Assembly (NCBI RefSeq): GCF_013170845.1
Contig: NZ_CP033367.1
Location: 1,860,001-1,924,000 of the forward strand
DNA length: 64,000 nucleotides
Source: Mesorhizobium loti R88b
GTDB lineage: Bacteria > Pseudomonadota > Alphaproteobacteria > Rhizobiales > Rhizobiaceae
Direction: 5' to 3'
Shown: piece after piece, positions 1-64,000 of the stretch
How positions within the stretch are numbered: the stretch's first letter is position 1
How the letters are laid out: the number at the start of each line of letters is the position of its first letter
Made by a program: the position numbers and the translations under genes
Notes under the pieces: model-generated
What the model was told of the DNA's origin: nothing
Seen by the model: only the letters and a program-made list of their open reading frames with translations
The model's database searches: none

Positions 1-26
1 TCTTCCATGGTCGCCTGTATGGACAT
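1..26 (-). CDS. BolA family protein, 5' end only (partial)
   Basis: Only the first eight or so codons are in the window, reading leftward off the edge from an ATG at 26-24. The visible N-terminus is MSIQATME. A GGAG ribosome-binding sequence lies just upstream on the minus strand (about 36-33). In rhizobia a bolA-like gene is often divergent from the J-domain gene that precedes cobS, and the short N-terminus suits BolA. The identification rests on that context and is tentative. Confidence 0.4.
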
Positions 27-185
27 TGCCGTCTCCGTTCACCACATATGGCTGGCGTACCAGCCCGAGGGGGCGCTGTTTCGCAACTAAATCCGCCATT
101 CGCCTGCTTTAAGCCGCGATTCAGCGGTTAGGGCGATGATCGCGAAAATGTCAATTCTTGTTTCGCATCTGCGAACGCCCCATAA

Positions 186-830
186 ATGGGTGAGATGAAG
201 CCGTATCCCAAATATTTCGAGAAGATTCGCGTCCGCCCTGACAAGGATGCGGAGCTGAAGTCGCACTCGCCGATTTGCCAGTGGGATGGCTGCAAGGAGG
301 CCGGCACCCATCGCGCGCCGGTCGGGCGGATGAAGGAGGGCGAGTATTTTCGCTTCTGCTTCGACCATGTGCGCGAGTACAACAAGGGCTTCAACTATTT
401 CTCCGGCGTGCCGGACACCGAGGTCGCGCGCTTCCAGAAGGAAGCCATGACCGGTCACCGGCCGACCTGGAAGATGGGCGTCAACGGCGCCTCGCAGCGC
501 ACCTCTCCCGGGATGGCGTCGCCCGATATGGCGCAGATGCGCTCCGGCCGTGCCGGCTATTACAACCGCATGCGCGACCCGTTCGACCTGTTCAAGGGGC
601 CGAAGGATCCGCGCGAGGCGCGCGAGCGCAAGGCCAAGCCGCTTGAGGCCAAGGCGCTGGAAACGCTTGGCCTTGATACAAAGGCGACTGGCAAGGATAT
701 CAAGGCGCGCTATAAGGAACTGGTGAAACGTCACCATCCGGATGCGAATGGTGGCGACAGAGGTTCGGAAGACCGGTTCCGCGATGTGCTGCAGGCCTAT
801 CGCGTGCTCAAACAGGCGGGCCTGTGCTGA
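186..830 (+). CDS. J-domain (DnaJ-like) protein upstream of cobS
   Basis: This is a 214-residue protein with a C-terminal J domain (about residues 157-214) carrying the diagnostic HPD tripeptide at 184-186. The J domain normally stimulates an Hsp70 (DnaK) ATPase. The N-terminal part has cysteines and histidines near residues 31-61 that could bind zinc, but it lacks the Gly/Phe region and cysteine repeats of full DnaJ, so it is a co-chaperone-like protein and not DnaJ itself. A second ATG nine bases downstream (195) is an alternative start. It lies just before cobS, a common rhizobial arrangement, which suggests help with CobS/CobT assembly; that link is inference. Confidence 0.8.
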   Translation: MGEMKPYPKYFEKIRVRPDKDAELKSHSPICQWDGCKEAGTHRAPVGRMKEGEYFRFCFDHVREYNKGFNYFSGVPDTEVARFQKEAMTGHRPTWKMGVNGASQRTSPGMASPDMAQMRSGRAGYYNRMRDPFDLFKGPKDPREARERKAKPLEAKALETLGLDTKATGKDIKARYKELVKRHHPDANGGDRGSEDRFRDVLQAYRVLKQAGLC

Positions 831-953
831 GCGACCCTATGGTTTGTGTCGTTTTCCAACTTTCATAAGGTTGGAAAAGGCTTTAAGACCGCCCCCGAAC
901 AAAATCGATTGCCGGCGAAACGGGATGTTTCGCCCGTGGAGACGTTGAGAGAT

Positions 954-1940
954 ATGAACAAGGTCGATCGCGACATCGCCAACCTGCCCGACACGACGGT
1001 GTCGGTGAAGGAAAAATTCGGCTTCGAGTCCAAGATGGTGGTGCCGGCCTATTCGGTGACATCAGAGCATGTGCCGGACATCGATCCGGACTATCTGTTC
1101 GACAAGGCGACGACCTTGGCCATCCTCGCCGGCTTTGCCTACAACCGCCGCGTCATGGTTTCGGGCTATCACGGCACCGGAAAGTCGACCCATATCGAAC
1201 AGGTCGCCGCCCGCCTTAACTGGCCTTGCGTGCGCGTCAACCTCGATAGCCATGTCAGCCGTATCGATCTCGTCGGCAAGGACGCGATCGTCGTCAAGGA
1301 CGGCTTGCAGATCACCGAATTCCGCGACGGCATCCTGCCCTGGGCCTACCAGCACAATGTCGCGCTCTGCTTCGACGAGTATGATGCCGGCCGCCCCGAC
1401 GTGATGTTCGTCATCCAGCGCGTGCTGGAATCGTCGGGCCGCCTCACGCTGCTCGACCAGAGCCGGGTCATTCGTCCGCATCCGGCGTTCCGGTTGTTTT
1501 CGACCGCCAACACGGTTGGTCTCGGCGACACCACAGGCCTCTATCACGGCACGCAGCAGATCAACCAGGCGCAGATGGACCGTTGGTCGATCGTCACCAC
1601 GCTGAACTATCTGCCGCACGACAATGAAGTCGCCATCGTGCTGGCCAAGGCCAAGCACTACCGCGACGGCAAGGGCAAGGACATCGTCAACAAGATGGTG
1701 CGCGTCGCCGACATGACGCGTTCGGCCTTCATCAATGGCGACTTGTCGACTGTGATGAGCCCGCGTACCGTCATCACCTGGGCCGAGAATGCCGAGATTT
1801 TTGGCAATATCGGCATGGCGTTCCGGCTGACCTTCCTCAACAAGTGCGACGAACTGGAGCGTTCGGTGGTTGCCGAGTTCTACCAGCGCGCCTTTGGTGA
1901 GGATCTGCCGGAAAGCGCCGCCAACGTGGTGCTGGGGTGA
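954..1940 (+). CDS. cobS: Cobaltochelatase subunit CobS
   Basis: This is the 328-residue AAA+ ATPase subunit of the aerobic, ATP-dependent cobaltochelatase that inserts cobalt into hydrogenobyrinic acid a,c-diamide during cobalamin synthesis; it acts in the cytoplasm with CobT and CobN. The Walker A motif GYHGTGKS is at residues 71-78 and the Walker B Asp-Glu at 141-142. The start ATG at 954 ([10 protein letters not shown]) fits the known CobS length; an upstream in-frame extension to 846 looks non-coding. cobT follows after one small intervening gene. CobN is not in the window, as is usual because it lies elsewhere in rhizobial genomes. Confidence 0.95.
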
Positions 1941-1949
1941 CATCACTCC

Positions 1950-2405
1950 ATGGGAACAACCTGTCGGACGTTCCTGTGGAGTTTTTCAATCCTCTGCTTT
2001 GGGCTCGGTCAGGCAGCCATGGCGCAGAATGAACCATTCAAGCCCGGGCAAACCTGGACGTATCATGGGGCAACTCCAATATCCTCGCGGGTGATCATAG
2101 GCGCAGTCGATAATCTGGAGGGCGAAAATCAGCCGATCGTGTCGATTTCAGTCACTGACGCGCCGATACCGACGGAAGGAAAGGCGCTGCAAACCGTTCC
2201 CCACCTGCCTATAGCGGCTAACGTGCTCCGGGAGAGTGTGGTTGAACTCGAGGGGACTGGACCGATTCCTGATGGCTTCGGCCATGGATACGGTCTCTGG
2301 AGACAGGCATATGACAGTGGCAAGGGAGGCTATTTTACAATCTCGGTGCAAGAGATTGTTGGCATCCTGCGCACTCAACTCGGCCAGCAGCCGGCGGCGA
2401 AATAG
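1950..2405 (+). CDS. Small exported protein of unknown function inside the cobS-cobT operon
   Basis: This 151-residue protein starts nine bases after cobS and ends six bases before cobT, so it is almost certainly co-transcribed. It begins with a hydrophobic signal-peptide-like segment ending around the AMAQ motif (residues 23-26), so the mature protein would be periplasmic. After that come FKPGQTW near the mature N-terminus, a PHLPIA stretch in the middle and a GGYFTISV segment near the C-terminus. I recall unnamed small proteins with this pattern but know no function. Its codon use looks less G+C-biased than cobS and cobT, which hints at later insertion. A periplasmic product between two subunits of a cytoplasmic enzyme is unexpected. 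Confidence 0.7.
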   Translation: MGTTCRTFLWSFSILCFGLGQAAMAQNEPFKPGQTWTYHGATPISSRVIIGAVDNLEGENQPIVSISVTDAPIPTEGKALQTVPHLPIAANVLRESVVELEGTGPIPDGFGHGYGLWRQAYDSGKGGYFTISVQEIVGILRTQLGQQPAAK

Positions 2406-2411
2406 AGATAG

Positions 2412-4313
2412 ATGATGGCGGGTCCGGGCGACAACACGCGCAACAAGTCGAAGACGGGGTCTGAAGTCGACAGCTTCAAGCGCGCCGTCACCGTCTGCAT
2501 GCGTGCCATTGCCGGCGACAAGGAACTCGAAGTCGGCTTCGCCAAGGATCGGCCAGCACTTGCGGGCAACCGTGCGCGACTGCCCGAGCTGCCGAAGAAG
2601 GCGTCGAAGACCGATATCGCCATCACCCGCGGTCTCGGCGATTCCATGGCGCTGAAGCGCGCTTGCCACGATGTGCGCATCCACACGAAGCTGGCGCCGG
2701 AAGGCAAGGCGGCCCGCGCCATCTATGATGCGGTCGAGCAGGCCCGCGTCGAGGCGATCGGCAGCCGCGCCATGCAGGGTGTCGCCGACAATATCGGCTC
2801 GATGCTGGAGGACAAATACGCCAAGGCCAATCTCGTCGACGTCAAGGATAAGGCTGATGCGCCGATCGAGGAAGCGCTGGCGCTGATGGTGCGCGAGAAG
2901 CTCACCGGCCGGCCGGTGCCGAAGAGCGGCGAGCGGCTGGTCGAGCTCTGGCGTCCCTGGGTCGAGGAAAAGGCCAAGGCCGACCTCGACGGCCTGTCAG
3001 CCAAGCTCGGTGACCAGCAAGCCTTCGCCCGCGTCGTGCGCGAGATGCTGGCCTCTATGGAAATGGCCGAGGAACTCGGCGACGACCAGGAGACGGAAGA
3101 CTCCGAGGACAATGACGACAACCAGCCGCAAGGCGAGGAGCAGAGCGAGGAGGGCGGCGAAGAGGATTCCGGCTCCGAGCAGTCGCAGTCCGAGGATGCC
3201 GAGGCTTCGGCCGATGACGAGCAATCGTCCGAGACGGAGGCGTCGGACGCCACCGCCGACGATCTGTCGGACGACGACGATGCCGATGCCGAGACACCCG
3301 GCGAGGCGCGCCGCAACGACAATCCCTTCACCAATCTGCCGAAGGAAATCGACTACAAGGTCTACACCACTGCTTTCGACGAGACTGTCGGCGCCGAGGA
3401 ACTGTGTGAGGAAGAAGAACTCGACCGGCTGCGCGCCTTCCTCGACAAGCAGCTTGCCAATCTGTCCGGCGTCGTCGGACGGCTCGCCAACCGGCTGCAG
3501 CGCCGGCTGATGGCGCAGCAGAACCGGTCCTGGGATTTCGATCTGGAAGAGGGCTATCTCGATCCGGCGCGGCTGGTGCGCGTCGTCATCGACCCGATGC
3601 AGCCGCTGTCCTTCAAGCAGGAACGCGACACCAAATTCCGCGACACGGTGGTGACGCTGGTGCTCGACAATTCGGGCTCCATGCGCGGCCGGCCGATAAC
3701 GGTTGCCGCCACCTGCGCCGACATCCTGGCGCGCACGCTGGAGCGTTGCGGCGTCTCGGTGGAGATTCTCGGCTTCACCACGCGGGCGTGGAAGGGTGGC
3801 CAAGCGCGCGAAAAATGGCTGAAGGACGGCAAGCCGCCGAACCCCGGCCGGCTCAACGATCTGCGCCACATCATATACAAGTCGGCCGATCATCCATGGC
3901 GCCGCGCACGGCGCAATCTCGGCCTGATGATGCGCGAAGGCCTGCTCAAGGAAAACATCGACGGCGAGGCGCTGCTGTGGGCGCATAACCGGCTGATCGC
4001 CCGGCCCGAACAACGCAAGATCCTGATGATGATCTCGGATGGTGCGCCGGTCGACGATTCGACGCTTTCCGTGAACCCAGGCAACTATCTCGAGCGCCAT
4101 CTGCGCGCCGTCATCGAACTGATCGAGACGCGCTCGCCGGTGGAGTTGCTGGCGATCGGCATCGGCCATGACGTCACGCGCTATTACCGGCGTGCTGTCA
4201 CCATCGTCGATGCCGAGGAACTGGCCGGCGCCATGACCGAGCAACTGGCTTCGCTGTTTGCCGAGGAGAGCGCGAAGGATACGCGTCGCGGCGGCATGCG
4301 GCGCGCCGGATGA
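2412..4313 (+). CDS. cobT: Cobaltochelatase subunit CobT
   Basis: This 633-residue protein is the partner of CobS in aerobic cobaltochelatase. It shows the CobT layout: an N-terminal alpha-helical region, a long Asp/Glu/Ser-rich acidic linker (about residues 220-300), and a C-terminal von Willebrand A domain whose MIDAS motif DNSGSM begins at Asp419. CobS and CobT form a two-ring AAA+/MIDAS chaperone that drives CobN. The gene follows the small exported-protein gene by six bases, and its TGA overlaps the ATG of the next gene, so translation of the two is coupled. Confidence 0.95.
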
Positions 4314-5329
4314 TCTTTTCGCCGGGCGGGTTTCGGCAGACCTTGTTCGTCGCCATCGCCTTGCTTGGCGGCATGGCTTCGGCGTCAGCTGGCTCGGCCC
4401 CAGTCGAAGCCATCGAAGTCTCGGCCCGCCCGATCACCCAATTCCATATTGGCCGTTCCGACAAGCAGTTCGGCCCGCTCGAATTCGTCGGCGGGCTGGA
4501 AATGACCTCGCCATCGCGTGATTTCGGCGCGCTGTCGGCCTTTCGGTTCCTGAAAGCGGGCAGCGATTTCATCGGCGTGGCCGATACAGGCTACTGGTTC
4601 TTCGGCACGGTGGTGCGCGACGCCGACAGGCGGCCGGTGGGCATGCAGAATTTCCGCATGCAGCAGATGGTCGACCAGAGCGGCCAGCCGATCGACGAGA
4701 AATGGGAAGTCGATGCCGAAGGGCTCGCGGTCAAGGATGGCATCGCCACCGTCGGTTTCGAGCGCAACCATCGCGTCGCCCAGTTCCGGATCGACCCTGA
4801 AAACATGACGGCGCCGTTCAAGCAGCTGGATTTCCTGGTGCCGGCGCGGGAGCTGCGCCAGAACCGTGGCTTCGAGACCGTCACCCACGCCAATGCCAAT
4901 GGCCAGCATCAGGGCGGTCTGGTCGTGGTCTCGGAGAAGAGCCTCGACAAATCAGGCAACATCTATGCCGCCATCATCGAAGGGCCGCACAAGGGTGTCT
5001 TCACCGTCAAGCGCAACGGCGATTTCGACATCACCGATGGCGCTTTCCTGCCGGATGGCGACCTTTTGCTGCTGGAGCGCAGTTTCACCATGGCGGGCGG
5101 GCTGAAGATGCGGCTGCGGCGCATCCATGGCGAGAGTGTCGAGAAGGGTGCCGTTGCCGACGGGCCGGTGCTGCTGGAAGCCGACATGGGCTACCAGATC
5201 GACAATATGGAAGGTCTCGACATCTGGACCCGCGACGACGGCGCACTGATGGTGTCGCTGATCTCCGACGACAACCACTCGATCCTGCAGCGCAACCTCT
5301 ACCTGGAATTTATCCTGCATCAGGATTGA
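4310..5329 (+). CDS. Exported esterase-like/phytase-like beta-propeller protein
   Basis: This 339-residue protein overlaps the end of cobT in an ATGA arrangement and is the last gene of the cobS operon. It has a signal peptide (residues about 1-28, ending ASASA) and then a region resembling the 'esterase-like activity of phytase' family (PF13449 type), with the hallmark repeated blades that include GLEMTS, DAEGLAV and NMEGLDIW. Members are predicted periplasmic or secreted. The substrate is unknown, and true phytase activity is unproven for most members. Rhizobia often carry such a gene next to cobT, but I know of no functional tie to cobalamin. Confidence 0.75.
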
Positions 5330-5462
5330 GCCGCAGCTCCAATTGCGAATTCAACGGCGGGTTCGATCTGATCGGGCGCCTTCCCGCACTCCGTCGCCGC
5401 TTCGCGGCGCTGCACCACCCTCATCACTCGATCCACGTTGATCAAAACACTTTAGTGCAGAC

Positions 5463-5490
5463 TTGACTATTCATACGATCGGCGCAATAC
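5463..5490 (+). promoter_or_regulatory. Candidate promoter of the ArsR-AHSA1 pair
   Basis: TTGACT (5463-5468) and CAATAC (5485-5490) are separated by 16 bases and could be -35 and -10 elements. They end only eight bases before the preferred ATG at 5499, so the transcript would be nearly leaderless. A short dyad, CACT-TT-AGTG at 5448-5457, sits just upstream and could be an ArsR-type operator. This is weak evidence from sequence alone. Confidence 0.3.
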
Positions 5491-5498
5491 TCAAGCCC

Positions 5499-5846
5499 AT
5501 GCTTAACTATTCCGAGATCGACAGCATCCTTCGCGCTCTGGTCGAGCCGACCCGCCGCCAGATCCTGGAACGGTTGAGCCGCGGACCGGCCACCGTCAGC
5601 CAGCTGGCGGAGCCTTTCGGCATGACGTTTGCCGCCGTGCTGCAGCATCTGCAGGCGCTGGAGGCCTGCGGACTGATCCGCAGCGAAAAGATCGGGCGGG
5701 TGCGCACCTGTCGGATCGAACCGGGCGGGCTCGCTCCGCTCGCCGACTGGATTGCCGAACGCCGCATACCGGCGGAACGCCAACTCGACCGGCTTGGCGA
5801 GATTCTGGCCGAGACGGACCCATCATCCCCGAAAGTTCAAGATTAG
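5499..5846 (+). CDS. ArsR/SmtB family transcriptional regulator
   Basis: This is a winged-helix repressor of about 115 residues. The helix-turn-helix lies around residues 10-65 and includes VEPTRRQILERL and TVSQLAEPFGMT. No cysteine-rich metal-binding motif is visible, so it belongs to the non-metal subgroup usually paired with an AHSA1-type protein, which is exactly what follows 17 bases downstream. ATG 5499 gives the usual short ArsR N-terminus; a TTG at 5463 could extend it by 12 residues. Autoregulation of the pair is likely but not shown. Confidence 0.85.
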   Translation: MLNYSEIDSILRALVEPTRRQILERLSRGPATVSQLAEPFGMTFAAVLQHLQALEACGLIRSEKIGRVRTCRIEPGGLAPLADWIAERRIPAERQLDRLGEILAETDPSSPKVQD

Positions 5847-5863
5847 GAAAAGGACGACCAGAC

Positions 5864-6349
5864 ATGAACCAGATCGCCCCCGGGAAAGACGATCCCTCCG
5901 TCATCCACTCGACCTTCACCATCGAACGGACCTATCCGCAATCGCCGGCCAAAGTCTTCCATGCCTTTGCCGACAAGGCGACGGTGCGGCGCTGGCGGGT
6001 CGAAGGTGATGGTTTCACCATCGCCGAATTCAGCTTCGATTTTCGCGTCGGCGGTGGCGAGGTTTCGCGCTTCAGCTATGGCGGCGGCCCGGAGATCAGG
6101 CTCGACGCCCAGTTCCAGGACATCCTTGCCGACCAGCGCATTGTGTTTTCCTACAGGATGGCAATCGGGCCGCAGCCGATGTCGGCATCACTGACCACGA
6201 TTGAACTGACGCCTTCAGGCGAAGGCACGCGGCTGACCTATACCGAGCAGGGCGCCTTCTTCGATGGTGTCGATTCCGCCAAGGGGCGGGAAGAGGGGAC
6301 ACGCGGGCTGCTGGAAGCGCTTGCCGCGGAGCTCCAGAAGTCAAAGTAA
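5864..6349 (+). CDS. SRPBCC/AHSA1-type domain protein
   Basis: This 161-residue protein has the START-like/AHSA1 fold, with the typical opening strand TFTIERTYPQSPAKVFHAF, an internal beta-sheet with FDFRVGG, and a C-terminal long helix (EGTRGLLEALAAEL). The fold forms a hydrophobic cavity that binds small ligands. Its ligand and role are unknown. It is co-transcribed with the ArsR regulator; this pairing is very common in soil bacteria and often linked to stress or xenobiotic response. Confidence 0.85.
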   Translation: MNQIAPGKDDPSVIHSTFTIERTYPQSPAKVFHAFADKATVRRWRVEGDGFTIAEFSFDFRVGGGEVSRFSYGGGPEIRLDAQFQDILADQRIVFSYRMAIGPQPMSASLTTIELTPSGEGTRLTYTEQGAFFDGVDSAKGREEGTRGLLEALAAELQKSK

Positions 6350-6375
6350 ATTCGAACCGCCAGCCACGGCCTTGG

Positions 6376-7056
6376 TCAGGACCGTGAGCCGTTGGTGGCG
6401 ATCCAGATGACGTGACGCGCGCCGCGCTTGCCGTTGGCGCGCGTGTTGACCTCCTCGACCGCAAAGCCCGCCTGCTTCAGCCGCCTGACAAAGCCGCTGT
6501 CCGGCCCCTGCGACCACACCGCCAGCACGCCGCCCGGTTTGAGGGCGCTGCGCGCGGCAACGAGGCCCGCCAGGCTGTAGAGGGCGTCATTGCCCTTGTG
6601 GACGATGCCTTCGGGGCCATTGTCGACATCGAGCAGGATCGCGTCCCAGGCTGCGGGCTCAGACCGTATCAGCTGCCCGACATCTGTCTCCTGGATGGTA
6701 ACGCGGGGATCGTCGAGACAACCGCCGAACACCTCGGCCATCGGGCCGCGCGCCCAGGCGACCACTGCTGGTACCAACTCAGCGATAACAATGCTGGCGT
6801 CCCTGCCGAGTTCAGCCAAAGCCGCGCGCAGCGTGAACCCCATGCCAAGGCCGCCGATCAGGATCTGCGGCTGCCGATGGTCCGCAATCTTCTGGCAGGA
6901 CAGTTTCGCCAGCGCTTGTTCGGAGCCGCTGAGGCGGCTGTTCATCAGCTCGTTGGTGCCAAGCATGATCGAGAATTCAGCGCCACGCCGCTTGAGGCGA
7001 AGCTCTTGTCCGCCATCAGGGGTCTTTGCCGAATCGAGCTGGACCCAGGGTATCAA
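6376..7056 (-). CDS. Spermidine synthase-like SAM-binding protein
   Basis: This 226-residue Rossmann-fold protein resembles the spermine/spermidine synthase superfamily. It has a glycine-rich nucleotide loop (ILIGGLGMGFTLRAAL), an acidic residue after the next strand (IVIAELVP), and an LDVDNGPEG segment in the active-site position. It is shorter than true SpeE (about 280 residues), so aminopropyl transfer is not assured; it could be a methyltransferase. Its start lies four bases after the yhhQ stop, so it belongs to the same preQ1-controlled operon, which may point to a nucleotide or tRNA-modification role (inference). Confidence 0.7.
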   Translation of the reverse strand: MIPWVQLDSAKTPDGGQELRLKRRGAEFSIMLGTNELMNSRLSGSEQALAKLSCQKIADHRQPQILIGGLGMGFTLRAALAELGRDASIVIAELVPAVVAWARGPMAEVFGGCLDDPRVTIQETDVGQLIRSEPAAWDAILLDVDNGPEGIVHKGNDALYSLAGLVAARSALKPGGVLAVWSQGPDSGFVRRLKQAGFAVEEVNTRANGKRGARHVIWIATNGSRS

Positions 7057-7060
7057 GGGT

Positions 7061-7741
7061 CTAAACCGCGACCGCCGGCTGGCTCCAGCGGGCAGCGACC
7101 AGCCGGTAGGGGATGAGCGCGACCACGGCGATGATCAGCTTTACCGAGAGATCGCCAAGCGCCCACGAGACCCAGCGCATCGCGTCCACATGGAAGACGC
7201 CCATCAGTGGCGCCGTTTCAAGCGCAAAACTGTCGTTCGGGCCCGCAAAAGCGAAAGCGGCCGAGAAGGCGACGGTGAAGAACACGACGGTGTCGAACAC
7301 CGATCCGACCAGCGTGCCGATGATCGGCGCCCGCCACCAGCTCTGCCGGCGCAAACGGTTGAACACGGTGACGTCGAGCAACTGCGCGGTCAGGAAGGCG
7401 GCACCGGAAGCGGCCGCGATGCGCACCAGCCGGTCGGCCGCGGTCTCGAATTCGATCAGGCCGTGGCGAAACAGGAAGGGCGGGACAAGGATCGAGCAGA
7501 CCACCGCCGTCATGAAGCCGACAAAGACGATCCGGCGCGCCACGGCAGGCCCGTAGCGGCGGTTGGCGAGGTCGGTGACCAGGAAGGAGAAGGGATAGGT
7601 GAAAGCGCCCCAGGTGAGCAGGTCGGCCAGCGACAGGCCGCCGATCTGGCCCTGCATCGGGAACTGCACGAGGATGTTCGATGCCACGACGACAAGCGCC
7701 ATGGCAGCCACGAAGGGCAAATATCGCGAGAAGGAAGACAT
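7061..7741 (-). CDS. yhhQ: Queuosine precursor transporter (YhhQ/VUT family)
   Basis: This 226-residue inner-membrane protein has about six hydrophobic segments and family landmarks such as LADLLTWGAFTYPFSFLVTD and GTLVGSVFDT. YhhQ-family proteins import queuosine precursors (preQ0/preQ1) used to modify tRNA wobble bases. The ATG at 7741-7739 is preceded at seven bases by AGGA, and the leader holds a preQ1-I-like riboswitch that includes this ATG, which independently supports the substrate assignment. It is followed by the spermidine-synthase-like gene. Confidence 0.9.
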   Translation of the reverse strand: MSSFSRYLPFVAAMALVVVASNILVQFPMQGQIGGLSLADLLTWGAFTYPFSFLVTDLANRRYGPAVARRIVFVGFMTAVVCSILVPPFLFRHGLIEFETAADRLVRIAAASGAAFLTAQLLDVTVFNRLRRQSWWRAPIIGTLVGSVFDTVVFFTVAFSAAFAFAGPNDSFALETAPLMGVFHVDAMRWVSWALGDLSVKLIIAVVALIPYRLVAARWSQPAVAV

Positions 7742-7770
7742 TTTTTTATCCTGGGTAATGGAACCAGCGG
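7739..7770 (-). promoter_or_regulatory. PreQ1-I-like riboswitch overlapping the yhhQ start codon
   Basis: Read on the minus strand, CTGG (7767-7764) pairs with CCAG (7754-7751) to make P1. The loop begins TTC, whose C (7761) sits where the ligand-pairing cytosine of preQ1-I aptamers lies. An A-rich tail (7748-7742) follows P1. The next three loop bases, CAU (7760-7758), are complementary to the AUG start codon (7741-7739), giving the short pseudoknot helix P2. The AGGA ribosome-binding sequence (7752-7749) overlaps the 3' end of P1 and runs into the tail. Ligand binding should therefore hide both the ribosome-binding site and the start codon. The match to the Bacillus and Thermoanaerobacter class I aptamers is from memory of their published sequences. 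Confidence 0.8.
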
Positions 7771-7851
7771 AGCATCATGCCCATCGAGGCGATGCTCGCT
7801 TCGTCTTCGAGCATGGATGTCGAACCTTGCGGCTTCCATCCGATACCAGAG

Positions 7852-7911
7852 GGCCAACAAGAGGTTGGCCAGGGGCCAACAAGAGATTGGCCGGGGCGGT
7901 CGTCCCCCGCC
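7852..7911 (-). terminator. Cluster of three hairpins after rpmB
   Basis: Two 19-base hairpins (7852-7870 and 7874-7892) are near-identical tandem copies: each is GGCCAA and TTGGCC around a 7-base loop, differing at one position. A third G+C-rich hairpin, GGCGGGGG/CCGCCCC, follows at about 7893-7911, closest to rpmB. They lie just downstream of the rpmB stop and upstream of the yhhQ leader. There is no clear T-run, so they may act as an RNA 3'-end stabiliser or weak terminator. Confidence 0.4.
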
Positions 7912-7921
7912 TTGTCAGGTA

Positions 7922-8218
7922 TTAGGCAGCGACCTGCTCGGCAAGCTTCTTGGCGATCTGCTTCTTCAGCAGACGCGCGCGCTGCGACAGTTCCTTGATG
8001 TCGGCCTTGGCCAGGAAAGCGTCGAGGCCGCCGCGATGTTCGACCGAACGCAGCGCGTTGGCCGAGATGCGCAGGCGCACATTCTGGTTCAGCGCTTCCG
8101 AAATCAGCGTCACATTGACGAGGTTCGGCAGGAAGCGGCGCTTGGTCTTGTTGTTGGCGTGGCTCACATTGTTGCCGGTCATAACTGCCTTGGCAGTGAG
8201 TTCGCAGGTGCGGGACAT
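7922..8218 (-). CDS. rpmB: 50S ribosomal protein L28
   Basis: This 98-residue basic protein matches bacterial L28 with the alphaproteobacterial length. Recognisable parts are [25 protein letters not shown] and the C-terminal helix with [12 protein letters not shown]. It has only one cysteine near the N-terminus, so it is the form without the zinc-binding CxxC pairs. The ATG at 8218 is the conserved start; the open frame runs further upstream to 8329 but that part looks non-coding. It stands alone on the minus strand, divergent from the DUF3108 gene. Confidence 0.96.
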
Positions 8219-8399
8219 GGTTCTAACCTTCAGTTCTTTCGAGACCTGCCAAACCTTTGTGCCCACGCCGGGTGGCGCGCGGTTCTGGTGAGGCGGCCTT
8301 ATGGAAAAGTTGGCGTTCCATAGTTGCATTTCGCCGGGGCGTCAAGCTCCAGCTTGCCCACGGAAGCGCCCGGGATTTCATATTAAGGCCGGATTTCAT

Positions 8400-8419
8400 C
8401 CTATAAGCGGTCTTATAGG
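8400..8419. promoter_or_regulatory. Perfect palindrome upstream of the DUF3108 gene
   Basis: CCTATAAG (8400-8407) and CTTATAGG (8412-8419) form a perfect inverted repeat with 4-base spacing, 57 bases before the DUF3108 ATG and in the gap between it and rpmB. A repeated GGATTTCAT occurs just before it (about 8373 and 8391). The shape suits a dimeric regulator site. No regulator is assigned. Confidence 0.35.
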
Positions 8420-8475
8420 GACACGCCAGACCGGAGTCGCCCGCCTCCGGCTGAAATCAAGGATCCGATCCCGCC

Positions 8476-9264
8476 ATGCCTCGTTTGTCTCACGCGCTCG
8501 CTATCGCGCTTGCCATCGCCTTGCCGTCCGCCGCATCGGCGGCCTCGCCCCAGTCCTTCAAGGGCGAGTACACGGTGTCGTTCCTCGGTCTCTCGATCGC
8601 GAGGTCGACCTTCTCGAGCCATTACGAGAACGGCGCCTATGCGATCGACGGTACCGTCAAATCAGCGGGACTGGCCAAGCTGTTCGACGACACGCGAGGC
8701 ACGATCTCATCCAAGGGCACAATTTCCGGGAAGAAGCTGGTGCCGCAGGCGTTCCGCGCCGATTACACCTCCGGCAAGAAGGTGTCCGCAATCGACGTCC
8801 GCTTCACAAATGGCGCGGTGACGTCAACGCAGGTCATCCCCGCCCCGGGCAAGCGCGACCCCAAGGCCTGGGTGCCGCTCGGCGCCGGCGACCTGGCGTC
8901 GGTGCTCGATCCAATGGCCGCGACCGTTATCCATGCCGACAGTCTCGATCAGGTGTGCGGCCGCACGGTGAAATTCTATGATGGCGAGATGCGCGCCGAT
9001 CTGAAGCTGACCTATGATTCGAAAGGCACAATATCGGTGCCGGGCTACAAGGGCGACACCATCACCTGCCGGATGGGCTTCGAGCCGGTGGCGGGCTATC
9101 GCAAGGGGCGCAAGGCGCTCAACTATCTCAAGAACAAGAGCCGCATGATGGTGACGTTTGCACCGCTCGGCCAAACCGGCGTATATGCGCCGATCCACGC
9201 CACGGTCGGAACGCAGATCGGCACCTTGACCATCAGCGCCGGGCGTTTCGAAGCGGTACAATAG
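8476..9264 (+). CDS. Exported DUF3108 domain protein
   Basis: This 262-residue protein has a clear signal peptide (residues about 1-22, ending ASA) and then a beta-rich DUF3108 domain that fills the rest. Typical features are the opening FKGEYTVSFLG, the central DLASVLDPM segment and a late cysteine pair (VCGRTVKFYDG and TITCRM) that may form a disulfide. DUF3108 proteins are predicted periplasmic or outer-membrane-associated and have no established function. It is divergent from rpmB, a frequent arrangement in rhizobia. Confidence 0.8.
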   Translation: MPRLSHALAIALAIALPSAASAASPQSFKGEYTVSFLGLSIARSTFSSHYENGAYAIDGTVKSAGLAKLFDDTRGTISSKGTISGKKLVPQAFRADYTSGKKVSAIDVRFTNGAVTSTQVIPAPGKRDPKAWVPLGAGDLASVLDPMAATVIHADSLDQVCGRTVKFYDGEMRADLKLTYDSKGTISVPGYKGDTITCRMGFEPVAGYRKGRKALNYLKNKSRMMVTFAPLGQTGVYAPIHATVGTQIGTLTISAGRFEAVQ

Positions 9265-9307
9265 GCACGCCCCTAGGGACAGAAGAGGGCGCGCCACGGG
9301 AGAAAAA

Positions 9308-10222
9308 ATGGCGCGCGCAACACTGATCGGCTTCTCGGCGGTCGCCATGTGGGCGCTTTTGGCGCTGCTGACGGATGCATCCGGCAAGGTGCCGCCGTTC
9401 CTCTTGTCGGCGATCACCTTCTCGATCGGTACCGGTGTCGGGCTTGTCGCGCGCCTGTTCATGCCGGCTGCCGACAAGAGCCAGAAGATTCCACCCCAGG
9501 TCTGGGTGATCGGCATCGCCGGCCTGTTCGGCTACCACTTCTTCTATTTCACCGCTTTGCGCAACGCGCCGGCGGTCGAGGCGAGCCTGATCGCTTATCT
9601 CTGGCCGTTGCTGATCGTGCTCGGCTCCGCATTGATGCCGGGCGAAAAACTGGCGTGGAACCATGTCGTTGGTGCGTTGCTTGGCCTTGCCGGCACCGTG
9701 CTGATCGTCACCAAGGGCGGCGGGCTGGCCTTCGATGCGCGCTATACGTTCGGCTATGCCATGGCCGCCGTCTGCGCCGTGCTGTGGTCGTCCTATTCGC
9801 TTCTATCGCGGCGCTTTCCATCGGTGCCGACCAGCATCGTCACCTGGTTCTGCGCGGCGACGGCGGTGCTGTCGCTTGCCTGCCATCTGGCGCTGGAACA
9901 GACCGTGCTGCCAGACGGCGCCGGCCAGTGGCTGGCGGTGCTCGGCCTTGGCCTGATGCCGGTGGGTGCGGCCTTCTATGCCTGGGACATCGGCGTCAAG
10001 CGCGGCAACATCCAGGTGCTGGGCGCGGCAAGCTATGCGGCGCCGCTTTTGTCGACGCTGGTGCTGATCGCGGCCGGCGTCGCCGAGCCATCGCTGCGCA
10101 TCCTCGCCGCCTGCGTGCTCATCACCGGCGGTGCTGCCCTGGCGGCAAAATCGCTGTTCCTGCGCAAGCCGGCCGCGGCCGAAAGCGGAGCCGGGGCATC
10201 CGAAAGCGGAGCCGGGGCATGA
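9308..10222 (+). CDS. DMT-superfamily exporter, YddG-like (EamA domains)
   Basis: This 304-residue protein has about ten hydrophobic segments arranged as two EamA repeats. The HFFYFTALRNAPAVEASLIAY region matches the YddG-type aromatic amino-acid exporter subgroup. The substrate is inferred from that likeness only. Its last 14 residues are two near-identical heptads made by a perfect 21-bp DNA duplication, and its TGA overlaps the ATG of the YhhN-type gene (ATGA). A strong ribosome-binding stretch (GGGAGAAAA) precedes the ATG. Confidence 0.85.
   Translation: MARATLIGFSAVAMWALLALLTDASGKVPPFLLSAITFSIGTGVGLVARLFMPAADKSQKIPPQVWVIGIAGLFGYHFFYFTALRNAPAVEASLIAYLWPLLIVLGSALMPGEKLAWNHVVGALLGLAGTVLIVTKGGGLAFDARYTFGYAMAAVCAVLWSSYSLLSRRFPSVPTSIVTWFCAATAVLSLACHLALEQTVLPDGAGQWLAVLGLGLMPVGAAFYAWDIGVKRGNIQVLGAASYAAPLLSTLVLIAAGVAEPSLRILAACVLITGGAALAAKSLFLRKPAAAESGAGASESGAGA
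10179..10220 (+). repeat. Perfect 21-bp tandem duplication at a gene junction
   Basis: The 21-base unit starting CCGAAAGCGGAGCC occurs at 10179-10199 and again at 10200-10220 with no mismatch. It keeps the reading frame, adds a second heptad to the exporter's C-terminus, and its second copy ends in the CAT that, with the next GA, makes the overlapping stop/start of the downstream gene. Confidence 0.9.
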
Positions 10223-10893
10223 CGATGCCGTTTGCCGGCGGCATCGAAGCCAATGCCAATGCTACGCTGATCTTCTCGCTGGCGGCGGCGGTGATCTACG
10301 CCTTCACGCTGGGTATGCCGCCGCGCCTCGCCCGCTCGGCGGCAAAGACGCTCTCGGTCGCCATGCTTGCCGTGCTGGCGGCACTGCAAGGCGGCCCGCT
10401 GCTGCTGGTCGTGGCCCTTGTACTCAGCGCGGTTGGCGATGCCTTCCTGACGCGCGACGGCGAGAAGGCCTTTATGGGTGGGCTGGCGAGCTTTCTCGTC
10501 GCCCACATCGTCTATGTCGTCCTGTTCCTGCGCAGCGGCGGCGGGTTGGGTCTGCTCGGCGCCGAATCCTGGCGCGGCGCGATCGCACTCGCCATGGCGG
10601 TGTTCGCTGTCGTCATGCTGGCAGCACTCTGGCGCCGTGTCGGCCCTGGCCTGCGGGTCCCGATCGCTATCTACGTCGTCGCGATCCTGGCGATGGGCCT
10701 GTCGGCGCTGACGACGAGCAGCGCCTGGGTGATCGGCGGCGCCGTGCTGTTCATGGCCTCGGACGGGCTGCTCGCCACCGAGAAATTCCTGGTCGCCGCC
10801 ATCTCGCCGCATCGTGCCTGGATGCGTTTGGCCGTCTGGGTACTGTATTACGCCGCCCAGATGGCGATCACCTTGGGGTTCCTGCTGGGGTAG
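10219..10893 (+). CDS. YhhN family (TMEM86/lysoplasmalogenase-like) membrane protein
   Basis: This 224-residue protein has about eight transmembrane segments and the YhhN family signature, including LVVALVLSAVGDAFL and GAVLFMASDGLLA, where the acidic residues sit in the membrane core. The eukaryotic relative TMEM86 and some bacterial members are lysoplasmalogenases that cleave vinyl-ether lysolipids; activity here is inferred. It starts inside the preceding exporter gene's stop codon, so translation is coupled. Its 3' end overlaps the convergent cupin gene by 26 bases. Confidence 0.85.
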   Translation: MTMPFAGGIEANANATLIFSLAAAVIYAFTLGMPPRLARSAAKTLSVAMLAVLAALQGGPLLLVVALVLSAVGDAFLTRDGEKAFMGGLASFLVAHIVYVVLFLRSGGGLGLLGAESWRGAIALAMAVFAVVMLAALWRRVGPGLRVPIAIYVVAILAMGLSALTTSSAWVIGGAVLFMASDGLLATEKFLVAAISPHRAWMRLAVWVLYYAAQMAITLGFLLG

Positions 10894-11308
10894 GGTTCCA
10901 GCCCGGTGCGGCCAGTTCGAAGGCGGCGAAATCAAACCCCGGCGCGACGGTGCAGCCAACCAGGGTCCACTCGCCCAGGCTGCGCGCCGATTGCCACCAG
11001 CCCGCCGGCACGACGATCTGCGGCCGTTCGCCCGCGGCGAACTCGATGCCGAGCACCTGCTCGATCACGGCTGCGCCTTCTTCCCACATCGACAGCGCCA
11101 GCGGCGCGCCGGCATGGAAATGCCAGACCTCGGAGGCGTCCCTGACCCGATGCCAGGCCGAAACCTGGTGCTGTTCCAGCAGAAAGTAGATCGCCGTCGA
11201 ATGGCCGCGCGCGCCACCGGCGCCATCGCGAAAAGTCTCGGCATACCAGCCACCTTCCGGATGCGGTTTCAGGCCGAGTGTCGCGATGACTTCCGCGGAG
11301 CTGGTCAT
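10868..11308 (-). CDS. Cupin domain protein (DUF985)
   Basis: This protein of about 146 residues has the DUF985 cupin pattern: LKPHPEGGWYAETFRD at the N-terminus, a middle block with YFLLEQHQVSAWHRV, HFHAGAPL, and QIVVPAGWWQSA near the end. The histidines may bind metal, but no activity is known. ATG 11308 gives the usual start (MTSSAEVIATLGL) and avoids overlap with gloB, which lies 19 bases upstream on the same strand, so the two are probably co-transcribed. Confidence 0.85.
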   Translation of the reverse strand: MTSSAEVIATLGLKPHPEGGWYAETFRDGAGGARGHSTAIYFLLEQHQVSAWHRVRDASEVWHFHAGAPLALSMWEEGAAVIEQVLGIEFAAGERPQIVVPAGWWQSARSLGEWTLVGCTVAPGFDFAAFELAAPGWNPTPAGTPR

Positions 11309-11327
11309 GGTCTGCGAAATCCCCGGT

Positions 11328-12095
11328 TCAGAAATTGTCCTTGCGTTTGCGGATTTCGGCGAAGACTTCGGCATCCCCGGCCTTTTCCATACCGAGATGC
11401 TTGCGGATCGCCGGATCGTGCCAACGCAGGAAAGGATTGGTCGACAGCTCCTCGCCGATCGTCGTCGGCAGCGTCGGCTTGTTGTCGAGCCGCAGTGCCT
11501 CGATCCTGGCGGCGCGCTCCTTCAATGCCGAATTGCTCGGGTCGACAGTCAGCGCGAAACGGGCGTTGGCAAGGGTGTATTCATGGCCGCAATAGATTGT
11601 CGTCGCGGCCGGAAGGGCCGCGAGTTTCTTCAGCGATTCATACATCACCGGTGGCTTGCATTCGAACAGCCGTCCGCAGCCCAGCGCAAACAGCGTGTCG
11701 GCGGTGAAGGCGACCTTCGATGCCGGCAGATGGTAGGAGACATGGCCAGCGGTGTGGCCGGGGGTGGCGATCACCTCGATGCGCTCATCGCCGAGATGAA
11801 GGACGGAGCCGTCTTCAACGGCTTCGTCGATGCCGGGGATCTTCGCCTTTTCCGCTTCAGGGCCGATGATGCGCAGCTTGAAACGCTCCTTCAGCGCCAG
11901 ATTGGCCTCGACGTGGTCCATGTGGTGGTGCGTGGTCAGGATCATCGTCGGCGTCCAGCCGGTGCGCTTGACCGCGGCCAGGATCGGCGCTTCCTCGGGC
12001 GCGTCGATGATCGCGGTCTGGCCGCTCTTGGGGTCATGCACCAGCACACCGAAATTATCGCTGCGGCACATGAACTGTTCGATTTCGACCGCCAT
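11328..12095 (-). CDS. gloB: Hydroxyacylglutathione hydrolase (glyoxalase II)
   Basis: This 255-residue metallo-beta-lactamase-fold enzyme hydrolyses S-D-lactoylglutathione to D-lactate and glutathione, the second step of methylglyoxal detoxification in the cytoplasm. The metal-binding HxHxDH motif is H56-H58-D60-H61, followed by the GHTAGH and [13 protein letters not shown] motifs and the C-terminal glutathione-binding part with NPFLR. ATG 12095 is preceded by GGGAGAG. The length is normal. Its promoter region is shared with a divergent methyltransferase and contains a triple 21-bp repeat. Confidence 0.95.
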
Positions 12096-12142
12096 CGCAT
12101 CTCTCCCTTTGTCGCCGCAGACATAAGGCCCCGGCACGCCGA

Positions 12143-12211
12143 TGTCATCCCGGAGATGACAAAGTCACTCCCGGAGATGACAAAGTCACTCCCGGAGATG
12201 ACAAATGTCAC
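12143..12211. repeat. Triple 21-bp tandem repeat with internal dyads
   Basis: Units at 12148-12168, 12169-12189 and 12190-12211 share TCCCGGAGATGACAAA-TCAC; the third has a one-base insertion. The first unit is also part of a dyad, TGTCATC-CCGGA-GATGACA (12143-12161). The array lies between divergent gloB and a methyltransferase gene. It may be a variable-number repeat or a set of operators. Confidence 0.85.
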
Positions 12212-12277
12212 TCCGGCAAGTCGGGTTGATTGCGGCGTTTTGTTGAAACCCGCCAGTATCACGGCTACATCCCTGCC

Positions 12278-13060
12278 ATGCATTCCGACATCGTCGACCT
12301 TCGCTCCTTCTATTCGACAACGCTCGGCCGGTTCGCCGAACGCTCGATCACCATGGCGCTGTCGTCGATATGGGCGGCCGTGCCCAACGAACGGCTGGTG
12401 GGCCTCGGCTATACCTTGCCCTGGCTGGAACGGTTCGGCACCGATGCCGAGCGGGTGTTTGCCTTCATGCCGGCGACGCAGGGCGCCGTGGTCTGGCCGA
12501 CAACAGGGCCAACGGCGACGGCGCTGGTTTTCGACGAAGAGCTGCCGCTGGTCGATTCCTGCATCGACCGCATGCTGCTCGTCCATTCGCTCGAACATGT
12601 CGAAAACCCGCGCGAGACGCTGAACGAGATCTGGCGGGTGCTGTCGCCCGCGGGGCGCGTCGTCATCGTCGTGCCCAACCGGCGCGGTGTCTGGGCGCGC
12701 TTCGAGCACACGCCGTTCGGCAATGGCCGGCCTTTTTCGCGGGGCCAGCTCACCGAGTTGCTGCGTGAGGCGAATTTCACGCCGGCGTCCTGGTCGGATG
12801 CGCTGTTCTTCCCGCCATCGCGGCGACGCTTCATGATGCGCTTCCACAATGTGCTGGAGCGCGCCGGCCGGCGGCTGTGGCCGATCTTTTCCGGCGTCAT
12901 CGTCGTCGAGGCGCAGAAACGGCTCTATCAGGGCGTGCCGGTTGCCCAGCGTGCGTCGCGCCGTGTCTTCGTGCCGGTGCTGTCGCCGCACGGTGCGACG
13001 CGGCTCGGCCGCCTCACCGAGGCCGGCAGCGCGGCGACCCGCCAAGTGACACCTTCGTGA
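12278..13060 (+). CDS. Class I SAM-dependent methyltransferase (type 11)
   Basis: This 260-residue protein carries a methyltransferase core. The LPLVDSCIDRMLLVHSLEHV stretch is the post-motif II region of type 11 enzymes, followed by a motif with WRVLSPAGRVVIVVPN. The canonical glycine-rich SAM loop is hard to see, which is typical of this rhizobial subgroup. The substrate is unknown. ATG 12278 gives MHSDIVDLRSFY as N-terminus. It is divergent from gloB; pairing with glyoxalase II is common in rhizobia but the functional link is unclear. Confidence 0.75.
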   Translation: MHSDIVDLRSFYSTTLGRFAERSITMALSSIWAAVPNERLVGLGYTLPWLERFGTDAERVFAFMPATQGAVVWPTTGPTATALVFDEELPLVDSCIDRMLLVHSLEHVENPRETLNEIWRVLSPAGRVVIVVPNRRGVWARFEHTPFGNGRPFSRGQLTELLREANFTPASWSDALFFPPSRRRFMMRFHNVLERAGRRLWPIFSGVIVVEAQKRLYQGVPVAQRASRRVFVPVLSPHGATRLGRLTEAGSAATRQVTPS

Positions 13061-13197
13061 TCATGGTGAAAACTGGTGTTGCTCCGCGTTTTCCAACCTA
13101 TCTGTCGCAAGCGCATTCCAAGTCCGGTTGAACGACGGATGCCTTCAAGTCTCTCCATCCGGTTTCAGCACCGCTGTTGAACGCAAGGACCCAGGCT

Positions 13198-15024
13198 ATG
13201 GCTGATCAACCGGACAGGAATGCCACAGCTCAGCCGGCTGCAGTGGCGGTCGAAGCCAGCAGCTTGCGTGATCAGGTGGCGACGATCAAACGGGCGCTGG
13301 TGGGGTCGCCGGTTCGCAAATGGCTGCTGTGGACATCGGCCGGCATCATGGCCGTCATTGTCGCGACATCGATCGGCCAGGTGCTGCTCAACAGTTGGAA
13401 CCAGCCCTTCTATGATGCGCTAGCGCGCCGCGACATGGCGGCTTTCCTGCACCAGCTCCTCGTCTTTGCAATGATCGCCGGCGGGCTTCTGGTGCTGAAT
13501 ATCGGCCAGACCTGGCTCAACCAGATGTTCCGGCTGAAGCTGCGCGCGGCGCTGACGCTCGATCTGATCGACCAGTGGATGCGACCGGCGCGCGCCTTCC
13601 GGCTGGCCAATGCCGGCGCCATCGGCGTCAATCCGGATCAGCGCATGGCTCAGGATGCCGCGCATCTCTCGGACCTGTCGACCGACCTCGGCGTCGGCCT
13701 GCTACAGTCGTTCATCCTGCTCGTCTCCTTCGTCGGCGTGCTGTGGGAATTGTCGTCGGGCTTCGTGTTCCACATCGGCGGCTGGTCGCTGGCGATACCA
13801 GGCTACATGGTCTGGGCTGCGTTCATCTATGCGGGCATCGCCTCCTGGTTGAGCTGGCTGGTCGGGCGGCCGCTGATCAGGCTCAACAGCGATCGCTACA
13901 CGCGCGAAGCCGAGCTGCGCTCCTCCATGGTGCGGGTCAACGAGAATGTCGATGCTATCGCGCTCTACCATGGCGAAGACGACGCCAAACGGCGGCTCGA
14001 AACCGATCTCGGCACGGTGCTGGCCGCGATGCGGCGCATCTTCACCGCCCAGATCAATCTGTCCTGGGTGACCGATACCTATGGCTGGATCACGGTCGTG
14101 GCTCCCATCCTGGTCGCGTCGCCGGTCTATTTCTCGGGCGATATCAGCTTCGGCGGGCTGATGATGGCGGTCGGTGCGTTCAACCAGGTGCACTCGTCCT
14201 TGCGCTGGTTCGTCAACAACATCGGCAGCATCGCCGATTGGCGCGCCACGCTGATGCGCGTTGCCGACTTCCGCATCGCGCTCGATGAAACCGATGTGCT
14301 GCACGACAAGGAAAAGCGCATCGCCTTCGAGGAAAACGCCAATGGCAGTCTGACGTTCGAAAACCTTGAAATCGCCTCACCGGAAGGCTGTACCAAGGTT
14401 GCGGATCCGCATGTCGAGATCCATCCGGGCGAGCGGGTGATGATCACCGGCGAGCCGGGCGCTGGCAAGACGCTGTTCTTCCGCGCCATTGCCGGCCTGT
14501 GGCCCTGGGGCAGCGGAAAGATTGGCCTGCCGGCGGGCGAAACCCTCATCTTCGTGCCGCGCGTCCCCTATTTGCCGGCCGGCACGTTGCGTGACGTGCT
14601 CAATCACGCGAACGGGCATGCGCCTGCGAGTGATGCCGACATTTCGGCGGTGCTTGCCGAGGTTGGCCTGGAACGGCTGTCGTCGTCGCTCGACCGCGTC
14701 GGGCGCTGGGATCATGAGTTGGGCGATGACGAACAGCGCTTGCTGGGCGTGGCCAGGCTCGCCTTGCGGCAACCGAAATGGGTGATCATCGATGAAGCCA
14801 TGGATGCGTTCGACGGGCCTGCACTGCGGCGCGTGCTGGCACTGCTGGAAAAGCATCTGAAGGGAGCCGCGATCATCAACATCGGGCGCGGCCAGCACAA
14901 CAATCAGTTCTTTCCGCGCGGCCTGACGATCGTCAAGGATTCCGCTGCCCCGGCGCTAAAACCCGCCCGCGTCAGGGCTGGCGCCATCGATCCGCCGCCC
15001 GCTGCCGCGCGCCGCAAGAAGTAG
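13198..15024 (+). CDS. SbmA/BacA-like ABC transporter, fused permease and atypical ATPase
   Basis: This 608-residue protein has an SbmA/BacA-type membrane domain with about six helices (residues about 30-330) fused to a C-terminal nucleotide-binding domain, as in E. coli YddA, mycobacterial Rv1819c and Bradyrhizobium BclA. Walker A (GEPGAGKT) starts at residue 418 and Walker B Asp-Glu is at 532-533. The Q-loop position has Arg455 in VPRVPYLP where relatives have Gln, the signature is LGDDEQ (508-513) in place of LSxGEQ, and the H-loop position reads IGR564 in place of GHR. ATG 13198 follows AAGGA by eight bases; a TTG at 13177 is less likely. BacA-type proteins import peptides and vitamin B12; the substrate here is unknown. 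Confidence 0.85.
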   Translation: MADQPDRNATAQPAAVAVEASSLRDQVATIKRALVGSPVRKWLLWTSAGIMAVIVATSIGQVLLNSWNQPFYDALARRDMAAFLHQLLVFAMIAGGLLVLNIGQTWLNQMFRLKLRAALTLDLIDQWMRPARAFRLANAGAIGVNPDQRMAQDAAHLSDLSTDLGVGLLQSFILLVSFVGVLWELSSGFVFHIGGWSLAIPGYMVWAAFIYAGIASWLSWLVGRPLIRLNSDRYTREAELRSSMVRVNENVDAIALYHGEDDAKRRLETDLGTVLAAMRRIFTAQINLSWVTDTYGWITVVAPILVASPVYFSGDISFGGLMMAVGAFNQVHSSLRWFVNNIGSIADWRATLMRVADFRIALDETDVLHDKEKRIAFEENANGSLTFENLEIASPEGCTKVADPHVEIHPGERVMITGEPGAGKTLFFRAIAGLWPWGSGKIGLPAGETLIFVPRVPYLPAGTLRDVLNHANGHAPASDADISAVLAEVGLERLSSSLDRVGRWDHELGDDEQRLLGVARLALRQPKWVIIDEAMDAFDGPALRRVLALLEKHLKGAAIINIGRGQHNNQFFPRGLTIVKDSAAPALKPARVRAGAIDPPPAAARRKK

Positions 15025-15111
15025 GCTGTTTTCGCTGGTTGCTGGCGCAAAACCTTATTTTGCCGTGATCGCAATGGAAGATTTCGCGAAGAAACAACGC
15101 TGGCGCCGGCC

Positions 15112-15906
15112 ATGTTTGATGCTCTTCTGCTTGCCTGTCTCGCCTGCGCGCACCCGATCGCGTCGCCACCAGCGCCGTTGGCGGTCGACGTTGAGTTGGT
15201 GCTGGCGGTCGATATCTCGTTGTCGATGGACGAGAAGGAATTTGCCTTGCAACGCGCCGGCTATGTCGAGGCGCTGCGGCATCCCGACTTCATCCAGGCT
15301 GTGCGGTCCGGCAATACGGGCCGCATCGCGCTCGCCTATTTCGAATGGGCAGGCACGGTGCGCGATGACGCGATCATCAGCTGGCAGATCATCGACAGTG
15401 CCGAGAGCGCCAACAGCTTCGCCGACAAGGTCGCGGCGCGTCCGTTCCGGAGCTTTCGCGGCACCTCGATCTCCACCGCGCTTGGCTTCGGCGCCGGGCT
15501 GTTCGACAGGGCTGACTTCACCGGCGAACGCAGCGTCATCGACATTTCCGGCGATGGTCCCAACAATATCGGGCCGCCGGTCACCGCCATGCGTGATGCG
15601 GCAACCGCCCAGGGCATCGTCATCAACGGCCTGCCGATCCTGATCAGCCCATCGCCGACCTTCAAGCATCTCGACCAGTATTACGCGCAGTGTGTGACGG
15701 GCGGACCGGGCTCTTTCGTGCTGCCTATCTACGCGGCTGCCGAATTTTCGACGGCCATCCGTCGCAAGCTGATCCTCGAAGTGAGCGGCATTCAGGACAA
15801 GGCTGGGGTCATTCCCGTCGACGCGGATGCGCCGATCGACTGCCTGCAGGGGGAGCGTGACAAGCGGTTCTTCTCGGATCCATATTTGCCCGAACTGGAT
15901 CGATGA
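15112..15906 (+). CDS. Exported DUF1194 protein with von Willebrand A-like fold
   Basis: This 264-residue protein has a short signal peptide and a DUF1194 domain. The DISLSMD segment (near residue 34) matches the metal-ion-dependent adhesion site of von Willebrand A domains, and a second conserved block is IDISGDGPNN. DUF1194 proteins are predicted extracytoplasmic with no defined function. The gene stands alone on the plus strand between the ABC transporter and a convergent glycosyltransferase. Confidence 0.85.
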   Translation: MFDALLLACLACAHPIASPPAPLAVDVELVLAVDISLSMDEKEFALQRAGYVEALRHPDFIQAVRSGNTGRIALAYFEWAGTVRDDAIISWQIIDSAESANSFADKVAARPFRSFRGTSISTALGFGAGLFDRADFTGERSVIDISGDGPNNIGPPVTAMRDAATAQGIVINGLPILISPSPTFKHLDQYYAQCVTGGPGSFVLPIYAAAEFSTAIRRKLILEVSGIQDKAGVIPVDADAPIDCLQGERDKRFFSDPYLPELDR

Positions 15907-15973
15907 GCCGTCGTCGGTCACGCCGGCGCGGCTGCATCCTTGAGCAATCTGAAAGGGGGCCTCTTTAAAGCTG

Positions 15974-16897
15974 CTAAGAGCGTTGGTTGCGAACTTCATT
16001 GTAGAGGTCACGACGCGAGCGTCGGCCACAGACATAGCCATTGACCAGTTCCGGCAAGGAATAGCCGAGCGCCGCCGATGAGCGGTTGGTCATGTATCCC
16101 GCAAATGCCTGAGGTATCCGGCCCTTGAGAAGATCGGCGATGATCTGCCGCGCGATCATGAAAGGCGGGATGTGCGGATAGCGGCGGGCGATATCCGGAT
16201 GTTTGGCCATCAGGTTCGCATAGGCTTCGACATAGCCGCCCCGGCGGCTCGAAATCGAGTTCTGCGAATTGTGCTTCGTCCAATCGATGTCCCCGGACAA
16301 TTGTGCGCCGAAGCGTGCGGCGAGGCGCAGCAGCAACTCCCGGTCCTGCATCCGGCTGATGTCGCTGTCATAACCGCCTATGGCCAGCAAGGCCTCGCGA
16401 CGAGCCGTTATCGCCGAACCGGCGACGAACGCTGTCTGCACAACCACCGCTCGCTCCAGCATGGGCGGGCTCAGAAAGGCGGTGCGGTTGATGCAATTGG
16501 TGGTTCGATTTCCTTTCAGGGAAACATATGAGGAGAGCAGCACCTGAAGTGTGGGATTGTCATCGAACCAGGCCAAGGTCCGTTCGAGTCGATGTGGCAG
16601 GTAGACGTCGTCGGAATCCAGGAATGTCACGACAGGCGCGCTCGCCCGCTCGATGCCGGCATTCCTGGCGGCGTTGGCGCCGCGCCATTTCGCGCCGATA
16701 TAGACCAGCCGGGTGTCTTCAATGCGGGCCAGCGCCGCTCCGGTGCCATCGGTCGAGCCATCATCGACGACAATGTGCTCGATCCGCCGCAAACTCTGGG
16801 AAAGCACGCTGTCCACGGCGCGCAACACCGTCTCACGCCTGTTGTGGGTCGGCGTGACGACCGTGATGAGGGGAGAGGTGTCTGCGTTGTTGGACAC
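15974..16897 (-). CDS. Glycosyltransferase family 2
   Basis: This 307-residue protein opens with the GT2 (GT-A fold) hallmark ITVVTPTHNRRETVLRAVDS, followed by HIVVDDGSTDGT and the metal-binding TFLDSDDVYLP. The C-terminal third is variable and would bind the acceptor. It likely adds a sugar to a surface polysaccharide, but donor and acceptor are unknown. It stands alone, with no other polysaccharide genes nearby, and its upstream flank is a gene-poor stretch of lower coding quality, so it may be an inserted single gene. Confidence 0.85.
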   Translation of the reverse strand: MSNNADTSPLITVVTPTHNRRETVLRAVDSVLSQSLRRIEHIVVDDGSTDGTGAALARIEDTRLVYIGAKWRGANAARNAGIERASAPVVTFLDSDDVYLPHRLERTLAWFDDNPTLQVLLSSYVSLKGNRTTNCINRTAFLSPPMLERAVVVQTAFVAGSAITARREALLAIGGYDSDISRMQDRELLLRLAARFGAQLSGDIDWTKHNSQNSISSRRGGYVEAYANLMAKHPDIARRYPHIPPFMIARQIIADLLKGRIPQAFAGYMTNRSSAALGYSLPELVNGYVCGRRSRRDLYNEVRNQRS

Positions 16898-17249
16898 GTT
16901 GTGTCAGCTACATCCCTGGCGAAGCAGCGAGCCCTGCCGAGCCTCTTCTACTTTTACAATGACCGGATGGATCCAACCGTCCTTTTCACGTCTCGGCTCA
17001 GATTCGAAACGCTACAGAAGACATGTCCTGATGTCACCTTTCGGACAGGATTCCAGTCTCGCGAAGACGATGAATTTGTCACCCAGTGACTCGATGGCAA
17101 CACCGAACCCCTTGCGATCGAGCGTTCCCGGTGCGACGTGCTTTCGTGTCGTTTCGATTACCTCCGGGGTAATCGCATCCTCTCCTGTCTCCTTGCACAT
17201 TGTGTCCATCAAGCCGGAGATCGGCTTCAACCGATAAGGGAGTTACGTC
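16898..17249. other. Gene-poor interval between glycosyltransferase and DUF1330 genes
   Basis: About 350 bases with no well-supported gene. A minus-strand frame at 17012-17230 could encode some 65-72 residues (IESLGDKFIVFARL in the middle), but it lacks a ribosome-binding site, and its ATG is internal at about 17209. It may be a gene remnant. The stretch must hold the glycosyltransferase promoter and the DUF1330 promoter; a good ribosome-binding stretch (AAGGGAG) lies before the DUF1330 ATG. Confidence 0.5.
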
Positions 17250-17570
17250 ATGACCGCCTACGCCGTTGCCCATATGCGCCAAGTCACGATGGGCCCGCAG
17301 ATCGTCGAGTATCTGCACAGGATCGATGCCACGCTGGAGCCGTTTGGCGGCCGCTTTCTGGTCCATGGCGGCGATGTCGAGGTGATCGAGAATGACTGGC
17401 CGGGCCATCTGATCATCATCGAGTTTCCCGATCGGCAGCAGATGCGCGGCTGGTATGATTCGCCGGCCTACCAGGCGATCCTTTCGCTGCGCACCGACAA
17501 TTCGGACTCCGCCGTCATCATGGTTGACGGCGTCGAGCATCCGCACAAGGCCACGGATGTTCTGCAATAG
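17250..17570 (+). CDS. DUF1330 family protein
   Basis: This 106-residue protein has the ferredoxin-like dimeric alpha/beta-barrel pattern of DUF1330, with GGRFLVHGGDVEVIE in the middle and IIEFPDRQQMRGWYDSPAYQ toward the end. The function of the family is not settled. AAGGGAG lies seven bases before the ATG. It converges with metW, with 15 bases between the stop codons. Confidence 0.9.
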   Translation: MTAYAVAHMRQVTMGPQIVEYLHRIDATLEPFGGRFLVHGGDVEVIENDWPGHLIIIEFPDRQQMRGWYDSPAYQAILSLRTDNSDSAVIMVDGVEHPHKATDVLQ

Positions 17571-17585
17571 GTCGGCGGATGCGTT

Positions 17586-18200
17586 CTATCGCTTCAGCAA
17601 GAACACCGCCTGCTGGCCGAAGAAATTCCAGAACCACCAAGGCATCGACAGGCCGATCTTCTGGCCGGCGGCGTCGAGCGCGGTTGCCTTTTCCACCGTG
17701 GCCCCCAGCTCCTCGCACAGATTGACGAAATCGCGAATGGTGCAGAAGTGGATGTTGGGCGTGTCGTACCAGGAGTAGGGCAGATCCGCGGTCACCGGCA
17801 TCCGGCCTTTGACGAACAGCGACAGGCGCACCCGCCAATGGCCGAAATTGGGGAAGGACACGATCGCCCGGTTGCCGATCCGGAGCAGTTCGTCGAGCAC
17901 CAGCTTCGGGTTGCGGGTGGCCTGCAAGGTCTGCGACAGGACGACGAAGTCGAAACCCTTGTCGGGATAGAATTCGAGATCCTTGTCGGCATCGCCCTGG
18001 ATGACCGAGAGGCCGCGCGCCACGCATTCGTTGACGCCACGCTGCGAGAGCTCCAGCCCGCGGCCGTCGACCTGCTTGGTGTCCTGCAGCAATTCAAGCA
18101 ACGAGCCGTCGCCGGAACCGACGTCGAGCACGCGGGACTGCGGCGGGATGAGATTGGCGACGACCTCGAGGTCGACGCGCTGGTTTCCATTGACGCTCAT
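17586..18200 (-). CDS. metW: Methionine biosynthesis protein MetW
   Basis: This 204-residue SAM-binding protein has the motif [15 protein letters not shown] near residue 25-40 and the MetW landmarks [20 protein letters not shown] and [14 protein letters not shown]. MetW works with MetX in homoserine acylation during methionine synthesis in proteobacteria. Its ATG overlaps the metX stop codon (ATGA), so it is translationally coupled to metX and controlled by the upstream SAM-II riboswitch. Confidence 0.93.
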
Positions 18201-19366
18201 GATGTCAGCCCTCTGGCGCGAGCCGCCGAGCCGATGAAGCCGTTGATGGCGGCGAACAGTTCCGGCTCGTCGAGCAGGAAGGCGTCATGGCCACGATCGG
18301 TCTCGATCTCGACGAAGGATACCGATGCGCCGGCGGCATTGAGTGCGTGCACGATCGAGCGGCTCTCTTCGGTCGGAAACAGCCAGTCCGAAGTGAAGGA
18401 CACAAGGCAGAAACGGGTCCTGGTGCCGGCAAAGGCGTCCGCCAGCCTGCCGCCATGGTCGGCGGCGAGGTCGAAATAATCCATCGACCGCGTCATGTAG
18501 AGGTAGGAATTGGCGTCGAAGCGATCGACGAAGGTCATTCCCTGGTGGCGCAGATAGCTTTCGATCTGGAAGTCGGCGTCGAAGCCGAAGGTCAGGTGGT
18601 CGCGATCCTGCAGGTTGCGGCCGAATTTGCGGTGCAAGGCGGCTTCCGAGAGATAGGTGATGTGGGCCGCCATGCGCGCTACCGCCAGGCCTTTTTCCGG
18701 GCGCTTGCCGTGCTCGAAATATTTGCCGCCGTGCCAGTCCGGATCGGCCATGACGGCTTGCCGGCCGACTTCGTGGAAGGCGATGTTCTGCGAGGAATGG
18801 CGCGCGCCGGTGGCGATCGGCAGCGCCGAGAACACGCGCTCGGGATAGCTCGACGCCCATTCCAGCACCTGCATGCCGCCCATCGAGCCGCCGAGGACGC
18901 AGAACAGCTGTTCGATGCCGAAATGGTCGATCAGCATCTGCTGGGCACGCACCATGTCGCGGATGGTGATGATGGGCAGGTCGAGCCCATAGGGCTTGCC
19001 GGTGGCGGGGTTGGTCGAGGCCGGGCCGGTGGAGCCCAGGCAGCCGCCGATGACGTTCGAGCAAATGACAAAGAAACGGTTGGTGTCGATGATCTTGCCG
19101 GGACCGATCAGCACTTCCCACCAGCCCGGCTTGCCGGTCACCGGGTTGGTGTTGGCGACATGCTGGTCGCCGGTCAGCGCGTGGCAGACGAGGATGGCAT
19201 TGGAGCGGGCATCGTTCAGCGTGCCATAGGTCTGGTAGGCGATCTGGAATGGCGACAGCAGCGTGCCGGCGTCAAGCTTGAGCGGCTTGTCGGGCCCGAA
19301 ACGCAACACCGGGCTCGACGGTTGGTCGGCCTCGTTGTTGGTCTTTCCAGCGCGCAGAGCGGCCAT
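18197..19366 (-). CDS. metX: Homoserine O-acetyltransferase
   Basis: This 389-residue alpha/beta-hydrolase-fold enzyme acylates L-homoserine, the committed step of methionine synthesis. The nucleophile is Ser161 in GGSMGG, and the late GHDAFLLD segment holds the catalytic His. In many MetX-MetW systems the acyl group is acetyl or succinyl; the sequence alone does not decide. The leader carries a SAM-II riboswitch and an intrinsic terminator, so the gene should be off when SAM is plentiful. metW follows with an overlapping start. Confidence 0.95.
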
Positions 19367-19406
19367 TCACATCTCTTCCATCGGTCGTCCGGCCGGGCGC
19401 GGACAA

Positions 19407-19439
19407 CAAAAAACCGGCATTGCCGTCGCAAAGCCGGTT
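19407..19439 (-). terminator. Intrinsic terminator in the metX leader
   Basis: On the minus strand AACCGGC (19439-19433) pairs with GCCGGTT (19418-19412). The helix continues past one T-T mismatch as TTGC/GCAA around a GACG loop. A T-run, TTTTTTG counted from the end of the stem, follows. The hairpin is between the SAM-II aptamer and the metX start, so it can work as an attenuator. Confidence 0.75.
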
Positions 19440-19453
19440 ACAGGATGCAAACG

Positions 19454-19508
19454 GCCCTTTAGCAAGTTGTTTAACGTGGCTGCAAGCCGACCGGCCAAAT
19501 CACCACGG
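19454..19508 (-). promoter_or_regulatory. SAM-II riboswitch upstream of metX-metW
   Basis: The minus strand shows the SAM-II (metA motif) pattern: P1 arm CGTGG (19507-19503), then TGATTTGG, the CTTGCAG block, the second P1 arm CCACG (19479-19475), the A/T-rich TTAAAC and the 3' GCTAAAGGG. This class binds S-adenosylmethionine and is typical of alphaproteobacterial metA/metX/metZ leaders. A hexamer in its first loop, GCCGGT (19495-19490), is identical to part of the terminator 3' arm and complementary to the 5' arm. Confidence 0.9.
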
Positions 19509-19664
19509 AACTGTCGCTGACCTTCTAGAACTCGCCCGCCTTGCCGTCAATGCCGACTGCTGGCCGGCTATAGGCACAACTGCCGCCTCTCGACATTGCG
19601 GGCCATGGCTTGTATTTCCGCTGCGGCCTCCGGCTGGAGGCATTTTCGACGGATTTTGCAAAAA

Positions 19665-20774
19665 ATGAACCAGACATCGGATCAGGCACGTCCAACCCCG
19701 CGCGCGGGCATCATGGACATCGACGCCTATGTGCCCGGCAAGAGCACGGCGCCTGCCGGTGTCGCCAAGGTCTACAAGCTGTCGTCGAACGAGAATCCGC
19801 TCGGGCCCTCACCGAAGGCGATCGAAGCCGCGCGGGAGATTGCCGGAAAGCTCGATATCTATCCCGACGGCACTGCCAGACGGTTGCGCGAGGCGATCGC
19901 CGAGGTGCACGGCCTCAATGCCCAGAACATCATCTGCTCCAACGGCTCCGACGAGATCCTCGGCCTTTTGGCACAGACCTATCTTGCACCCGGTGACGAG
20001 GCCATATTCACCGAACACGCCTTCATGGTCTACAAGATCTACATCCAGTCGGCCGGGGCCACACCGGTTGTGGTCAAGGAGACCGAGGAACGCGCCGACA
20101 TCGATGCGTTGCTGGCCGCCGTCACGCCGCGCACGAAGATCGTGTTCCTCGCCAATCCCAACAATCCGACCGGCACCTATGTGCCGTTCCAGGAGGTGCG
20201 CCGCCTGCATGCCGGCTTGCCCCGCAATGTGCTGCTGGTGCTCGACGCCGCTTACGCCGAATATGTCCGCCGCAACGATTATGAAGCCGGTATCGAGTTG
20301 GTCGGCGGCGCCGAGAACGTGGTGATGACCCGCACCTTCTCCAAGATCGGCCTGGGCGGCGCACGCATTGGCTGGATGTATGGTCCGATGCACATCGTCG
20401 ACGCCATCAATCGCGTGCGCGGTCCCTTCAACGTCAACACGACGGCGATCGAGGCCGGTGTCGCGGCGATCCGCGACCGCGCCCATGTCGAGCGCAGCGT
20501 GGCGCATAACGAGACCTGGCTCACCTGGCTGAGCGCGGAGATGACCGGGCTCGGGCTGCGGGTGACACCCAGCGTCGGCAATTTCCTCCTCATCCATTTT
20601 CCCGACGACAAGAAGCACTCCGCGGCCGCGGCGGACGACTATCTGACCGCGCGCGGCTATATCTTGCGGCGCGTTTCAGGCTACGGCTTTCCCAACGCGC
20701 TGCGCATGACCGTCGGCACCGAAGAAGCCAATCGCGGCGTTGTCGCCGCGCTCACGACATTCCTGAAGAGCTAG
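19665..20774 (+). CDS. hisC: Histidinol-phosphate aminotransferase
   Basis: This 369-residue fold-type I PLP enzyme has the ordered motifs [29 protein letters not shown] and the PLP-binding lysine K227 in [16 protein letters not shown]. It converts imidazole acetol phosphate to histidinol phosphate, and many HisC proteins also transaminate aromatic keto acids. The next gene is tyrC, so a role in tyrosine/phenylalanine synthesis is likely as well. ATG 19665 is preceded only by an A-rich stretch, without a strong ribosome-binding site. Confidence 0.92.
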
Positions 20775-20813
20775 AATGCTCGAAAAGCTGGAACACCCCG
20801 AAAGCTGAACGCC

Positions 20814-21749
20814 ATGACATCACCGATGTTTGAAAAGATCGCGCTGGTCGGCATCGGCCTGATCGGCTCGTCGCTGGCACGCGTCATCCGCCGCGAGGGC
20901 CTTGCCGGCCATGTCGCCATCTCGACCCGCAGTGCTGCGACGCTGGCGCGGGCGGAGGAACTTGGGCTCGGCGATTCCTACACGACCGATGCGAAGGAAG
21001 CGGTTCGCGATGCCGACCTGGTCATCGTCTCGGTGCCGGTCGGTTCGTCCGGCGCGGTGGCGCAGGAGATCGCGCCGGCGCTGAAGAAGGGTGCTATCCT
21101 CACCGATGTCGGTTCGACCAAGGCCTCGGTCATCGCGCAGATGCAGCCGCATGTGCCTGATGGCGTCCATTTCATTCCTGGCCATCCGCTGGCGGGCACC
21201 GAAAAATCCGGTCCAGATGCAGGGTTTGCCGACCTGTTCGACAATCGCTGGTGCATCTTTACGCCGCTGCCGGACACCGATCCGGACGCGCTGGAGAGGC
21301 TGTCGGAATTCTGGCGCCGCTGCGGCGCCAACATCGACACGATGGACCCGCAGCACCACGACATGACGCTGGCCATCGTCTCGCACCTGCCGCACATCAT
21401 CGCCTACAATATCGTCGGCACCGCCGACGATCTGCAGTCGGTGACCAAGTCCGAAGTGATCAAATATTCGGCTTCCGGCTTCCGCGATTTCACCCGCCTT
21501 GCCGCCTCCGATCCGACCATGTGGCGCGACGTCTGCCTGCACAACAAGGACGCCATCCTCGAAATGCTGGCGCGGTTTTCGGAGGATCTGGCGTTCCTGC
21601 AAAGGGCGATCCGCTGGGGTGACGGCGACAAGCTGTTCGACCTGTTCACCCGCACCCGGGCCGTGCGCCGCTCGATCATCGAGGCCGGCCAGGACATCGA
21701 CGTGCCCGATTTTGGCCGCCAGGCGGTCGAGCATCCCGCCAAGAACTAA
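20814..21749 (+). CDS. tyrC: Prephenate/arogenate (cyclohexadienyl) dehydrogenase
   Basis: This 311-residue NAD(P)-dependent enzyme makes the tyrosine precursor by oxidative decarboxylation of prephenate or arogenate. The dinucleotide loop ALVGIGLIGSSLARVI is at the N-terminus, the substrate-binding segment contains GHPLAGTEKSG, and the C-terminal helical dimerisation domain contains SGFRDFTRLAASDP. It lacks fused chorismate mutase and ACT domains. It follows hisC by 39 bases on the same strand. Confidence 0.93.
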   Translation: MTSPMFEKIALVGIGLIGSSLARVIRREGLAGHVAISTRSAATLARAEELGLGDSYTTDAKEAVRDADLVIVSVPVGSSGAVAQEIAPALKKGAILTDVGSTKASVIAQMQPHVPDGVHFIPGHPLAGTEKSGPDAGFADLFDNRWCIFTPLPDTDPDALERLSEFWRRCGANIDTMDPQHHDMTLAIVSHLPHIIAYNIVGTADDLQSVTKSEVIKYSASGFRDFTRLAASDPTMWRDVCLHNKDAILEMLARFSEDLAFLQRAIRWGDGDKLFDLFTRTRAVRRSIIEAGQDIDVPDFGRQAVEHPAKN

Positions 21750-21755
21750 GTCTGT

Positions 21756-22679
21756 TCAAGCAGGCCAGGTTGCGGCGACCATGGCCAGCGTCTCGGCCCG
21801 CTCCGGCGCACCCAGCCGGCCGCCGAAGCGCTGGCATTTGAGCGCGGCGGCGGCACTGGCGAAGCGCAAGGCCTGCTCGACCGGCATGGCTTCCGCCAGT
21901 CCGACGGCAAAGGCGCCGTGAAAGACGTCACCCGCAGCCAGCGTATCGACCGCCTTGATTTTTGGCGCCGCGACATGACGGGATGATCTGGCAGCGCGAT
22001 CGAACCACCAGGTGCCTGCCGCGCCGCCGGTGACCGCCACGAATGCGTCGGTGCGGCAGGCGAGGTCGGTGCAAGCGGACTGCAGATCGAGCGCCTGGCC
22101 GCATATGATGCGGACCGCCGGCTCGGAGGCAACGATGTGAGAAGCCAGCGGCAACAGTTGCTCCAGCACCGCCAGCGGCGCGGTGTCGGCATCGAGAATC
22201 GCCGGTCGGCCGATGGCGTGCGCCGCTTTCAGGGCAAGCGCCGCGGCACCCGGCCAGCGCACGTCGGCCAACACGGCATCGAACGCCCTGATGTCGGAAA
22301 ACGGCAATGCCTCGGGATCGGCCTGGGCGCGCCTGTCGTAGAAAGGCACGATGATGCGCTCGCCATGGGCATCGACCACGATCGAGGCCAGCGCCGAGCG
22401 GGCGCCAGGGACGCGGCGCACATAGCTGCAATCGACGCCTTCGGCCTCGATCCCGGCAACCAGCTGACCGCCGACCGAATCATCGCCGGCGCTCGCCCAA
22501 AGCGACACCTCGGCGCCCAGGCGCCGTGCGGCACAGGCAGCACTCGTGGCCATGCCCGAGGCAATCTGGACACCGTCGGAGGCGATGAACTTTCCCTGAT
22601 GCGTGGGCAGCGTCTCGACGCGCAGGATGGTGTCCAGCGTCAATGCACCGACACTCAGGAGCCTCACAGGTCTTGCCAT
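21756..22679 (-). CDS. PfkB family carbohydrate kinase
   Basis: This 307-residue ribokinase-fold sugar kinase has the N-terminal PfkB pattern (SVGALTLDTIL, GKFIASDGVQIASGMA) and the C-terminal catalytic motif DTLAAGDVFHGAFA. The usual DTxGAGD reads DTLAAGD, a variant also seen in sulfofructose-kinase-like members; the catalytic Asp is kept. The sugar is unknown. It starts seven bases after the DUF2125 gene and is likely co-transcribed with it. It converges with tyrC. Confidence 0.85.
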   Translation of the reverse strand: MARPVRLLSVGALTLDTILRVETLPTHQGKFIASDGVQIASGMATSAACAARRLGAEVSLWASAGDDSVGGQLVAGIEAEGVDCSYVRRVPGARSALASIVVDAHGERIIVPFYDRRAQADPEALPFSDIRAFDAVLADVRWPGAAALALKAAHAIGRPAILDADTAPLAVLEQLLPLASHIVASEPAVRIICGQALDLQSACTDLACRTDAFVAVTGGAAGTWWFDRAARSSRHVAAPKIKAVDTLAAGDVFHGAFAVGLAEAMPVEQALRFASAAAALKCQRFGGRLGAPERAETLAMVAATWPA

Positions 22680-22686
22680 GGCAGCG

Positions 22687-23685
22687 CTATTGCACCGGCT
22701 TGATCTTGCCCAGCGGGATGAAGCCGAGCGAAGCCTTGCCCTTGTTCACTTTCAACGGCATTGACGGTTCGCTGCCGAGCATGGCCAGCGCGGCGAACCC
22801 CTGTTGGATCGCGTTCTTCTGCTCCGGTATGGCGCCGGCAAGAATAGTTGCCACGGCCTTCGGATCCTTGATCTTGATCATCAGATCGGCGTCGATCAGG
22901 CCTTCGGTGTCGACCGACAGCGGCCCGGAAACGGTGACACGCGCAGTCCCCGACGACAAATCGAGGTTGCGGATTTGGATGCTCTGGCCGCGCAGGCTTT
23001 TCACCTGCGTGCCGATCAGCGCAAGGCCGTTCTTCAGGGACACGTCACCGCTGGCGTCAAGCGCCGGCAGCACGCGCCCGCCGATCGCGTCGGGGTCGAT
23101 CTCGAGATCGCCAAAGCTGCCGAGATAGTCGAGGTCCCCGCCATTCGGCTGCAATTGGCCCGCCGCCTTGCCGGCGCTGAACAGCTCGACCGGATCGGTG
23201 TCGTCAGCCGGATCGGTCTGGCCCGACAGCCCGTCGACCTGCAGCGATATACGCTGCGGCAGCGGGTACCACAATTTGACATTGGCCTGCAGATTGTCCC
23301 AGTCGATCCACAGCGGCGTCATGCCGGGGACGGAGGTTCTGAGTGGACCGCGCAGATTGGCAACCGGCGACAAGGGTTGGACGATCTGGGCTACCGCATT
23401 GAAACTGCCGGCCGAGGCGGCAATGTTCCTGGTATCGTCCTCGTAAGCAAGGTTGTCGCAGGAGACTGTGAAGCTCAAGGGATAGCCGCTGACCTGGAGG
23501 TTGGCGCAGCCGGCCTCGACGCCGCTCTTGTTGAGCGTGGCAACCGCCTTGTCGGCCTCGCTCCTGACCCGGTCAGCCAGATAGAACCAGCCGCCGCTGT
23601 AGATGGCAAACAGCACAACGATGAACGCCACAAGCCAGAACAGGCCACGGCGGGACTTTGGTTGGCGTTCGTCACTTGACGTCAT
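22687..23685 (-). CDS. DUF2125 membrane-anchored protein
   Basis: This 332-residue protein has one N-terminal transmembrane helix (about residues 13-35, LFWLVAFIVVLFAIYSGGWF) and a long periplasmic DUF2125 domain with repeated beta-strands such as LQVSGYPLSFTVSCDNL. The domain recalls AsmA-like envelope proteins; function is unproven. ATG 23685 is chosen because the frame upstream of it looks non-coding and the basic patch KSRRG precedes the helix as expected. pfkB follows. Confidence 0.8.
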   Translation of the reverse strand: MTSSDERQPKSRRGLFWLVAFIVVLFAIYSGGWFYLADRVRSEADKAVATLNKSGVEAGCANLQVSGYPLSFTVSCDNLAYEDDTRNIAASAGSFNAVAQIVQPLSPVANLRGPLRTSVPGMTPLWIDWDNLQANVKLWYPLPQRISLQVDGLSGQTDPADDTDPVELFSAGKAAGQLQPNGGDLDYLGSFGDLEIDPDAIGGRVLPALDASGDVSLKNGLALIGTQVKSLRGQSIQIRNLDLSSGTARVTVSGPLSVDTEGLIDADLMIKIKDPKAVATILAGAIPEQKNAIQQGFAALAMLGSEPSMPLKVNKGKASLGFIPLGKIKPVQ

Positions 23686-23820
23686 GCTTTGGCTCTCATT
23701 AACGCACGGGTATTGGTGGACGGAGCTTCGATTCCGACAACAATAGGTAGACAGACACGGACGGAAAAAACACCGATTCGGATGCGGTGTCGGCAATCTT
23801 TTGCAATCAGGCGCGGCGAT

Positions 23821-24351
23821 ATGGGCGATTTTTGGGTGTTTGGCTACGGTTCGCTGATCTGGCGGCCGGGTTTCGCACATGTCGAAACACAACGCGCGCG
23901 CCTTTATGGCTACCGGCGCTCGCTTTGCGTCTATTCCTTCGTGCATCGCGGTACACGCCAGCGGCCGGGGCTGGTGCTCGGCCTCGACCGTGGCGGTTCC
24001 TGCATTGGGCTCGCTTTCCGTGTGCCCGGGGAATTGCGCGACGAGGTCATTGCCTATCTGCGCGAGCGCGAGCTGGTCACCTCAGTCTATCTCGAGCGCA
24101 TGCTCAAAATTCGCCTCGACAGCGGCGGTACGGTCGAGGCGGTGGCCTACATCGCCGACCGCAAGCATGAGCAATATGCCGGCGCGCTGGACGCTGCCCA
24201 TGCGGCGGCTGTGGTGCGGGGCTCGGTCGGCCAATCCGGCAACAATGAGGATTATGTGCTCAGCACGCTCGAACACCTCGAGGCGCTCGGCATTCGCGAT
24301 CACTGGCTTGAGGAGGTGGCCAGGCAGGTCGCCCCCGACGTCACATCGTGA
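23821..24351 (+). CDS. ChaC-type gamma-glutamylcyclotransferase
   Basis: This 176-residue protein has the ChaC/GGCT signature: FWVFGYGSLIWRPGF at the N-terminus, a central LVLGLDRGGSCIGLAFRV, and the catalytic-region GGTVEAVAYIA. ChaC enzymes cleave glutathione to 5-oxoproline and Cys-Gly. The ATG at 23821 follows a GGCG stretch. The gene's last 11 bases overlap the convergent dehydrogenase gene. Confidence 0.9.
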   Translation: MGDFWVFGYGSLIWRPGFAHVETQRARLYGYRRSLCVYSFVHRGTRQRPGLVLGLDRGGSCIGLAFRVPGELRDEVIAYLRERELVTSVYLERMLKIRLDSGGTVEAVAYIADRKHEQYAGALDAAHAAAVVRGSVGQSGNNEDYVLSTLEHLEALGIRDHWLEEVARQVAPDVTS

Positions 24352-25321
24352 AGATCTGCTTTCCCAAATCGGCGCGGTCCAGGCTGTTGGCGACGGCAAG
24401 CTCGAACGACGGCAGCCGATGAAGCCCGCCGACCGGAACATGGAAATCCGGCTGGCCGAAGACGTCGATAATCCTGCGCAGGATCGGGCCGTCGGCTTCG
24501 GCGGGTGGTGAAAAGAAGTAGCGATAGATGTTGGCCTTGATCTGGAGGCCGCTCAGCAGCACATCGAAATTGTGCAGTTCATAGCGTTCCGCGCTCATAC
24601 CGCCATTGATCACCATCTGGCCACCGAGCGCGAGGCAGCGGATCAGTTCGCCGCTGACAGGGCCACCGACATTGTCGATGACGCCGTTCAACCCGGCGCC
24701 TCCCGTCAGGTCCAGAACCGTTTCCCGAATCCCGGCCTCAAGCTTCGAGAGGTCAAGGACGGCGGCCGCGCCGTGCGTTTTCAGGTCCAGTCCGTCATGC
24801 ACGCGCCGCACCACGGACAAGACATTGATGCCGCGCCGCCGGGCAAATTGCATGACCATTGTTGATACCGATGAATAGCCGGCGGTGACGGCGAGCCACT
24901 GAGCCGGCTGGACCCGGGTATCGTCCAGCAGATCCCATGCGGTAATCGGATTGACCATCTGCGCGGCACGTTCGAGCGGATAGTCCGCCGGCAACGGGAT
25001 CAGCCATTGGACCGGAACAACGGCATATTCGGCCCAGCTGTTGTAGTAGCTGAAGGCGACCAGCGTGCCGGGCTGCAGGCCGACACCGGCACCGACCTGC
25101 TCGACAATGCCGGCGCCATGATTTCCGGCGACCTGCCTGGGAAAGACCGGCTTCTTCGGCTCCGGGTAGAGATTTTCGATGAACAGGAAATCGCCCGGGT
25201 TGATCGAGGCCGAAACCATCCTGACCAGCACCTCATTGTCGCCGATCCGGGGAACCGGAATATCGTCGAGGTAGAGCACGTCACGCGGCGAGCCGATCGT
25301 GTCGAACACAATTGCTTTCAT
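24341..25321 (-). CDS. Zinc-free MDR oxidoreductase (quinone reductase-like)
   Basis: This 326-residue medium-chain dehydrogenase/reductase begins MKAIVFDTIGSPRDVL, with an N-terminal GroES-like domain (NHGAGIVEQVG) and a Rossmann domain in which the NADPH-binding motif is altered (VTAGYSSVSTMVMQFA where AxxGxVG is usual). No catalytic zinc cysteines are visible, so it belongs with the quinone/enoyl reductase group. The substrate is unknown. It is divergent from a GlxA-type regulator that may control it. Confidence 0.8.
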   Translation of the reverse strand: MKAIVFDTIGSPRDVLYLDDIPVPRIGDNEVLVRMVSASINPGDFLFIENLYPEPKKPVFPRQVAGNHGAGIVEQVGAGVGLQPGTLVAFSYYNSWAEYAVVPVQWLIPLPADYPLERAAQMVNPITAWDLLDDTRVQPAQWLAVTAGYSSVSTMVMQFARRRGINVLSVVRRVHDGLDLKTHGAAAVLDLSKLEAGIRETVLDLTGGAGLNGVIDNVGGPVSGELIRCLALGGQMVINGGMSAERYELHNFDVLLSGLQIKANIYRYFFSPPAEADGPILRRIIDVFGQPDFHVPVGGLHRLPSFELAVANSLDRADLGKQIFTM

Positions 25322-25472
25322 GTCAGCCTCCAATGGCGAGCCCCGGCGCGACAGCCGCGCCGACTGTGCCGGGACGCTAGGATTGCTTCGGGGAAATCAG
25401 AATTGGCAGATTTGACAATCTATGTGCTAAAACTGCCAAATTCGTCGAGCCGCATGGAATTCGAGGATTCTG

Positions 25473-26447
25473 ATGAGCCCCGTCCACGTCGTGATCTGGC
25501 TGCCGTCGACCTTCTATTCAGCGGTCGCCGCGACCCTCGTCGAGATGTTCGACCTGGTGAACACCATCCGCCGCGAACGGGTGCTCTCCTTCGAATTCGT
25601 GGCGCGGCAGGCGGATGCCGCCACCACGCCAGGGATTTCGTTTCAGACGCAGCGCGAGCCGTCGCGGCGAATGGACGTGCTGATCCTGCTCGCCATGCCC
25701 GGCATGCAGATACCGGACCTGGTCGCCTCGCTGGAGGACGAGAGCCGCCATGCAGCACCGATCATAGCCAGGGCGCAGCGTGAGAATGCCATCATCGCCG
25801 GCCATTGCGGTGCGGGCTATTTCCTTGCCGATGCCGGCCTGCTCGATGGCAAGCGGGCGACGATTTCTTGGTGGCTGAAGACCGATGCACGTCGCCGTTT
25901 CCCCAAAGTGCGCTGGGACGCTTCCCGCGTCCTTGTCCAGGAAGGCCGCATCTACACTTGCGGTGGCGGCTTTTCCGGCCTCGAACTCGGCCGGGCACTG
26001 CTCAGGGACCTTGGCTTTGCCGAGGAAGAACGCCTTGTGCGCAAGCTCCTGGTGCTGCCGCCATCGCGGCAGGTGCAGACGCCTTATGAATTTCCGTTGC
26101 CGGGCCAGCCATTGCCGGAACCGTTCCGCGACCGGATCGAAGCGTTGTCGAAGAAGCATCTGCGGCGGTTGGACCTTGCGTTTCTCTGCAGGGGGCTGGG
26201 ACTGACGCCAAGGACACTTGCGCGCCGGTTCTCCGAGGAATTGCACACCACGCCTGGACGCTGGATTCAGGATCAACGCGTAGAAGCGGCCAAGACGTTG
26301 CTGGAGAGCACAAAGCTTGGTGTTCTCGAAGTCTGCTATCAGGTCGGCTACCAGGATGCGGCATCTTTCAGCCGCCTGTTTGCCCGCGCGGTAGGTCTGC
26401 CGCCAGGTGAATACCGGCGTCAGAATCAGGAGCTTGCAACTATCTGA
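25473..26447 (+). CDS. GlxA family AraC-type transcriptional regulator
   Basis: This 324-residue protein has an N-terminal DJ-1/PfpI-like (class I glutaminase amidotransferase-like) domain, with the nucleophile-elbow cysteine in GHCGAGYFLADAGLL, and a C-terminal AraC helix-turn-helix pair, the second helix being in VCYQVGYQDAASFSRLFAR. Such regulators usually activate a neighbouring catabolic or detoxification gene. The MDR oxidoreductase gene is divergent, 151 bases away, and is the best target candidate. Confidence 0.9.
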   Translation: MSPVHVVIWLPSTFYSAVAATLVEMFDLVNTIRRERVLSFEFVARQADAATTPGISFQTQREPSRRMDVLILLAMPGMQIPDLVASLEDESRHAAPIIARAQRENAIIAGHCGAGYFLADAGLLDGKRATISWWLKTDARRRFPKVRWDASRVLVQEGRIYTCGGGFSGLELGRALLRDLGFAEEERLVRKLLVLPPSRQVQTPYEFPLPGQPLPEPFRDRIEALSKKHLRRLDLAFLCRGLGLTPRTLARRFSEELHTTPGRWIQDQRVEAAKTLLESTKLGVLEVCYQVGYQDAASFSRLFARAVGLPPGEYRRQNQELATI

Positions 26448-26630
26448 TGTGCGAAGAACCCAACCCGGCATCCGTGCCACTGGCTGGCGCCGGATAGCGC
26501 CTTTGTGAAGCGCTGGCTCTGCGAAAAAAGGCTGCCAGCCCTTTGACCTCGATAGGGCAAGACCTAGGTTAGACCTCGAACATCAGCCGGCGGGCATTTC
26601 GCCCGCCTCAAATCATCCCGGAGATCCGCC
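26448..26630 (+). other. Leader of the aldo/keto reductase gene
   Basis: This 183-base gap holds the reductase promoter. A hairpin, GGCGGGC-ATTTC-GCCCGCC (26589-26607), lies shortly before the ribosome-binding GGAG. AGACCT occurs twice around a CCTAGG core (about 26558-26577), which could be an operator. No gene is visible. Confidence 0.3.
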
Positions 26631-27578
26631 TTGCAGAAACGCCGTCTCGGTCGCACCGACCTTTCCATCGCGCCGCTGGTTCTGGGCGGCAATGTCTTCG
26701 GCTGGACCGCCGACGAGAAAACCTCTTTCGATCTGCTTGATCGATTCGTCGGCGCCGGACTGAACGCCGTCGATACGGCGGACGCCTATTCACGCTGGGT
26801 TCCCGGCCACAAGGGCGGCGAATCCGAAACCATCATCGGCAGCTGGATGAAGGACCGTGGCAACCGTGACAAGGTCGTGGTGGTCACCAAGGTCGGCTCG
26901 GATATGGGGCAGGGGCACAAGGATCTCTCCGCCGCCTATATCGAAAAGGCCGTAGACGCCTCGCTGAAGCGACTGCAGACCGAGGTCATCGACCTCTATC
27001 TGTCGCACTGGCCGGATCCAACCACGCCCTATGAGGAAACGCTCGGCGCCTATGAGAAGCTGCTCGCCAAAGGCAAGGTCCGCCATGTCGGCTGTTCGAA
27101 CCTCGACGCCGGCCAGTTGCGCGCCGCACTCGATGTCGCGAGCCTGCGCAGCCTGCCGCGCTACGAAGTGCTGCAGCCGGAATACAATCTCTACGACCGC
27201 TCCTCCTTCGATGGGCCGTTGCGCGATCTGTGTGTGGCCGAGGATATCGGCGTCATCACCTATTTCAGCCTGGCGAAGGGTTTCCTGAGCGGCAAATACC
27301 GCAGCGAAGCCGATCTTGGCCAAAGCGAGCGCGGCGGCGGGGTGAAGGACTATCTCAATGCGCGCGGCACACGCATCCTGGCCGCACTCGACGCAGTGTC
27401 GGCAAGGCATTCCGCCAAGCAGGCGGAAGTGGCGCTTGCCTGGGTTATCGCGCGGCCAGGTGTCACTGCACCGATCGCCAGCGCCACCAAGCCGGATCAG
27501 ATGGACAGCCTGATCAAGGCAGTGTCGCTGAAACTGACTGCCGACGACATGGCCGAACTCGACAAGGCGAGCGGCTAA
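26631..27578 (+). CDS. Aldo/keto reductase
   Basis: This 315-residue (alpha/beta)8-barrel NADPH oxidoreductase shows the AKR catalytic tetrad in order: Asp in NAVDTADAY, Tyr of the same segment, Lys in VVVTKVG, and His in LYLSHWPDP. The C-terminal NADPH-binding part contains PIASATKPDQ. It most resembles the YajO/AKR11 type; the substrate is unknown. The start is TTG at 26631, seven bases after a GGAG, and gives the standard N-terminus with RRLGRTDLSIAPL. Confidence 0.9.
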   Translation: MQKRRLGRTDLSIAPLVLGGNVFGWTADEKTSFDLLDRFVGAGLNAVDTADAYSRWVPGHKGGESETIIGSWMKDRGNRDKVVVVTKVGSDMGQGHKDLSAAYIEKAVDASLKRLQTEVIDLYLSHWPDPTTPYEETLGAYEKLLAKGKVRHVGCSNLDAGQLRAALDVASLRSLPRYEVLQPEYNLYDRSSFDGPLRDLCVAEDIGVITYFSLAKGFLSGKYRSEADLGQSERGGGVKDYLNARGTRILAALDAVSARHSAKQAEVALAWVIARPGVTAPIASATKPDQMDSLIKAVSLKLTADDMAELDKASG

Positions 27579-27616
27579 CACCTTCGGCAGCCGGACGCAC
27601 GAACGTCCAAGACGAT

Positions 27617-27664
27617 CCTTCAGTCTTGCCCTACCGTTCTCTCGAACAAGGGCAGGACTGAAGG
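27617..27664 (+). promoter_or_regulatory. Long hairpin that includes the ribosome-binding site of the LysE-type gene
   Basis: The 16-base arms 27617-27632 (CCTTCAGTCTTGCCCT) and 27649-27664 (AGGGCAGGACTGAAGG) pair fully with one G-U. Inside the loop GTTC (27636-27639) and GAAC (27644-27647) pair again around TCTC. The GAAGG at the end of the 3' arm is the only ribosome-binding sequence for the ATG at 27671, so the fold would block translation. No T-run follows, which argues against a simple terminator. Confidence 0.7.
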
Positions 27665-27670
27665 CATGAG

Positions 27671-28297
27671 ATGAGTGAGCCGCTCCTTTCGCAACCAGAC
27701 TTCTGGCGGCAATTGCTCGCTCTGGTACTTGCCGCCACCGTCGTCATGGGCAGCCCCGGGCCGGCAACAATAAGCGTTACCGCCGTTGGGGCCGCCTTCG
27801 GCCTGCGTCACTCGTTGCGCTATACCTGCGGGATCATCCTTGGCACGATCGCAGTGCTGCTGGTTGTGGCAACCGGGGTCGTGGCAGTGCTCACGTCGAT
27901 GCCGAAACTGGCGCCGTTGCTGCTGCTGGCGTCGGCGGCGTACATTCTCTATCTCGCCTTCAAGATTGCCACAGCCCCACCGCTGGCGGCACGCGACGCT
28001 GAAGCCTCGCGCCCGACATGGCTGGCCGGGTTTCTCCTGGCTGTCGCCAATCCGAAAGCCTATGTGGCGATCGCGGCCGTGTTTGCCGGCGCCTCTTCGA
28101 AACAGGGCGGTGCCGAACTTGGCCTATGGTTGAAGCTGGCGGTCCTGGCGGTAATGATCGTGATAATCCACGCCGTGTGGCTTCTCGCCGGAGCGGCATT
28201 CGCACGCTTTCTGCGCAGACCCATGGCGTCCCGCATCATCAACCTGGTGTTCGCCGCGACGCTGGTGCTGACCACCGCGCTGGCGGTGTTCGGCTGA
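27671..28297 (+). CDS. LysE/RhtB family exporter
   Basis: This 208-residue inner-membrane protein has five to six hydrophobic segments and the family hallmark PGPATISVTAVGAAFGLRHSLRYTCGIILG near the N-terminus, plus FLLAVANPKAYVAIAAVF in the middle. LysE/RhtB proteins export amino acids or related metabolites by proton antiport. The substrate is not evident. A 48-base hairpin precedes the ATG and covers its ribosome-binding site. Confidence 0.9.
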   Translation: MSEPLLSQPDFWRQLLALVLAATVVMGSPGPATISVTAVGAAFGLRHSLRYTCGIILGTIAVLLVVATGVVAVLTSMPKLAPLLLLASAAYILYLAFKIATAPPLAARDAEASRPTWLAGFLLAVANPKAYVAIAAVFAGASSKQGGAELGLWLKLAVLAVMIVIIHAVWLLAGAAFARFLRRPMASRIINLVFAATLVLTTALAVFG

Positions 28298-28318
28298 TTG
28301 CTTCGGCGACCAGCTTGT

Positions 28319-29107
28319 TCAGCCTTTCGCGCCGAGCTCCTGCAATCGCTTCACCGCCGTCGGCGGCATGGCTGGCGGGTTCGTTGCGCGGGACGCCTCG
28401 ATGAGAAGCTGGTCGCAGGCAGCTTCCGTCTCACCGATCAGCCGCGCCATGAATTCGTCCTTGCCGAGGCCGGGCGGGATCGGCGGCAGGAACCGCGCCT
28501 TGACCGTGCCGGGATAGCGCAGGAATTTGCGGCGCGGCCAGTAGAGGCCGGCGACATGGGCGACAGGCACCACCGGCACGCCAAGCTGCGCATAGATTTC
28601 GACGATGCCGTATTTGTAGGCCGGCTCGTCGCCCGGCGCGCGGCGGGTGCCCTCGGGATAGATGATCAACTGGCGCGGGTTGCGCGCCATCTCCGCCTTG
28701 GTCGCGGCGACCACTGCCTTCAGCGCTTTCGAACGGCTGCCGCGATGAACCGGAATCATGCGCATCTTCATGATGTACCAGCCGAAGAACGGGATCCAGG
28801 TGAGTTCCCGCTTCAGGATGTAGAGCGGGTCCTGGAGGAAGGGGAAGAAAGCGATGGCGTCCCAGAATGACTGGTGCTTGGGCGCCAGGATGAAGGAGCC
28901 TTCGGGCAGGTTTTCCTGCCCGGTGATTTCGCTCCTGGTGCCGGCGATCTTGTCATAGAGCCACATGCAGGTGCGTGACCAGAATTTCGGCACGAACCAG
29001 GCGAGGTGACGGGGCGACAGGAAATAGAAGGGGGTCCAGAGGATCATCTGGACGATCAGATTGACGTAGAAGACGAAGTTGAACGCCAGCGATCTGACAT
29101 AGAGCAT
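28319..29107 (-). CDS. 1-acyl-sn-glycerol-3-phosphate acyltransferase (PlsC-type)
   Basis: This 262-residue membrane-associated enzyme has the acyltransferase HX4D motif (HQSFWD) and the glycerol-phosphate-binding YPEGTRR motif, with a hydrophobic N-terminus. It likely acylates lysophosphatidic acid in phospholipid synthesis. ATG 29107 (MLYVRSLAF) is the preferred start; the frame upstream to 29230 reads as non-coding. It converges with the LysE-type gene, 21 bases apart. Confidence 0.9.
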   Translation of the reverse strand: MLYVRSLAFNFVFYVNLIVQMILWTPFYFLSPRHLAWFVPKFWSRTCMWLYDKIAGTRSEITGQENLPEGSFILAPKHQSFWDAIAFFPFLQDPLYILKRELTWIPFFGWYIMKMRMIPVHRGSRSKALKAVVAATKAEMARNPRQLIIYPEGTRRAPGDEPAYKYGIVEIYAQLGVPVVPVAHVAGLYWPRRKFLRYPGTVKARFLPPIPPGLGKDEFMARLIGETEAACDQLLIEASRATNPPAMPPTAVKRLQELGAKG

Positions 29108-29231
29108 GGGGGAGGTCCGGTGAGGAAGTGTGCGTTGGTTACACCAAGCGCGGGCAAAATGGAAATGGCTCGAAGCGTGTTCCAACCGGTGCTGAAGCAC
29201 GGCTCGCTGCGGGGGCCGGCCTGCGGTCACT

Positions 29232-30134
29232 TTATCCCAAGCGCTCCAGCCGCTCCTTCAGACGCGGAGCCGCGAAATCGAGGAAGGCGCGCAGCTTGAC
29301 CGGCAGCAGGCCGTGGCCCGCATGCACCAGGCTGACGGGCCACGGTTCCGGCTCGAACTCCCGCAACAGGATGCGCAACGCGCCGGACCGCACCGCGGCA
29401 TCGACCTGGTAGGACAGAACCTTTGTCAGCCCGACGCCGGCAATCGCGGCATCGATCGCCGCCTCGGCGGCATTGACCTGAAGCCGTGAGCGGACCTGAA
29501 CCGTGACTTCCATCTTGCCTCTGGTGAAGCTCCATGGGGCGGCGGAGGAAAGTCCCTCGAAGGTGATGCAATTGTGCGTGTTCAGATCTTCGGGGATCGC
29601 GGGCGTGCCGTGTTCGGCCAGATAGGCCGGGCTGGCGCAGACGACGCGGCGGATCGAGCCGACGGCAATGGCGACCAGGCTCGAATCGGGCAACTGGCCG
29701 ATACGCAGCGCGAGGTCGAAATGGTCCTCGACCAGTTGGGTTATGCGGTCCCCAAGGGTCAGGCGGATGTCCACGTCGGGATAGGCCGCGAGAAAACCGG
29801 TAATGACCGGCAGCACGTGCAGGCGACCGAACACGACCGGCGCGGTGATGGCCAGTTCCCCGGTCGGAGCGCTGTATTCGCCGGCCGCCGCGCGCTCGGC
29901 CTCGCCGACATCGTCAAGAATGCGGCGGCAGGCGGCAAGATAGGCCTCGCCGGCATCGGTCGGTGTCAGCCGGCGCGTCGAACGGTTCAGGAGCCTTGTG
30001 TTGAGATGGCGTTCCAGATCGGAAACCTTGCGGCTGACGGTCGCCAGCGGAATGCCGAAACGGCGGGCCGCGGCGGAAAGGCTGCCGGCCTCCACCGCGG
30101 CGACAAAGAGCGACATGGCTTCGAGACGATCCAT
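29232..30134 (-). CDS. LysR family transcriptional regulator
   Basis: This 300-residue regulator has the N-terminal LysR helix-turn-helix ([20 protein letters not shown], then [16 protein letters not shown]) and a C-terminal ligand-binding domain of the type common in CrgA-like members. It is divergent from a DUF1348 gene and a PPOX-family gene and probably regulates them. ATG 30134 gives the conserved start. Confidence 0.92.
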
Positions 30135-30252
30135 AGCTTCTTCCAGAAAACGGAAGGATAGATTGCAAATATGCCATCTGCATTTCAAGAATGGAAGGCG
30201 TTATATCAGCGCCGTGGGCCTGTCTGCAGCATGGTCCAGCAAAGGAGTTCGC

Positions 30253-30723
30253 ATGTCTGATAGCCGCCCGCCACTTCCGCCTTTCACCGCCGAGACCGCA
30301 GCGCAAAAGGCGCGTATGGCGGAAGATGCCTGGAATTCGCGTGATCCGGCACGGGTCGCACTTGCCTACACGACGGACAGCCGCTGGCGCAACCGCGCCG
30401 AATTCCTGCAAGGCCGCGATGCCATCCAGGCTTTCCTGACACGCAAATGGAGCCGCGAGCTCGACTACCGGCTGATCAAGGAAGTCTGGGCCTTCCACGG
30501 CAACCGCATCGCCGTGCGCTTTGCCTATGAATGGCGCGACGACTCGGGCTCCTTGTTCCGCAGCTACGGCAATGAGAACTGGGAGTTCGACGAGCATGGG
30601 CTGATGCGCTTGCGCATCGCCAGCATCAACGACCTGCCGATCGCGGAAGCCGACCGCAAATATCACTGGCCGCTCGGGCGCCGCCCGGATGACCACCCGA
30701 CATTGTCGGAACTCGGGCTTTAA
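30253..30723 (+). CDS. DUF1348 (NTF2-like) protein
   Basis: This 156-residue protein has the DUF1348 pattern, an NTF2/SnoaL-like cone fold, with [34 protein letters not shown] and [12 protein letters not shown]. The conserved C-terminal [15 protein letters not shown] block is diagnostic. Enzymatic role is unknown. AAAGGAG precedes the ATG. It is probably co-transcribed with the PPOX gene 25 bases downstream. Confidence 0.9.
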
Positions 30724-30748
30724 ACCCCGTCTGGCCTAGGAGGTTTCG

Positions 30749-31381
30749 ATGAACGCGCATGCTTTCACCAGCGACGTCGCTTTCACGCCAAGCGTCAAGG
30801 CGATCCAGGCACGCAAAGGATCGCGCCAGTCTTACGCCCGCGTCGAGGAGCGTGGCGGTTGGCAATCGGTGATCACGCCGGACCTTGCCGCTTTCATCGA
30901 GAGGCAGACCAGCGTCTTCCTGTCGACGGCCAATGGCGAGGGCCAGCCCTACATCCAGCATCGCGGGGGCCCTGCGGGCTTCCTCAAGGTGCTCGACGAA
31001 AAGACCATCGGCTTCGCGGATTTTGCCGGCAACAGGCAGTTCATCACGCAAGGCAACCTGGCCGATAATGCGCAAGCCTTCCTGTTCCTGATCGACTACA
31101 TGCTGCGTCAGCGCGTCAAGATCTGGGGCACGGCGCGTGTGGTCGAAAACGATGCGGAGCTGATGGCAAGTCTGATGCCGCAGAATTACAAGGCGCGGCC
31201 CGAACAGGTCATCCTGTTCACCGTTTCGACCTGGGATGCCAATTGCCCGCAGCACATTCCGCAGCGGTTCGAGGCCGCCGATGTGGCGACGGCACTTGGC
31301 GAACGGGACAGGCGCATTCAGGACCTCGAGCAAGAGATCGCACGCCTCAAGGGCGCGACCAGAGCTGGCGGCAGCGAATAG
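30749..31381 (+). CDS. Pyridoxamine 5'-phosphate oxidase family (FMN-binding split-barrel) protein
   Basis: This 210-residue protein has a PPOX-type split barrel, with FLSTANGEGQPYIQHRGGPAG and FADFAGNRQFITQGNL, and ends in a coiled-coil-like helix (EQEIARLKG). The family binds FMN or F420-like cofactors; many members are general flavin reductases and not PdxH. AGGAGG lies before the ATG, an excellent ribosome-binding site. It follows the DUF1348 gene and is probably under the divergent LysR regulator. Confidence 0.88.
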   Translation: MNAHAFTSDVAFTPSVKAIQARKGSRQSYARVEERGGWQSVITPDLAAFIERQTSVFLSTANGEGQPYIQHRGGPAGFLKVLDEKTIGFADFAGNRQFITQGNLADNAQAFLFLIDYMLRQRVKIWGTARVVENDAELMASLMPQNYKARPEQVILFTVSTWDANCPQHIPQRFEAADVATALGERDRRIQDLEQEIARLKGATRAGGSE

Positions 31382-31398
31382 CGAAATGCCGTGAAAGG

Positions 31399-32124
31399 TT
31401 AACCGCCAGCCGCAGTTTCGGCGAGCGCAAGACCGTCCGGCGTTGGTTTGATCGGTAGGATGCCGCGCGCGAGCGCCAAGAGATACTTGTTGTATTCGGT
31501 GAACAGCACGCGCAACGCCTGCGGTTTGGTCAGCCAGCTGCCATCGTCGAGGTTCGAGTTGACCACCGGATAGGGCTCCAGCTTGGCGCCATGCAGCAAC
31601 CGGCCCATTTCCAGCAGGCTGCGCGGCATGTGGTAGTTGTTGGTGACCAGGATCACCGTGCCATAGGCATGGTTCTCCACCCATTTGGCGCTTTCTTCGG
31701 CATTGCCGATCGTGTCGAGCGCGGCTCGGTCGATGTCGACGCAGCAGGAAAACAGCTTCTTGTCGCCGCCGGTCGCCGCCTGAAGCTGGCGACGGCTGGC
31801 CGACGGATGCACGCCACTGATCAACAGCCGCTCGCCCTTGCCGGAGGCCAGCAGATCCATCGCCGCATCGAGGCGCGACTGGCCGCCGGTGAGCACGATG
31901 ATGGCATCGGCCTTGGCCGGATTGGCGGGGGTCGTCAGATGGGCGACCTTGTTGGCGAACCAGCCGAAGCCGCCGGCAAACAAGGTTGCGAGGACGAGGA
32001 GCGAGAGCGCGGATATCCGCAGCGCGGTCTTTAAACGGCTAACCCCGCCGTGGTCGCGCAAAGGAGCAACCACCACTGGCATCTGTCCAGCCGTCCCGGT
32101 CGAATCCCGCGCGTCCATAACCAT
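31399..32124 (-). CDS. YdcF family (DUF218) membrane-anchored protein
   Basis: This 241-residue protein has one N-terminal transmembrane helix (SALSLLVLATLFAGGFGWFA) and a DUF218 domain with ADAIIVLTGGQSRLDAAM, ISGVHPSAS and LVTNNYHMPRS. DUF218 members such as SanA and YdcF are linked to envelope barrier function, and the fold may bind nucleotides. ATG 32124 follows AGGA by eight bases; a second ATG six bases on is possible. The start sits inside a 14-bp palindrome (32118-32131). It lies downstream of ftsEX on the same strand. Confidence 0.85.
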   Translation of the reverse strand: MVMDARDSTGTAGQMPVVVAPLRDHGGVSRLKTALRISALSLLVLATLFAGGFGWFANKVAHLTTPANPAKADAIIVLTGGQSRLDAAMDLLASGKGERLLISGVHPSASRRQLQAATGGDKKLFSCCVDIDRAALDTIGNAEESAKWVENHAYGTVILVTNNYHMPRSLLEMGRLLHGAKLEPYPVVNSNLDDGSWLTKPQALRVLFTEYNKYLLALARGILPIKPTPDGLALAETAAGG

Positions 32125-32131
32125 ATGGTTA
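32118..32131. promoter_or_regulatory. 14-bp palindrome over the ydcF-type start codon
   Basis: TAACCATATGGTTA is a perfect palindrome that contains the ATG at 32124-32122. It could be a protein site or chance. No T-N11-A or other known box is evident around it. Confidence 0.3.
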
Positions 32132-32246
32132 ATCCTGAAATGCGGCCTTGGGTAGGTGAAAGACGCACTTTGCGTTACGCCAATTCTCCGTCCGTGATCG
32201 CCCTGCTTTCTGTCCCCACCGCCACCCGTAAAAGTGCTCTCCCTCT

Positions 32247-33233
32247 TCATGCGTCGGGCTGGCGAACGTCGATGTCGCTCAGATAGGCGACGACGGTGGC
32301 ATGCGAGGTTGCCGCCGTCAGGGCGCCGATCACCAGCACCATGAGGACGACACCAAGATAGCCCATCGAGCCGATGGCGAAATTGCCGAACAAGGCAGTC
32401 GCCTGGTCGGCTTGCGGCGTCGCCATATTGCGCGACGACCACCAGGAAAAGACGATGAAGACCAGCACCGCCGCTGCGCCGCCGGCAGCCGCGCCCTTCA
32501 TGCCGGTGACCAGGAAATGCCGGCGGAACTCGCGCGCGATGAAGGCCGCCTCGGCGCCGACGAAATGCAGCACCTCGATGATGTGGCCATTGCCAGCCAT
32601 GGCGCCGCGGGTCGCGAACACCACGGTCAGCACCGTTGCCGACAGCATCAGCGCTAAAACGGCAATGCCGATGGTCACCGTGGTGCGGGCCATGGCCACC
32701 AGACGATCGACCCAGGTGCGATGGTCGTCGAGCGATGCGCTCGGCAGTTTCGGCGTGATCGCGGCGCGCATGGCGGCAAAGTCGGGCGGGCTGTTCTCGT
32801 CGATGGTGACGATGATCAGGCGCGGTACCGGCAACTCATCGATGTTGAGACCCGAGCCCAGCCATGGCTCCAGCAATCTTGCCGTCGCCTCGCGGTCGAT
32901 GACCCTTGTCGACTTGACGCCCGGAAATTCGCCGGCGATCTGCGAGGCCTGTGCAAGGGCGGCCTCCATGTCGAGGCCGTCGGCCGGCTTGACCTGGATC
33001 GTCGCCTCACGCGAGATCTGGTTCTCCCAGACCGAGGCTGTGTCGCGCACCAGCGTCACCGCGCCAAAAGTCAGGCAGGACAGGAAGGTCATGATGGCGA
33101 TGACCAGAACCAGGGCGCGGCCGGCAATGTTTTGCGCCGGCACGATAGGCGCCATCCGGCGCTGCGCGCGGGGCTTTGCCTCGGCCGCCTCGGCGTCCTG
33201 CTCTTCGAGATGCTCGGCGGAGAGGTCAGTCAT
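32247..33233 (-). CDS. ftsX: Cell division protein FtsX
   Basis: This 328-residue integral membrane protein has the FtsX layout: a basic cytoplasmic N-terminus, one helix (about residues 40-60), a periplasmic domain and three C-terminal helices. With FtsE it forms an ABC-like complex at the septum that controls peptidoglycan hydrolases. The N-terminus MTDLSAEHLEE overlaps the end of ftsE by eight bases, so the two are coupled. Confidence 0.92.
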   Translation of the reverse strand: MTDLSAEHLEEQDAEAAEAKPRAQRRMAPIVPAQNIAGRALVLVIAIMTFLSCLTFGAVTLVRDTASVWENQISREATIQVKPADGLDMEAALAQASQIAGEFPGVKSTRVIDREATARLLEPWLGSGLNIDELPVPRLIIVTIDENSPPDFAAMRAAITPKLPSASLDDHRTWVDRLVAMARTTVTIGIAVLALMLSATVLTVVFATRGAMAGNGHIIEVLHFVGAEAAFIAREFRRHFLVTGMKGAAAGGAAAVLVFIVFSWWSSRNMATPQADQATALFGNFAIGSMGYLGVVLMVLVIGALTAATSHATVVAYLSDIDVRQPDA

Positions 33234-33885
33234 AGATGTCCAGCCTTCCGCCGGCCAGGATCAAGCGGCGCGCATCGACCTGCTCCATCAGGCCGAGATC
33301 GTGGGTGGCGATCACCACGGCGGTGCCAAGACGGTTCAGTTCGAGGAACAGCCGCAAAAGGCGCCGCGCCAGCGGCGGATCGACATTGCCGGTCGGCTCG
33401 TCGGCGAGCAGGATTTCCGGCTGCTCGATGAGGGCGCGGGCGATCGCGGCGCGCTGCTTCTCGCCGCCCGACAGAACTGGCGGCAGCACATGCATGCGCT
33501 CGCCAAGCCCCACCCATTTCAACAGCTCGGTGACATCGGTGCGGTAGCTTGCCTCCTCGCGCCCGCGCACGCGCAGCGGCAGCGCGACGTTCTCATAGGT
33601 GGTCATGTGGTCGAGCAGGCGAAAATCCTGGAACACCACACCGATGCGGCGGCGCAGGTGCGGCAGCTCGGCGCGCGAGATTCGCGAGCGGTCCTTGCCG
33701 AAGATGGTGATCAGGCCGCGCGTCGGCTTCAGCGACATGAACAGAAGGCGCAGCAACGTCGTCTTGCCGGCGCCCGAAGGTCCGCTCAGGAACTGGAAGG
33801 AGCGCTCCGGTATATGCAGGGAAATGTCGCGGAGGATTTCCGGACCCATGCCATAGCGGAGGCCGACATTTTCGAAGCGAATCAA
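33226..33885 (-). CDS. ftsE: Cell division ATP-binding protein FtsE
   Basis: This 219-residue ABC ATPase has Walker A GPSGAGKT at residues 35-42, the signature LSGGEKQR and Walker B ILLADEPTGN. It partners with FtsX during septation. The gene order ftsE-ftsX is conserved. The upstream region shared with a divergent membrane-protein gene contains an exact TTAA-N7-TTAA element, the CtrA box. Confidence 0.95.
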   Translation of the reverse strand: MIRFENVGLRYGMGPEILRDISLHIPERSFQFLSGPSGAGKTTLLRLLFMSLKPTRGLITIFGKDRSRISRAELPHLRRRIGVVFQDFRLLDHMTTYENVALPLRVRGREEASYRTDVTELLKWVGLGERMHVLPPVLSGGEKQRAAIARALIEQPEILLADEPTGNVDPPLARRLLRLFLELNRLGTAVVIATHDLGLMEQVDARRLILAGGRLDIYD

Positions 33886-33955
33886 TTTCGACGACCTGAA
33901 TTTCCTGGCCGCGGCGAGGCGGCCTGCTCTGTGAAAAGACCATCGGCCGGCATGG

Positions 33956-33970
33956 TTAACCGGCAGTTAA
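33956..33970. promoter_or_regulatory. CtrA-type box between ftsE and the divergent gene
   Basis: TTAA (33956-33959), seven bases (CCGGCAG) and TTAA (33967-33970) match the CtrA consensus TTAA-N7-TTAA exactly. It is the only exact match I found by eye. A weaker copy, TTAA-N7-TGTT, lies at 34017-34031. CtrA is the alphaproteobacterial cell-cycle master regulator, and ftsE is a plausible target. Confidence 0.6.
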
Positions 33971-34026
33971 TTCCTGTGCTGTTTCGGCTTGTCACGACGG
34001 CTCCGGTGGGGAAGCGTTAACCATTT

Positions 34027-34722
34027 ATGTTTACGCAAAAGAAACGAAAAGCGAACACGCGCAATACTGGGGCCATGATGGCTGACGAACGAACCGCGCG
34101 CCCGGTTTCCGGCGAAATCATGACCGATCCGGCGCCTATTGCGGCGGCGGACCGTTTGATGATGCGCGGTCCAGCGAGCGACATCGTCGATGCCGACTAT
34201 ATCGTGATGCCTCGGCCAGTTCCTGCAGTCGAAAGCCCTTCGCCACCGCCGCGGGCGATTGTCACTCCGTCCATCGAGGGTATGGACATGCTGCGCAAGC
34301 CGGAAGCGCCGGCGGAACGGCCACCAGCCTCGCGCGGCGGGCCGATCTTCTGGATCGCCGGCATCGGTGCCGCCCTTGCCGCCTTCTGGGTCTCGGGCGG
34401 GCATGCGCTGGTGCGTCAGTCACCGTTCCTGACCGGCGCGCAAGCGTCGGCGCTGACCATTTCAGGCGTCACCTCACGCGTCGATGTCTCCGGAGCCAAT
34501 CCGGTGTTGTTCGTCGATGGCGAGGCCGCCAATGATGGGACGGCTCCGGCGACCTTGCCGCCGCTCGAAATCCGGGTGACTGGCAATGACGGACGTTTGA
34601 CACGCTATACGTTGGGGACATCCGGCCACTCGCTGGCATCCGGTGAAAGATTCGGCTTTGCCAGCCGGCTCGACGTGCCTAAGAACGGCGTGAGGACCGT
34701 TTTGGTCACTTTTGCTGAGTAG
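34027..34722 (+). CDS. Single-pass membrane protein divergent from ftsEX
   Basis: This protein of up to 231 residues has a Pro/Arg/Asp-rich N-terminal half, one transmembrane helix (GPIFWIAGIGAALAAFWVSGG) and a C-terminal periplasmic domain with repeated beta-strands that resembles the DUF3426-like part of rhizobial MJ0042-type zinc-finger proteins. The zinc-binding N-terminus usual for those proteins is absent. ATG 34075 is an alternative start; the first 16 residues are lysine-rich and of doubtful coding quality. It is next to hpt and cpdR. Confidence 0.65.
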   Translation: MFTQKKRKANTRNTGAMMADERTARPVSGEIMTDPAPIAAADRLMMRGPASDIVDADYIVMPRPVPAVESPSPPPRAIVTPSIEGMDMLRKPEAPAERPPASRGGPIFWIAGIGAALAAFWVSGGHALVRQSPFLTGAQASALTISGVTSRVDVSGANPVLFVDGEAANDGTAPATLPPLEIRVTGNDGRLTRYTLGTSGHSLASGERFGFASRLDVPKNGVRTVLVTFAE

Positions 34723-34745
34723 GCAATCACCGGGGAAGACCACCA

Positions 34746-35288
34746 ATGCCAATCGTACGCGACAAGGACATCGAGGTCCTGTTTTCGGCGTCGGCGATCG
34801 CGCGCCGCAATCTCGAACTCGCCAAGGAGATCGCCGAGCACGATTATCACGATCTGCTGGTGATTTCGGTGCTGAAGGGCTCGTTCATCTTCGCCGCCGA
34901 CCTGATCCGCGCCATGCATGATGTCGGCCTGTCGCCGGAAGTCGAGTTCATCTTCATTTCAAGCTACGGCGCCGGCACCACCAGCGGCGAGGTGAGGGTG
35001 CTGCGCGACATCGACAATGAGGTCGCCGGCCGCGACGTACTGTTGATCGACGACATTCTGGAATCGGGCAAGACGCTGACCTTCACCCGCGACCTGATGC
35101 TGTCGCGGGGCGCGAAAAGCTGTTCCATCGCGGTGCTGCTCGACAAGCGCATGCGCCGCCAGACCGCGCTCGTCGCCGACTATGTCGGCTTCGACTGCCC
35201 CGATTATTTCGTCGTCGGCTATGGCATGGACGTCGCGCACGCTTTTCGCGAATTGCCGTTCGTGGGTGTTGTGAAAGGCGATGCGTGA
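34746..35288 (+). CDS. hpt: Hypoxanthine phosphoribosyltransferase
   Basis: This 180-residue purine-salvage enzyme converts hypoxanthine (and often guanine) with PRPP to IMP (GMP). The PRPP-binding motif is VLLIDDILESGKTL, and the base-binding region near the C-terminus has VGFDCPDYFVVGYG. It starts 23 bases after the preceding gene. Length is normal. Confidence 0.95.
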   Translation: MPIVRDKDIEVLFSASAIARRNLELAKEIAEHDYHDLLVISVLKGSFIFAADLIRAMHDVGLSPEVEFIFISSYGAGTTSGEVRVLRDIDNEVAGRDVLLIDDILESGKTLTFTRDLMLSRGAKSCSIAVLLDKRMRRQTALVADYVGFDCPDYFVVGYGMDVAHAFRELPFVGVVKGDA

Positions 35289-35315
35289 GACGAGCGCCTG
35301 GCACCGGCGAATTCT

Positions 35316-35375
35316 GAAAAAGCCCTTAACGGTGCCGGAAAAATTAGCCTGGTCGAACGCTGGGGGCTTTCAGAA
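35316..35375 (+). terminator. Bulged inverted repeat between hpt and cpdR
   Basis: CTGAAAAAGCCC (about 35313-35324) can pair with GGGCTTTCAG (about 35365-35374) with a two-base bulge. It follows hpt and precedes cpdR. It may be the hpt terminator, but the loop is long and the call is weak. Confidence 0.3.
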
Positions 35376-35407
35376 AAAGTCAACTTTTCGCGGCCAAATT
35401 GCCGGCC

Positions 35408-35779
35408 ATGGCAAAGCTTCTAATCGTCGAGGACGATGAGTCCGTCCGCACCCTCGCAGCCCGCGCCCTTGAACGCGCCGGTCACGCAATCGATATTGCC
35501 GCCGACGGCGCTCAAGGCCTGGCGATGATACGCGCCGCGGATGGCGGCTACGATCTTGTCGTCTCCGACATCCGCATGCCGGAGATGGACGGCATCGAGA
35601 TGGCGATCGCCGCGGCCGCCCTTTTTCCGGCGATGAAGATCATGCTGATGACCGGCTACGCCGACCAGCGCGAGCGCGCCGAGGAGTTGGACGGCATCAT
35701 CCTCGATGTCGTCCAGAAGCCGTTCACCTTGGCCGAAATCCGCGCCCGGGTGGACAAGGCGATCGCCTGCTTCGCTTAG
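35408..35779 (+). CDS. cpdR: Response regulator CpdR
   Basis: This 123-residue single-domain receiver protein has the phospho-acceptor Asp54 in VVSDIRMPEMDG, the acidic pair in IVEDDES and the conserved Lys in VVQKPF. It matches CpdR, which in its unphosphorylated form brings ClpXP substrates such as CtrA to proteolysis. ATG 35408 gives the usual MAKLLIVEDD start; a TTG nine bases earlier is unlikely. Confidence 0.9.
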   Translation: MAKLLIVEDDESVRTLAARALERAGHAIDIAADGAQGLAMIRAADGGYDLVVSDIRMPEMDGIEMAIAAAALFPAMKIMLMTGYADQRERAEELDGIILDVVQKPFTLAEIRARVDKAIACFA

Positions 35780-35905
35780 GCTGAACATCTGGCTGGTGGG
35801 CTAGGCCTGCGTGGCGGTAACCACGCCGTCGCAAAAAAGCCGTGCCACGTGACAATCTATCTTCGCATCCCCTAATATGATCCGGGGCAAGTCGGGGTGG
35901 GTGGC

Positions 35906-37507
35906 ATGGCGCGTCAGCGTCGCAAGGTTGAATTGACGGCGGACGAACAGCCTGCAAGCGCGGAGGCGCCGGCATCACCGCCGGAGCAGCGGCGACGCCT
36001 GCGCGAAAGGTTTTCACTTTCCGGCTTCGACACGTGGTCGACGACGGTTCGCAGCATTTTCCTAAACGCGCTTTTCCTGGTCGCCGTCATCGTCGTGTTT
36101 CCGGTGCTGGTCAGCCAGTTCCGTCGCGACGAGGTGGTCATCGAACCCATCGCCGTTCCCGAGACGCTGAGCAAGGAAGGGCTGACCGCCGATGTCGCGG
36201 CAAGCCGGGTGTGGGACGGGCTGCAGGACGTCACCGCGAAGGCCAAGACCAGCAAGGCAAGCATCAGCGCCATCCCGCAATCGCGCCGCGTCGAGTTTTC
36301 CTTTCCCGATTCGGGCTTCTCGATCGAATCGCTGATTTTCCACGTGCGCCGGCTGTTCAACGCGTATGAGACGCGCATTTCCGGAGAGTTCGTCTGTGCC
36401 GACGAGGCATGCGGCCGCTCCGGCCTGCGTCTGCGGCTGCGGGTCGTGCGCGACACGGTCGAGATCATCGACCTGCCGCCGATCGGCGACCGGTCCGAGC
36501 GGGAATATTTCGCCGACGCCGCTTCCAGCATCATGGCGACGCTCGATCCGTTCATCGCCATTGCGGCCGATGCCGAAAAGGAGCCGCTGCGGGCAACCAC
36601 GCTGGCGCGGCGGCTGATCCGCTCGCACCACAAGGATGCCAAATGGGCCTACAATCTCGTCGGCCTCATCCGCTACAATGCCAACGACCTGCCGGCGGCC
36701 ATCGAGGATTTCAAGGCAGCGATCGCGCTCGATGCCGGTTTTCTGCCGGCGCGCCTCAATCTGGGAAATGTGCTGCGTGTCTCCGGCGACCTTGACGGAG
36801 GCCAGGCTGAGTTCAACGAGGTGCATGGCCGCGATGCAGGCAATGCGCTTGCCGTCGAAGGTTTCTCCGACGTAGCGATGGCCCGCAAGCAGCCCGACGA
36901 TGCGATAAAATTCCTGACAGAGGCGGCCGACCTCGACCCGGAAAATCCGCGCTATTATGCCAAGGCCGGCAAGATCGAGCTCGATCGCGGGCGCAAGGAG
37001 CAAGGCGTTGCCCTGTTGCGCCGGTCGCTCGAACTCGACCCCGGCTACATCGTGGCCTTCGCCTATCTGGCGTCGATGTATATCGGCGACGGCAATTATG
37101 AAGAGGCGGAAAAGGTTTTCCGCGACGCCGCCGACTATTCGCCGCAAAATGCCGAGGCGCAGGCGCAGGACGCCAATCTCCTGGCCTTGCTGCACAAATG
37201 GGATGCCGCGGCGCAGCGCTACGATCGCGCCAAGACCATAGAGCCCGGCAATGCTGGCTACTGGCTGGAATATGCCCGCTGCCTGCAGGCGCTCAGCCAG
37301 CAGAAGGAGGCGCTGGAGGCGCTGGATACGGCGGTGAAGCTGGCGCCTGACAAGGCCGATATCTACAGCGCGCTCGGCGACAGCTACCGCGACACCGGTC
37401 GCAAGCCCGAAGCAATCGCCGCCTACAAGAAGTTTCTGGAACTGGACAAGACCAACTCGCCAACCCGGCCAATCGTCCAGCGCTTCATCGAAATTCTGTC
37501 CGGCTGA
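35906..37507 (+). CDS. Tetratricopeptide-repeat membrane protein
   Basis: This 533-residue protein has a basic/Pro-rich cytoplasmic N-terminus, one transmembrane helix (IFLNALFLVAVIVVFPVLV, about residues 50-68), a middle domain with two cysteines (VCADEACG) and at least six C-terminal TPR units (about residues 240-530, for example YNLVGLIRYNANDLPAAIEDF). TPRs scaffold protein complexes. The partner is unknown. ATG 35906 is preferred over GTG 35897. Confidence 0.8.
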   Translation: MARQRRKVELTADEQPASAEAPASPPEQRRRLRERFSLSGFDTWSTTVRSIFLNALFLVAVIVVFPVLVSQFRRDEVVIEPIAVPETLSKEGLTADVAASRVWDGLQDVTAKAKTSKASISAIPQSRRVEFSFPDSGFSIESLIFHVRRLFNAYETRISGEFVCADEACGRSGLRLRLRVVRDTVEIIDLPPIGDRSEREYFADAASSIMATLDPFIAIAADAEKEPLRATTLARRLIRSHHKDAKWAYNLVGLIRYNANDLPAAIEDFKAAIALDAGFLPARLNLGNVLRVSGDLDGGQAEFNEVHGRDAGNALAVEGFSDVAMARKQPDDAIKFLTEAADLDPENPRYYAKAGKIELDRGRKEQGVALLRRSLELDPGYIVAFAYLASMYIGDGNYEEAEKVFRDAADYSPQNAEAQAQDANLLALLHKWDAAAQRYDRAKTIEPGNAGYWLEYARCLQALSQQKEALEALDTAVKLAPDKADIYSALGDSYRDTGRKPEAIAAYKKFLELDKTNSPTRPIVQRFIEILSG

Positions 37508-37516
37508 GGTGCGGCC

Positions 37517-38467
37517 TCATACGGTGTCGCTGGTTGTGGCAAGCACAGGTGCCGCGCTCTTGCGCCGTTCTGTGTTGAGCGCAAGCAGGCCGGCGCCGAT
37601 GATCAGGGCGGCGCCGATCACTGTCGTCGACCGCGGCACCTCGGCGAAGAACAGAAAACCCCAGAGCGGCGACCACAGAATGCCGGTGTATTCGAAGGTA
37701 GCGACGCGATTGGCCGGCGCCAGCCTGTAACCCTGCGATAGAAGGATCATGCCGGCGGAGGCGACGAAACCGCAGGCGGCCATCTTGAGGAAATCCGGCA
37801 GCGTCGGCCATATCCACGGCCGCACCAGGAATTCGACGCTGGGGTGGACGGCGTGGGTTATGCCGGCGAGATGGAATGTGCCGGCGACCAGGGCAGCGCC
37901 GATGAGATAAGCGCCATTCTGATAGAAGGCCATGACGGTGGACGATTCGGTATCGCCGATCTTGCGCGCCATCAACTGCGAGAAGCCGTAGAGCGCCGCC
38001 GAGCCCAGTGACAGCAATGCCGCCCAGTCGAACAGCCCGGCGCCGGGACGCACCATGACGATGACGCCAACCAGTCCGATCAGCACGGTCGCCAGCGTCC
38101 GCCGGGACACGCGTTCGCCAAGATAGGGGCCGGCCAGCGCCATGATGAACAGGGGCGCCATGAAATAGAGCGCCACGGCGTCGGCCAGCGGCAGGGCGGC
38201 GATGGCCAGATAATACACCGTGTAGGAGGTGAACTGGATGAAGGCGCGGATCGTCAGCAGGCCGAACCGCTTCGACAGGATTGCCGACAGCCCGACATCG
38301 GCGTGGACGAGGACGATCAGGATCGGCAGGGCGACGATCGAGCGGATCGCCATCACCTCGGTCACCGGGTAACCGCTCGACACGGCTTTGACGAGCGGGT
38401 CCTGCAGGGAGAAAACCAGCACGCCCAGGCACAGGCTCAGGATGCCGCGCACCATCCTATTCTGCAT
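37517..38467 (-). CDS. DMT-superfamily transporter (EamA domains)
   Basis: This 316-residue inner-membrane protein has about ten helices in two EamA repeats, with LSLCLGVLVFSLQDPLVKAV at the start and LFFAEVPRSTTVIGAALIIGAG near the end. The substrate is unknown. It is divergent from a LysR regulator (about 215 bases apart), a standard exporter/regulator pairing. ATG 38467 is preferred; the frame upstream to 38659 looks non-coding. Confidence 0.88.
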   Translation of the reverse strand: MQNRMVRGILSLCLGVLVFSLQDPLVKAVSSGYPVTEVMAIRSIVALPILIVLVHADVGLSAILSKRFGLLTIRAFIQFTSYTVYYLAIAALPLADAVALYFMAPLFIMALAGPYLGERVSRRTLATVLIGLVGVIVMVRPGAGLFDWAALLSLGSAALYGFSQLMARKIGDTESSTVMAFYQNGAYLIGAALVAGTFHLAGITHAVHPSVEFLVRPWIWPTLPDFLKMAACGFVASAGMILLSQGYRLAPANRVATFEYTGILWSPLWGFLFFAEVPRSTTVIGAALIIGAGLLALNTERRKSAAPVLATTSDTV

Positions 38468-38683
38468 CTGCGTTCCGGCTCCTATGGTCCGAAGCTGTCG
38501 CCTGCGGGGTAAAAAGAACCCGCCACCGTTTCGGGCAGCGGGCACGAGTGAGGACTCTTTATTGGTCCGCCGCTGATTTCGCAGCCGCATATCCAATGGG
38601 TGAAGCAACCATCCTCCGGCGTTTGACATGTTGCAAACGAATTGGAATGATACCAGCAATCAAATTTGCTTATGATGGAAATC

Positions 38684-39547
38684 ATGCGTCCAACCCTCGA
38701 CAGCGATCTCTTGCGCACCTTTGTCGCCATTGCCGAGGCCGGCAATTTCACCAGGGCGGCCGAGCAGGCCGGCCGCACCCAGTCGGCGGTGTCGATGCAG
38801 ATGAAGAAGCTCGAGGAGCTGGTCGGCGACAGCCTGTTCGAGCGCGGCTCGCGCGGCGTCTCCCTGACGCGGCGTGGCGGCGAACTCATCGTCAACGCCC
38901 GCCGCATCGTCTCGCTGCTCGACGAAACGGCGGCGTCGATGGCGGCAGCGCCGCTTGGCGGGCCGGTGCGCATCGGCATTCCGGAAGAATATGGCCACGC
39001 GATCCTGTCGCGCGCGCTCGGCGCATTCTCGAAGCGTCACACCAAGGTCGAGGTCACCGTGCGTTATGCGCATTCGGAGGCGCAGATCGCGGCGCTCGCC
39101 GCCGGCGAACTCGATTTGTGCGTGGTGTTCGAATGGCAGGACCCTTCCAGCGGCGAAGTGCTGATGCACGACCCAACTGTCTGGGTGACATCGAGCCTGC
39201 ATCACATGCATGAGGAGCGCCCGGTGCCGATCGCGCTCTACAACCGGGTCAGCTGGTGCAAGGACTTCGCCATCAAGTCGCTGGAGCAGCGCGGCCTTGC
39301 CTATCGTGTCGCCTATACCAGCGACACAACCGGCGGCCTGAAGCTCGCCGTCACATCAGGACTGGCGATCGCGCCGATCTCGCGCAGCAACATTCCGGAT
39401 GGCTGCCGCGAACTGACGTCCGCCGACGGGTTCGGCGACATCGATTCATCCAATGTGGTGATGCATCGCAACCCGAATGCGTCGGGCGAGGCGATCGACG
39501 GCATGCAAGAGGCGATCCGCGAGGCGTTCGTCAACAGGCAGGGTTAG
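38684..39547 (+). CDS. LysR family transcriptional regulator
   Basis: This 287-residue regulator has the LysR helix-turn-helix at the N-terminus (LLRTFVAIAEAGNFTRAAEQ, QSAVSMQMKKLEELVG) and a ligand-binding domain. It likely controls the divergent EamA transporter. ATG 38684 follows GGAA; ATGs at 38672 and 38675 are alternatives. Its stop codon TAG is the first three bases of a palindromic repeat element. Confidence 0.9.
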   Translation: MRPTLDSDLLRTFVAIAEAGNFTRAAEQAGRTQSAVSMQMKKLEELVGDSLFERGSRGVSLTRRGGELIVNARRIVSLLDETAASMAAAPLGGPVRIGIPEEYGHAILSRALGAFSKRHTKVEVTVRYAHSEAQIAALAAGELDLCVVFEWQDPSSGEVLMHDPTVWVTSSLHHMHEERPVPIALYNRVSWCKDFAIKSLEQRGLAYRVAYTSDTTGGLKLAVTSGLAIAPISRSNIPDGCRELTSADGFGDIDSSNVVMHRNPNASGEAIDGMQEAIREAFVNRQG

Positions 39548-39647
39548 AGCAGTTCACTGTTTCACGGAAACGGCGACCCGCTCTGACTCTTTGTTTTGAC
39601 GCAATTCCCAAGGGAAAGCGCTACGCGCTTTTCCTGGAATTGCTCTA
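39545..39647. repeat. 103-bp palindromic repeat element, copy A
   Basis: The element is bounded by perfect 7-bp inverted repeats TAGAGCA (39545-39551) and TGCTCTA (39641-39647). It has an inner palindromic part from GCAATTCC (39601-39608) to GGAATTGC (39636-39643). The LysR gene's TAG lies in the left terminus and the convergent VOC gene's stop (CTA on plus) in the right terminus. Related copies are at about 47465-47538, 62278-62358 and 63290-63336. Confidence 0.9.
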
Positions 39648-40016
39648 GTCTCTCATATCCTCATAGAAGGTCAGGCGATTGCCGAACGGATCGTCGACCG
39701 TGACCTCCTTCGTCTTCCAAGGTGTCTCCTCCAACCCCGGCCCGGCAAAGCGGTACTTCCTGGCGGTCAACTCGCGGTGTAGCCCCGCGATGTCGGTCGC
39801 CTCGATCCGGATGTGAGTGCCCGGCGTGCCGTCGCCATGATGTTCGCTCAGATGCAAGATGCAGCCGTCGCGGGAGACGCCAGTGTAAAGCGGCGCATTG
39901 TCTTCGAAGCGGTGTTCGAACTGCACTTCGAAACCGAGAAAGCCGACATAGAATTCATGCGCCTTGGCAATATCGAAGATGCGCAGGATGGGCGTGACGA
40001 TACCGAGCGTCGGCAT
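39645..40016 (-). CDS. VOC superfamily (glyoxalase/bleomycin-resistance-like) protein
   Basis: This 123-residue protein has the paired beta-alpha-beta-beta-beta modules of the vicinal oxygen chelate fold, with MPTLGIVTPILRIFDIAKA at the start and VTVDDPFGNRLTFYE at the end. It resembles bleomycin-resistance/glyoxalase-like proteins. The substrate is unknown. Its stop codon lies inside the palindromic repeat. Confidence 0.88.
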   Translation of the reverse strand: MPTLGIVTPILRIFDIAKAHEFYVGFLGFEVQFEHRFEDNAPLYTGVSRDGCILHLSEHHGDGTPGTHIRIEATDIAGLHRELTARKYRFAGPGLEETPWKTKEVTVDDPFGNRLTFYEDMRD

Positions 40017-40063
40017 GGTGTCGCAATCGTTCGAGAGGGGTTTCGGGCGGGGGGTGGCGATCC

Positions 40064-42652
40064 CTATTTCAGTTCAAGCAGCCGTTCCAGATAGCTGCGC
40101 TCGATGTCGGGGCTGAGCGCGTTGCCGAGCCGCTTGCGGATCGCTTCCAGGATCTGGCGGGCGCGCTGGACGTCGATCTCGTCGGGCACTTTCACGGAAT
40201 CGCCGAAATCCGGGCCCTGGCTCGCGCGCGGCCGGCCGAGCGGGTCACGGTCGGCGTCCTGCTGGCGGCCACCTTCTTGGCTGCCGCCCTGGTCGCCCTG
40301 CATGGCCTGCATCTGCTTCATCATGTCCTTGGCGCCTTTGCGTAGCGCCTCAAGAGCCCGGCCCTGGTGGCCAACGGCCTCGTCGCCCTGGCCCTCGCCA
40401 AGCGCCTGTTCGGCGTTGCCCATGGACTTGCCGGCCTCGCCAAATCCCTCATTGGGCTCCATGCCCATGCCTTCGAGGCTCTTCTTCAGCTGATTGAGAT
40501 CGCTCTTCAGCTGGCCCTGGCCCTCCTGCAGCTGCTTCAGCGCATCGGCGAATTCCTGCGGCGTCATCGGCTTCGGCCTGGCGGGTGGATCACCGTTCTG
40601 GCCAACCCCCGGCAAGTTCTGGTCCTCGCCGCCACCGGGCTGATCGTTGGGGTTCTTGCCGCGTTGCATCTGGTCCATGCGGAAGGTGTCGTTCATCATC
40701 TCCTGCTGGCGCTTCAGGATATCGCCAAGCTTGTCCATCTGCTGGCGCATCTGGCTGTCCTGCTCGCCGCCCTGCTGCTGACGGCCGGCCTGGAGATTGT
40801 TCATCATGTCCTGCAATTGCGACAGCAATTGCTGGGCCTTGTCGCGGTCGCCTGATTTCGCCAGGTTCTCGATCTGGTCCATCATGCGGTCGATGTCGCT
40901 CTGGCGCAGTTCCTGGCCGTTCTGCTGCATTTGCGGCGCGTTCGGGTTTTGCTTGGCGCGTTCGGCGAATTCCTGCAGGAACTGGTTCATCGCCTCGCGC
41001 AGTTCCTTCATCGCCTTTTCGATTTCCTGGTCGCTGGCGCCGTTCTTGATCGCATCCTGCAGCGCCTGCTGCGCCTGGCGCAGCCGCTTCTCGGCGGCCG
41101 ATAGGTTGCCTTCCTCGATGCCGAGCGCGATTTCCCAGAGATAGGAAACCACATTGCGCAACTGGTCGTCGCTGTCGGCAAGCTTCAGCCGGCTGCGCGC
41201 GCTCATGATGCCGAGATAGTTGGACATGTTGTCGAACGTGTCTTCCGGCCGCAGCGTGATCGCATCGATCAGGTCGAACACGCGTGGCTTGGCATTGACG
41301 TCGAGCGCCAGCAAGCGGCGCTGTTCGATCACCGCCCGAGCCAGCGGGTTGGCGAACGGCCGCTCGGGCATCATAAGTGTCTTGGTCTCGCTCGAGGCGG
41401 TGTGTCCGGCGTCGTCGGTGGCGACCAGCGTCAGCTTGATGCTGTTGCCGGCCCAGACATGCTCGGTCAGGTCCTTGGTGGTCTTGGCCGCATTCGACTT
41501 GCCGCCGCGGCGCGGCAGCGTCAGCGGCATCTCAGGCGGGCCATAGAGTGGGTGTGCGTCCGGCGCCTGCGGGTCGGCCAGAGCAAAGACCGCCTTGGCG
41601 GTGGCGGCGCCATAGTCGTCTTCGATCTGGTAGTTGAGTTCGAAGGCGCCGTTGGCGGCGCGCTTGGGCTCACCGACGAAGCGGATCTGCGGCGGCTTGT
41701 CCGCGATCACGGCGAAGGCCCAGCGGCCAAGCTGGTCTTCGCCCGACTTCAGCGTCAGCGTGCCGTCGCCGGTCAGCTTGCCGGTGAACTGGCGAACCTT
41801 CGAGGGAGAGGCGGGGGACGGTGTTGCCGGGCTGGCGGCAGGCTTGGCGGTCGCGGCCTGCGGGCTTGCCGGGTCGATGGCGCGCGCATTGCCATCCTTG
41901 TCGGCATAGGCAAGCGTTTCTTCGCCCGAGCCTCCGGTGACGCGCAACGAGACATCGCTACCCTCGGGCACATGAAAAGTCGGCGTTGCCTGGTTGGCAT
42001 CTGCGGTCAGGAAGATCGGCGGCTTGCCGGTATAGGCCGGCGGTGTCACCCAGGCGTCGATGCGTGGCGGCACGGCATCGTGTGCGCCATGGGCGCTGAA
42101 GCCGTCAGCTATCCTGCCGCCGGTCGGCCCGAAGGAGAAGGCAAAGGCGGTGACAAGCAGGAGTGCCGCCACGGCGCGCAGCCCCCACGGGTCGCGTTCC
42201 GGCACGCGCGTGCGCGGCAGGTCGGCACTGATCCTGTCGAGCTTTCCGGCCATGCGCTTCTGGTGTTCGCGCCACAGCGCCTGCGAAAAGCTGCTTTCCC
42301 GGCCGCTTGGCCGGTCGGTTTGCACAAGCACCGGGCTGTGCAGCAGTTTGTTGGCGGCCTCGATGCGGCGATCGACCTCGGCGGCACCAGGCATGCGGAA
42401 GAAACGCAGTGGATAGATCGCTGCCAGCCCTGCCAGGCCGAACGCCGCGACAAGGCCGATGCGCGCCGCATCCGGCAGCCGCGAGAAAATGCCGAGCCAG
42501 GAAATGCTCAGGAACAGGCTGCCGACGATGATCAGCGGCAGCAGCAGCGGCCAGCCGCGCTCGACCATCATCGAGACCCGTGTCGCCAGCCGGCTCAGGG
42601 CTAGGCGTCCAGCCAGGCCGCGATCGTTGCTGAAGGTGGGTCGTTCCGTCAT
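40064..42652 (-). CDS. TIGR02302 family protein (DUF4175-like)
   Basis: This 862-residue protein has two to three N-terminal transmembrane segments (about residues 30-85 and 165-185), a beta-rich middle, and a long Gln/Met/Asp-rich helical C-terminal half with strings such as QQGGEQDSQMRQQMDKLGD that form coiled coils. The family is known only in alphaproteobacteria and has no proven function. It lies near argH-lptM-lysA in most rhizobia. Here a PLP dehydratase gene separates it from lysA. Confidence 0.9.
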   Translation of the reverse strand: MTERPTFSNDRGLAGRLALSRLATRVSMMVERGWPLLLPLIIVGSLFLSISWLGIFSRLPDAARIGLVAAFGLAGLAAIYPLRFFRMPGAAEVDRRIEAANKLLHSPVLVQTDRPSGRESSFSQALWREHQKRMAGKLDRISADLPRTRVPERDPWGLRAVAALLLVTAFAFSFGPTGGRIADGFSAHGAHDAVPPRIDAWVTPPAYTGKPPIFLTADANQATPTFHVPEGSDVSLRVTGGSGEETLAYADKDGNARAIDPASPQAATAKPAASPATPSPASPSKVRQFTGKLTGDGTLTLKSGEDQLGRWAFAVIADKPPQIRFVGEPKRAANGAFELNYQIEDDYGAATAKAVFALADPQAPDAHPLYGPPEMPLTLPRRGGKSNAAKTTKDLTEHVWAGNSIKLTLVATDDAGHTASSETKTLMMPERPFANPLARAVIEQRRLLALDVNAKPRVFDLIDAITLRPEDTFDNMSNYLGIMSARSRLKLADSDDQLRNVVSYLWEIALGIEEGNLSAAEKRLRQAQQALQDAIKNGASDQEIEKAMKELREAMNQFLQEFAERAKQNPNAPQMQQNGQELRQSDIDRMMDQIENLAKSGDRDKAQQLLSQLQDMMNNLQAGRQQQGGEQDSQMRQQMDKLGDILKRQQEMMNDTFRMDQMQRGKNPNDQPGGGEDQNLPGVGQNGDPPARPKPMTPQEFADALKQLQEGQGQLKSDLNQLKKSLEGMGMEPNEGFGEAGKSMGNAEQALGEGQGDEAVGHQGRALEALRKGAKDMMKQMQAMQGDQGGSQEGGRQQDADRDPLGRPRASQGPDFGDSVKVPDEIDVQRARQILEAIRKRLGNALSPDIERSYLERLLELK

Positions 42653-42769
42653 CGGCCCTTCCTGGAATCGGACAGGATAGCCCGATCCTCACGACTCGAA
42701 GAATACCAGCAAACACGGCAAAGGCGAGGCAGTTTGAAAAAACGTGAAGCCGGGCCGAATGGTTTCAGG

Positions 42770-43711
42770 TCAGAACGTAGCGGGGTTCGCGTTGGCGCCA
42801 CAGACCAGCACAGCGACGCGTTCGCCCGGTGCCGGCGTGTAGCGGCCGGACAGGATTGCGGCGAAGGCGGCGGCACCGCCCGGCTCGGAGATGATGCGCA
42901 CCCGGTTCCACAGCGCCTTCTGGGCGGCGACGATGTCGTCGTCGCTGACCAGGATGGAGCGTTCGACGAAGGCTTCGGCGATCGGGAACATCATTTCGCC
43001 GACGCGCTTTGGCGCCAGCGAATCGGCGGCGATGCCTTCCGCCGGCGCGTCGACGGGATGTCCGGCCTCGAAGGCGCGATGAAGCGTCGGCGCGCCCTCG
43101 GGCTCGATGGCGATGATGCGGATGCGGCCGGCGTACCAGGCGGCGATGCCGCCGATCAGCCCGCCACCGCCGACGGCGACCAGCAGCGTGTCGATCTCAG
43201 GCAGGTCGTTCTCGATTTCGAGCCCGAGCGTGCCCTGGCCAACCAGCGTTTCCTCCTGGTTGAAGGCGTGGATCTGCAAGGCGCCGGTTTCCTCGGCGAA
43301 ACGTTCGCTGGCGGCCAGCGCCTCGGCATAGCGGGCGCCGCCGACCACCAGGTCGGCGCCATAGGAGCGGATGCGGTCCAGCTTGGCCTGCGGGCTCACT
43401 TCGGGAACGAAGATGGTCGCCTTGTGGCCAAGCCGCTTGGCGGCATAGGCAACGGCGGCACCATGATTGCCGCCCGATGCGGCGACGACACCGGCCGCGG
43501 GAACCGGCCTTTCCAGAAGATTGGTGAAGGCGCCGCGCGCCTTGAACGAGCCGGAATGCTGCAGGCATTCGAGCTTCAGGTCGACCACCTGCGGCGGCCG
43601 GTCGAAGTCGGCCATGTCGACGCGCAACACCGGTGTGTGTCTGACATAGGGGCGGATGCGCGGTTCCATCGCGGCAATGCGCTCGCGTGTGATGGTGTTG
43701 CCCTGCGACAT
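42770..43711 (-). CDS. PLP-dependent threonine/serine dehydratase-like enzyme
   Basis: This 313-residue fold-type II PLP enzyme has the PLP lysine in SGSFKARGAFTNL, the phosphate-cup ASGGNHGAAVAYAA, and the glycine loop VGGGGLIGGIA. It lacks the C-terminal ACT-like regulatory domain of biosynthetic IlvA, so it is a catabolic dehydratase or serine-racemase-like enzyme. It lies between lysA and the TIGR02302 gene on the same strand; that position is unusual for the cluster. Confidence 0.85.
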   Translation of the reverse strand: MSQGNTITRERIAAMEPRIRPYVRHTPVLRVDMADFDRPPQVVDLKLECLQHSGSFKARGAFTNLLERPVPAAGVVAASGGNHGAAVAYAAKRLGHKATIFVPEVSPQAKLDRIRSYGADLVVGGARYAEALAASERFAEETGALQIHAFNQEETLVGQGTLGLEIENDLPEIDTLLVAVGGGGLIGGIAAWYAGRIRIIAIEPEGAPTLHRAFEAGHPVDAPAEGIAADSLAPKRVGEMMFPIAEAFVERSILVSDDDIVAAQKALWNRVRIISEPGGAAAFAAILSGRYTPAPGERVAVLVCGANANPATF

Positions 43712-43738
43712 AATCTGTTCCTCGTATGAAATCCCGAC

Positions 43739-45007
43739 CTATGCAAGCCAGTCGGGCATCGAATCCAGGCCGAGCAGATCGTCATAGGTCAGGCGCGGGC
43801 GCACGACGTGGAAACGGTCGCCGTCGACCAGCACCTCGGGCACCAGCAGGCGGGTGTTGTAGGTGCCGGCTTGCACCGCGCCATAGGCGCCGGCCGTGGA
43901 AACGGCAATGAGATCGCCGGCCTTCAGCCTGGGCAGATCGCGGTCGAGGCCGAGATAGTCACCGGTTTCGCAGACCTGGCCGACCACGTCGACCATCATG
44001 CGCGGCGTGTCGGCCGGTGGCTGCACGACCGGTCTGATCTCGTGGAAGGCGTCGTAGAGCGTCGGCCGGATCAAATCGTTCATGGCGGCGTCGACGACAA
44101 GGAAATTCTTCGCGTCGCCTTCCTTCACGAAGATCACTTCCGAGACCAGGATACCGGCATTGCCGACAATCAGCCGGCCCGGCTCGAACATCACCTTTAG
44201 TCCGAGCTTGGTGACATGCTTCCTGACGATCTGGGCATAGGCATCGGGCAGGGGTGGTGGATTGTTGTCGACACGGTAGGGAATGCCCAGCCCTCCGCCA
44301 AGATCGACATGCTCGATGGCATGGCCGTCGGCGCGCAGCGTGCCGACCAGATCGACCAGCAGGGCGAAGGCGTCGTCGAAAGGCTGCAGTTCGGTAATCT
44401 GGCTGCCGATATGGGTGTCGATGCCGGTGATCTTGATGCCCGGCAACGCAGCCGCATGGGCGTAAACCTGCCGCGCCCGCTGCCACGGAATGCCGAACTT
44501 GTTCTCGGCCTTGCCGGTGGAAATCTTCTTGTGGGTCTTGGCGTCGACATCGGGATTGATACGCAGCGAGATCGGCGCCACCTTGCCGAGCGCCACGGCG
44601 CGGGCTGAAAGCAGCTCAAGCTCCGGCTCGGATTCGACGTTGAAGCAAAGGATGCCGGCTTCGAGCGCAAAGTCCATTTCACGCGCCGTCTTGCCGACGC
44701 CCGAAAACAGGATCTTGCTTGCCGGAATGCCGGCGGCCAAAGCGCGCCGCAATTCGCCTTCCGAGACCACGTCGGCGCCGGCACCGAGCTTCGCCAGAGT
44801 GCGCAGCACGGCCTGGTTGGAGTTGGCCTTCATGGCGTAGCAGACCTGCGTGTCGAGCCCGGCAAAGGCCTGGGCAAACACGCGGTAGTGCCGGGTCAGC
44901 GTGGCCGTCGAATAACAGTAGAAGGGGGTGCCGACCTGCGCGGCGATATCGGGGATTGCCACGTCTTCGGCATGGAGCACGCCGTCGCGGTAGTCGAAAT
45001 GGTTCAC
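43739..45007 (-). CDS. lysA: Diaminopimelate decarboxylase
   Basis: This 422-residue fold-type III PLP enzyme makes L-lysine from meso-diaminopimelate. The PLP lysine is in VCYAMKANSN, the HIGSQ motif binds substrate, and GGGLGIPY and EPGRLIVGNAG are the phosphate and substrate loops; the C-terminal CETGDYL carries the catalytic Cys. The start is probably GTG at 45007, giving the conserved MNHFDYRDG N-terminus. lptM lies upstream. Confidence 0.95.
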   Translation of the reverse strand: MNHFDYRDGVLHAEDVAIPDIAAQVGTPFYCYSTATLTRHYRVFAQAFAGLDTQVCYAMKANSNQAVLRTLAKLGAGADVVSEGELRRALAAGIPASKILFSGVGKTAREMDFALEAGILCFNVESEPELELLSARAVALGKVAPISLRINPDVDAKTHKKISTGKAENKFGIPWQRARQVYAHAAALPGIKITGIDTHIGSQITELQPFDDAFALLVDLVGTLRADGHAIEHVDLGGGLGIPYRVDNNPPPLPDAYAQIVRKHVTKLGLKVMFEPGRLIVGNAGILVSEVIFVKEGDAKNFLVVDAAMNDLIRPTLYDAFHEIRPVVQPPADTPRMMVDVVGQVCETGDYLGLDRDLPRLKAGDLIAVSTAGAYGAVQAGTYNTRLLVPEVLVDGDRFHVVRPRLTYDDLLGLDSMPDWLA

Positions 45008-45071
45008 GAGAGTGGTTCCGGAAAGTTGGAGCACGAAGAGATCGGGCTGGAATGCCCCGGTCCCGTCGGCT

Positions 45072-45278
45072 CTAGATCAGCGGGTCTAGGAAGAACTTCT
45101 TGTCCTTGACCGGTTTTTCCGGCTCCGGCGGCAGCGGCTGCTTGGCCTTCTCGGCATCCTTGCGGGCCTGTTCGGCGGCTTCATAGGGGGTGTCGAGACC
45201 GGCCTTGCGACCGCAAGCCGAAACGACAGCCAGCGCCGCCAGCAGCGTCAGCGTCACCAAAATCCTGCTTCCGGTCAT
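45072..45278 (-). CDS. lptM: LptM-type small lipoprotein (LPS translocon maturation)
   Basis: This 68-residue lipoprotein has a short signal and a lipobox ending VVSAC, followed by GRKAGLDTP, the LptM/YifL pattern, and a Lys/Pro-rich tail. LptM (YifL in E. coli) stabilises LptD folding in the outer membrane. The gene sits between argH and lysA, as in most rhizobia. ATG 45278 is used. Confidence 0.85.
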   Translation of the reverse strand: MTGSRILVTLTLLAALAVVSACGRKAGLDTPYEAAEQARKDAEKAKQPLPPEPEKPVKDKKFFLDPLI

Positions 45279-45348
45279 CGATCCATCCGTCCGAAATGTT
45301 TGCCAGCCGCCGCTTTTAGCCGAGTTCTCGATGTATTGCACCCCTGGC

Positions 45349-46749
45349 TTAGGCTTTCGCCAGTCGCTTTTTCCAGGTCCGGATCTGCTTCCTCACCTCC
45401 GACGGCGCGGTGCCGCCGAAGCTGGTGCGGCTCTTGACCGAGTTCTGCACCGCCAGCACCGAAAATATGTCCGCCGTGATGCCCGGATTGATCGATTGCA
45501 GGTCCTCGAGCGAAAGCTTCTCCAGGCTCACCTTCTTATCCTCGGCCAGCGCGACGGCGCGGCCGGTGACGTGATGCGCCTCGCGGAACGGCAGGCCCAG
45601 CGTGCGCACCAGCCAGTCGGCGAGGTCGGTCGCGGTCGCGTGGCCGGAGCCGGCGGCCTTCTTCATCGCCGCTGCGTTGACTGTCATGTCCGAGACCATG
45701 CCGGTCATCGCGGCCAGCATCAGGTCGAGGGTCTCGGCGGCATCGAAGACGGATTCCTTGTCTTCCTGCATGTCCTTGCCATAGGTCAAAGGCATGCCCT
45801 TCATCACGGTCAGCAGGCCGACCAGGTGACCGGTGACGCGTCCGGTCTTGCCACGCACCAGTTCGGCGGCGTCGGGGTTCTTCTTCTGCGGCATGATCGA
45901 GGAGCCGGTCGAAAAACTGTCCGACAGCCTGATGAAGCCGAACTGCGGCGTCGACCAGATGATGATTTCTTCCGCCAGCCGCGACAGATGCGTGGCGCAG
46001 ATCGCGGCCATGGCAAGGAACTCCAGCGCGAAATCGCGATCCGAAACGCTGTCCAGCGAATTGCGCATCGGCTCGCGGAAGCCGAGCGCCTTGGCGGTCT
46101 GGTGGCGGTCGATGGGGAAGCTGGTGCCGGCAAGGGCGGCAGCACCCAGCGGGCTCTCGTCCATGCGTTCGATCGCATCGCGGGTCCGCGACAGGTCGCG
46201 CGAAAACATCTCGACATAGGCCATGCAATGATGGCCGAAGGTCACCGGCTGCGCCGCCTGCATATGGGTAAAGCCCGGCATCACGGTCGCCGCATGTTCC
46301 TCGGCTCGCTCCAGCAGCGCAGTGATCAGGCCCTTCAGCGCCTCTGCGACGCGAAAGCATTCGTCCTTGACCCAAAGCCTCAGATCGACCGCCACCTGGT
46401 CGTTGCGCGAGCGCGCGGTGTGCAGGCGGCCGGCGGCCGGGCCGATCAGGTCGGCGAGGCGAGCCTCGACATTCATGTGGATGTCTTCCAGCCTGGTCGA
46501 AAACTCGAACGTACCGGCCTCGATCTCTTTCAGGATCGTGTTCAGCCCGTGAGCGATTTTTTCTTGATCGGCCGCCGAAATAATGCCCGTTTGCGCAAGC
46601 ATCTCGCTATGGGCGATCGAGCCGCGGATGTCCTGCGCGTAGAGTTTGCGGTCGAACGAGATCGACGCGTTGATCGCTTCCATGATCGCGGCCGGACCCG
46701 AGGCAAATCGTCCGCCCCACATCTGGTTGCTGGTCTTCTTGTCGCTCAT
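45349..46749 (-). CDS. argH: Argininosuccinate lyase
   Basis: This 466-residue enzyme splits argininosuccinate to arginine and fumarate, the last step of arginine synthesis. The fumarase/aspartase superfamily signature is [12 protein letters not shown], with other motifs [17 protein letters not shown] and [18 protein letters not shown]. ATG 46749 ([15 protein letters not shown]) is conserved. tlpA is divergent, 37 bases away. Confidence 0.96.
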
Positions 46750-46786
46750 CGCTATAAAACCCGTGCTTCGGAGCAGTTTTGAGAAA

Positions 46787-47467
46787 ATGGCAGACGGAAA
46801 CAGATTTTTCCCGGCACCGCGCCTGATCCTCGCCGCCCTGGTGGCGGGAGTGCTGGCCGGCGCGGTCGCGGTATATGTCAGCGAGAGCCGGTCTGGCAAC
46901 AACGGCGCACCCCAAGCGGCGGTCGGCGACAGCAAGGACGACGTCGCCTGCGCCGCCAAGAGCGACCGGGCCAAGAAGGTCGCGGCTGCCGCCACCGGCG
47001 AGGTCGCCGCTTTGTTGCCCGCTGATCCGCCGCAATCCCTGAAGAGCCTTGCCTTCAATGGTCCGGACGGCAAGCCGATGACGATCGCCGATCATGCCGG
47101 CAAGACGGTGCTGCTCAATCTGTGGGCGACATGGTGCGCGCCGTGTCGCGCCGAAATGCCGGCGCTCGATGCGCTGCAGAAGGAAAAGGGCAGCGACGCC
47201 TTCCAGGTCGTGGCCGTCAATGTCGATGCCGGCGACGATCAAAAGCCGAAGAAATTTCTCAAGGACACAGGTGTCGAGGCGCTCGGTTACTACCGGGATT
47301 CGACGGTGGCGCTGTTCAACGACCTCAAGGCGCGTGGCCTGGCGCTCGGCCTTCCCGTCACCATGCTGATCGACGGCGAGGGTTGCCTGATCGCCCATAT
47401 GAACGGTCCGGCCGAATGGTCGGGGCCTGATGCCAAGCGGCTGGTCGAGACCGCACTCGGGTCGTAA
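46787..47467 (+). CDS. tlpA: TlpA/CycY-type thiol:disulfide oxidoreductase
   Basis: This 226-residue protein is anchored by an N-terminal helix ([19 protein letters not shown], about residues 12-31) with a periplasmic thioredoxin fold. The active site is WATWCAPC, with Cys117 and Cys120. TlpA-type proteins reduce periplasmic thiols, for example during cytochrome oxidase assembly. In rhizobia it is regularly divergent from argH. Its stop abuts the second palindromic repeat copy. Confidence 0.9.
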
Positions 47468-47538
47468 GATCAAGCAATTCCAGGAAAAGTAGGCAACGGT
47501 TTTCCGAGGGAAAAGCGCGTAGCGCTTTCCCTAGACTA
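47465..47538. repeat. Palindromic repeat element, copy B
   Basis: This copy, in reverse orientation to copy A, shares AAGCAATTCCAGGAAAAG at 47472-47489 and the inner GGGAAAAGCGCG/CGCTTTCCC dyad (about 47508-47531). It lies between convergent tlpA and the MHYT gene. The minus-strand gene's stop lies at the right end (CTA at 47536-47538). Confidence 0.85.
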
Positions 47539-49986
47539 GGCCGAGCGCAGCTTTGACTTGAGCGATACAACACCGCCATCCTTGCGATGGGCGCGCGCCG
47601 GAGTGCGCTTGCCGTGGCCGGTCAGGTCGTCGAACGCCTCGATCGGTGCCGGCTTGCCGAGATAGTAGCCCTGGCCGATTTCGCAGGCTTCCGCGTCCAG
47701 GAACTTCAACTCGCCCAGCGTCTCGACGCCTTCGGCAAGAACCGGCAGGCCAAGGCCGCGCCCCAGCCCCAACACGGCGCGCACGATGGCCGCGACCTGG
47801 CCGTTGGTGTCCACCGCCTTGATGAAGGAGGAGTCGATCTTGATCTTGTCGAAAGGGAAGGCGCGCAGGTTGGAAAGCGAGGAATAGCCGGTTCCGAAAT
47901 CGTCCATGGCCACGCGCACGCCAAGTGCCTTGACCTGCCGCAAGGTTGCCAGCGCACGCGGCATGTCCTTCACCAGTGCGGTTTCGGTGATTTCGAGTTC
48001 CAGCCTGGCGGGGGCGAGGCCGGTTCTCAGCAAGGTCTCGTGCACCTTGCGGCCGAAATTGGGATTGTGAAGTTGTACCGCGGAGACGTTGACGGCGACC
48101 GCCAGCGGATTTTCCCAGCGGGCGGCTTCCTCGCAGGCCGCGTCGAGCACCCAGTCGCCGATCTGCCCGATAGCGCCGCTGTCCTCGGCCACCGGGATGA
48201 ATATGCCTGGGGGAACGTCGCCGCGCCCTGGATGGCGCCAGCGGATCAGGGCTTCGAAGCCAACCATCTTGCCGCTGCTGATCTCCTTCTGCGGCTGGTA
48301 GACGAGGTAGAATTCGCCGCGCACCACGGCCTGGCGCAATTCGTGCTCCATGACCCGCTTGTCGCGGGCCTCGGCGCCCATCGACGCCTCGAAATAGCGA
48401 TAGGTATCCCGGCCTTCGGTCTTGGCGCGATAGAGTGCCGTGTCGGCATGACTGATCAGGCTGGTCTGGTCCTCGGCATCGAGCGGATAGATCGCGATGC
48501 CGATGCTGGCCGAGACGAGGCCGCCGCCGACCGCGCCCCGGTTTTCCCCGCGCATGGCGGCGAGCAGTGACCCGGCGATTCGGCCAGCCGCCTGCGGGTC
48601 GGGCAGGTCGGGCGCGATGACGGCGAATTCGTCGCCGCCGAGGCGCGCAAGCATCTGGCCGTGGCGCAGAACGCCGGCCGCGCAGGTCGCCACTTTCTGC
48701 AGCATCGCATCGCCGGCGCCATGACCGTAAAGGTCGTTCACCTCCTTGAAGCGGTCGAGGTCGAACAGCAGAAGCGCAAGATGCCGGCCTTTGACGCCCT
48801 TGCCGGTATTGGCGATCCTGGTCATGGATGCGATTTCCGCGTCAAGACGGCTGGAGAAGGAACGGCGATTGGCAAGCCCTGTCAGCGGGTCGAAATGGGC
48901 GAGGCGAAGGATCTCCTGCTCCGCCTTCTTGCGTTCGCGAACGTCGCGGACAGCGATGACGTTGTGGGGCTTACCGCAATAGTCGATGCTTCGGGCGATC
49001 AGCTCTACGGGAATTCGCGTTCCGTCGCGGTTCCTCAATTCCGCCTCCCGCGGCTGGCCTTCCAAGCCGGCCGCGTCGGCTGCAGTGCGTTCGTCGAAGA
49101 GCTCGCCCAGATCCGTGCCGGCAAGCATTGCCGCCGGCGTGCCGGTCAGCTTGCCCATGCTGTCATTGGCACTGACGATGCGGTTGCCGTCGCAGACGAT
49201 CAGGCCTTCCACGGCGGCATTGGCCAGGCCGTGCATGCGGTCGACCTCGAGCTTTTGGCGACGGAAGCGCAAATCGATCCACAGCGCCGATGCCGACAAC
49301 ACCAGGATCACCAGAGTGGCGGCCGCGGCCGCGAAAGCCTGCGAGGTCGGCTCGATCGTGTATTCGGATATGACGATCGAGGAATCGGGAAAGATCGAGA
49401 CCGCACCCATGCCGATGAAATGCAAGGTGCAGATCGCCAGCGTCAGCAGCACCGCGCCGGCGGATGTCGCGGCCAGGGAGGGGCGGCGCAGCACGACACG
49501 CAGCGCCAGCGCCGCGAGCGTCACGCCAGCCAGCAGGGAGACGGCGACAAGCAGCAGGTTCCACTCGATCCGGCCCTGGACCTCGAACGCCGCCATGCCG
49601 ATGTAGTGCATGGCGGCGATGCCGCCACCCAGAACGGCGCCACCGACGAGATGATAATCGAGCTCGTCCCGCAAGGTGGCGATCCACATACCGGCCGCCG
49701 TCAGCGTGACCGAGGCAGCGAGCGAGAGCACGGAAAGCGCCGGCTCGTAGGCACTGGGAATGCCCGGCGTGAACGCAAGCATGGCGATGAAATGCGTTGC
49801 CCAGATGCCGAAGCCGGTCGACGTGGCCGCGATCATCAGCCAGGCAAGCCTGTTCCGGTCCGCTGAGCGGCTGATGTGGCGAAGCAGGCTGACAGCAGAG
49901 AAACAGGAAATTCCGCAGATCAGTGCGGCGAGCGCGACCAGTCTCAGATCGTGCTGGTTCACGATGCAATTGTAGACCGTCAACAT
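47536..49986 (-). CDS. MHYT-PAS-GGDEF-EAL cyclic-di-GMP signalling protein
   Basis: This 816-residue membrane protein has an N-terminal MHYT sensor domain (about residues 10-230, with WATHFIAML, AAMHYIGM and CTLHFIGM), a PAS domain (about 255-370), a GGDEF domain with the intact RLGGDEF motif and an EAL domain with EALIRW, ITETALV, MDDFGTGYSSL and LAEGVET. MHYT domains are thought to bind copper and sense O2, CO or NO. Both diguanylate cyclase and phosphodiesterase motifs look complete, so it may be bifunctional. ATG 49986 gives MLTVYNCIVNQHDL. Confidence 0.92.
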   Translation of the reverse strand: MLTVYNCIVNQHDLRLVALAALICGISCFSAVSLLRHISRSADRNRLAWLMIAATSTGFGIWATHFIAMLAFTPGIPSAYEPALSVLSLAASVTLTAAGMWIATLRDELDYHLVGGAVLGGGIAAMHYIGMAAFEVQGRIEWNLLLVAVSLLAGVTLAALALRVVLRRPSLAATSAGAVLLTLAICTLHFIGMGAVSIFPDSSIVISEYTIEPTSQAFAAAAATLVILVLSASALWIDLRFRRQKLEVDRMHGLANAAVEGLIVCDGNRIVSANDSMGKLTGTPAAMLAGTDLGELFDERTAADAAGLEGQPREAELRNRDGTRIPVELIARSIDYCGKPHNVIAVRDVRERKKAEQEILRLAHFDPLTGLANRRSFSSRLDAEIASMTRIANTGKGVKGRHLALLLFDLDRFKEVNDLYGHGAGDAMLQKVATCAAGVLRHGQMLARLGGDEFAVIAPDLPDPQAAGRIAGSLLAAMRGENRGAVGGGLVSASIGIAIYPLDAEDQTSLISHADTALYRAKTEGRDTYRYFEASMGAEARDKRVMEHELRQAVVRGEFYLVYQPQKEISSGKMVGFEALIRWRHPGRGDVPPGIFIPVAEDSGAIGQIGDWVLDAACEEAARWENPLAVAVNVSAVQLHNPNFGRKVHETLLRTGLAPARLELEITETALVKDMPRALATLRQVKALGVRVAMDDFGTGYSSLSNLRAFPFDKIKIDSSFIKAVDTNGQVAAIVRAVLGLGRGLGLPVLAEGVETLGELKFLDAEACEIGQGYYLGKPAPIEAFDDLTGHGKRTPARAHRKDGGVVSLKSKLRSA

Positions 49987-50360
49987 CTTATTTCCCCAAG
50001 CCCACCGGAGATAAGAAACGAAATATGACTGATTAATGCTTGGCTGTTGAAGGATCGATAAGTCCGCCTGCAACCGTAGCGTGCTTTCTCGGCGCAGGCG
50101 TCAGCTGCCGCACCGACATTTCATGACCCCTTTAGTCGGATAATCATGGCTGCCGGTCATGGTCTTTACGCCCTCAACAGACGCCCTAGCTAGAAAGGCG
50201 CCGGTGTGACGTTTTGATGCCGGCCAAGCCGCCGAAGGCGAGGAATGAGCAGCTGTGCAAAGGCCGGAGGCCACAACAGAACTGTCACATACCTTCTCTA
50301 AGAGAGCGGGCAAGGACTTGCGCAAGACCCTTGTCTCTAGCCACTCAAGAGGGAAAACCC
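49987..50360. other. Intergenic region between the MHYT gene and ugpB
   Basis: This 374-base gap holds two divergent promoters, and I find no gene. Near ugpB a partial Pho-box-like stretch, CTGTCAC-ATAC-CTTCTCT (50282-50299), has one good and one poor half relative to CTGTCAT-N4-CTGTCAT. PhoB control is known for ugp in enterobacteria and Sinorhizobium; here it is only suggested. AGAGGG precedes the ugpB ATG. Confidence 0.4.
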
Positions 50361-51713
50361 ATGACCATGATCAAGCGGGGCTTTGCTGCCCTTGCCGCTG
50401 GCGCGCTCAGCACCGCGCTCGCAATGCCTGCCTTTGCAGAGCCGGTAAAATTCGATTTCTGGTTCGGCCTTTCAGGCGATCTCGCCCGTGTCGTCGACAC
50501 GATGTGCAAGAACTTCAACGCTTCGCAGTCCGATTATGAGGTGGTCTGCACCAGTCAGGGCAATTACGACGCCACGCTGCAGAACACCATCGCTGCCTTC
50601 CGTGCCGGCAAGCAGCCGACCGTCGTTCAGGTCTATGACGTCGGCACCGCCACCATGATGCTGTCGGGCGCCTACAAGCCCGCCGACAAGCTGATGGAAG
50701 AAAACGGCTACAAGATCGACTACGCCGACTATTTCCCCGGTATCGCGCGCTATTACGCGACGTCGAAGGGCGAAATGCTGTCCTTCCCGTTCAATTCCTC
50801 GACCGCGCTGATGTACTGGAACAAGGACGCCTTCGCCAAGATCGGCAAGACCGAAGCGCCAAAGACTTGGGAAGATGTCGGCGCCGACCTTCAGGCCATG
50901 AAGGACGCCGGCTATGAATGCCCGATGGCGATCAACATCTCGGCCAACGAAAGCTGGCAGCTGATGGAGCAGTTCTCGGCCATCCACAATCAGCCGGTCG
51001 CCACCAAGAACAACGGCTATGACGGCCTCGACGCGCGCCTGGAAGTCAACAAGACCAAGTTCGTCCAGTACGTCACCGACTTGAAGAAGTGGTATGATTC
51101 CGGTCTTATCAAGATCAAGTCCAAGGACCTCGGCCAGGACATGGTTCAGGCCTTCGCCTCGGGCACCTGCCAGGTCATCCTGACGTCGGTCGGCGACCAC
51201 GGCACCGTCGGCCGGACCCAGAAGGAAGGCATGAACTGGGATGTTGCCGAACTGCCGGTCTATGCCGGCACCGAGCGCAAGAATTCGCTCGTCGGCGGCG
51301 CTTCGCTGTGGGTTCTCTCGGGTAAGTCGGATGCCGAGTACAAGGGCGCGGCCGCGTTCCTCAACTTCATCCACGATCCCAAAACGGCGCTGTTCTGGTC
51401 GACCAACACCGGCTACATCCCGGTGACCAAGTCGGGCTTCGACTACATGAAGGGCCAGGGCTTCTACGACAAGGCGCCCTACAAGGGCCGTGAAACCGCG
51501 ATCGCCAGCCTGACCGCGTCCGAGCCGACCGAAGTCACCCGCGGTGTGCGCCTGGGCAACTTCACCCAGATCCGCGCCGAGTTCGGCACGCAGATGCAGG
51601 CGATCTTCGCCAACAAGGTCAGCGTCCAGGAAGGCCTCGACACGCTGGTCAAGAACGGCGACGCCATCCTCGACCGCTTCCAGCAGACCTATCCGGGTAA
51701 GACCCTGCCCTGA
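50361..51713 (+). CDS. ugpB: sn-Glycerol-3-phosphate ABC transporter substrate-binding protein
   Basis: This 450-residue periplasmic protein has a signal peptide ending AMPAFAEP (about residues 20-27) and the family 1 solute-binding fold with FDFWFGLSGDLARVVDTM and QVYDVGTATMMLSGAY. It should capture sn-glycerol-3-phosphate or glycerophosphocholine for phosphate and carbon scavenging. It leads the ugpBAEC operon. A hairpin separates it from ugpA. Confidence 0.93.
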   Translation: MTMIKRGFAALAAGALSTALAMPAFAEPVKFDFWFGLSGDLARVVDTMCKNFNASQSDYEVVCTSQGNYDATLQNTIAAFRAGKQPTVVQVYDVGTATMMLSGAYKPADKLMEENGYKIDYADYFPGIARYYATSKGEMLSFPFNSSTALMYWNKDAFAKIGKTEAPKTWEDVGADLQAMKDAGYECPMAINISANESWQLMEQFSAIHNQPVATKNNGYDGLDARLEVNKTKFVQYVTDLKKWYDSGLIKIKSKDLGQDMVQAFASGTCQVILTSVGDHGTVGRTQKEGMNWDVAELPVYAGTERKNSLVGGASLWVLSGKSDAEYKGAAAFLNFIHDPKTALFWSTNTGYIPVTKSGFDYMKGQGFYDKAPYKGRETAIASLTASEPTEVTRGVRLGNFTQIRAEFGTQMQAIFANKVSVQEGLDTLVKNGDAILDRFQQTYPGKTLP

Positions 51714-51729
51714 TCCCGGGTAGCGGAAG

Positions 51730-51758
51730 GGCCGTCCGTCCAGATTCGACGGGCGGCC
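51730..51758 (+). terminator. Hairpin between ugpB and ugpA
   Basis: GGCCGTCCGTC (51730-51740) and GACGGGCGGCC (51748-51758) form an 11-bp stem with one G-U around a 7-base loop. No long T-run follows, so it probably lets the binding protein be made in excess over the permeases by partial termination or RNA stabilisation. Confidence 0.65.
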
Positions 51759-51817
51759 ATTTCGTATATTAATCTCATCTTTGCTCTAAGTGGCCGTTGT
51801 GCGGCATCGGCGGACCG

Positions 51818-52702
51818 ATGGAAAAACGCGTTACCTTCAGCAGTTGGACGATCGGCATCCTTTTCGCGGTGCCGCAACTGCTTCTTATCTTCACCTTCTT
51901 CTACTGGCCGGCCGGCCAGGCCGTATACTGGTCGCTGACGTTGCAGCAGCCCTGGGGCGGTGGCAACATCTGGGTCGGGCTCGACAATTTCCGCTCGATC
52001 CTGGCCAACGCCGACTACTGGAACTCGATTACCGCCAGCCTCGTCTTTGCCGGCATCAGCACCGGGCTTGCGATGTTCATCGCGCTCGTGCTCGCCGCCT
52101 TGACCGATCGGCAACTCGCTGGCTCGCGCCTCTATCGCGTGGTGCTGATCTGGCCCTATGGCATCGCTGCGCCCGCGCTGGCGCTGGCGTTCCGCTTCAT
52201 CCTGGCGCCGGAGGCGGGGTTCCTTTCCGTCGTCAACCGGATGTGGCCGGGGATCTGGGATCCGGGTCTCGATGGCGCGGATGCCATGGCGTCGATCATC
52301 GTCGCCTTCTCGTGGAAATATGTCGGCTACAACTTCATCTTCTTCCTCGCCGCGTTCCAGGCCATACCCCGCTCGCTGATCGAGGCCGCCGCAATGGACG
52401 GTTCGGGCGTCATCAGGCGTTTCTGGGACATCCAGTTCCCGCTGATCACGCCGACGATCTTCTTCCTTCTGGTCATCAACATCACCGAAAGCTTCCAGGA
52501 TTCCTTCGGCATCGTCGACATCATGACATCAGGCGGGCCGGCGAACGCAACCAATCTGATGGTCTACAAGATCTATTCCGACGGCTTCAAAGGTCTGGAT
52601 TATTCGGGTGCCGCCGCGCAGAGCATCATCCTGATGCTGCTTATCATCCTGCTCACCATCTTCCAGTTCCGCTTCATCGAGCGGCGCGTGCACTACGGGT
52701 GA
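51818..52702 (+). CDS. ugpA: sn-Glycerol-3-phosphate ABC transporter permease UgpA
   Basis: This 294-residue inner-membrane permease has six helices and the EAA loop with EAAAMDGSGVIRRFWDIQFP. It pairs with UgpE to form the channel. The ATG at 51818 gives MEKRVTFSSWTIG; an in-frame TTG upstream is less likely. Confidence 0.93.
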   Translation: MEKRVTFSSWTIGILFAVPQLLLIFTFFYWPAGQAVYWSLTLQQPWGGGNIWVGLDNFRSILANADYWNSITASLVFAGISTGLAMFIALVLAALTDRQLAGSRLYRVVLIWPYGIAAPALALAFRFILAPEAGFLSVVNRMWPGIWDPGLDGADAMASIIVAFSWKYVGYNFIFFLAAFQAIPRSLIEAAAMDGSGVIRRFWDIQFPLITPTIFFLLVINITESFQDSFGIVDIMTSGGPANATNLMVYKIYSDGFKGLDYSGAAAQSIILMLLIILLTIFQFRFIERRVHYG

Positions 52703-52709
52703 GGATGAC

Positions 52710-53624
52710 ATGGTAGAGCGCACCCCATTCCTCAATTTCTTCACGCATCTGATCCTGTTCATCGGCTTTGTCTTCTGTATCGCGCCGTTCCTGATTGTCG
52801 CCATCGCCGCGTCCCACAACCTCAAGGATGTCAACGATGTGCCGATGTCGCTGCTGCCGGGCAGCGACTTCTGGGTCAACATCAAGACGGCTTGGGTGAC
52901 AGCCGATCTCGGCCCCAAACTGCTCAACAGCTTCATCGTCGCCGGCGGCGTGGCGGCGGGCAAAGTGATCATTTCGGCGCTCACCGCCTTCTCGATCGTC
53001 TATTTCCGCTTTCCCGGCCGGATGTTCATGTTCTGGCTGATCTTCATCACGCTGATGCTGCCGCTGGAAGTGCGCATCGTGCCGACCTACGCGGTCGTCG
53101 CCAACGTGCTGTCGCCCTATCAGGCCATCCTCGATTTGACAGGCTTGAGCTGGCTGATCGAGAAGGTGTCGGGGGTGCAGGTCTCGCTCAACCTCGGGCT
53201 GCTCAATTCCTACCCCGGACTGATCCTGCCGTTGGTCGCCACGGCGACCGGCACATTCCTCTACCGGCAGTTCTTCCTCACCCTGCCGGATGAACTGACC
53301 GAGGCGGCGCGCATGGACGGGGCCGGGCCACTGCGTTTCTTCATCGATGTCCTTCTTCCGCTGTCGCGCAACAATATGGCCGCTCTCGGCACCATCATGT
53401 TCCTCTGGGCCTGGAACCAGTATCTGTGGCCGCTGCTCATCACCACCGACCAGTCGCATGCGATGGCAGTGACCGAGTTAAAGCAGCTCATTCCCAATGT
53501 CGGCGGCACTCCGGAATGGCATATTGCCATGGCAGGCACGCTTATCATCATGCTGCCGCCGCTGCTTGTCGTGGTGCTCATGCAACGCTGGATCGTGCGT
53601 GGCCTGATCGCCACCGAGAAATAA
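52710..53624 (+). CDS. ugpE: sn-Glycerol-3-phosphate ABC transporter permease UgpE
   Basis: This 304-residue permease has six helices and the EAA motif with [20 protein letters not shown]. It is seven bases after ugpA, so the two are coupled. It completes the membrane channel. Confidence 0.93.
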
Positions 53625-53637
53625 CAGGAGACAAACA

Positions 53638-54738
<1,101 letters not shown>

Positions 54739-54745
54739 TCTTCAA

Positions 54746-54776
54746 GCCTGAGCCGTAAGCCTTCGGACGCTCAGGC
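54746..54776. terminator. Hairpin shared by convergent ugpC and fbpC
   Basis: GCCTGAGC (54746-54753) and GCTCAGGC (54769-54776) make a perfect 8-bp stem. The right arm overlaps the fbpC stop codon. It could serve as a weak bidirectional terminator. No T-run is seen. Confidence 0.45.
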
Positions 54777-55853
54777 GAAGACATGCGCCTTTCCCGACAC
54801 GGTCAGCCGCACGATCTCGCCGACCGCCGGCGCGTCCATGCCGGATTTGCGCAGGATCAGCGGCGTGTTGCCGATGGCGGCGGCGTCCGGCGGGTCGGAA
54901 TTGTTCAGGAGCCGCACCGCGATCGTGCACGTCGAGCCGGCGAATTCCGATTCCGTCACCTCGCCGAACGGCATGTCCGATGTACCAGACATGCCTTCGC
55001 GCGACGTTCTTTTCAATGCGATCTGCTCCGGCCGCAGCATGATGCGGGCGACATCGCGCCGCTCCTTTGTGTCGACAGCGATGCGGCCGAGAGATGAGTT
55101 GGCGAAGCCATCTGATATCTTTGCCGGCAGGATGATGGCGTCGCCGAGGAATTCGGCGATCATCCTGTCCTTCGGCTTGAGGTAAAGGTCGCGCGGCGTG
55201 CCGACCTGCGAGAATTTTCCGTCGCGCATCACCGCCACCTGGGCAGCGAAGGACAGCGCTTCGGCCTGGTCATGCGTCACCAGGATGGTGGTGATACCGG
55301 CCGCCTCCAGAAGTTCGGCCACCGCCTTGCGCATCGAGGCGCGCAGGCCAGTGTCGAGTGCCGAGAACGGCTCGTCGAGCAGCATCAGCCTCGGCTTCAT
55401 CGCCATGGCACGGGCGAGCGCCACGCGCTGCTGCTGGCCGCCGGAAAGTTCGTGCGGACGGCGCTTGAGGATCGCCTTGTCCAGGCCGACGATATAGGCG
55501 AGCTCTACGATGCGCTCGGCGCGCTTGTCCTCGTTCCGGCCCATGCCGAAACCGATGTTGTCGCCAATGGTCAAATGCGGGAACAGGGCGCCGTCCTGCG
55601 CCACAACGCCGATGCCGCGGCGATGCGCCGGCACCGCCACACCGCCATTGGCCAGCGCCTCACCGTCGAGCGCGATGCGGCCCTGGTCGGGTGCCTCGAA
55701 GCCGGCGATCAGTCGCAGCAAGGTGGTTTTGCCACAGCCGGATGGTCCGACGATCGCCGTGCGGCTGCCGCTGGCGACGCTCAGGTCGACACCGGCCAGC
55801 GCGGCGACCGGGCCGTAATGCTTTTTCAGGCCGCTGATTTCGAGAAAGCTCAT
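54771..55853 (-). CDS. fbpC: Iron(III) ABC transporter ATP-binding protein FbpC
   Basis: This 360-residue ABC ATPase has Walker A GPSGCGKT at 36-43, signature LSGGQQQR and Walker [13 protein letters not shown], plus a TOBE-type C-terminus. It fits the FbpC/putative iron and thiamine-type subgroup, and its neighbours are an iron-type binding protein and a fused permease. Its ATG overlaps the fbpB stop. Confidence 0.9.
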
Positions 55854-57430
55854 CGTCCGGCCATCCGTTTCGACTGGACATAGAGCAGCCAGGTGAGGGG
55901 GAGCGACATCGCTACCATGATGAAGGCGTAAGGCGCCGCAGAGGCATAATCAATCTCGCCACTATAGGACCAGAACGCCATCGCCAGGGTCCGGGTGCCG
56001 TTTGGCGCCAGCATCTGGGTCGCGGTCAGCTCGTTCATGATGCCAAGCGCCACCAGCGCCATGCCGGCCGCGGCTCCGGGCGCCGACAGGCGGATGGTCG
56101 TCGACCACAGCGCGTTGAGCGGTGCCCGGCCGAGGCTGGACGCGGCTCGCTCGAGCTCGACCGGCGCCTGCGCGATCGAGGCGCGCAGGCTGACCAGCGC
56201 GCGTGGCAGGAACATGAGTGCATAGGCGACCAGGATGGTGAACAGGGTCTGATAGAGCGGCAGGGCGATGCGCACGGTGATGGTGACGAGCGCCAGTGCG
56301 ATGACGACACCCGGCAGCGAGCCGACGATGTAGTTGCAGCCCTCCAGCAAGCGCTGCAACGGTCCCGGGGCGCGGATCGAGATCCAGGCCATCGGCATGG
56401 CGGCGACAGTGGCGAGCAGGGCGCCGGCGAGCGCCAGGAACAGCGTCTGGCCAAGCGCCAGGCCGATCTCATCGAGGCGCCACACATCTGTGCCGCCGGC
56501 GGCAAGCCAGCGGCCGATGGTGACGAAGGGCACGCCCAGCGCCAGCAGCGTGGTGACAAGAAGCAAGAGGAGGCTCGGGATGGTGGCGCGTCCGAGATTG
56601 GCGCGCTGCTGATAGCGGGCGGCACCAGAGCCGACACGGGCATAGCGCTCCTCGCCGCGCACCAGCACTTCGAGGCCCAGAAGCACGAAGCAGCAGGTCA
56701 CCAGCACGCCGGCCAGCATGTTGGCGGCCGGTCCGTTGAAGGTCGACTGGAACTGGTCGACGATCGCCGTGGTGAAGGTGTCGAAGCGGATGAAGACATA
56801 GAGGCCGTATTCGGCCAGCAGATGCAGTCCGACCAGCAGCGAGCCACCGCAGATGGCGAGCCTGAGCTGCGGCAACACGACACGCCAGAATACGCGCCAC
56901 GGCCCAAGGCCAAGGGCTGCGGCCGCATCCTCCAGGGCAGGATCGAGGCGCCGCAGCGCCGCCGATATGGGCAGATAGAGGAAGGGAAAATAGGCGATGA
57001 CGGATACCAGCACGCCGGCCCACAGGCCATGCAGCCCGGGCACCATGGTGATCCAGGCATAGGAATGCACGAAGGCGGGAATGGCGAGCGGCGCCACGCA
57101 CAGCCAGGCCCACAGCCGGGCGCCAGGCAGGTCGCTACGTTCGGTCAGCCAGGCCAGCGCGACGGACAGCACGATGGCGATCGGCACGGCCAGCAGCACC
57201 AGCAGCGTGGTGTTGACCAACAGTTCGCCGACGCGCGGCCGGAAGACAAGCGCCGAGACGGTGTCCCAGCCGGTCTGCACCGCGATCCAGATGATGAAGG
57301 CGAGCGGCAAAAGGGCGAGCAGCGAAACGGAAATGGCGGCGGTGATCAGCCAAGGCGCCACGCGCCTTCGAGCCCTTCTGCCAGTGCCCGAAGGCAGGCC
57401 CGAGCGCGTGAGATCGACCGCGGACTGCAT
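55850..57430 (-). CDS. fbpB: Iron(III) ABC transporter permease FbpB
   Basis: This protein of about 526 residues has roughly twelve helices in two tandem binding-protein-dependent permease modules, as usual for FbpB, a fusion of two permease domains. It would carry ferric iron delivered by FbpA. The start is unclear: ATG 57430 ([11 protein letters not shown]) is taken here, a GTG at 57481 would add 17 residues, and neither has a strong ribosome-binding site. A hairpin separates it from fbpA. Confidence 0.88.
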
Positions 57431-57540
57431 CACGTCAGACGCCGTGCCGCTGCCGTCCAGCGGCAACTTTTGAAGGACCACGGTTGCGGTCAGGAATGCA
57501 GCGTGTCGTCATCGACGAAAATGCCATCTCAAAACAAAAC

Positions 57541-57571
57541 GCTCCCGCGGAAGGCAAAGTCCCGCGGGAGC
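57541..57571 (-). terminator. Hairpin between fbpA and fbpB
   Basis: GCTCCCGCGG (57541-57550) pairs with CCGCGGGAGC (57562-57571) over ten bases. On the minus strand it is followed by GTTTTGTTTTG, a partial T-run. It should reduce transcription into fbpB relative to fbpA. Confidence 0.75.
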
Positions 57572-57604
57572 ACGGTCTGACGTCCTTATCAGGACGAACG
57601 GCAA

Positions 57605-58612
57605 CTAAAGCAAGCCGGCTGCCGTCATCAGGTCGGTGACCTTCTTGGAGTTCAACGTCGTGGCGTCGACCTTCGGCGCCTGCAGCTCAACCAGCGGCAC
57701 CAGCTTCGGATTGGACTCGGCCTCCTTGCCGACCGCGTATTCGAACGACGTACCGTTCTTCAGCACATCCTGGCCGCCCTTGCCGGTCACAAACTTCAGG
57801 AAGGCCTGGGCTTCCTTCGGATGCTTGCTCGAGGCGAGCACGCCGCCACCGGAGACCGAGACGAAAGCGCCCGGATCCTGGTTCTTGAAATAGTGCAGCG
57901 CAACGTTCTTGCTGTTCTCGCCGGTCTTGGCCTGATCGCCGAAGTAGTAATAATGATAGATCACGCCGCCTTCGATCTCGCCGGCGTTGACCGCCTTCAT
58001 CACCGTGCTGTTGCCCTTGTAGGCGGTGAAGTTTGTCTTCATGGCCTTCAGCCAGTCAGCCGTCGCCGCCTCGCCCTTGAGCTGCAGCAGCGCGCTGACG
58101 ATGGCCTGGAAATCGGCACCCGAGGGCGATGCCGCCCAACGGCCCTTCCAGCTTGGGTCGGCAAGATCGAGCAGCGACTTGGGCAACTGGTCGGTCTTGA
58201 GTTTGGTCGTGTTGTAGGCAAAGACGGTGCTGCGCGCGGCCACACCCACCCATTTGCCGCTGGTTGCCTGATAGTCCTGCGGCACCTGAGCCAGCGTGTC
58301 GGCGTCGACCGGCGCGAACAGGCCGGCATTCTCGACCAGCACCATGGCGGGTGAGTTTTCGGTCAGGAACACGTCGGCGGGCGAGGCGGTGCCTTCGGCG
58401 ACGATCTGGTTGGAGAAGTCGCTGTCACCGCCATTGCGCAAGGTGACCTTGATGCCGGTCTCCTTGGTGAAACCTTCGGCCCATTCCTTGGCCAGGCTTT
58501 CGTGCTGGGCGTTGTAGACGATGATGCCGGCATCCTCGGCCATCGCCGGGCCGGCGATCAGGCCAATTGCCAGCGCCGTCGCGCCGACGAGCGTGGAAAG
58601 CGTGTATTTCAT
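57605..58612 (-). CDS. fbpA: Iron(III) ABC transporter substrate-binding protein FbpA
   Basis: This 335-residue periplasmic protein has a signal peptide (residues about 1-25, ending AMAE) and a transferrin-like binding fold. The YHYYY run (residues 219-223) matches the tyrosines that bind ferric iron in FbpA/FutA proteins. The ATG at 58612 follows GAGGACG. It leads fbpABC. A TGA-N9-TCA element overlaps its likely -35 region. Confidence 0.92.
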   Translation of the reverse strand: MKYTLSTLVGATALAIGLIAGPAMAEDAGIIVYNAQHESLAKEWAEGFTKETGIKVTLRNGGDSDFSNQIVAEGTASPADVFLTENSPAMVLVENAGLFAPVDADTLAQVPQDYQATSGKWVGVAARSTVFAYNTTKLKTDQLPKSLLDLADPSWKGRWAASPSGADFQAIVSALLQLKGEAATADWLKAMKTNFTAYKGNSTVMKAVNAGEIEGGVIYHYYYFGDQAKTGENSKNVALHYFKNQDPGAFVSVSGGGVLASSKHPKEAQAFLKFVTGKGGQDVLKNGTSFEYAVGKEAESNPKLVPLVELQAPKVDATTLNSKKVTDLMTAAGLL

Positions 58613-58661
58613 GGTGTCGTCCTCGATCTGGGGTTTTGGCACGAGGCCACCTATCGATACC

Positions 58662-58676
58662 TGACCACGATAGTCA
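58662..58676 (-). promoter_or_regulatory. IRO-box-like element (possible RirA site) before fbpA
   Basis: TGACTATCGTGGTCA on the minus strand fits TGA-N9-TCA, the IRO box recognised by the rhizobial iron-sulfur repressor RirA. It overlaps a TTGACT that could be the -35 hexamer of fbpA. The consensus is short, so chance matches are common; support comes from its position before an iron operon. Confidence 0.5.
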
Positions 58677-58898
58677 ACATTGATGATCTCGCTCAGGCAC
58701 AAACGTTGGCCTCAGGCGATTAATCCACCGGGTGCAAAATAACGGCGATTGGCCCGATGAGCGTTGGCGCGCCAAGGGAATCCGGGCTCCCCTTGCTGGA
58801 AGAAGCCCGCGGACCGACCGTCATCGGCTCACATCGACCTGTCAGCAAACTTTCGTGACTTGCCCGTAATTTGGCTTGGACATTATTTCGCCGGCCAC

Positions 58899-58926
58899 GT
58901 AACAAATCAGTGCCGAGGCACGAAAT
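58899..58926 (+). promoter_or_regulatory. SigF-type ECF promoter before the sigma gene
   Basis: GTAACA (58899-58904), 16 bases, then CGAAAT (58921-58926) closely match the ECF promoter I recall for SigF-type factors with NrsF anti-sigmas in Caulobacter and Bradyrhizobium (about GTAACC-N16-CGAA). It lies about 18 bases before the GTG start, so it probably autoregulates the sigma/anti-sigma operon. Confidence 0.6.
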
Positions 58927-58943
58927 CGGGGGAGTGAACTCTT

Positions 58944-59480
58944 GTGAGCGGCAAGGACGAGGCCGAGCTTTCCCGGCTGTTGCGGGCCGCGATCGCGGGA
59001 GATGAAAGGGCTTACGCCGACTTTCTGCACCGGATTGCCGCGTTGGTTCGCGGTTTTGTGCGGCGCAAGATCGTGCAGGGCGGAGTCGATCCCGAGGATG
59101 TCGTGCAGGAAACCTTGCTGGCCATTCATGTGAAACGGCATACCTGGCGCCAGGACGCGCCGGTGCTGCCGTGGATCTATGCGATCGCCCGCTTCAAGCT
59201 GATCGACGCGTTCCGGCGGCGCGGCCGGCGCATCGAGATCGATGTCGACGATATCGCCGAGACGTTCGCCGAGCCGGAGCCCGAAACCGTCAGCGAGCGT
59301 GACATCAACAGGGCTCTCGACGGCCTGTCGCCGGCACAGCGTTCCGTGGTTTCGGCTGTGTCGGTGGAAGGCCGATCCATCGGCGAGACGGCCGCCAAGT
59401 TCGGCATCACCGAGACGGCGGTGCGTGTGTCGCTGCATCGCGGACTTGCCGCCATAGCCAAGCGTTTTGGGCGGGAATGA
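58944..59480 (+). CDS. ECF sigma factor (SigF/NrsF-associated type)
   Basis: This 178-residue sigma-70 family protein has region 2 (GVDPEDVVQETLLAIH, LPWIYAIARFKLIDAFRR) and region 4 (LSPAQRSVVSAVSVEG, then the helix-turn-helix GETAAKFGITETAVRVSLHRGL). The start is GTG 58944 with GGGGGAG upstream. The next gene, an NrsF-type membrane protein two bases on, is its expected anti-sigma. Related pairs respond to oxidative or metal stress. Confidence 0.92.
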   Translation: MSGKDEAELSRLLRAAIAGDERAYADFLHRIAALVRGFVRRKIVQGGVDPEDVVQETLLAIHVKRHTWRQDAPVLPWIYAIARFKLIDAFRRRGRRIEIDVDDIAETFAEPEPETVSERDINRALDGLSPAQRSVVSAVSVEGRSIGETAAKFGITETAVRVSLHRGLAAIAKRFGRE

Positions 59481-59481
59481 C

Positions 59482-60120
59482 ATGAGGACCGAGGATCTCA
59501 TCAGGGCGCTCGACGCCGATGCAAGCAGCAAGGCGATGCCGCTGCGCTCGGCCTGGTGGCTGGCGGCTGGCGCGGCCATTGTCATTGCGGCGGTCGTTTT
59601 CCTGCTGACGATCGGTCTGCGCCCCGATTTCATGGTGGCCGCGCACACGATGCGCTTTCTGTCCAAATTCGTTTTCACCATCGTGCTGGCCATCAGCGCC
59701 TTCGCCCTGATCCGTGCCTTGTCGACACCGGGTGCGGCGACAGGCCGGGCGATGGCGGGGATGATCGCGGCGCCGCTGCTGGTCGCCGTTGCGGTGGTGC
59801 TGGAGCTCTTCATGGTGCCGGAGGCGTTGTGGGGCACGCGCATGGTCGGCTCCAACATGATGATCTGCATGGGCTTCATCCCGCTGATAGGCATCGGCCC
59901 GCTGGCCATTTTCCTGTGGATGCTGCGCTATGGCGCGCCGACGCGGCCGGTGCTTGCCGGCGCGGTGGCGGGGCTGCTTGCCGGCGGGCTGGCGGCGACC
60001 TTCTATGCCGCGCACTGTTTCGACGACTCACCGCTTTTCGTCGCCACCTGGTACACGATCGCGATCGCGGCCCTTGCTGTGCTTGGCGCGCTGGGCGGGC
60101 GGTTTTTCGTGCGCTGGTAG
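59482..60120 (+). CDS. nrsF: NrsF family (DUF1109) anti-sigma factor
   Basis: This 212-residue protein has six hydrophobic segments and the NrsF/DUF1109 pattern with TEDLIRALDADA at the N-terminus and conserved cysteines in MMICMG and AAHCFDDS. NrsF-type proteins hold the ECF factor at the membrane and release it on stress, possibly through these cysteines. ATG 59482 is two bases after the sigma stop. Confidence 0.9.
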   Translation: MRTEDLIRALDADASSKAMPLRSAWWLAAGAAIVIAAVVFLLTIGLRPDFMVAAHTMRFLSKFVFTIVLAISAFALIRALSTPGAATGRAMAGMIAAPLLVAVAVVLELFMVPEALWGTRMVGSNMMICMGFIPLIGIGPLAIFLWMLRYGAPTRPVLAGAVAGLLAGGLAATFYAAHCFDDSPLFVATWYTIAIAALAVLGALGGRFFVRW

Positions 60121-60299
60121 CTGGGTACCTGCGACCATACCTCGTGCATACCGATCCTTAATCATGCCGGCAATTGTTTGCCGGTTCTCCATATCGCCGG
60201 TACCCCAGGCGCAACCTTTCCTTAAAATCGATCCTTCAAGGTTTTGACGGGAAAAAGCGATTGCCCACGGGGGTGGCACAGATCGTGACATTGCGAGGA

Positions 60300-62264
60300 A
60301 TGATCGGGCCGAGGCCCCACAAACAGGCAGCGCCGGCGTTGCTTGTGGCCGGTCTTGCCGTGGTGGCAGCCTCCCTCATGCTGCCGAGGCTTGAGCTTGG
60401 TGCGGACACACTCAGGCTTTGTCTTCAGGTGTCGGTCGCCGTTGCCGCCGGTGCGCTTTTCCTCGCCGGCCTGTTTGTCGTCCGCATCTCCGACGACCGG
60501 CGGCAGATCGCGCAGAGCGAGCAGCGGTTCCGTCGGGCCATGCAGGATTCGGCGATCGGCATCGCTATTGTCGGGCTGGACGGGCGCATTCTCGAAACCA
60601 ATCCAGCTTTCGCCGCCATGCTTGGCTACAGCCGCGAGGAGATCGAGGCGCTGACCTTTCTTCAGATCACCCATCCCGACGACCTGCAGATCGGACGCGA
60701 AACGATGGACGGTCTGAAGGCCGGGACCGTCAATGCTTTTCACTTCGAGAAACGCTATCTGCGCAAGGACGGCACGCCCGTCTGGGCACATCTTGCCGGC
60801 TCCGTCATTCGTGACGAGACAAGCGGGCGCCCGCTCTATCTCGTCTCGCAGATCGAGGACATCGACGCGCGCAAGCAGGCCGAGGCGCGCATTGCCGAGG
60901 CCGAAACGCGGTGGAATTTCGCGCTGGCCGGCGCCGGCCAAGGCGTCTGGGACCTCGACATCCGCAGAGGCGGCACCACCTATTCCTCCACCTGGGTCAA
61001 GATGCTTGGCTATGCGGATGGTGAACTCGATGGCGACCCCGATCGCTGGCTGACGATGATCCATCCCGACGACCGCGAGGCCGTCGCCGAGGCGGACCGC
61101 GCCCATCTCGACGGCAAGACCGAGTTTTTTGAAGCCGAGTTCAGGATGCGCCACAAGGATGGTCAGTGGGTCTGGATCCTCGATCGCGGCAAAGCCATCG
61201 AGCGCGACCGGGACGGGCGTCTGGTCAGGGCCATCGGCAGCCTGACTGACATCACCCGGCGCAAGCAGGCCGAAGAGCGCCTGACGGTGTCGGCGGCGAT
61301 GCTGGCCGACGAGAAAGAGCGGCTCAGGGTGACGCTGCAGTCGATCGGCGATGCCGTCATCTGCACCGATGCGGCGAACCGCGTCACCTTCATGAACCCG
61401 GTTGCCGAGAAGCTGACCGGCGTTTCCGGCGCGGCGGCTCTCGGCAAGACGCTCGGCCATGTCTATTGGGCGGTCGACGAGGAGACGGGTCACAGGATCG
61501 GGGTGACACGGCCCGCGATTGGCGCGGAAGCGCCCTCCGATCAGAACAGCCGCGCCGTGTTGATCCGGCGTGATGACACACGCTGCAGCATCCGCCAGGT
61601 CGTGTCGCCGATCATGAATGAACGCAGCGAATTCTGCGGTCTGGTCATCGTCTTCCAGGACTTCACCGATGCACGTGCGCTGCAGCGCCAGCTGGCCCAC
61701 GCCGCGGCGCATGATGCGCTGACCGGCCTTGCCAATCGCTCAAGCTTCATCCGTACCATGGAGGGACTGGTCGATCAGGCGCGCAAGGACGGCACGACGG
61801 CTGGGGGCGGCCATCAGTTCATGTTCATCGACCTCGACCATTTCAAACTGGTCAACGACACAGGCGGTCACGCCGCGGGAGACGCCTTGCTGAAGCGGGT
61901 TGCCGAGGCGGTGCGCGGCGTGCTTGGTCCTGAAGACATCGTCGCGCGCCTGGGCGGCGACGAATTCGCGGTCATCCTGAAATCCGGTTCGACCGCCGGC
62001 GCCAGGATCGCGGCACGCTCCATCATCGATGCGATAGCCGGCCTGAACTTCACCTGGGATGGCCGCCAGCACGCGATCGGCGCCAGCATCGGCCTGGCGG
62101 CGATCTGCGCCAATTGCGGGGAAGTCGACGAGATCATCGCCAAGGCCGACGCCGCCTGCTACGTGGCCAAGGCCGCCGGCCGCGGCTGCGTTTCCGTGGC
62201 GCCAGACGGCAAGATCGCCGACGACAGGTCGGTGCCGCCCACGCCGCTGGCTGCGGCGTCGTAA
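60300..62264 (+). CDS. PAS-PAS-PAS-GGDEF diguanylate cyclase
   Basis: This protein of about 654 residues has two N-terminal helices (about residues 12-28 and 40-62), three PAS/PAC modules (about 75-190, 200-318 and 335-460) with HPDD motifs, and a C-terminal GGDEF domain with an intact ARLGGDEFAVIL. No EAL domain is present. It should make cyclic-di-GMP in response to PAS input. The start is uncertain; GTG 60285 or 60273 are alternatives because AGGA touches the ATG at 60300. Confidence 0.85.
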   Translation: MIGPRPHKQAAPALLVAGLAVVAASLMLPRLELGADTLRLCLQVSVAVAAGALFLAGLFVVRISDDRRQIAQSEQRFRRAMQDSAIGIAIVGLDGRILETNPAFAAMLGYSREEIEALTFLQITHPDDLQIGRETMDGLKAGTVNAFHFEKRYLRKDGTPVWAHLAGSVIRDETSGRPLYLVSQIEDIDARKQAEARIAEAETRWNFALAGAGQGVWDLDIRRGGTTYSSTWVKMLGYADGELDGDPDRWLTMIHPDDREAVAEADRAHLDGKTEFFEAEFRMRHKDGQWVWILDRGKAIERDRDGRLVRAIGSLTDITRRKQAEERLTVSAAMLADEKERLRVTLQSIGDAVICTDAANRVTFMNPVAEKLTGVSGAAALGKTLGHVYWAVDEETGHRIGVTRPAIGAEAPSDQNSRAVLIRRDDTRCSIRQVVSPIMNERSEFCGLVIVFQDFTDARALQRQLAHAAAHDALTGLANRSSFIRTMEGLVDQARKDGTTAGGGHQFMFIDLDHFKLVNDTGGHAAGDALLKRVAEAVRGVLGPEDIVARLGGDEFAVILKSGSTAGARIAARSIIDAIAGLNFTWDGRQHAIGASIGLAAICANCGEVDEIIAKADAACYVAKAAGRGCVSVAPDGKIADDRSVPPTPLAAAS

Positions 62265-62277
62265 GCGGACGCGTACC

Positions 62278-62358
62278 TCTTTTTGACGCAATTCCCAAGG
62301 GAAAGCGCGATGCGTTTCCCCGGGAAAGCCGCTTCAAACTTTTCCTGGAATTGCTTTA
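62278..62358. repeat. Palindromic repeat element, copy C
   Basis: This copy runs from TTTTTGACGCAATTCCCAAG (about 62280-62299) to TTTTCCTGGAATTGCTTTA (about 62340-62358) and shares both ends of copy A's inner part. It separates the PAS-GGDEF gene from the convergent hbdA gene. The hbdA stop (TTA on plus, 62356-62358) is at its right end. Confidence 0.85.
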
Positions 62359-63234
62359 TCGCGTCGGGACGGGATGCTCGCCGCGATAATCGTAGAAGCC
62401 GCGCCCGGTCTTGCGACCGAGCCAGCCGGCCTCGACATATTTGACCAGCAGCGGGCAGGGGCGATACTTCGAATCCGACAGGCCGTCATGCAGCACCTGC
62501 ATGATCGACAGGCAGGTGTCGAGGCCGATGAAGTCGGCCAGCTGCAGCGGTCCCATCGGATGATTGGCGCCGAGCCGCATGGCAGTGTCGATGGCGTCGA
62601 CCGAGCCGACGCCCTCATAGAGCGTGTAGATCGCCTCGTTGATCATCGGCAGCAGGATGCGGTTGACGATGAAGGCCGGGAAATCCTCCGAGACCGTGAT
62701 CGTCTTGTCGAGCTGCTTCACATAGGTCTTTGCCGCCTCGAAGGTCTGGTCCTCGGTGGCGATGCCACGCACCAGTTCGACCAGCTTCATCAGTGGCACC
62801 GGGTTCATGAAATGTATGCCGATGAAACGCTCCGGCCGGTCGGTCTGCGCGGCGAGCCGCGTGATCGAGATCGATGAGGTGTTGGTCGCCAGGATCGCTT
62901 CGGGATTGAGCTGCGGACAGAGCTGCGCATAGATCTTGCGCTTGACCGTCTCGTCCTCGGTCGCCGCCTCGATCACCAGGTCGGCGCCGGCAAGATCGGC
63001 CATCGTCGGTGCCGAGGCAATGCGCGCCATCGCCTGGTTGCGCAGCTTCTCGTCGAGCTTGCCTGAGCCCACCTGGCGGGCCATGTTGCCGCTGATGGTG
63101 GCGATGCCCTTCTCGATGCGGTCAGGCGATATATCGTAGATGAGCACCTTGAAGCCTGAAAGCGCGGAGACGTGGGCGATACCCCCACCCATCTGGCCCG
63201 CGCCGATGATGCCGATCGTCTCGATCTTGCTCAT
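62356..63234 (-). CDS. hbdA: 3-Hydroxybutyryl-CoA dehydrogenase
   Basis: This 292-residue enzyme oxidises (S)-3-hydroxybutyryl-CoA to acetoacetyl-CoA with NAD. The nucleotide loop is [18 protein letters not shown] at the N-terminus, the signature [19 protein letters not shown] holds the catalytic His, and the C-terminal domain has [22 protein letters not shown] 63234 (MSKIETIG) is used. etfA lies upstream on the same strand, a common pairing in beta-oxidation/poly-3-hydroxybutyrate metabolism. Confidence 0.93.
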
Positions 63235-63289
63235 TACACCGATCCCGTCCGGAGCCCTTCCGCCTGAATTGCGGAAGCGCCCCACCTTT

Positions 63290-63336
63290 TTGTTTTATTG
63301 CAATTCCGGACGCAAAACCGCTGGAATTGCTTTGGC
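63290..63336. repeat. Palindromic repeat element, copy D (short)
   Basis: This shortened copy contains TTTGTTTTATTGCAATTCCG (about 63288-63307) and CTGGAATTGCTTT (63321-63333), the same ends as copies A and C. It lies between etfA and hbdA, which are in the same direction, so this copy does not supply stop codons. Confidence 0.75.
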
Positions 63337-63429
63337 CTCTGCGGCCTGTTTTTGTGCAGTGCAAACTAAAAGGGCGGGGCGACTTCGTCTACCCCACCCC
63401 AGGCATTTAATACGCTTTGTCCGAAAGCG

Positions 63430-64000
63430 TCAAAGCGCCTTCTGCAACTCCGGCAAGATGACGAAAAGATCGCCGACGAGGCCGTAGTCGGCAACCTGGA
63501 AGATCGGTGCCTCCTCATCCTTGTTGATGGCGACGATAACCTTGGAATCCTTCATGCCGGCGAGATGCTGGATAGCGCCGGAGATGCCGACCGCGATGTA
63601 GAGATCGGGGGCGACGACCTTGCCGGTCTGGCCGACCTGCCAGTCGTTCGGAGCATAGCCGGCATCCACCGCCGCGCGCGAAGCACCAACCGCCGCACCA
63701 AGCTTGTCGGCAACCGGCAGGATGACCTCCTGGAATTTTTCCGCCGAGCCGAGCGCGCGGCCGCCGGAGATGATGATCTTGGCCGAGGTCAGTTCCGGAC
63801 GGTCGTTCTCCGACAGCTTGTTCTCGACGAAGGTGGACAGGCCGGGATTGGCCGCCGCGTTGACTGTCTCGACCGCAGCGGAGCCGCCCTCTGGTGCCGC
63901 CTGGAAGGAGGCGGTGCGCACGGTGATGACCTTCTTGGCGTCGGTCGACTGCACCGTCTGGATGGCGTTGCCGGCGTAGATCGGCCGCTTGAAGGTATCC
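63430..64000 (-). CDS. etfA: Electron transfer flavoprotein alpha subunit (partial)
   Basis: The C-terminal 189 residues are present; the gene runs off the right edge. Family motifs are [15 protein letters not shown], the FAD-binding [27 protein letters not shown] and the end [23 protein letters not shown] passes electrons from acyl-CoA dehydrogenases to the quinone pool. The frame stays open through 64000 and reads [12 protein letters not shown] before the visible core, as in other EtfA. Confidence 0.95.

Follow-up and report, generated by a model that had tools for sequence, protein, structure and literature searches.

What is the short hairpin that ends on the start codon of a queuosine precursor transporter gene in Mesorhizobium loti R88b, and could it be a riboswitch? 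An original prediction, made from a stretch of 64,000 nucleotides (hereafter the window), had placed a preQ1-I-like riboswitch at 7739-7770, with the start codon of yhhQ as pseudoknot partner. The parts on which this reading was built, a P1 stem CUGG/CCAG, an A-rich tail and a CAU complementary to AUG, are all present on the minus strand, where 7767-7739 reads CTGG-TTC-CAT-TA-C-CCAG-GATAAAAAA-ATG, the ATG being the first codon of yhhQ. The element occupies 29 nt at 7739-7767, minus strand (CUGGUUCCAUUACCCAGGAUAAAAAAAUG); positions 7768-7770, included in the prediction, lie outside the conserved core. The loop does start with UUC as described, but by alignment with the E. coli riboswitch the preQ1-pairing cytidine is C 7755, which directly precedes the P1 3' strand, and not the C of UUC. 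The features are distributed as follows:

7061..7741, minus strand: yhhQ, queuosine precursor transporter, 226 aa (TIGR00697, PF02592)
7739..7741, minus strand: P2 3' strand, which is the yhhQ AUG start codon; in the yhhQ frame in 79/81 parsed leaders
7742..7750, minus strand: L3, A-rich tail GAUAAAAAA; its last A is aligned to E. coli A27, a preQ1 contact
7749..7752, minus strand: Shine-Dalgarno-like AGGA, with AG within P1 and GA within the tail; AGG-to-AUG spacing 8 nt
7751..7754, minus strand: P1 3' strand CCAG, held constant by the leader selection rules
7755, minus strand: specificity cytidine, predicted partner of preQ1; C in 70/70 leaders although free in the selection rule, and aligned to the E. 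coli specificity C
7756..7757, minus strand: L2, UA; its A is aligned to E. coli A13 (proposed gatekeeper) and is A in 62/70 leaders
7758..7760, minus strand: P2 5' strand CAU, complement of the start codon; CAU in 81/81 parsed family leaders
7761..7763, minus strand: L1, UUC, aligned to U6, U7 and C8 of the E. coli riboswitch
7764..7767, minus strand: P1 5' strand CUGG, in 65/70 loci found by YhhQ homology alone; P1 pair changes between lineages are compensated
7922..8218, minus strand: rpmB (ribosomal protein L28), the neighbouring gene upstream, outside the switch (TIGR00009 83.4 bits, PF00830 87.5 bits)

The gene that follows the element is, as had been proposed, a member of the queuosine precursor transporter family: it scores 110 bits with TIGR00697 (cut-off 50.95) and 99.4 bits with PF02592 (cut-off 27.2), and stays below the threshold of the equivalog NF008406 (122.2 vs cut-off 252). 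The gap between rpmB and yhhQ is 180 nt. A generic preQ1-I-like scan was applied to both strands of the window, asking for a 4-bp P1 closed by G-C and followed by a U, a P2 strand of 3 nt left free, a C before the P1 3' strand and AAAA before the P2 partner. It returned a single match, the 29-nt element, where 100 Markov-simulated sequences of 128 kb gave 4 matches in total (about 0.04 per window). The 29-nt hairpin is as stable as its shuffled versions (-3.4 kcal/mol, z 0.01), and the fold of 96 nt favours an upstream stem that uses the first two bases of P1. This stem, situated just 5' of P1 (window 7768-7810, minus strand; e.g. GAGCGTC...GACGCTC in several Mesorhizobium species), could be an alternative state.

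The distribution of the element was analysed on 150 YhhQ loci, 30 from the family search, 40 from further stretches and 80 from named contigs, of which almost all belong to Mesorhizobium; the window itself is part of this set, and L002 and L038 are one stretch. The leader comparison called for at the outset places the element, with sharp borders, at the yhhQ start in 145 of the 150 loci, the exceptions being L124, L129, L146, L147 and L149. The proportion is 65/70 among the loci fetched purely by YhhQ homology. At the scale of genomes, a pattern tolerating any NTG start, which fixes P1 so that P1 variants would escape it, matches 260 of 297 family genomes, against 4/297 for the reversed pattern. 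In genomes G000-G150 it is found in 129 of the 143 with YhhQ and in none of the 8 without. In five more (G002, G046, G059, G083 and G139) L2 has one extra base, which brings the count to 134/143 YhhQ genomes, and nine of the 143 have no intact copy (G004, G005, G006, G056, G082, G091, G093, G111 and G124). Decayed-looking copies are seen at yhhQ in G111 (locus L266; CTGGTTCCATTACCAAGATTAAGAATG) and perhaps G006 (locus L149), which are small genomes of genus g7; these copies give the impression that reduced genomes are losing the control. Among the matches listed for the NTG-tolerant pattern in the 297 genomes there is no version with GTG or TTG; all of them end in ATG except G065:C250, apparently a chance match.

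Outside the family, the generic scan has no match in 48 YhhQ leaders drawn from the other families of the order (L168 is incomplete). By eye, several of the yhhQ genes in these families (L152-L199) closely follow an rpmB-like end, without leader element. A class-wide model search of 289 genomes, a set which may contain no other Rhizobiaceae, matched the genome of origin only; as the filters were strict and scoring was limited to 25 candidates in each genome, this is a weak negative.

Conservation along the leader was quantified for the 29-nt form. Of 86 leaders tried, 81 matched and 77 remained once thinned, and the measurements are those of the 70 thinned leaders of 29-nt form (the ten pattern-picked leaders L251-L260 are among the 86, and the four without intact element, L263-L266, are left out). 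Information per position is 1.83 bits in the block, compared to 0.08 upstream and 0.63 in the next codons, and conservation falls off at the G of AUG. Part of this signal exists by construction: the rule for 29-nt leaders, like that behind the count of 145/150 loci, fixes C[TC]GGT, CAT, CCAG and ATG, hence the invariance at CTGG, at the next T and at CAT, CCAG and ATG. The cytidine before the P1 3' strand, the T of the tail and the six A that follow it are free of any rule and are nevertheless identical in 70/70. Variation is found at two L1 positions, in L2 and at the first two positions of the tail, i.e. at the turn from P1 to L3. In L1 the first U is fixed by the rule, position 2 is U in 46/81 and G in 35/81 leaders, and position 3 is C in 54/81 and G in 27/81. 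P1 is nearly invariant within the family, with one C-A mismatch (L078), which exceeds what pairing alone requires.

The natural term of comparison is the leader of yhhQ in E. coli, a preQ1-I type III riboswitch that has been crystallised (PMC10622847). In K-12 it reads UUGGG-UUC-CCU-CA-C-CCCAA...AAAAAGG. In the cocrystal P2 is formed by the pairs U11-A28, C10-G29 and C9-G30, and preQ1 is read by the L2 cytidine, an L1 uridine and A27 (PMC10622847). The commonest Rhizobiaceae loop, UUC-CAU-CA-C (TTCCATCAC), differs from that of E. coli, UUC-CCU-CA-C (TTCCCTCAC), at C10 alone, whereas the loop of the window (TTCCATTAC) departs from it at C10 and also at C12. The partner of C10, G29, has become U, which turns the middle P2 pair from C-G to A-U and the Shine-Dalgarno AGG into the start codon AUG. 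The window retains the bases aligned to U6, U7, C8, U11, A13, C14, A27 and A28.

Does the element belong to type III? An H-type pseudoknot of P1 and P2 with an A-rich L3 is indicated by the sequence and by compensation across lineages. UU after the P1 5' strand and AC before its 3' strand are found in the window (in the family, UU gives way to UG at the frequencies given above for L1 position 2, and A precedes the specificity C in 62/70), and yhhQ lies downstream. The likeness to the gamma-proteobacterial yhhQ leaders covers the gene, the UUC-P2-CA-C layout, the closing G-C, the A-run before P2 and the U-A ceiling pair. The differences concern the partner of P2, which is the start codon AUG here and the Shine-Dalgarno AGG in E. 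coli; P1, which unlike that of type III has 4 bp and carries the Shine-Dalgarno at its 3' end; and the approach to the A-run, a fixed short stretch here and a variable linker in type III. Since the AAGG Shine-Dalgarno tail in P2 is missing and is replaced by AAUG with the start codon, we file the element as a variant that would work alike and not as a member of type III. The type III subgroup is described as "almost exclusively" gamma-proteobacterial in one passage of its structural study and as proteobacterial in another (PMC10622847), and a review of preQ1 riboswitches assigns it to Pseudomonadota (PMC11625349). As sources differ on this range, alpha-proteobacterial forms may already sit in the 2014 alignment that defined type III. 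Type II, represented in T. tengcongensis and B. subtilis, also shares the H-type pseudoknot, the specificity C with its preceding A, and the A-rich L3; it differs by its P2 and by its platform, a partial Shine-Dalgarno occlusion or a terminator (PMC11625349). The preQ1-II and preQ1-III classes are larger, HLout pseudoknots with further pairing regions (PMC11625349), while here a 29-nt conserved block is bordered by unconserved flanks and no Rfam preQ1 model matches in the window.

The Rfam model for preQ1-I, RF00522, had been put forward as a first check of the prediction. No match was obtained at its gathering score (39 bits) by window, stretch or genome. This negative carries no weight, because the known E. 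coli yhhQ riboswitch (L151:4120-4260) is missed equally, with no match at E <= 10; at E <= 5 nothing is found in 20 loci (five gamma-proteobacterial, eight of family f74 and seven Rhizobiaceae), so that the model does not discriminate. Rfam 15 may miss type III elements in general. A snoRNA model gave the sole match of the stretch search, at 12.9 bits for a cut-off of 40, and was discarded.

A switch built on this scaffold might sense a 7-deazapurine other than preQ1, for instance preQ0 or queuine, which we consider unlikely. Tgt and QueF are both present in this genome, in keeping with the preQ1 reading. Tgt is found in 37/37 genomes and does not discriminate carriers, while QueF is above cut-off in 25/44, and carriers of the element are found both with and without it. 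A QueF match is absent in the carriers G001, G028, G046, G109 and G139, of which G001, G028 and G109 may not make preQ1; this would favour another ligand, as would the leaders with GG or GC in L1, which alter positions in contact with the pocket of the E. coli riboswitch. Against this, 70/70 leaders have both the specificity C and the A-run, with the closing G-C fixed by the rule, the window keeps all the mapped pocket bases, and the E. coli type III riboswitch has a strong preference for preQ1 (PMC10622847). The ligand that we favour for the element is thus preQ1.

Covariation was considered between lineages, with the P2 loop strand left free. The parse, which still fixes P1, the A-run and TG and which asked gamma-proteobacterial elements for at least 4 P1 pairs, gives CAU in 81/81 parsed family leaders (86 tried) and CCU in 19/19 parsed gamma-proteobacterial leaders (30 tried). 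Among the 11 of 30 that failed, eight (L202, L203, L206, L208, L209, L210, L228 and L229) carry, by eye, GGTTCCCT and an A-run with GG; none was seen by eye in the gamma leaders L213, L214 and L223. A family of the same class, f74, has a distinct preQ1-I-like element (L231-L242), mostly of the form CAAG-TCN-CCG-...-C-CTTG-...AAAA-CGG. It sits about 7-14 nt before the yhhQ start, its P2 being CCG with CGG, and it looks nearer to type II from its sequence; 12/12 fit a rule in which CCG and CGG are written, and 9/12 the free-P2 scan, which requires pairing.

On 25 chosen unique elements (8 Rhizobiaceae, 10 gamma, 7 f74), 96.0% of the cells are paired compared to 71.1% in shuffles and at most 66.0% when the partner strand is slid, in an alignment that misplaces the third P2 base of f74 and counts it as unpaired where the direct parse gives G-C. 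The covariation score is 0.600 vs 0.168 in shuffles, and 39 cells are changed on both sides vs 10.7; sliding the partner strand reduces pairing, two-sided cell changes and score alike. Two of the five measures are no better than shuffles, namely two-sided pair changes (4, for 3.8) and further pair types (6, for 7.9). The covariation reflects a small number of independent events: each lineage has a single change at one P2 pair, and a few more lie in P1. As P1 pairing was in part a selection rule, the P1 part of it is partly selected; the difference of the P2 loop strand between alpha and gamma is not. The expected covariation of the CAU/AUG pair is accordingly present between lineages and absent inside the family, where the pair is invariant in all leaders seen and the partner is always AUG.

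The near invariance of P1 within the family, beyond pairing needs and with no covariation there, would also suit a site bound by a small RNA or by a protein that represses translation, or else an RNA thermometer, whose likeness to preQ1-I would be a coincidence or a relic. We find this improbable: the commonest loop is identical at every base to that of the E. coli aptamer of known structure, save for one compensated P2 pair, the variation is confined to L1, L2 and the P1-L3 turn, and the gene imports the ligand of a known riboswitch class. That the block is a DNA element, an operator or part of a promoter overlapping the start codon by chance, is hardly credible despite a mild conservation at positions -10 to -1 before the block (mean 0.27 bits), given the drop of conservation at the G of AUG, the strand-specific hairpin with its A-tail, the compensated changes between lineages, and a search for sigma-70-like promoters, the one type covered, that found none at 7600-8400. 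It is likely that the 29-nt element is an aptamer of the preQ1-I class close to type III, in which the expression platform has been relocated and through which preQ1 would repress yhhQ. The core of the original prediction, a preQ1-I-like aptamer with P2 on the start codon, is in this way supported by conservation in the family and by the compensated C-G to A-U change in P2 relative to E. coli. We infer the ligand, the fold, the direction of control and the translational mechanism from the E. coli homologue, for which preQ1 represses a reporter (PMC11625349).

By this analogy, the switch would operate as follows. At low preQ1 the P2 strands would be apart, which would leave AGGA and AUG accessible, and the importer would be synthesised. 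When preQ1 is bound at C 7755, P2 (CAU/AUG) would form above P1 (CUGG/CCAG), along which the A-rich tail would lie. The ribosome would then lose together the start codon, taken up in P2, and half of the Shine-Dalgarno, taken up in P1, and yhhQ would be repressed. Because the closed pseudoknot would cover both signals, preQ1 should lower the synthesis of its own importer.

AGG is found 6-13 nt upstream of AUG in 78/81 parsed leaders, and in the window it straddles the end of P1. The AUG of P2 is the in-frame yhhQ start in 79/81 leaders (78 by motif and L125 by eye); the next Met is disfavoured as a start because the residues before it are shared (LPFVAAM in many). Three leaders, L114, L122 and L126, have no AGG, yet both aptamer and AUG are preserved in them. 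In two of these, L114 and L126, the AUG of P2 lies outside the yhhQ frame and the start is apparently the second ATG, with CAT/ATG retained: this is a hint from the sequence that P2 matters for itself, unless the starts are misread. Overall, the AUG is probably a structural part of the aptamer, its A forming the ceiling pair over preQ1, its U and G closing P2, with the Shine-Dalgarno at the end of P1. One RNA of 29 nt would then be at once sensor, ribosome binding site and start codon, kept across most of the family and one compensated pair away from the form that buries the Shine-Dalgarno.

Related arrangements are known. In the direct-occlusion pseudoknots of the SAM-II-like riboswitches, a ribosome entry signal is likewise inside the aptamer pseudoknot, but the buried signal is the Shine-Dalgarno (PMC10907184, PMC9373788), whereas here the P2 strand is the initiation codon. 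In the add adenine riboswitch the start codon is likewise occluded, the ribosome binding site and the AUG being held in a sequester hairpin; that AUG belongs to a separate hairpin of the expression platform (PMC10907184), while in the present element the ligand-binding pseudoknot would itself include the AUG as a strand. No report of a start codon serving as P2 strand, or of such a form in Rhizobiaceae, was found in the literature searched, which lay mostly outside subscription papers. In the available text of the preQ1 review the terms "start codon" and "AUG" are absent, and the single mention of "initiation codon" concerns ribosomal protein S1 (PMC11625349). The same review presents riboswitches in mRNAs without Shine-Dalgarno as an open search (PMC11625349), on which L114, L122 and L126 bear, with their aptamer and AUG and no AGG. 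If the proposed reading is true, the ligand directly controls the pairing of the start codon inside the aptamer, instead of that of the Shine-Dalgarno, and a feedback on the import of queuosine precursors is predicted in nitrogen-fixing symbionts and many of their relatives, where it would be invisible to a scan with Rfam. The AGG/CCU and AUG/CAU forms constitute a natural pair for comparing the occlusion of the two signals.

The window contains another riboswitch, of the SAM-II class (SAM_alpha, RF00521, 78 bits), at 19439-19516 on the minus strand. It lies upstream of the open reading frame 18197-19366, which we take to be a gene of the homoserine O-acetyltransferase type.
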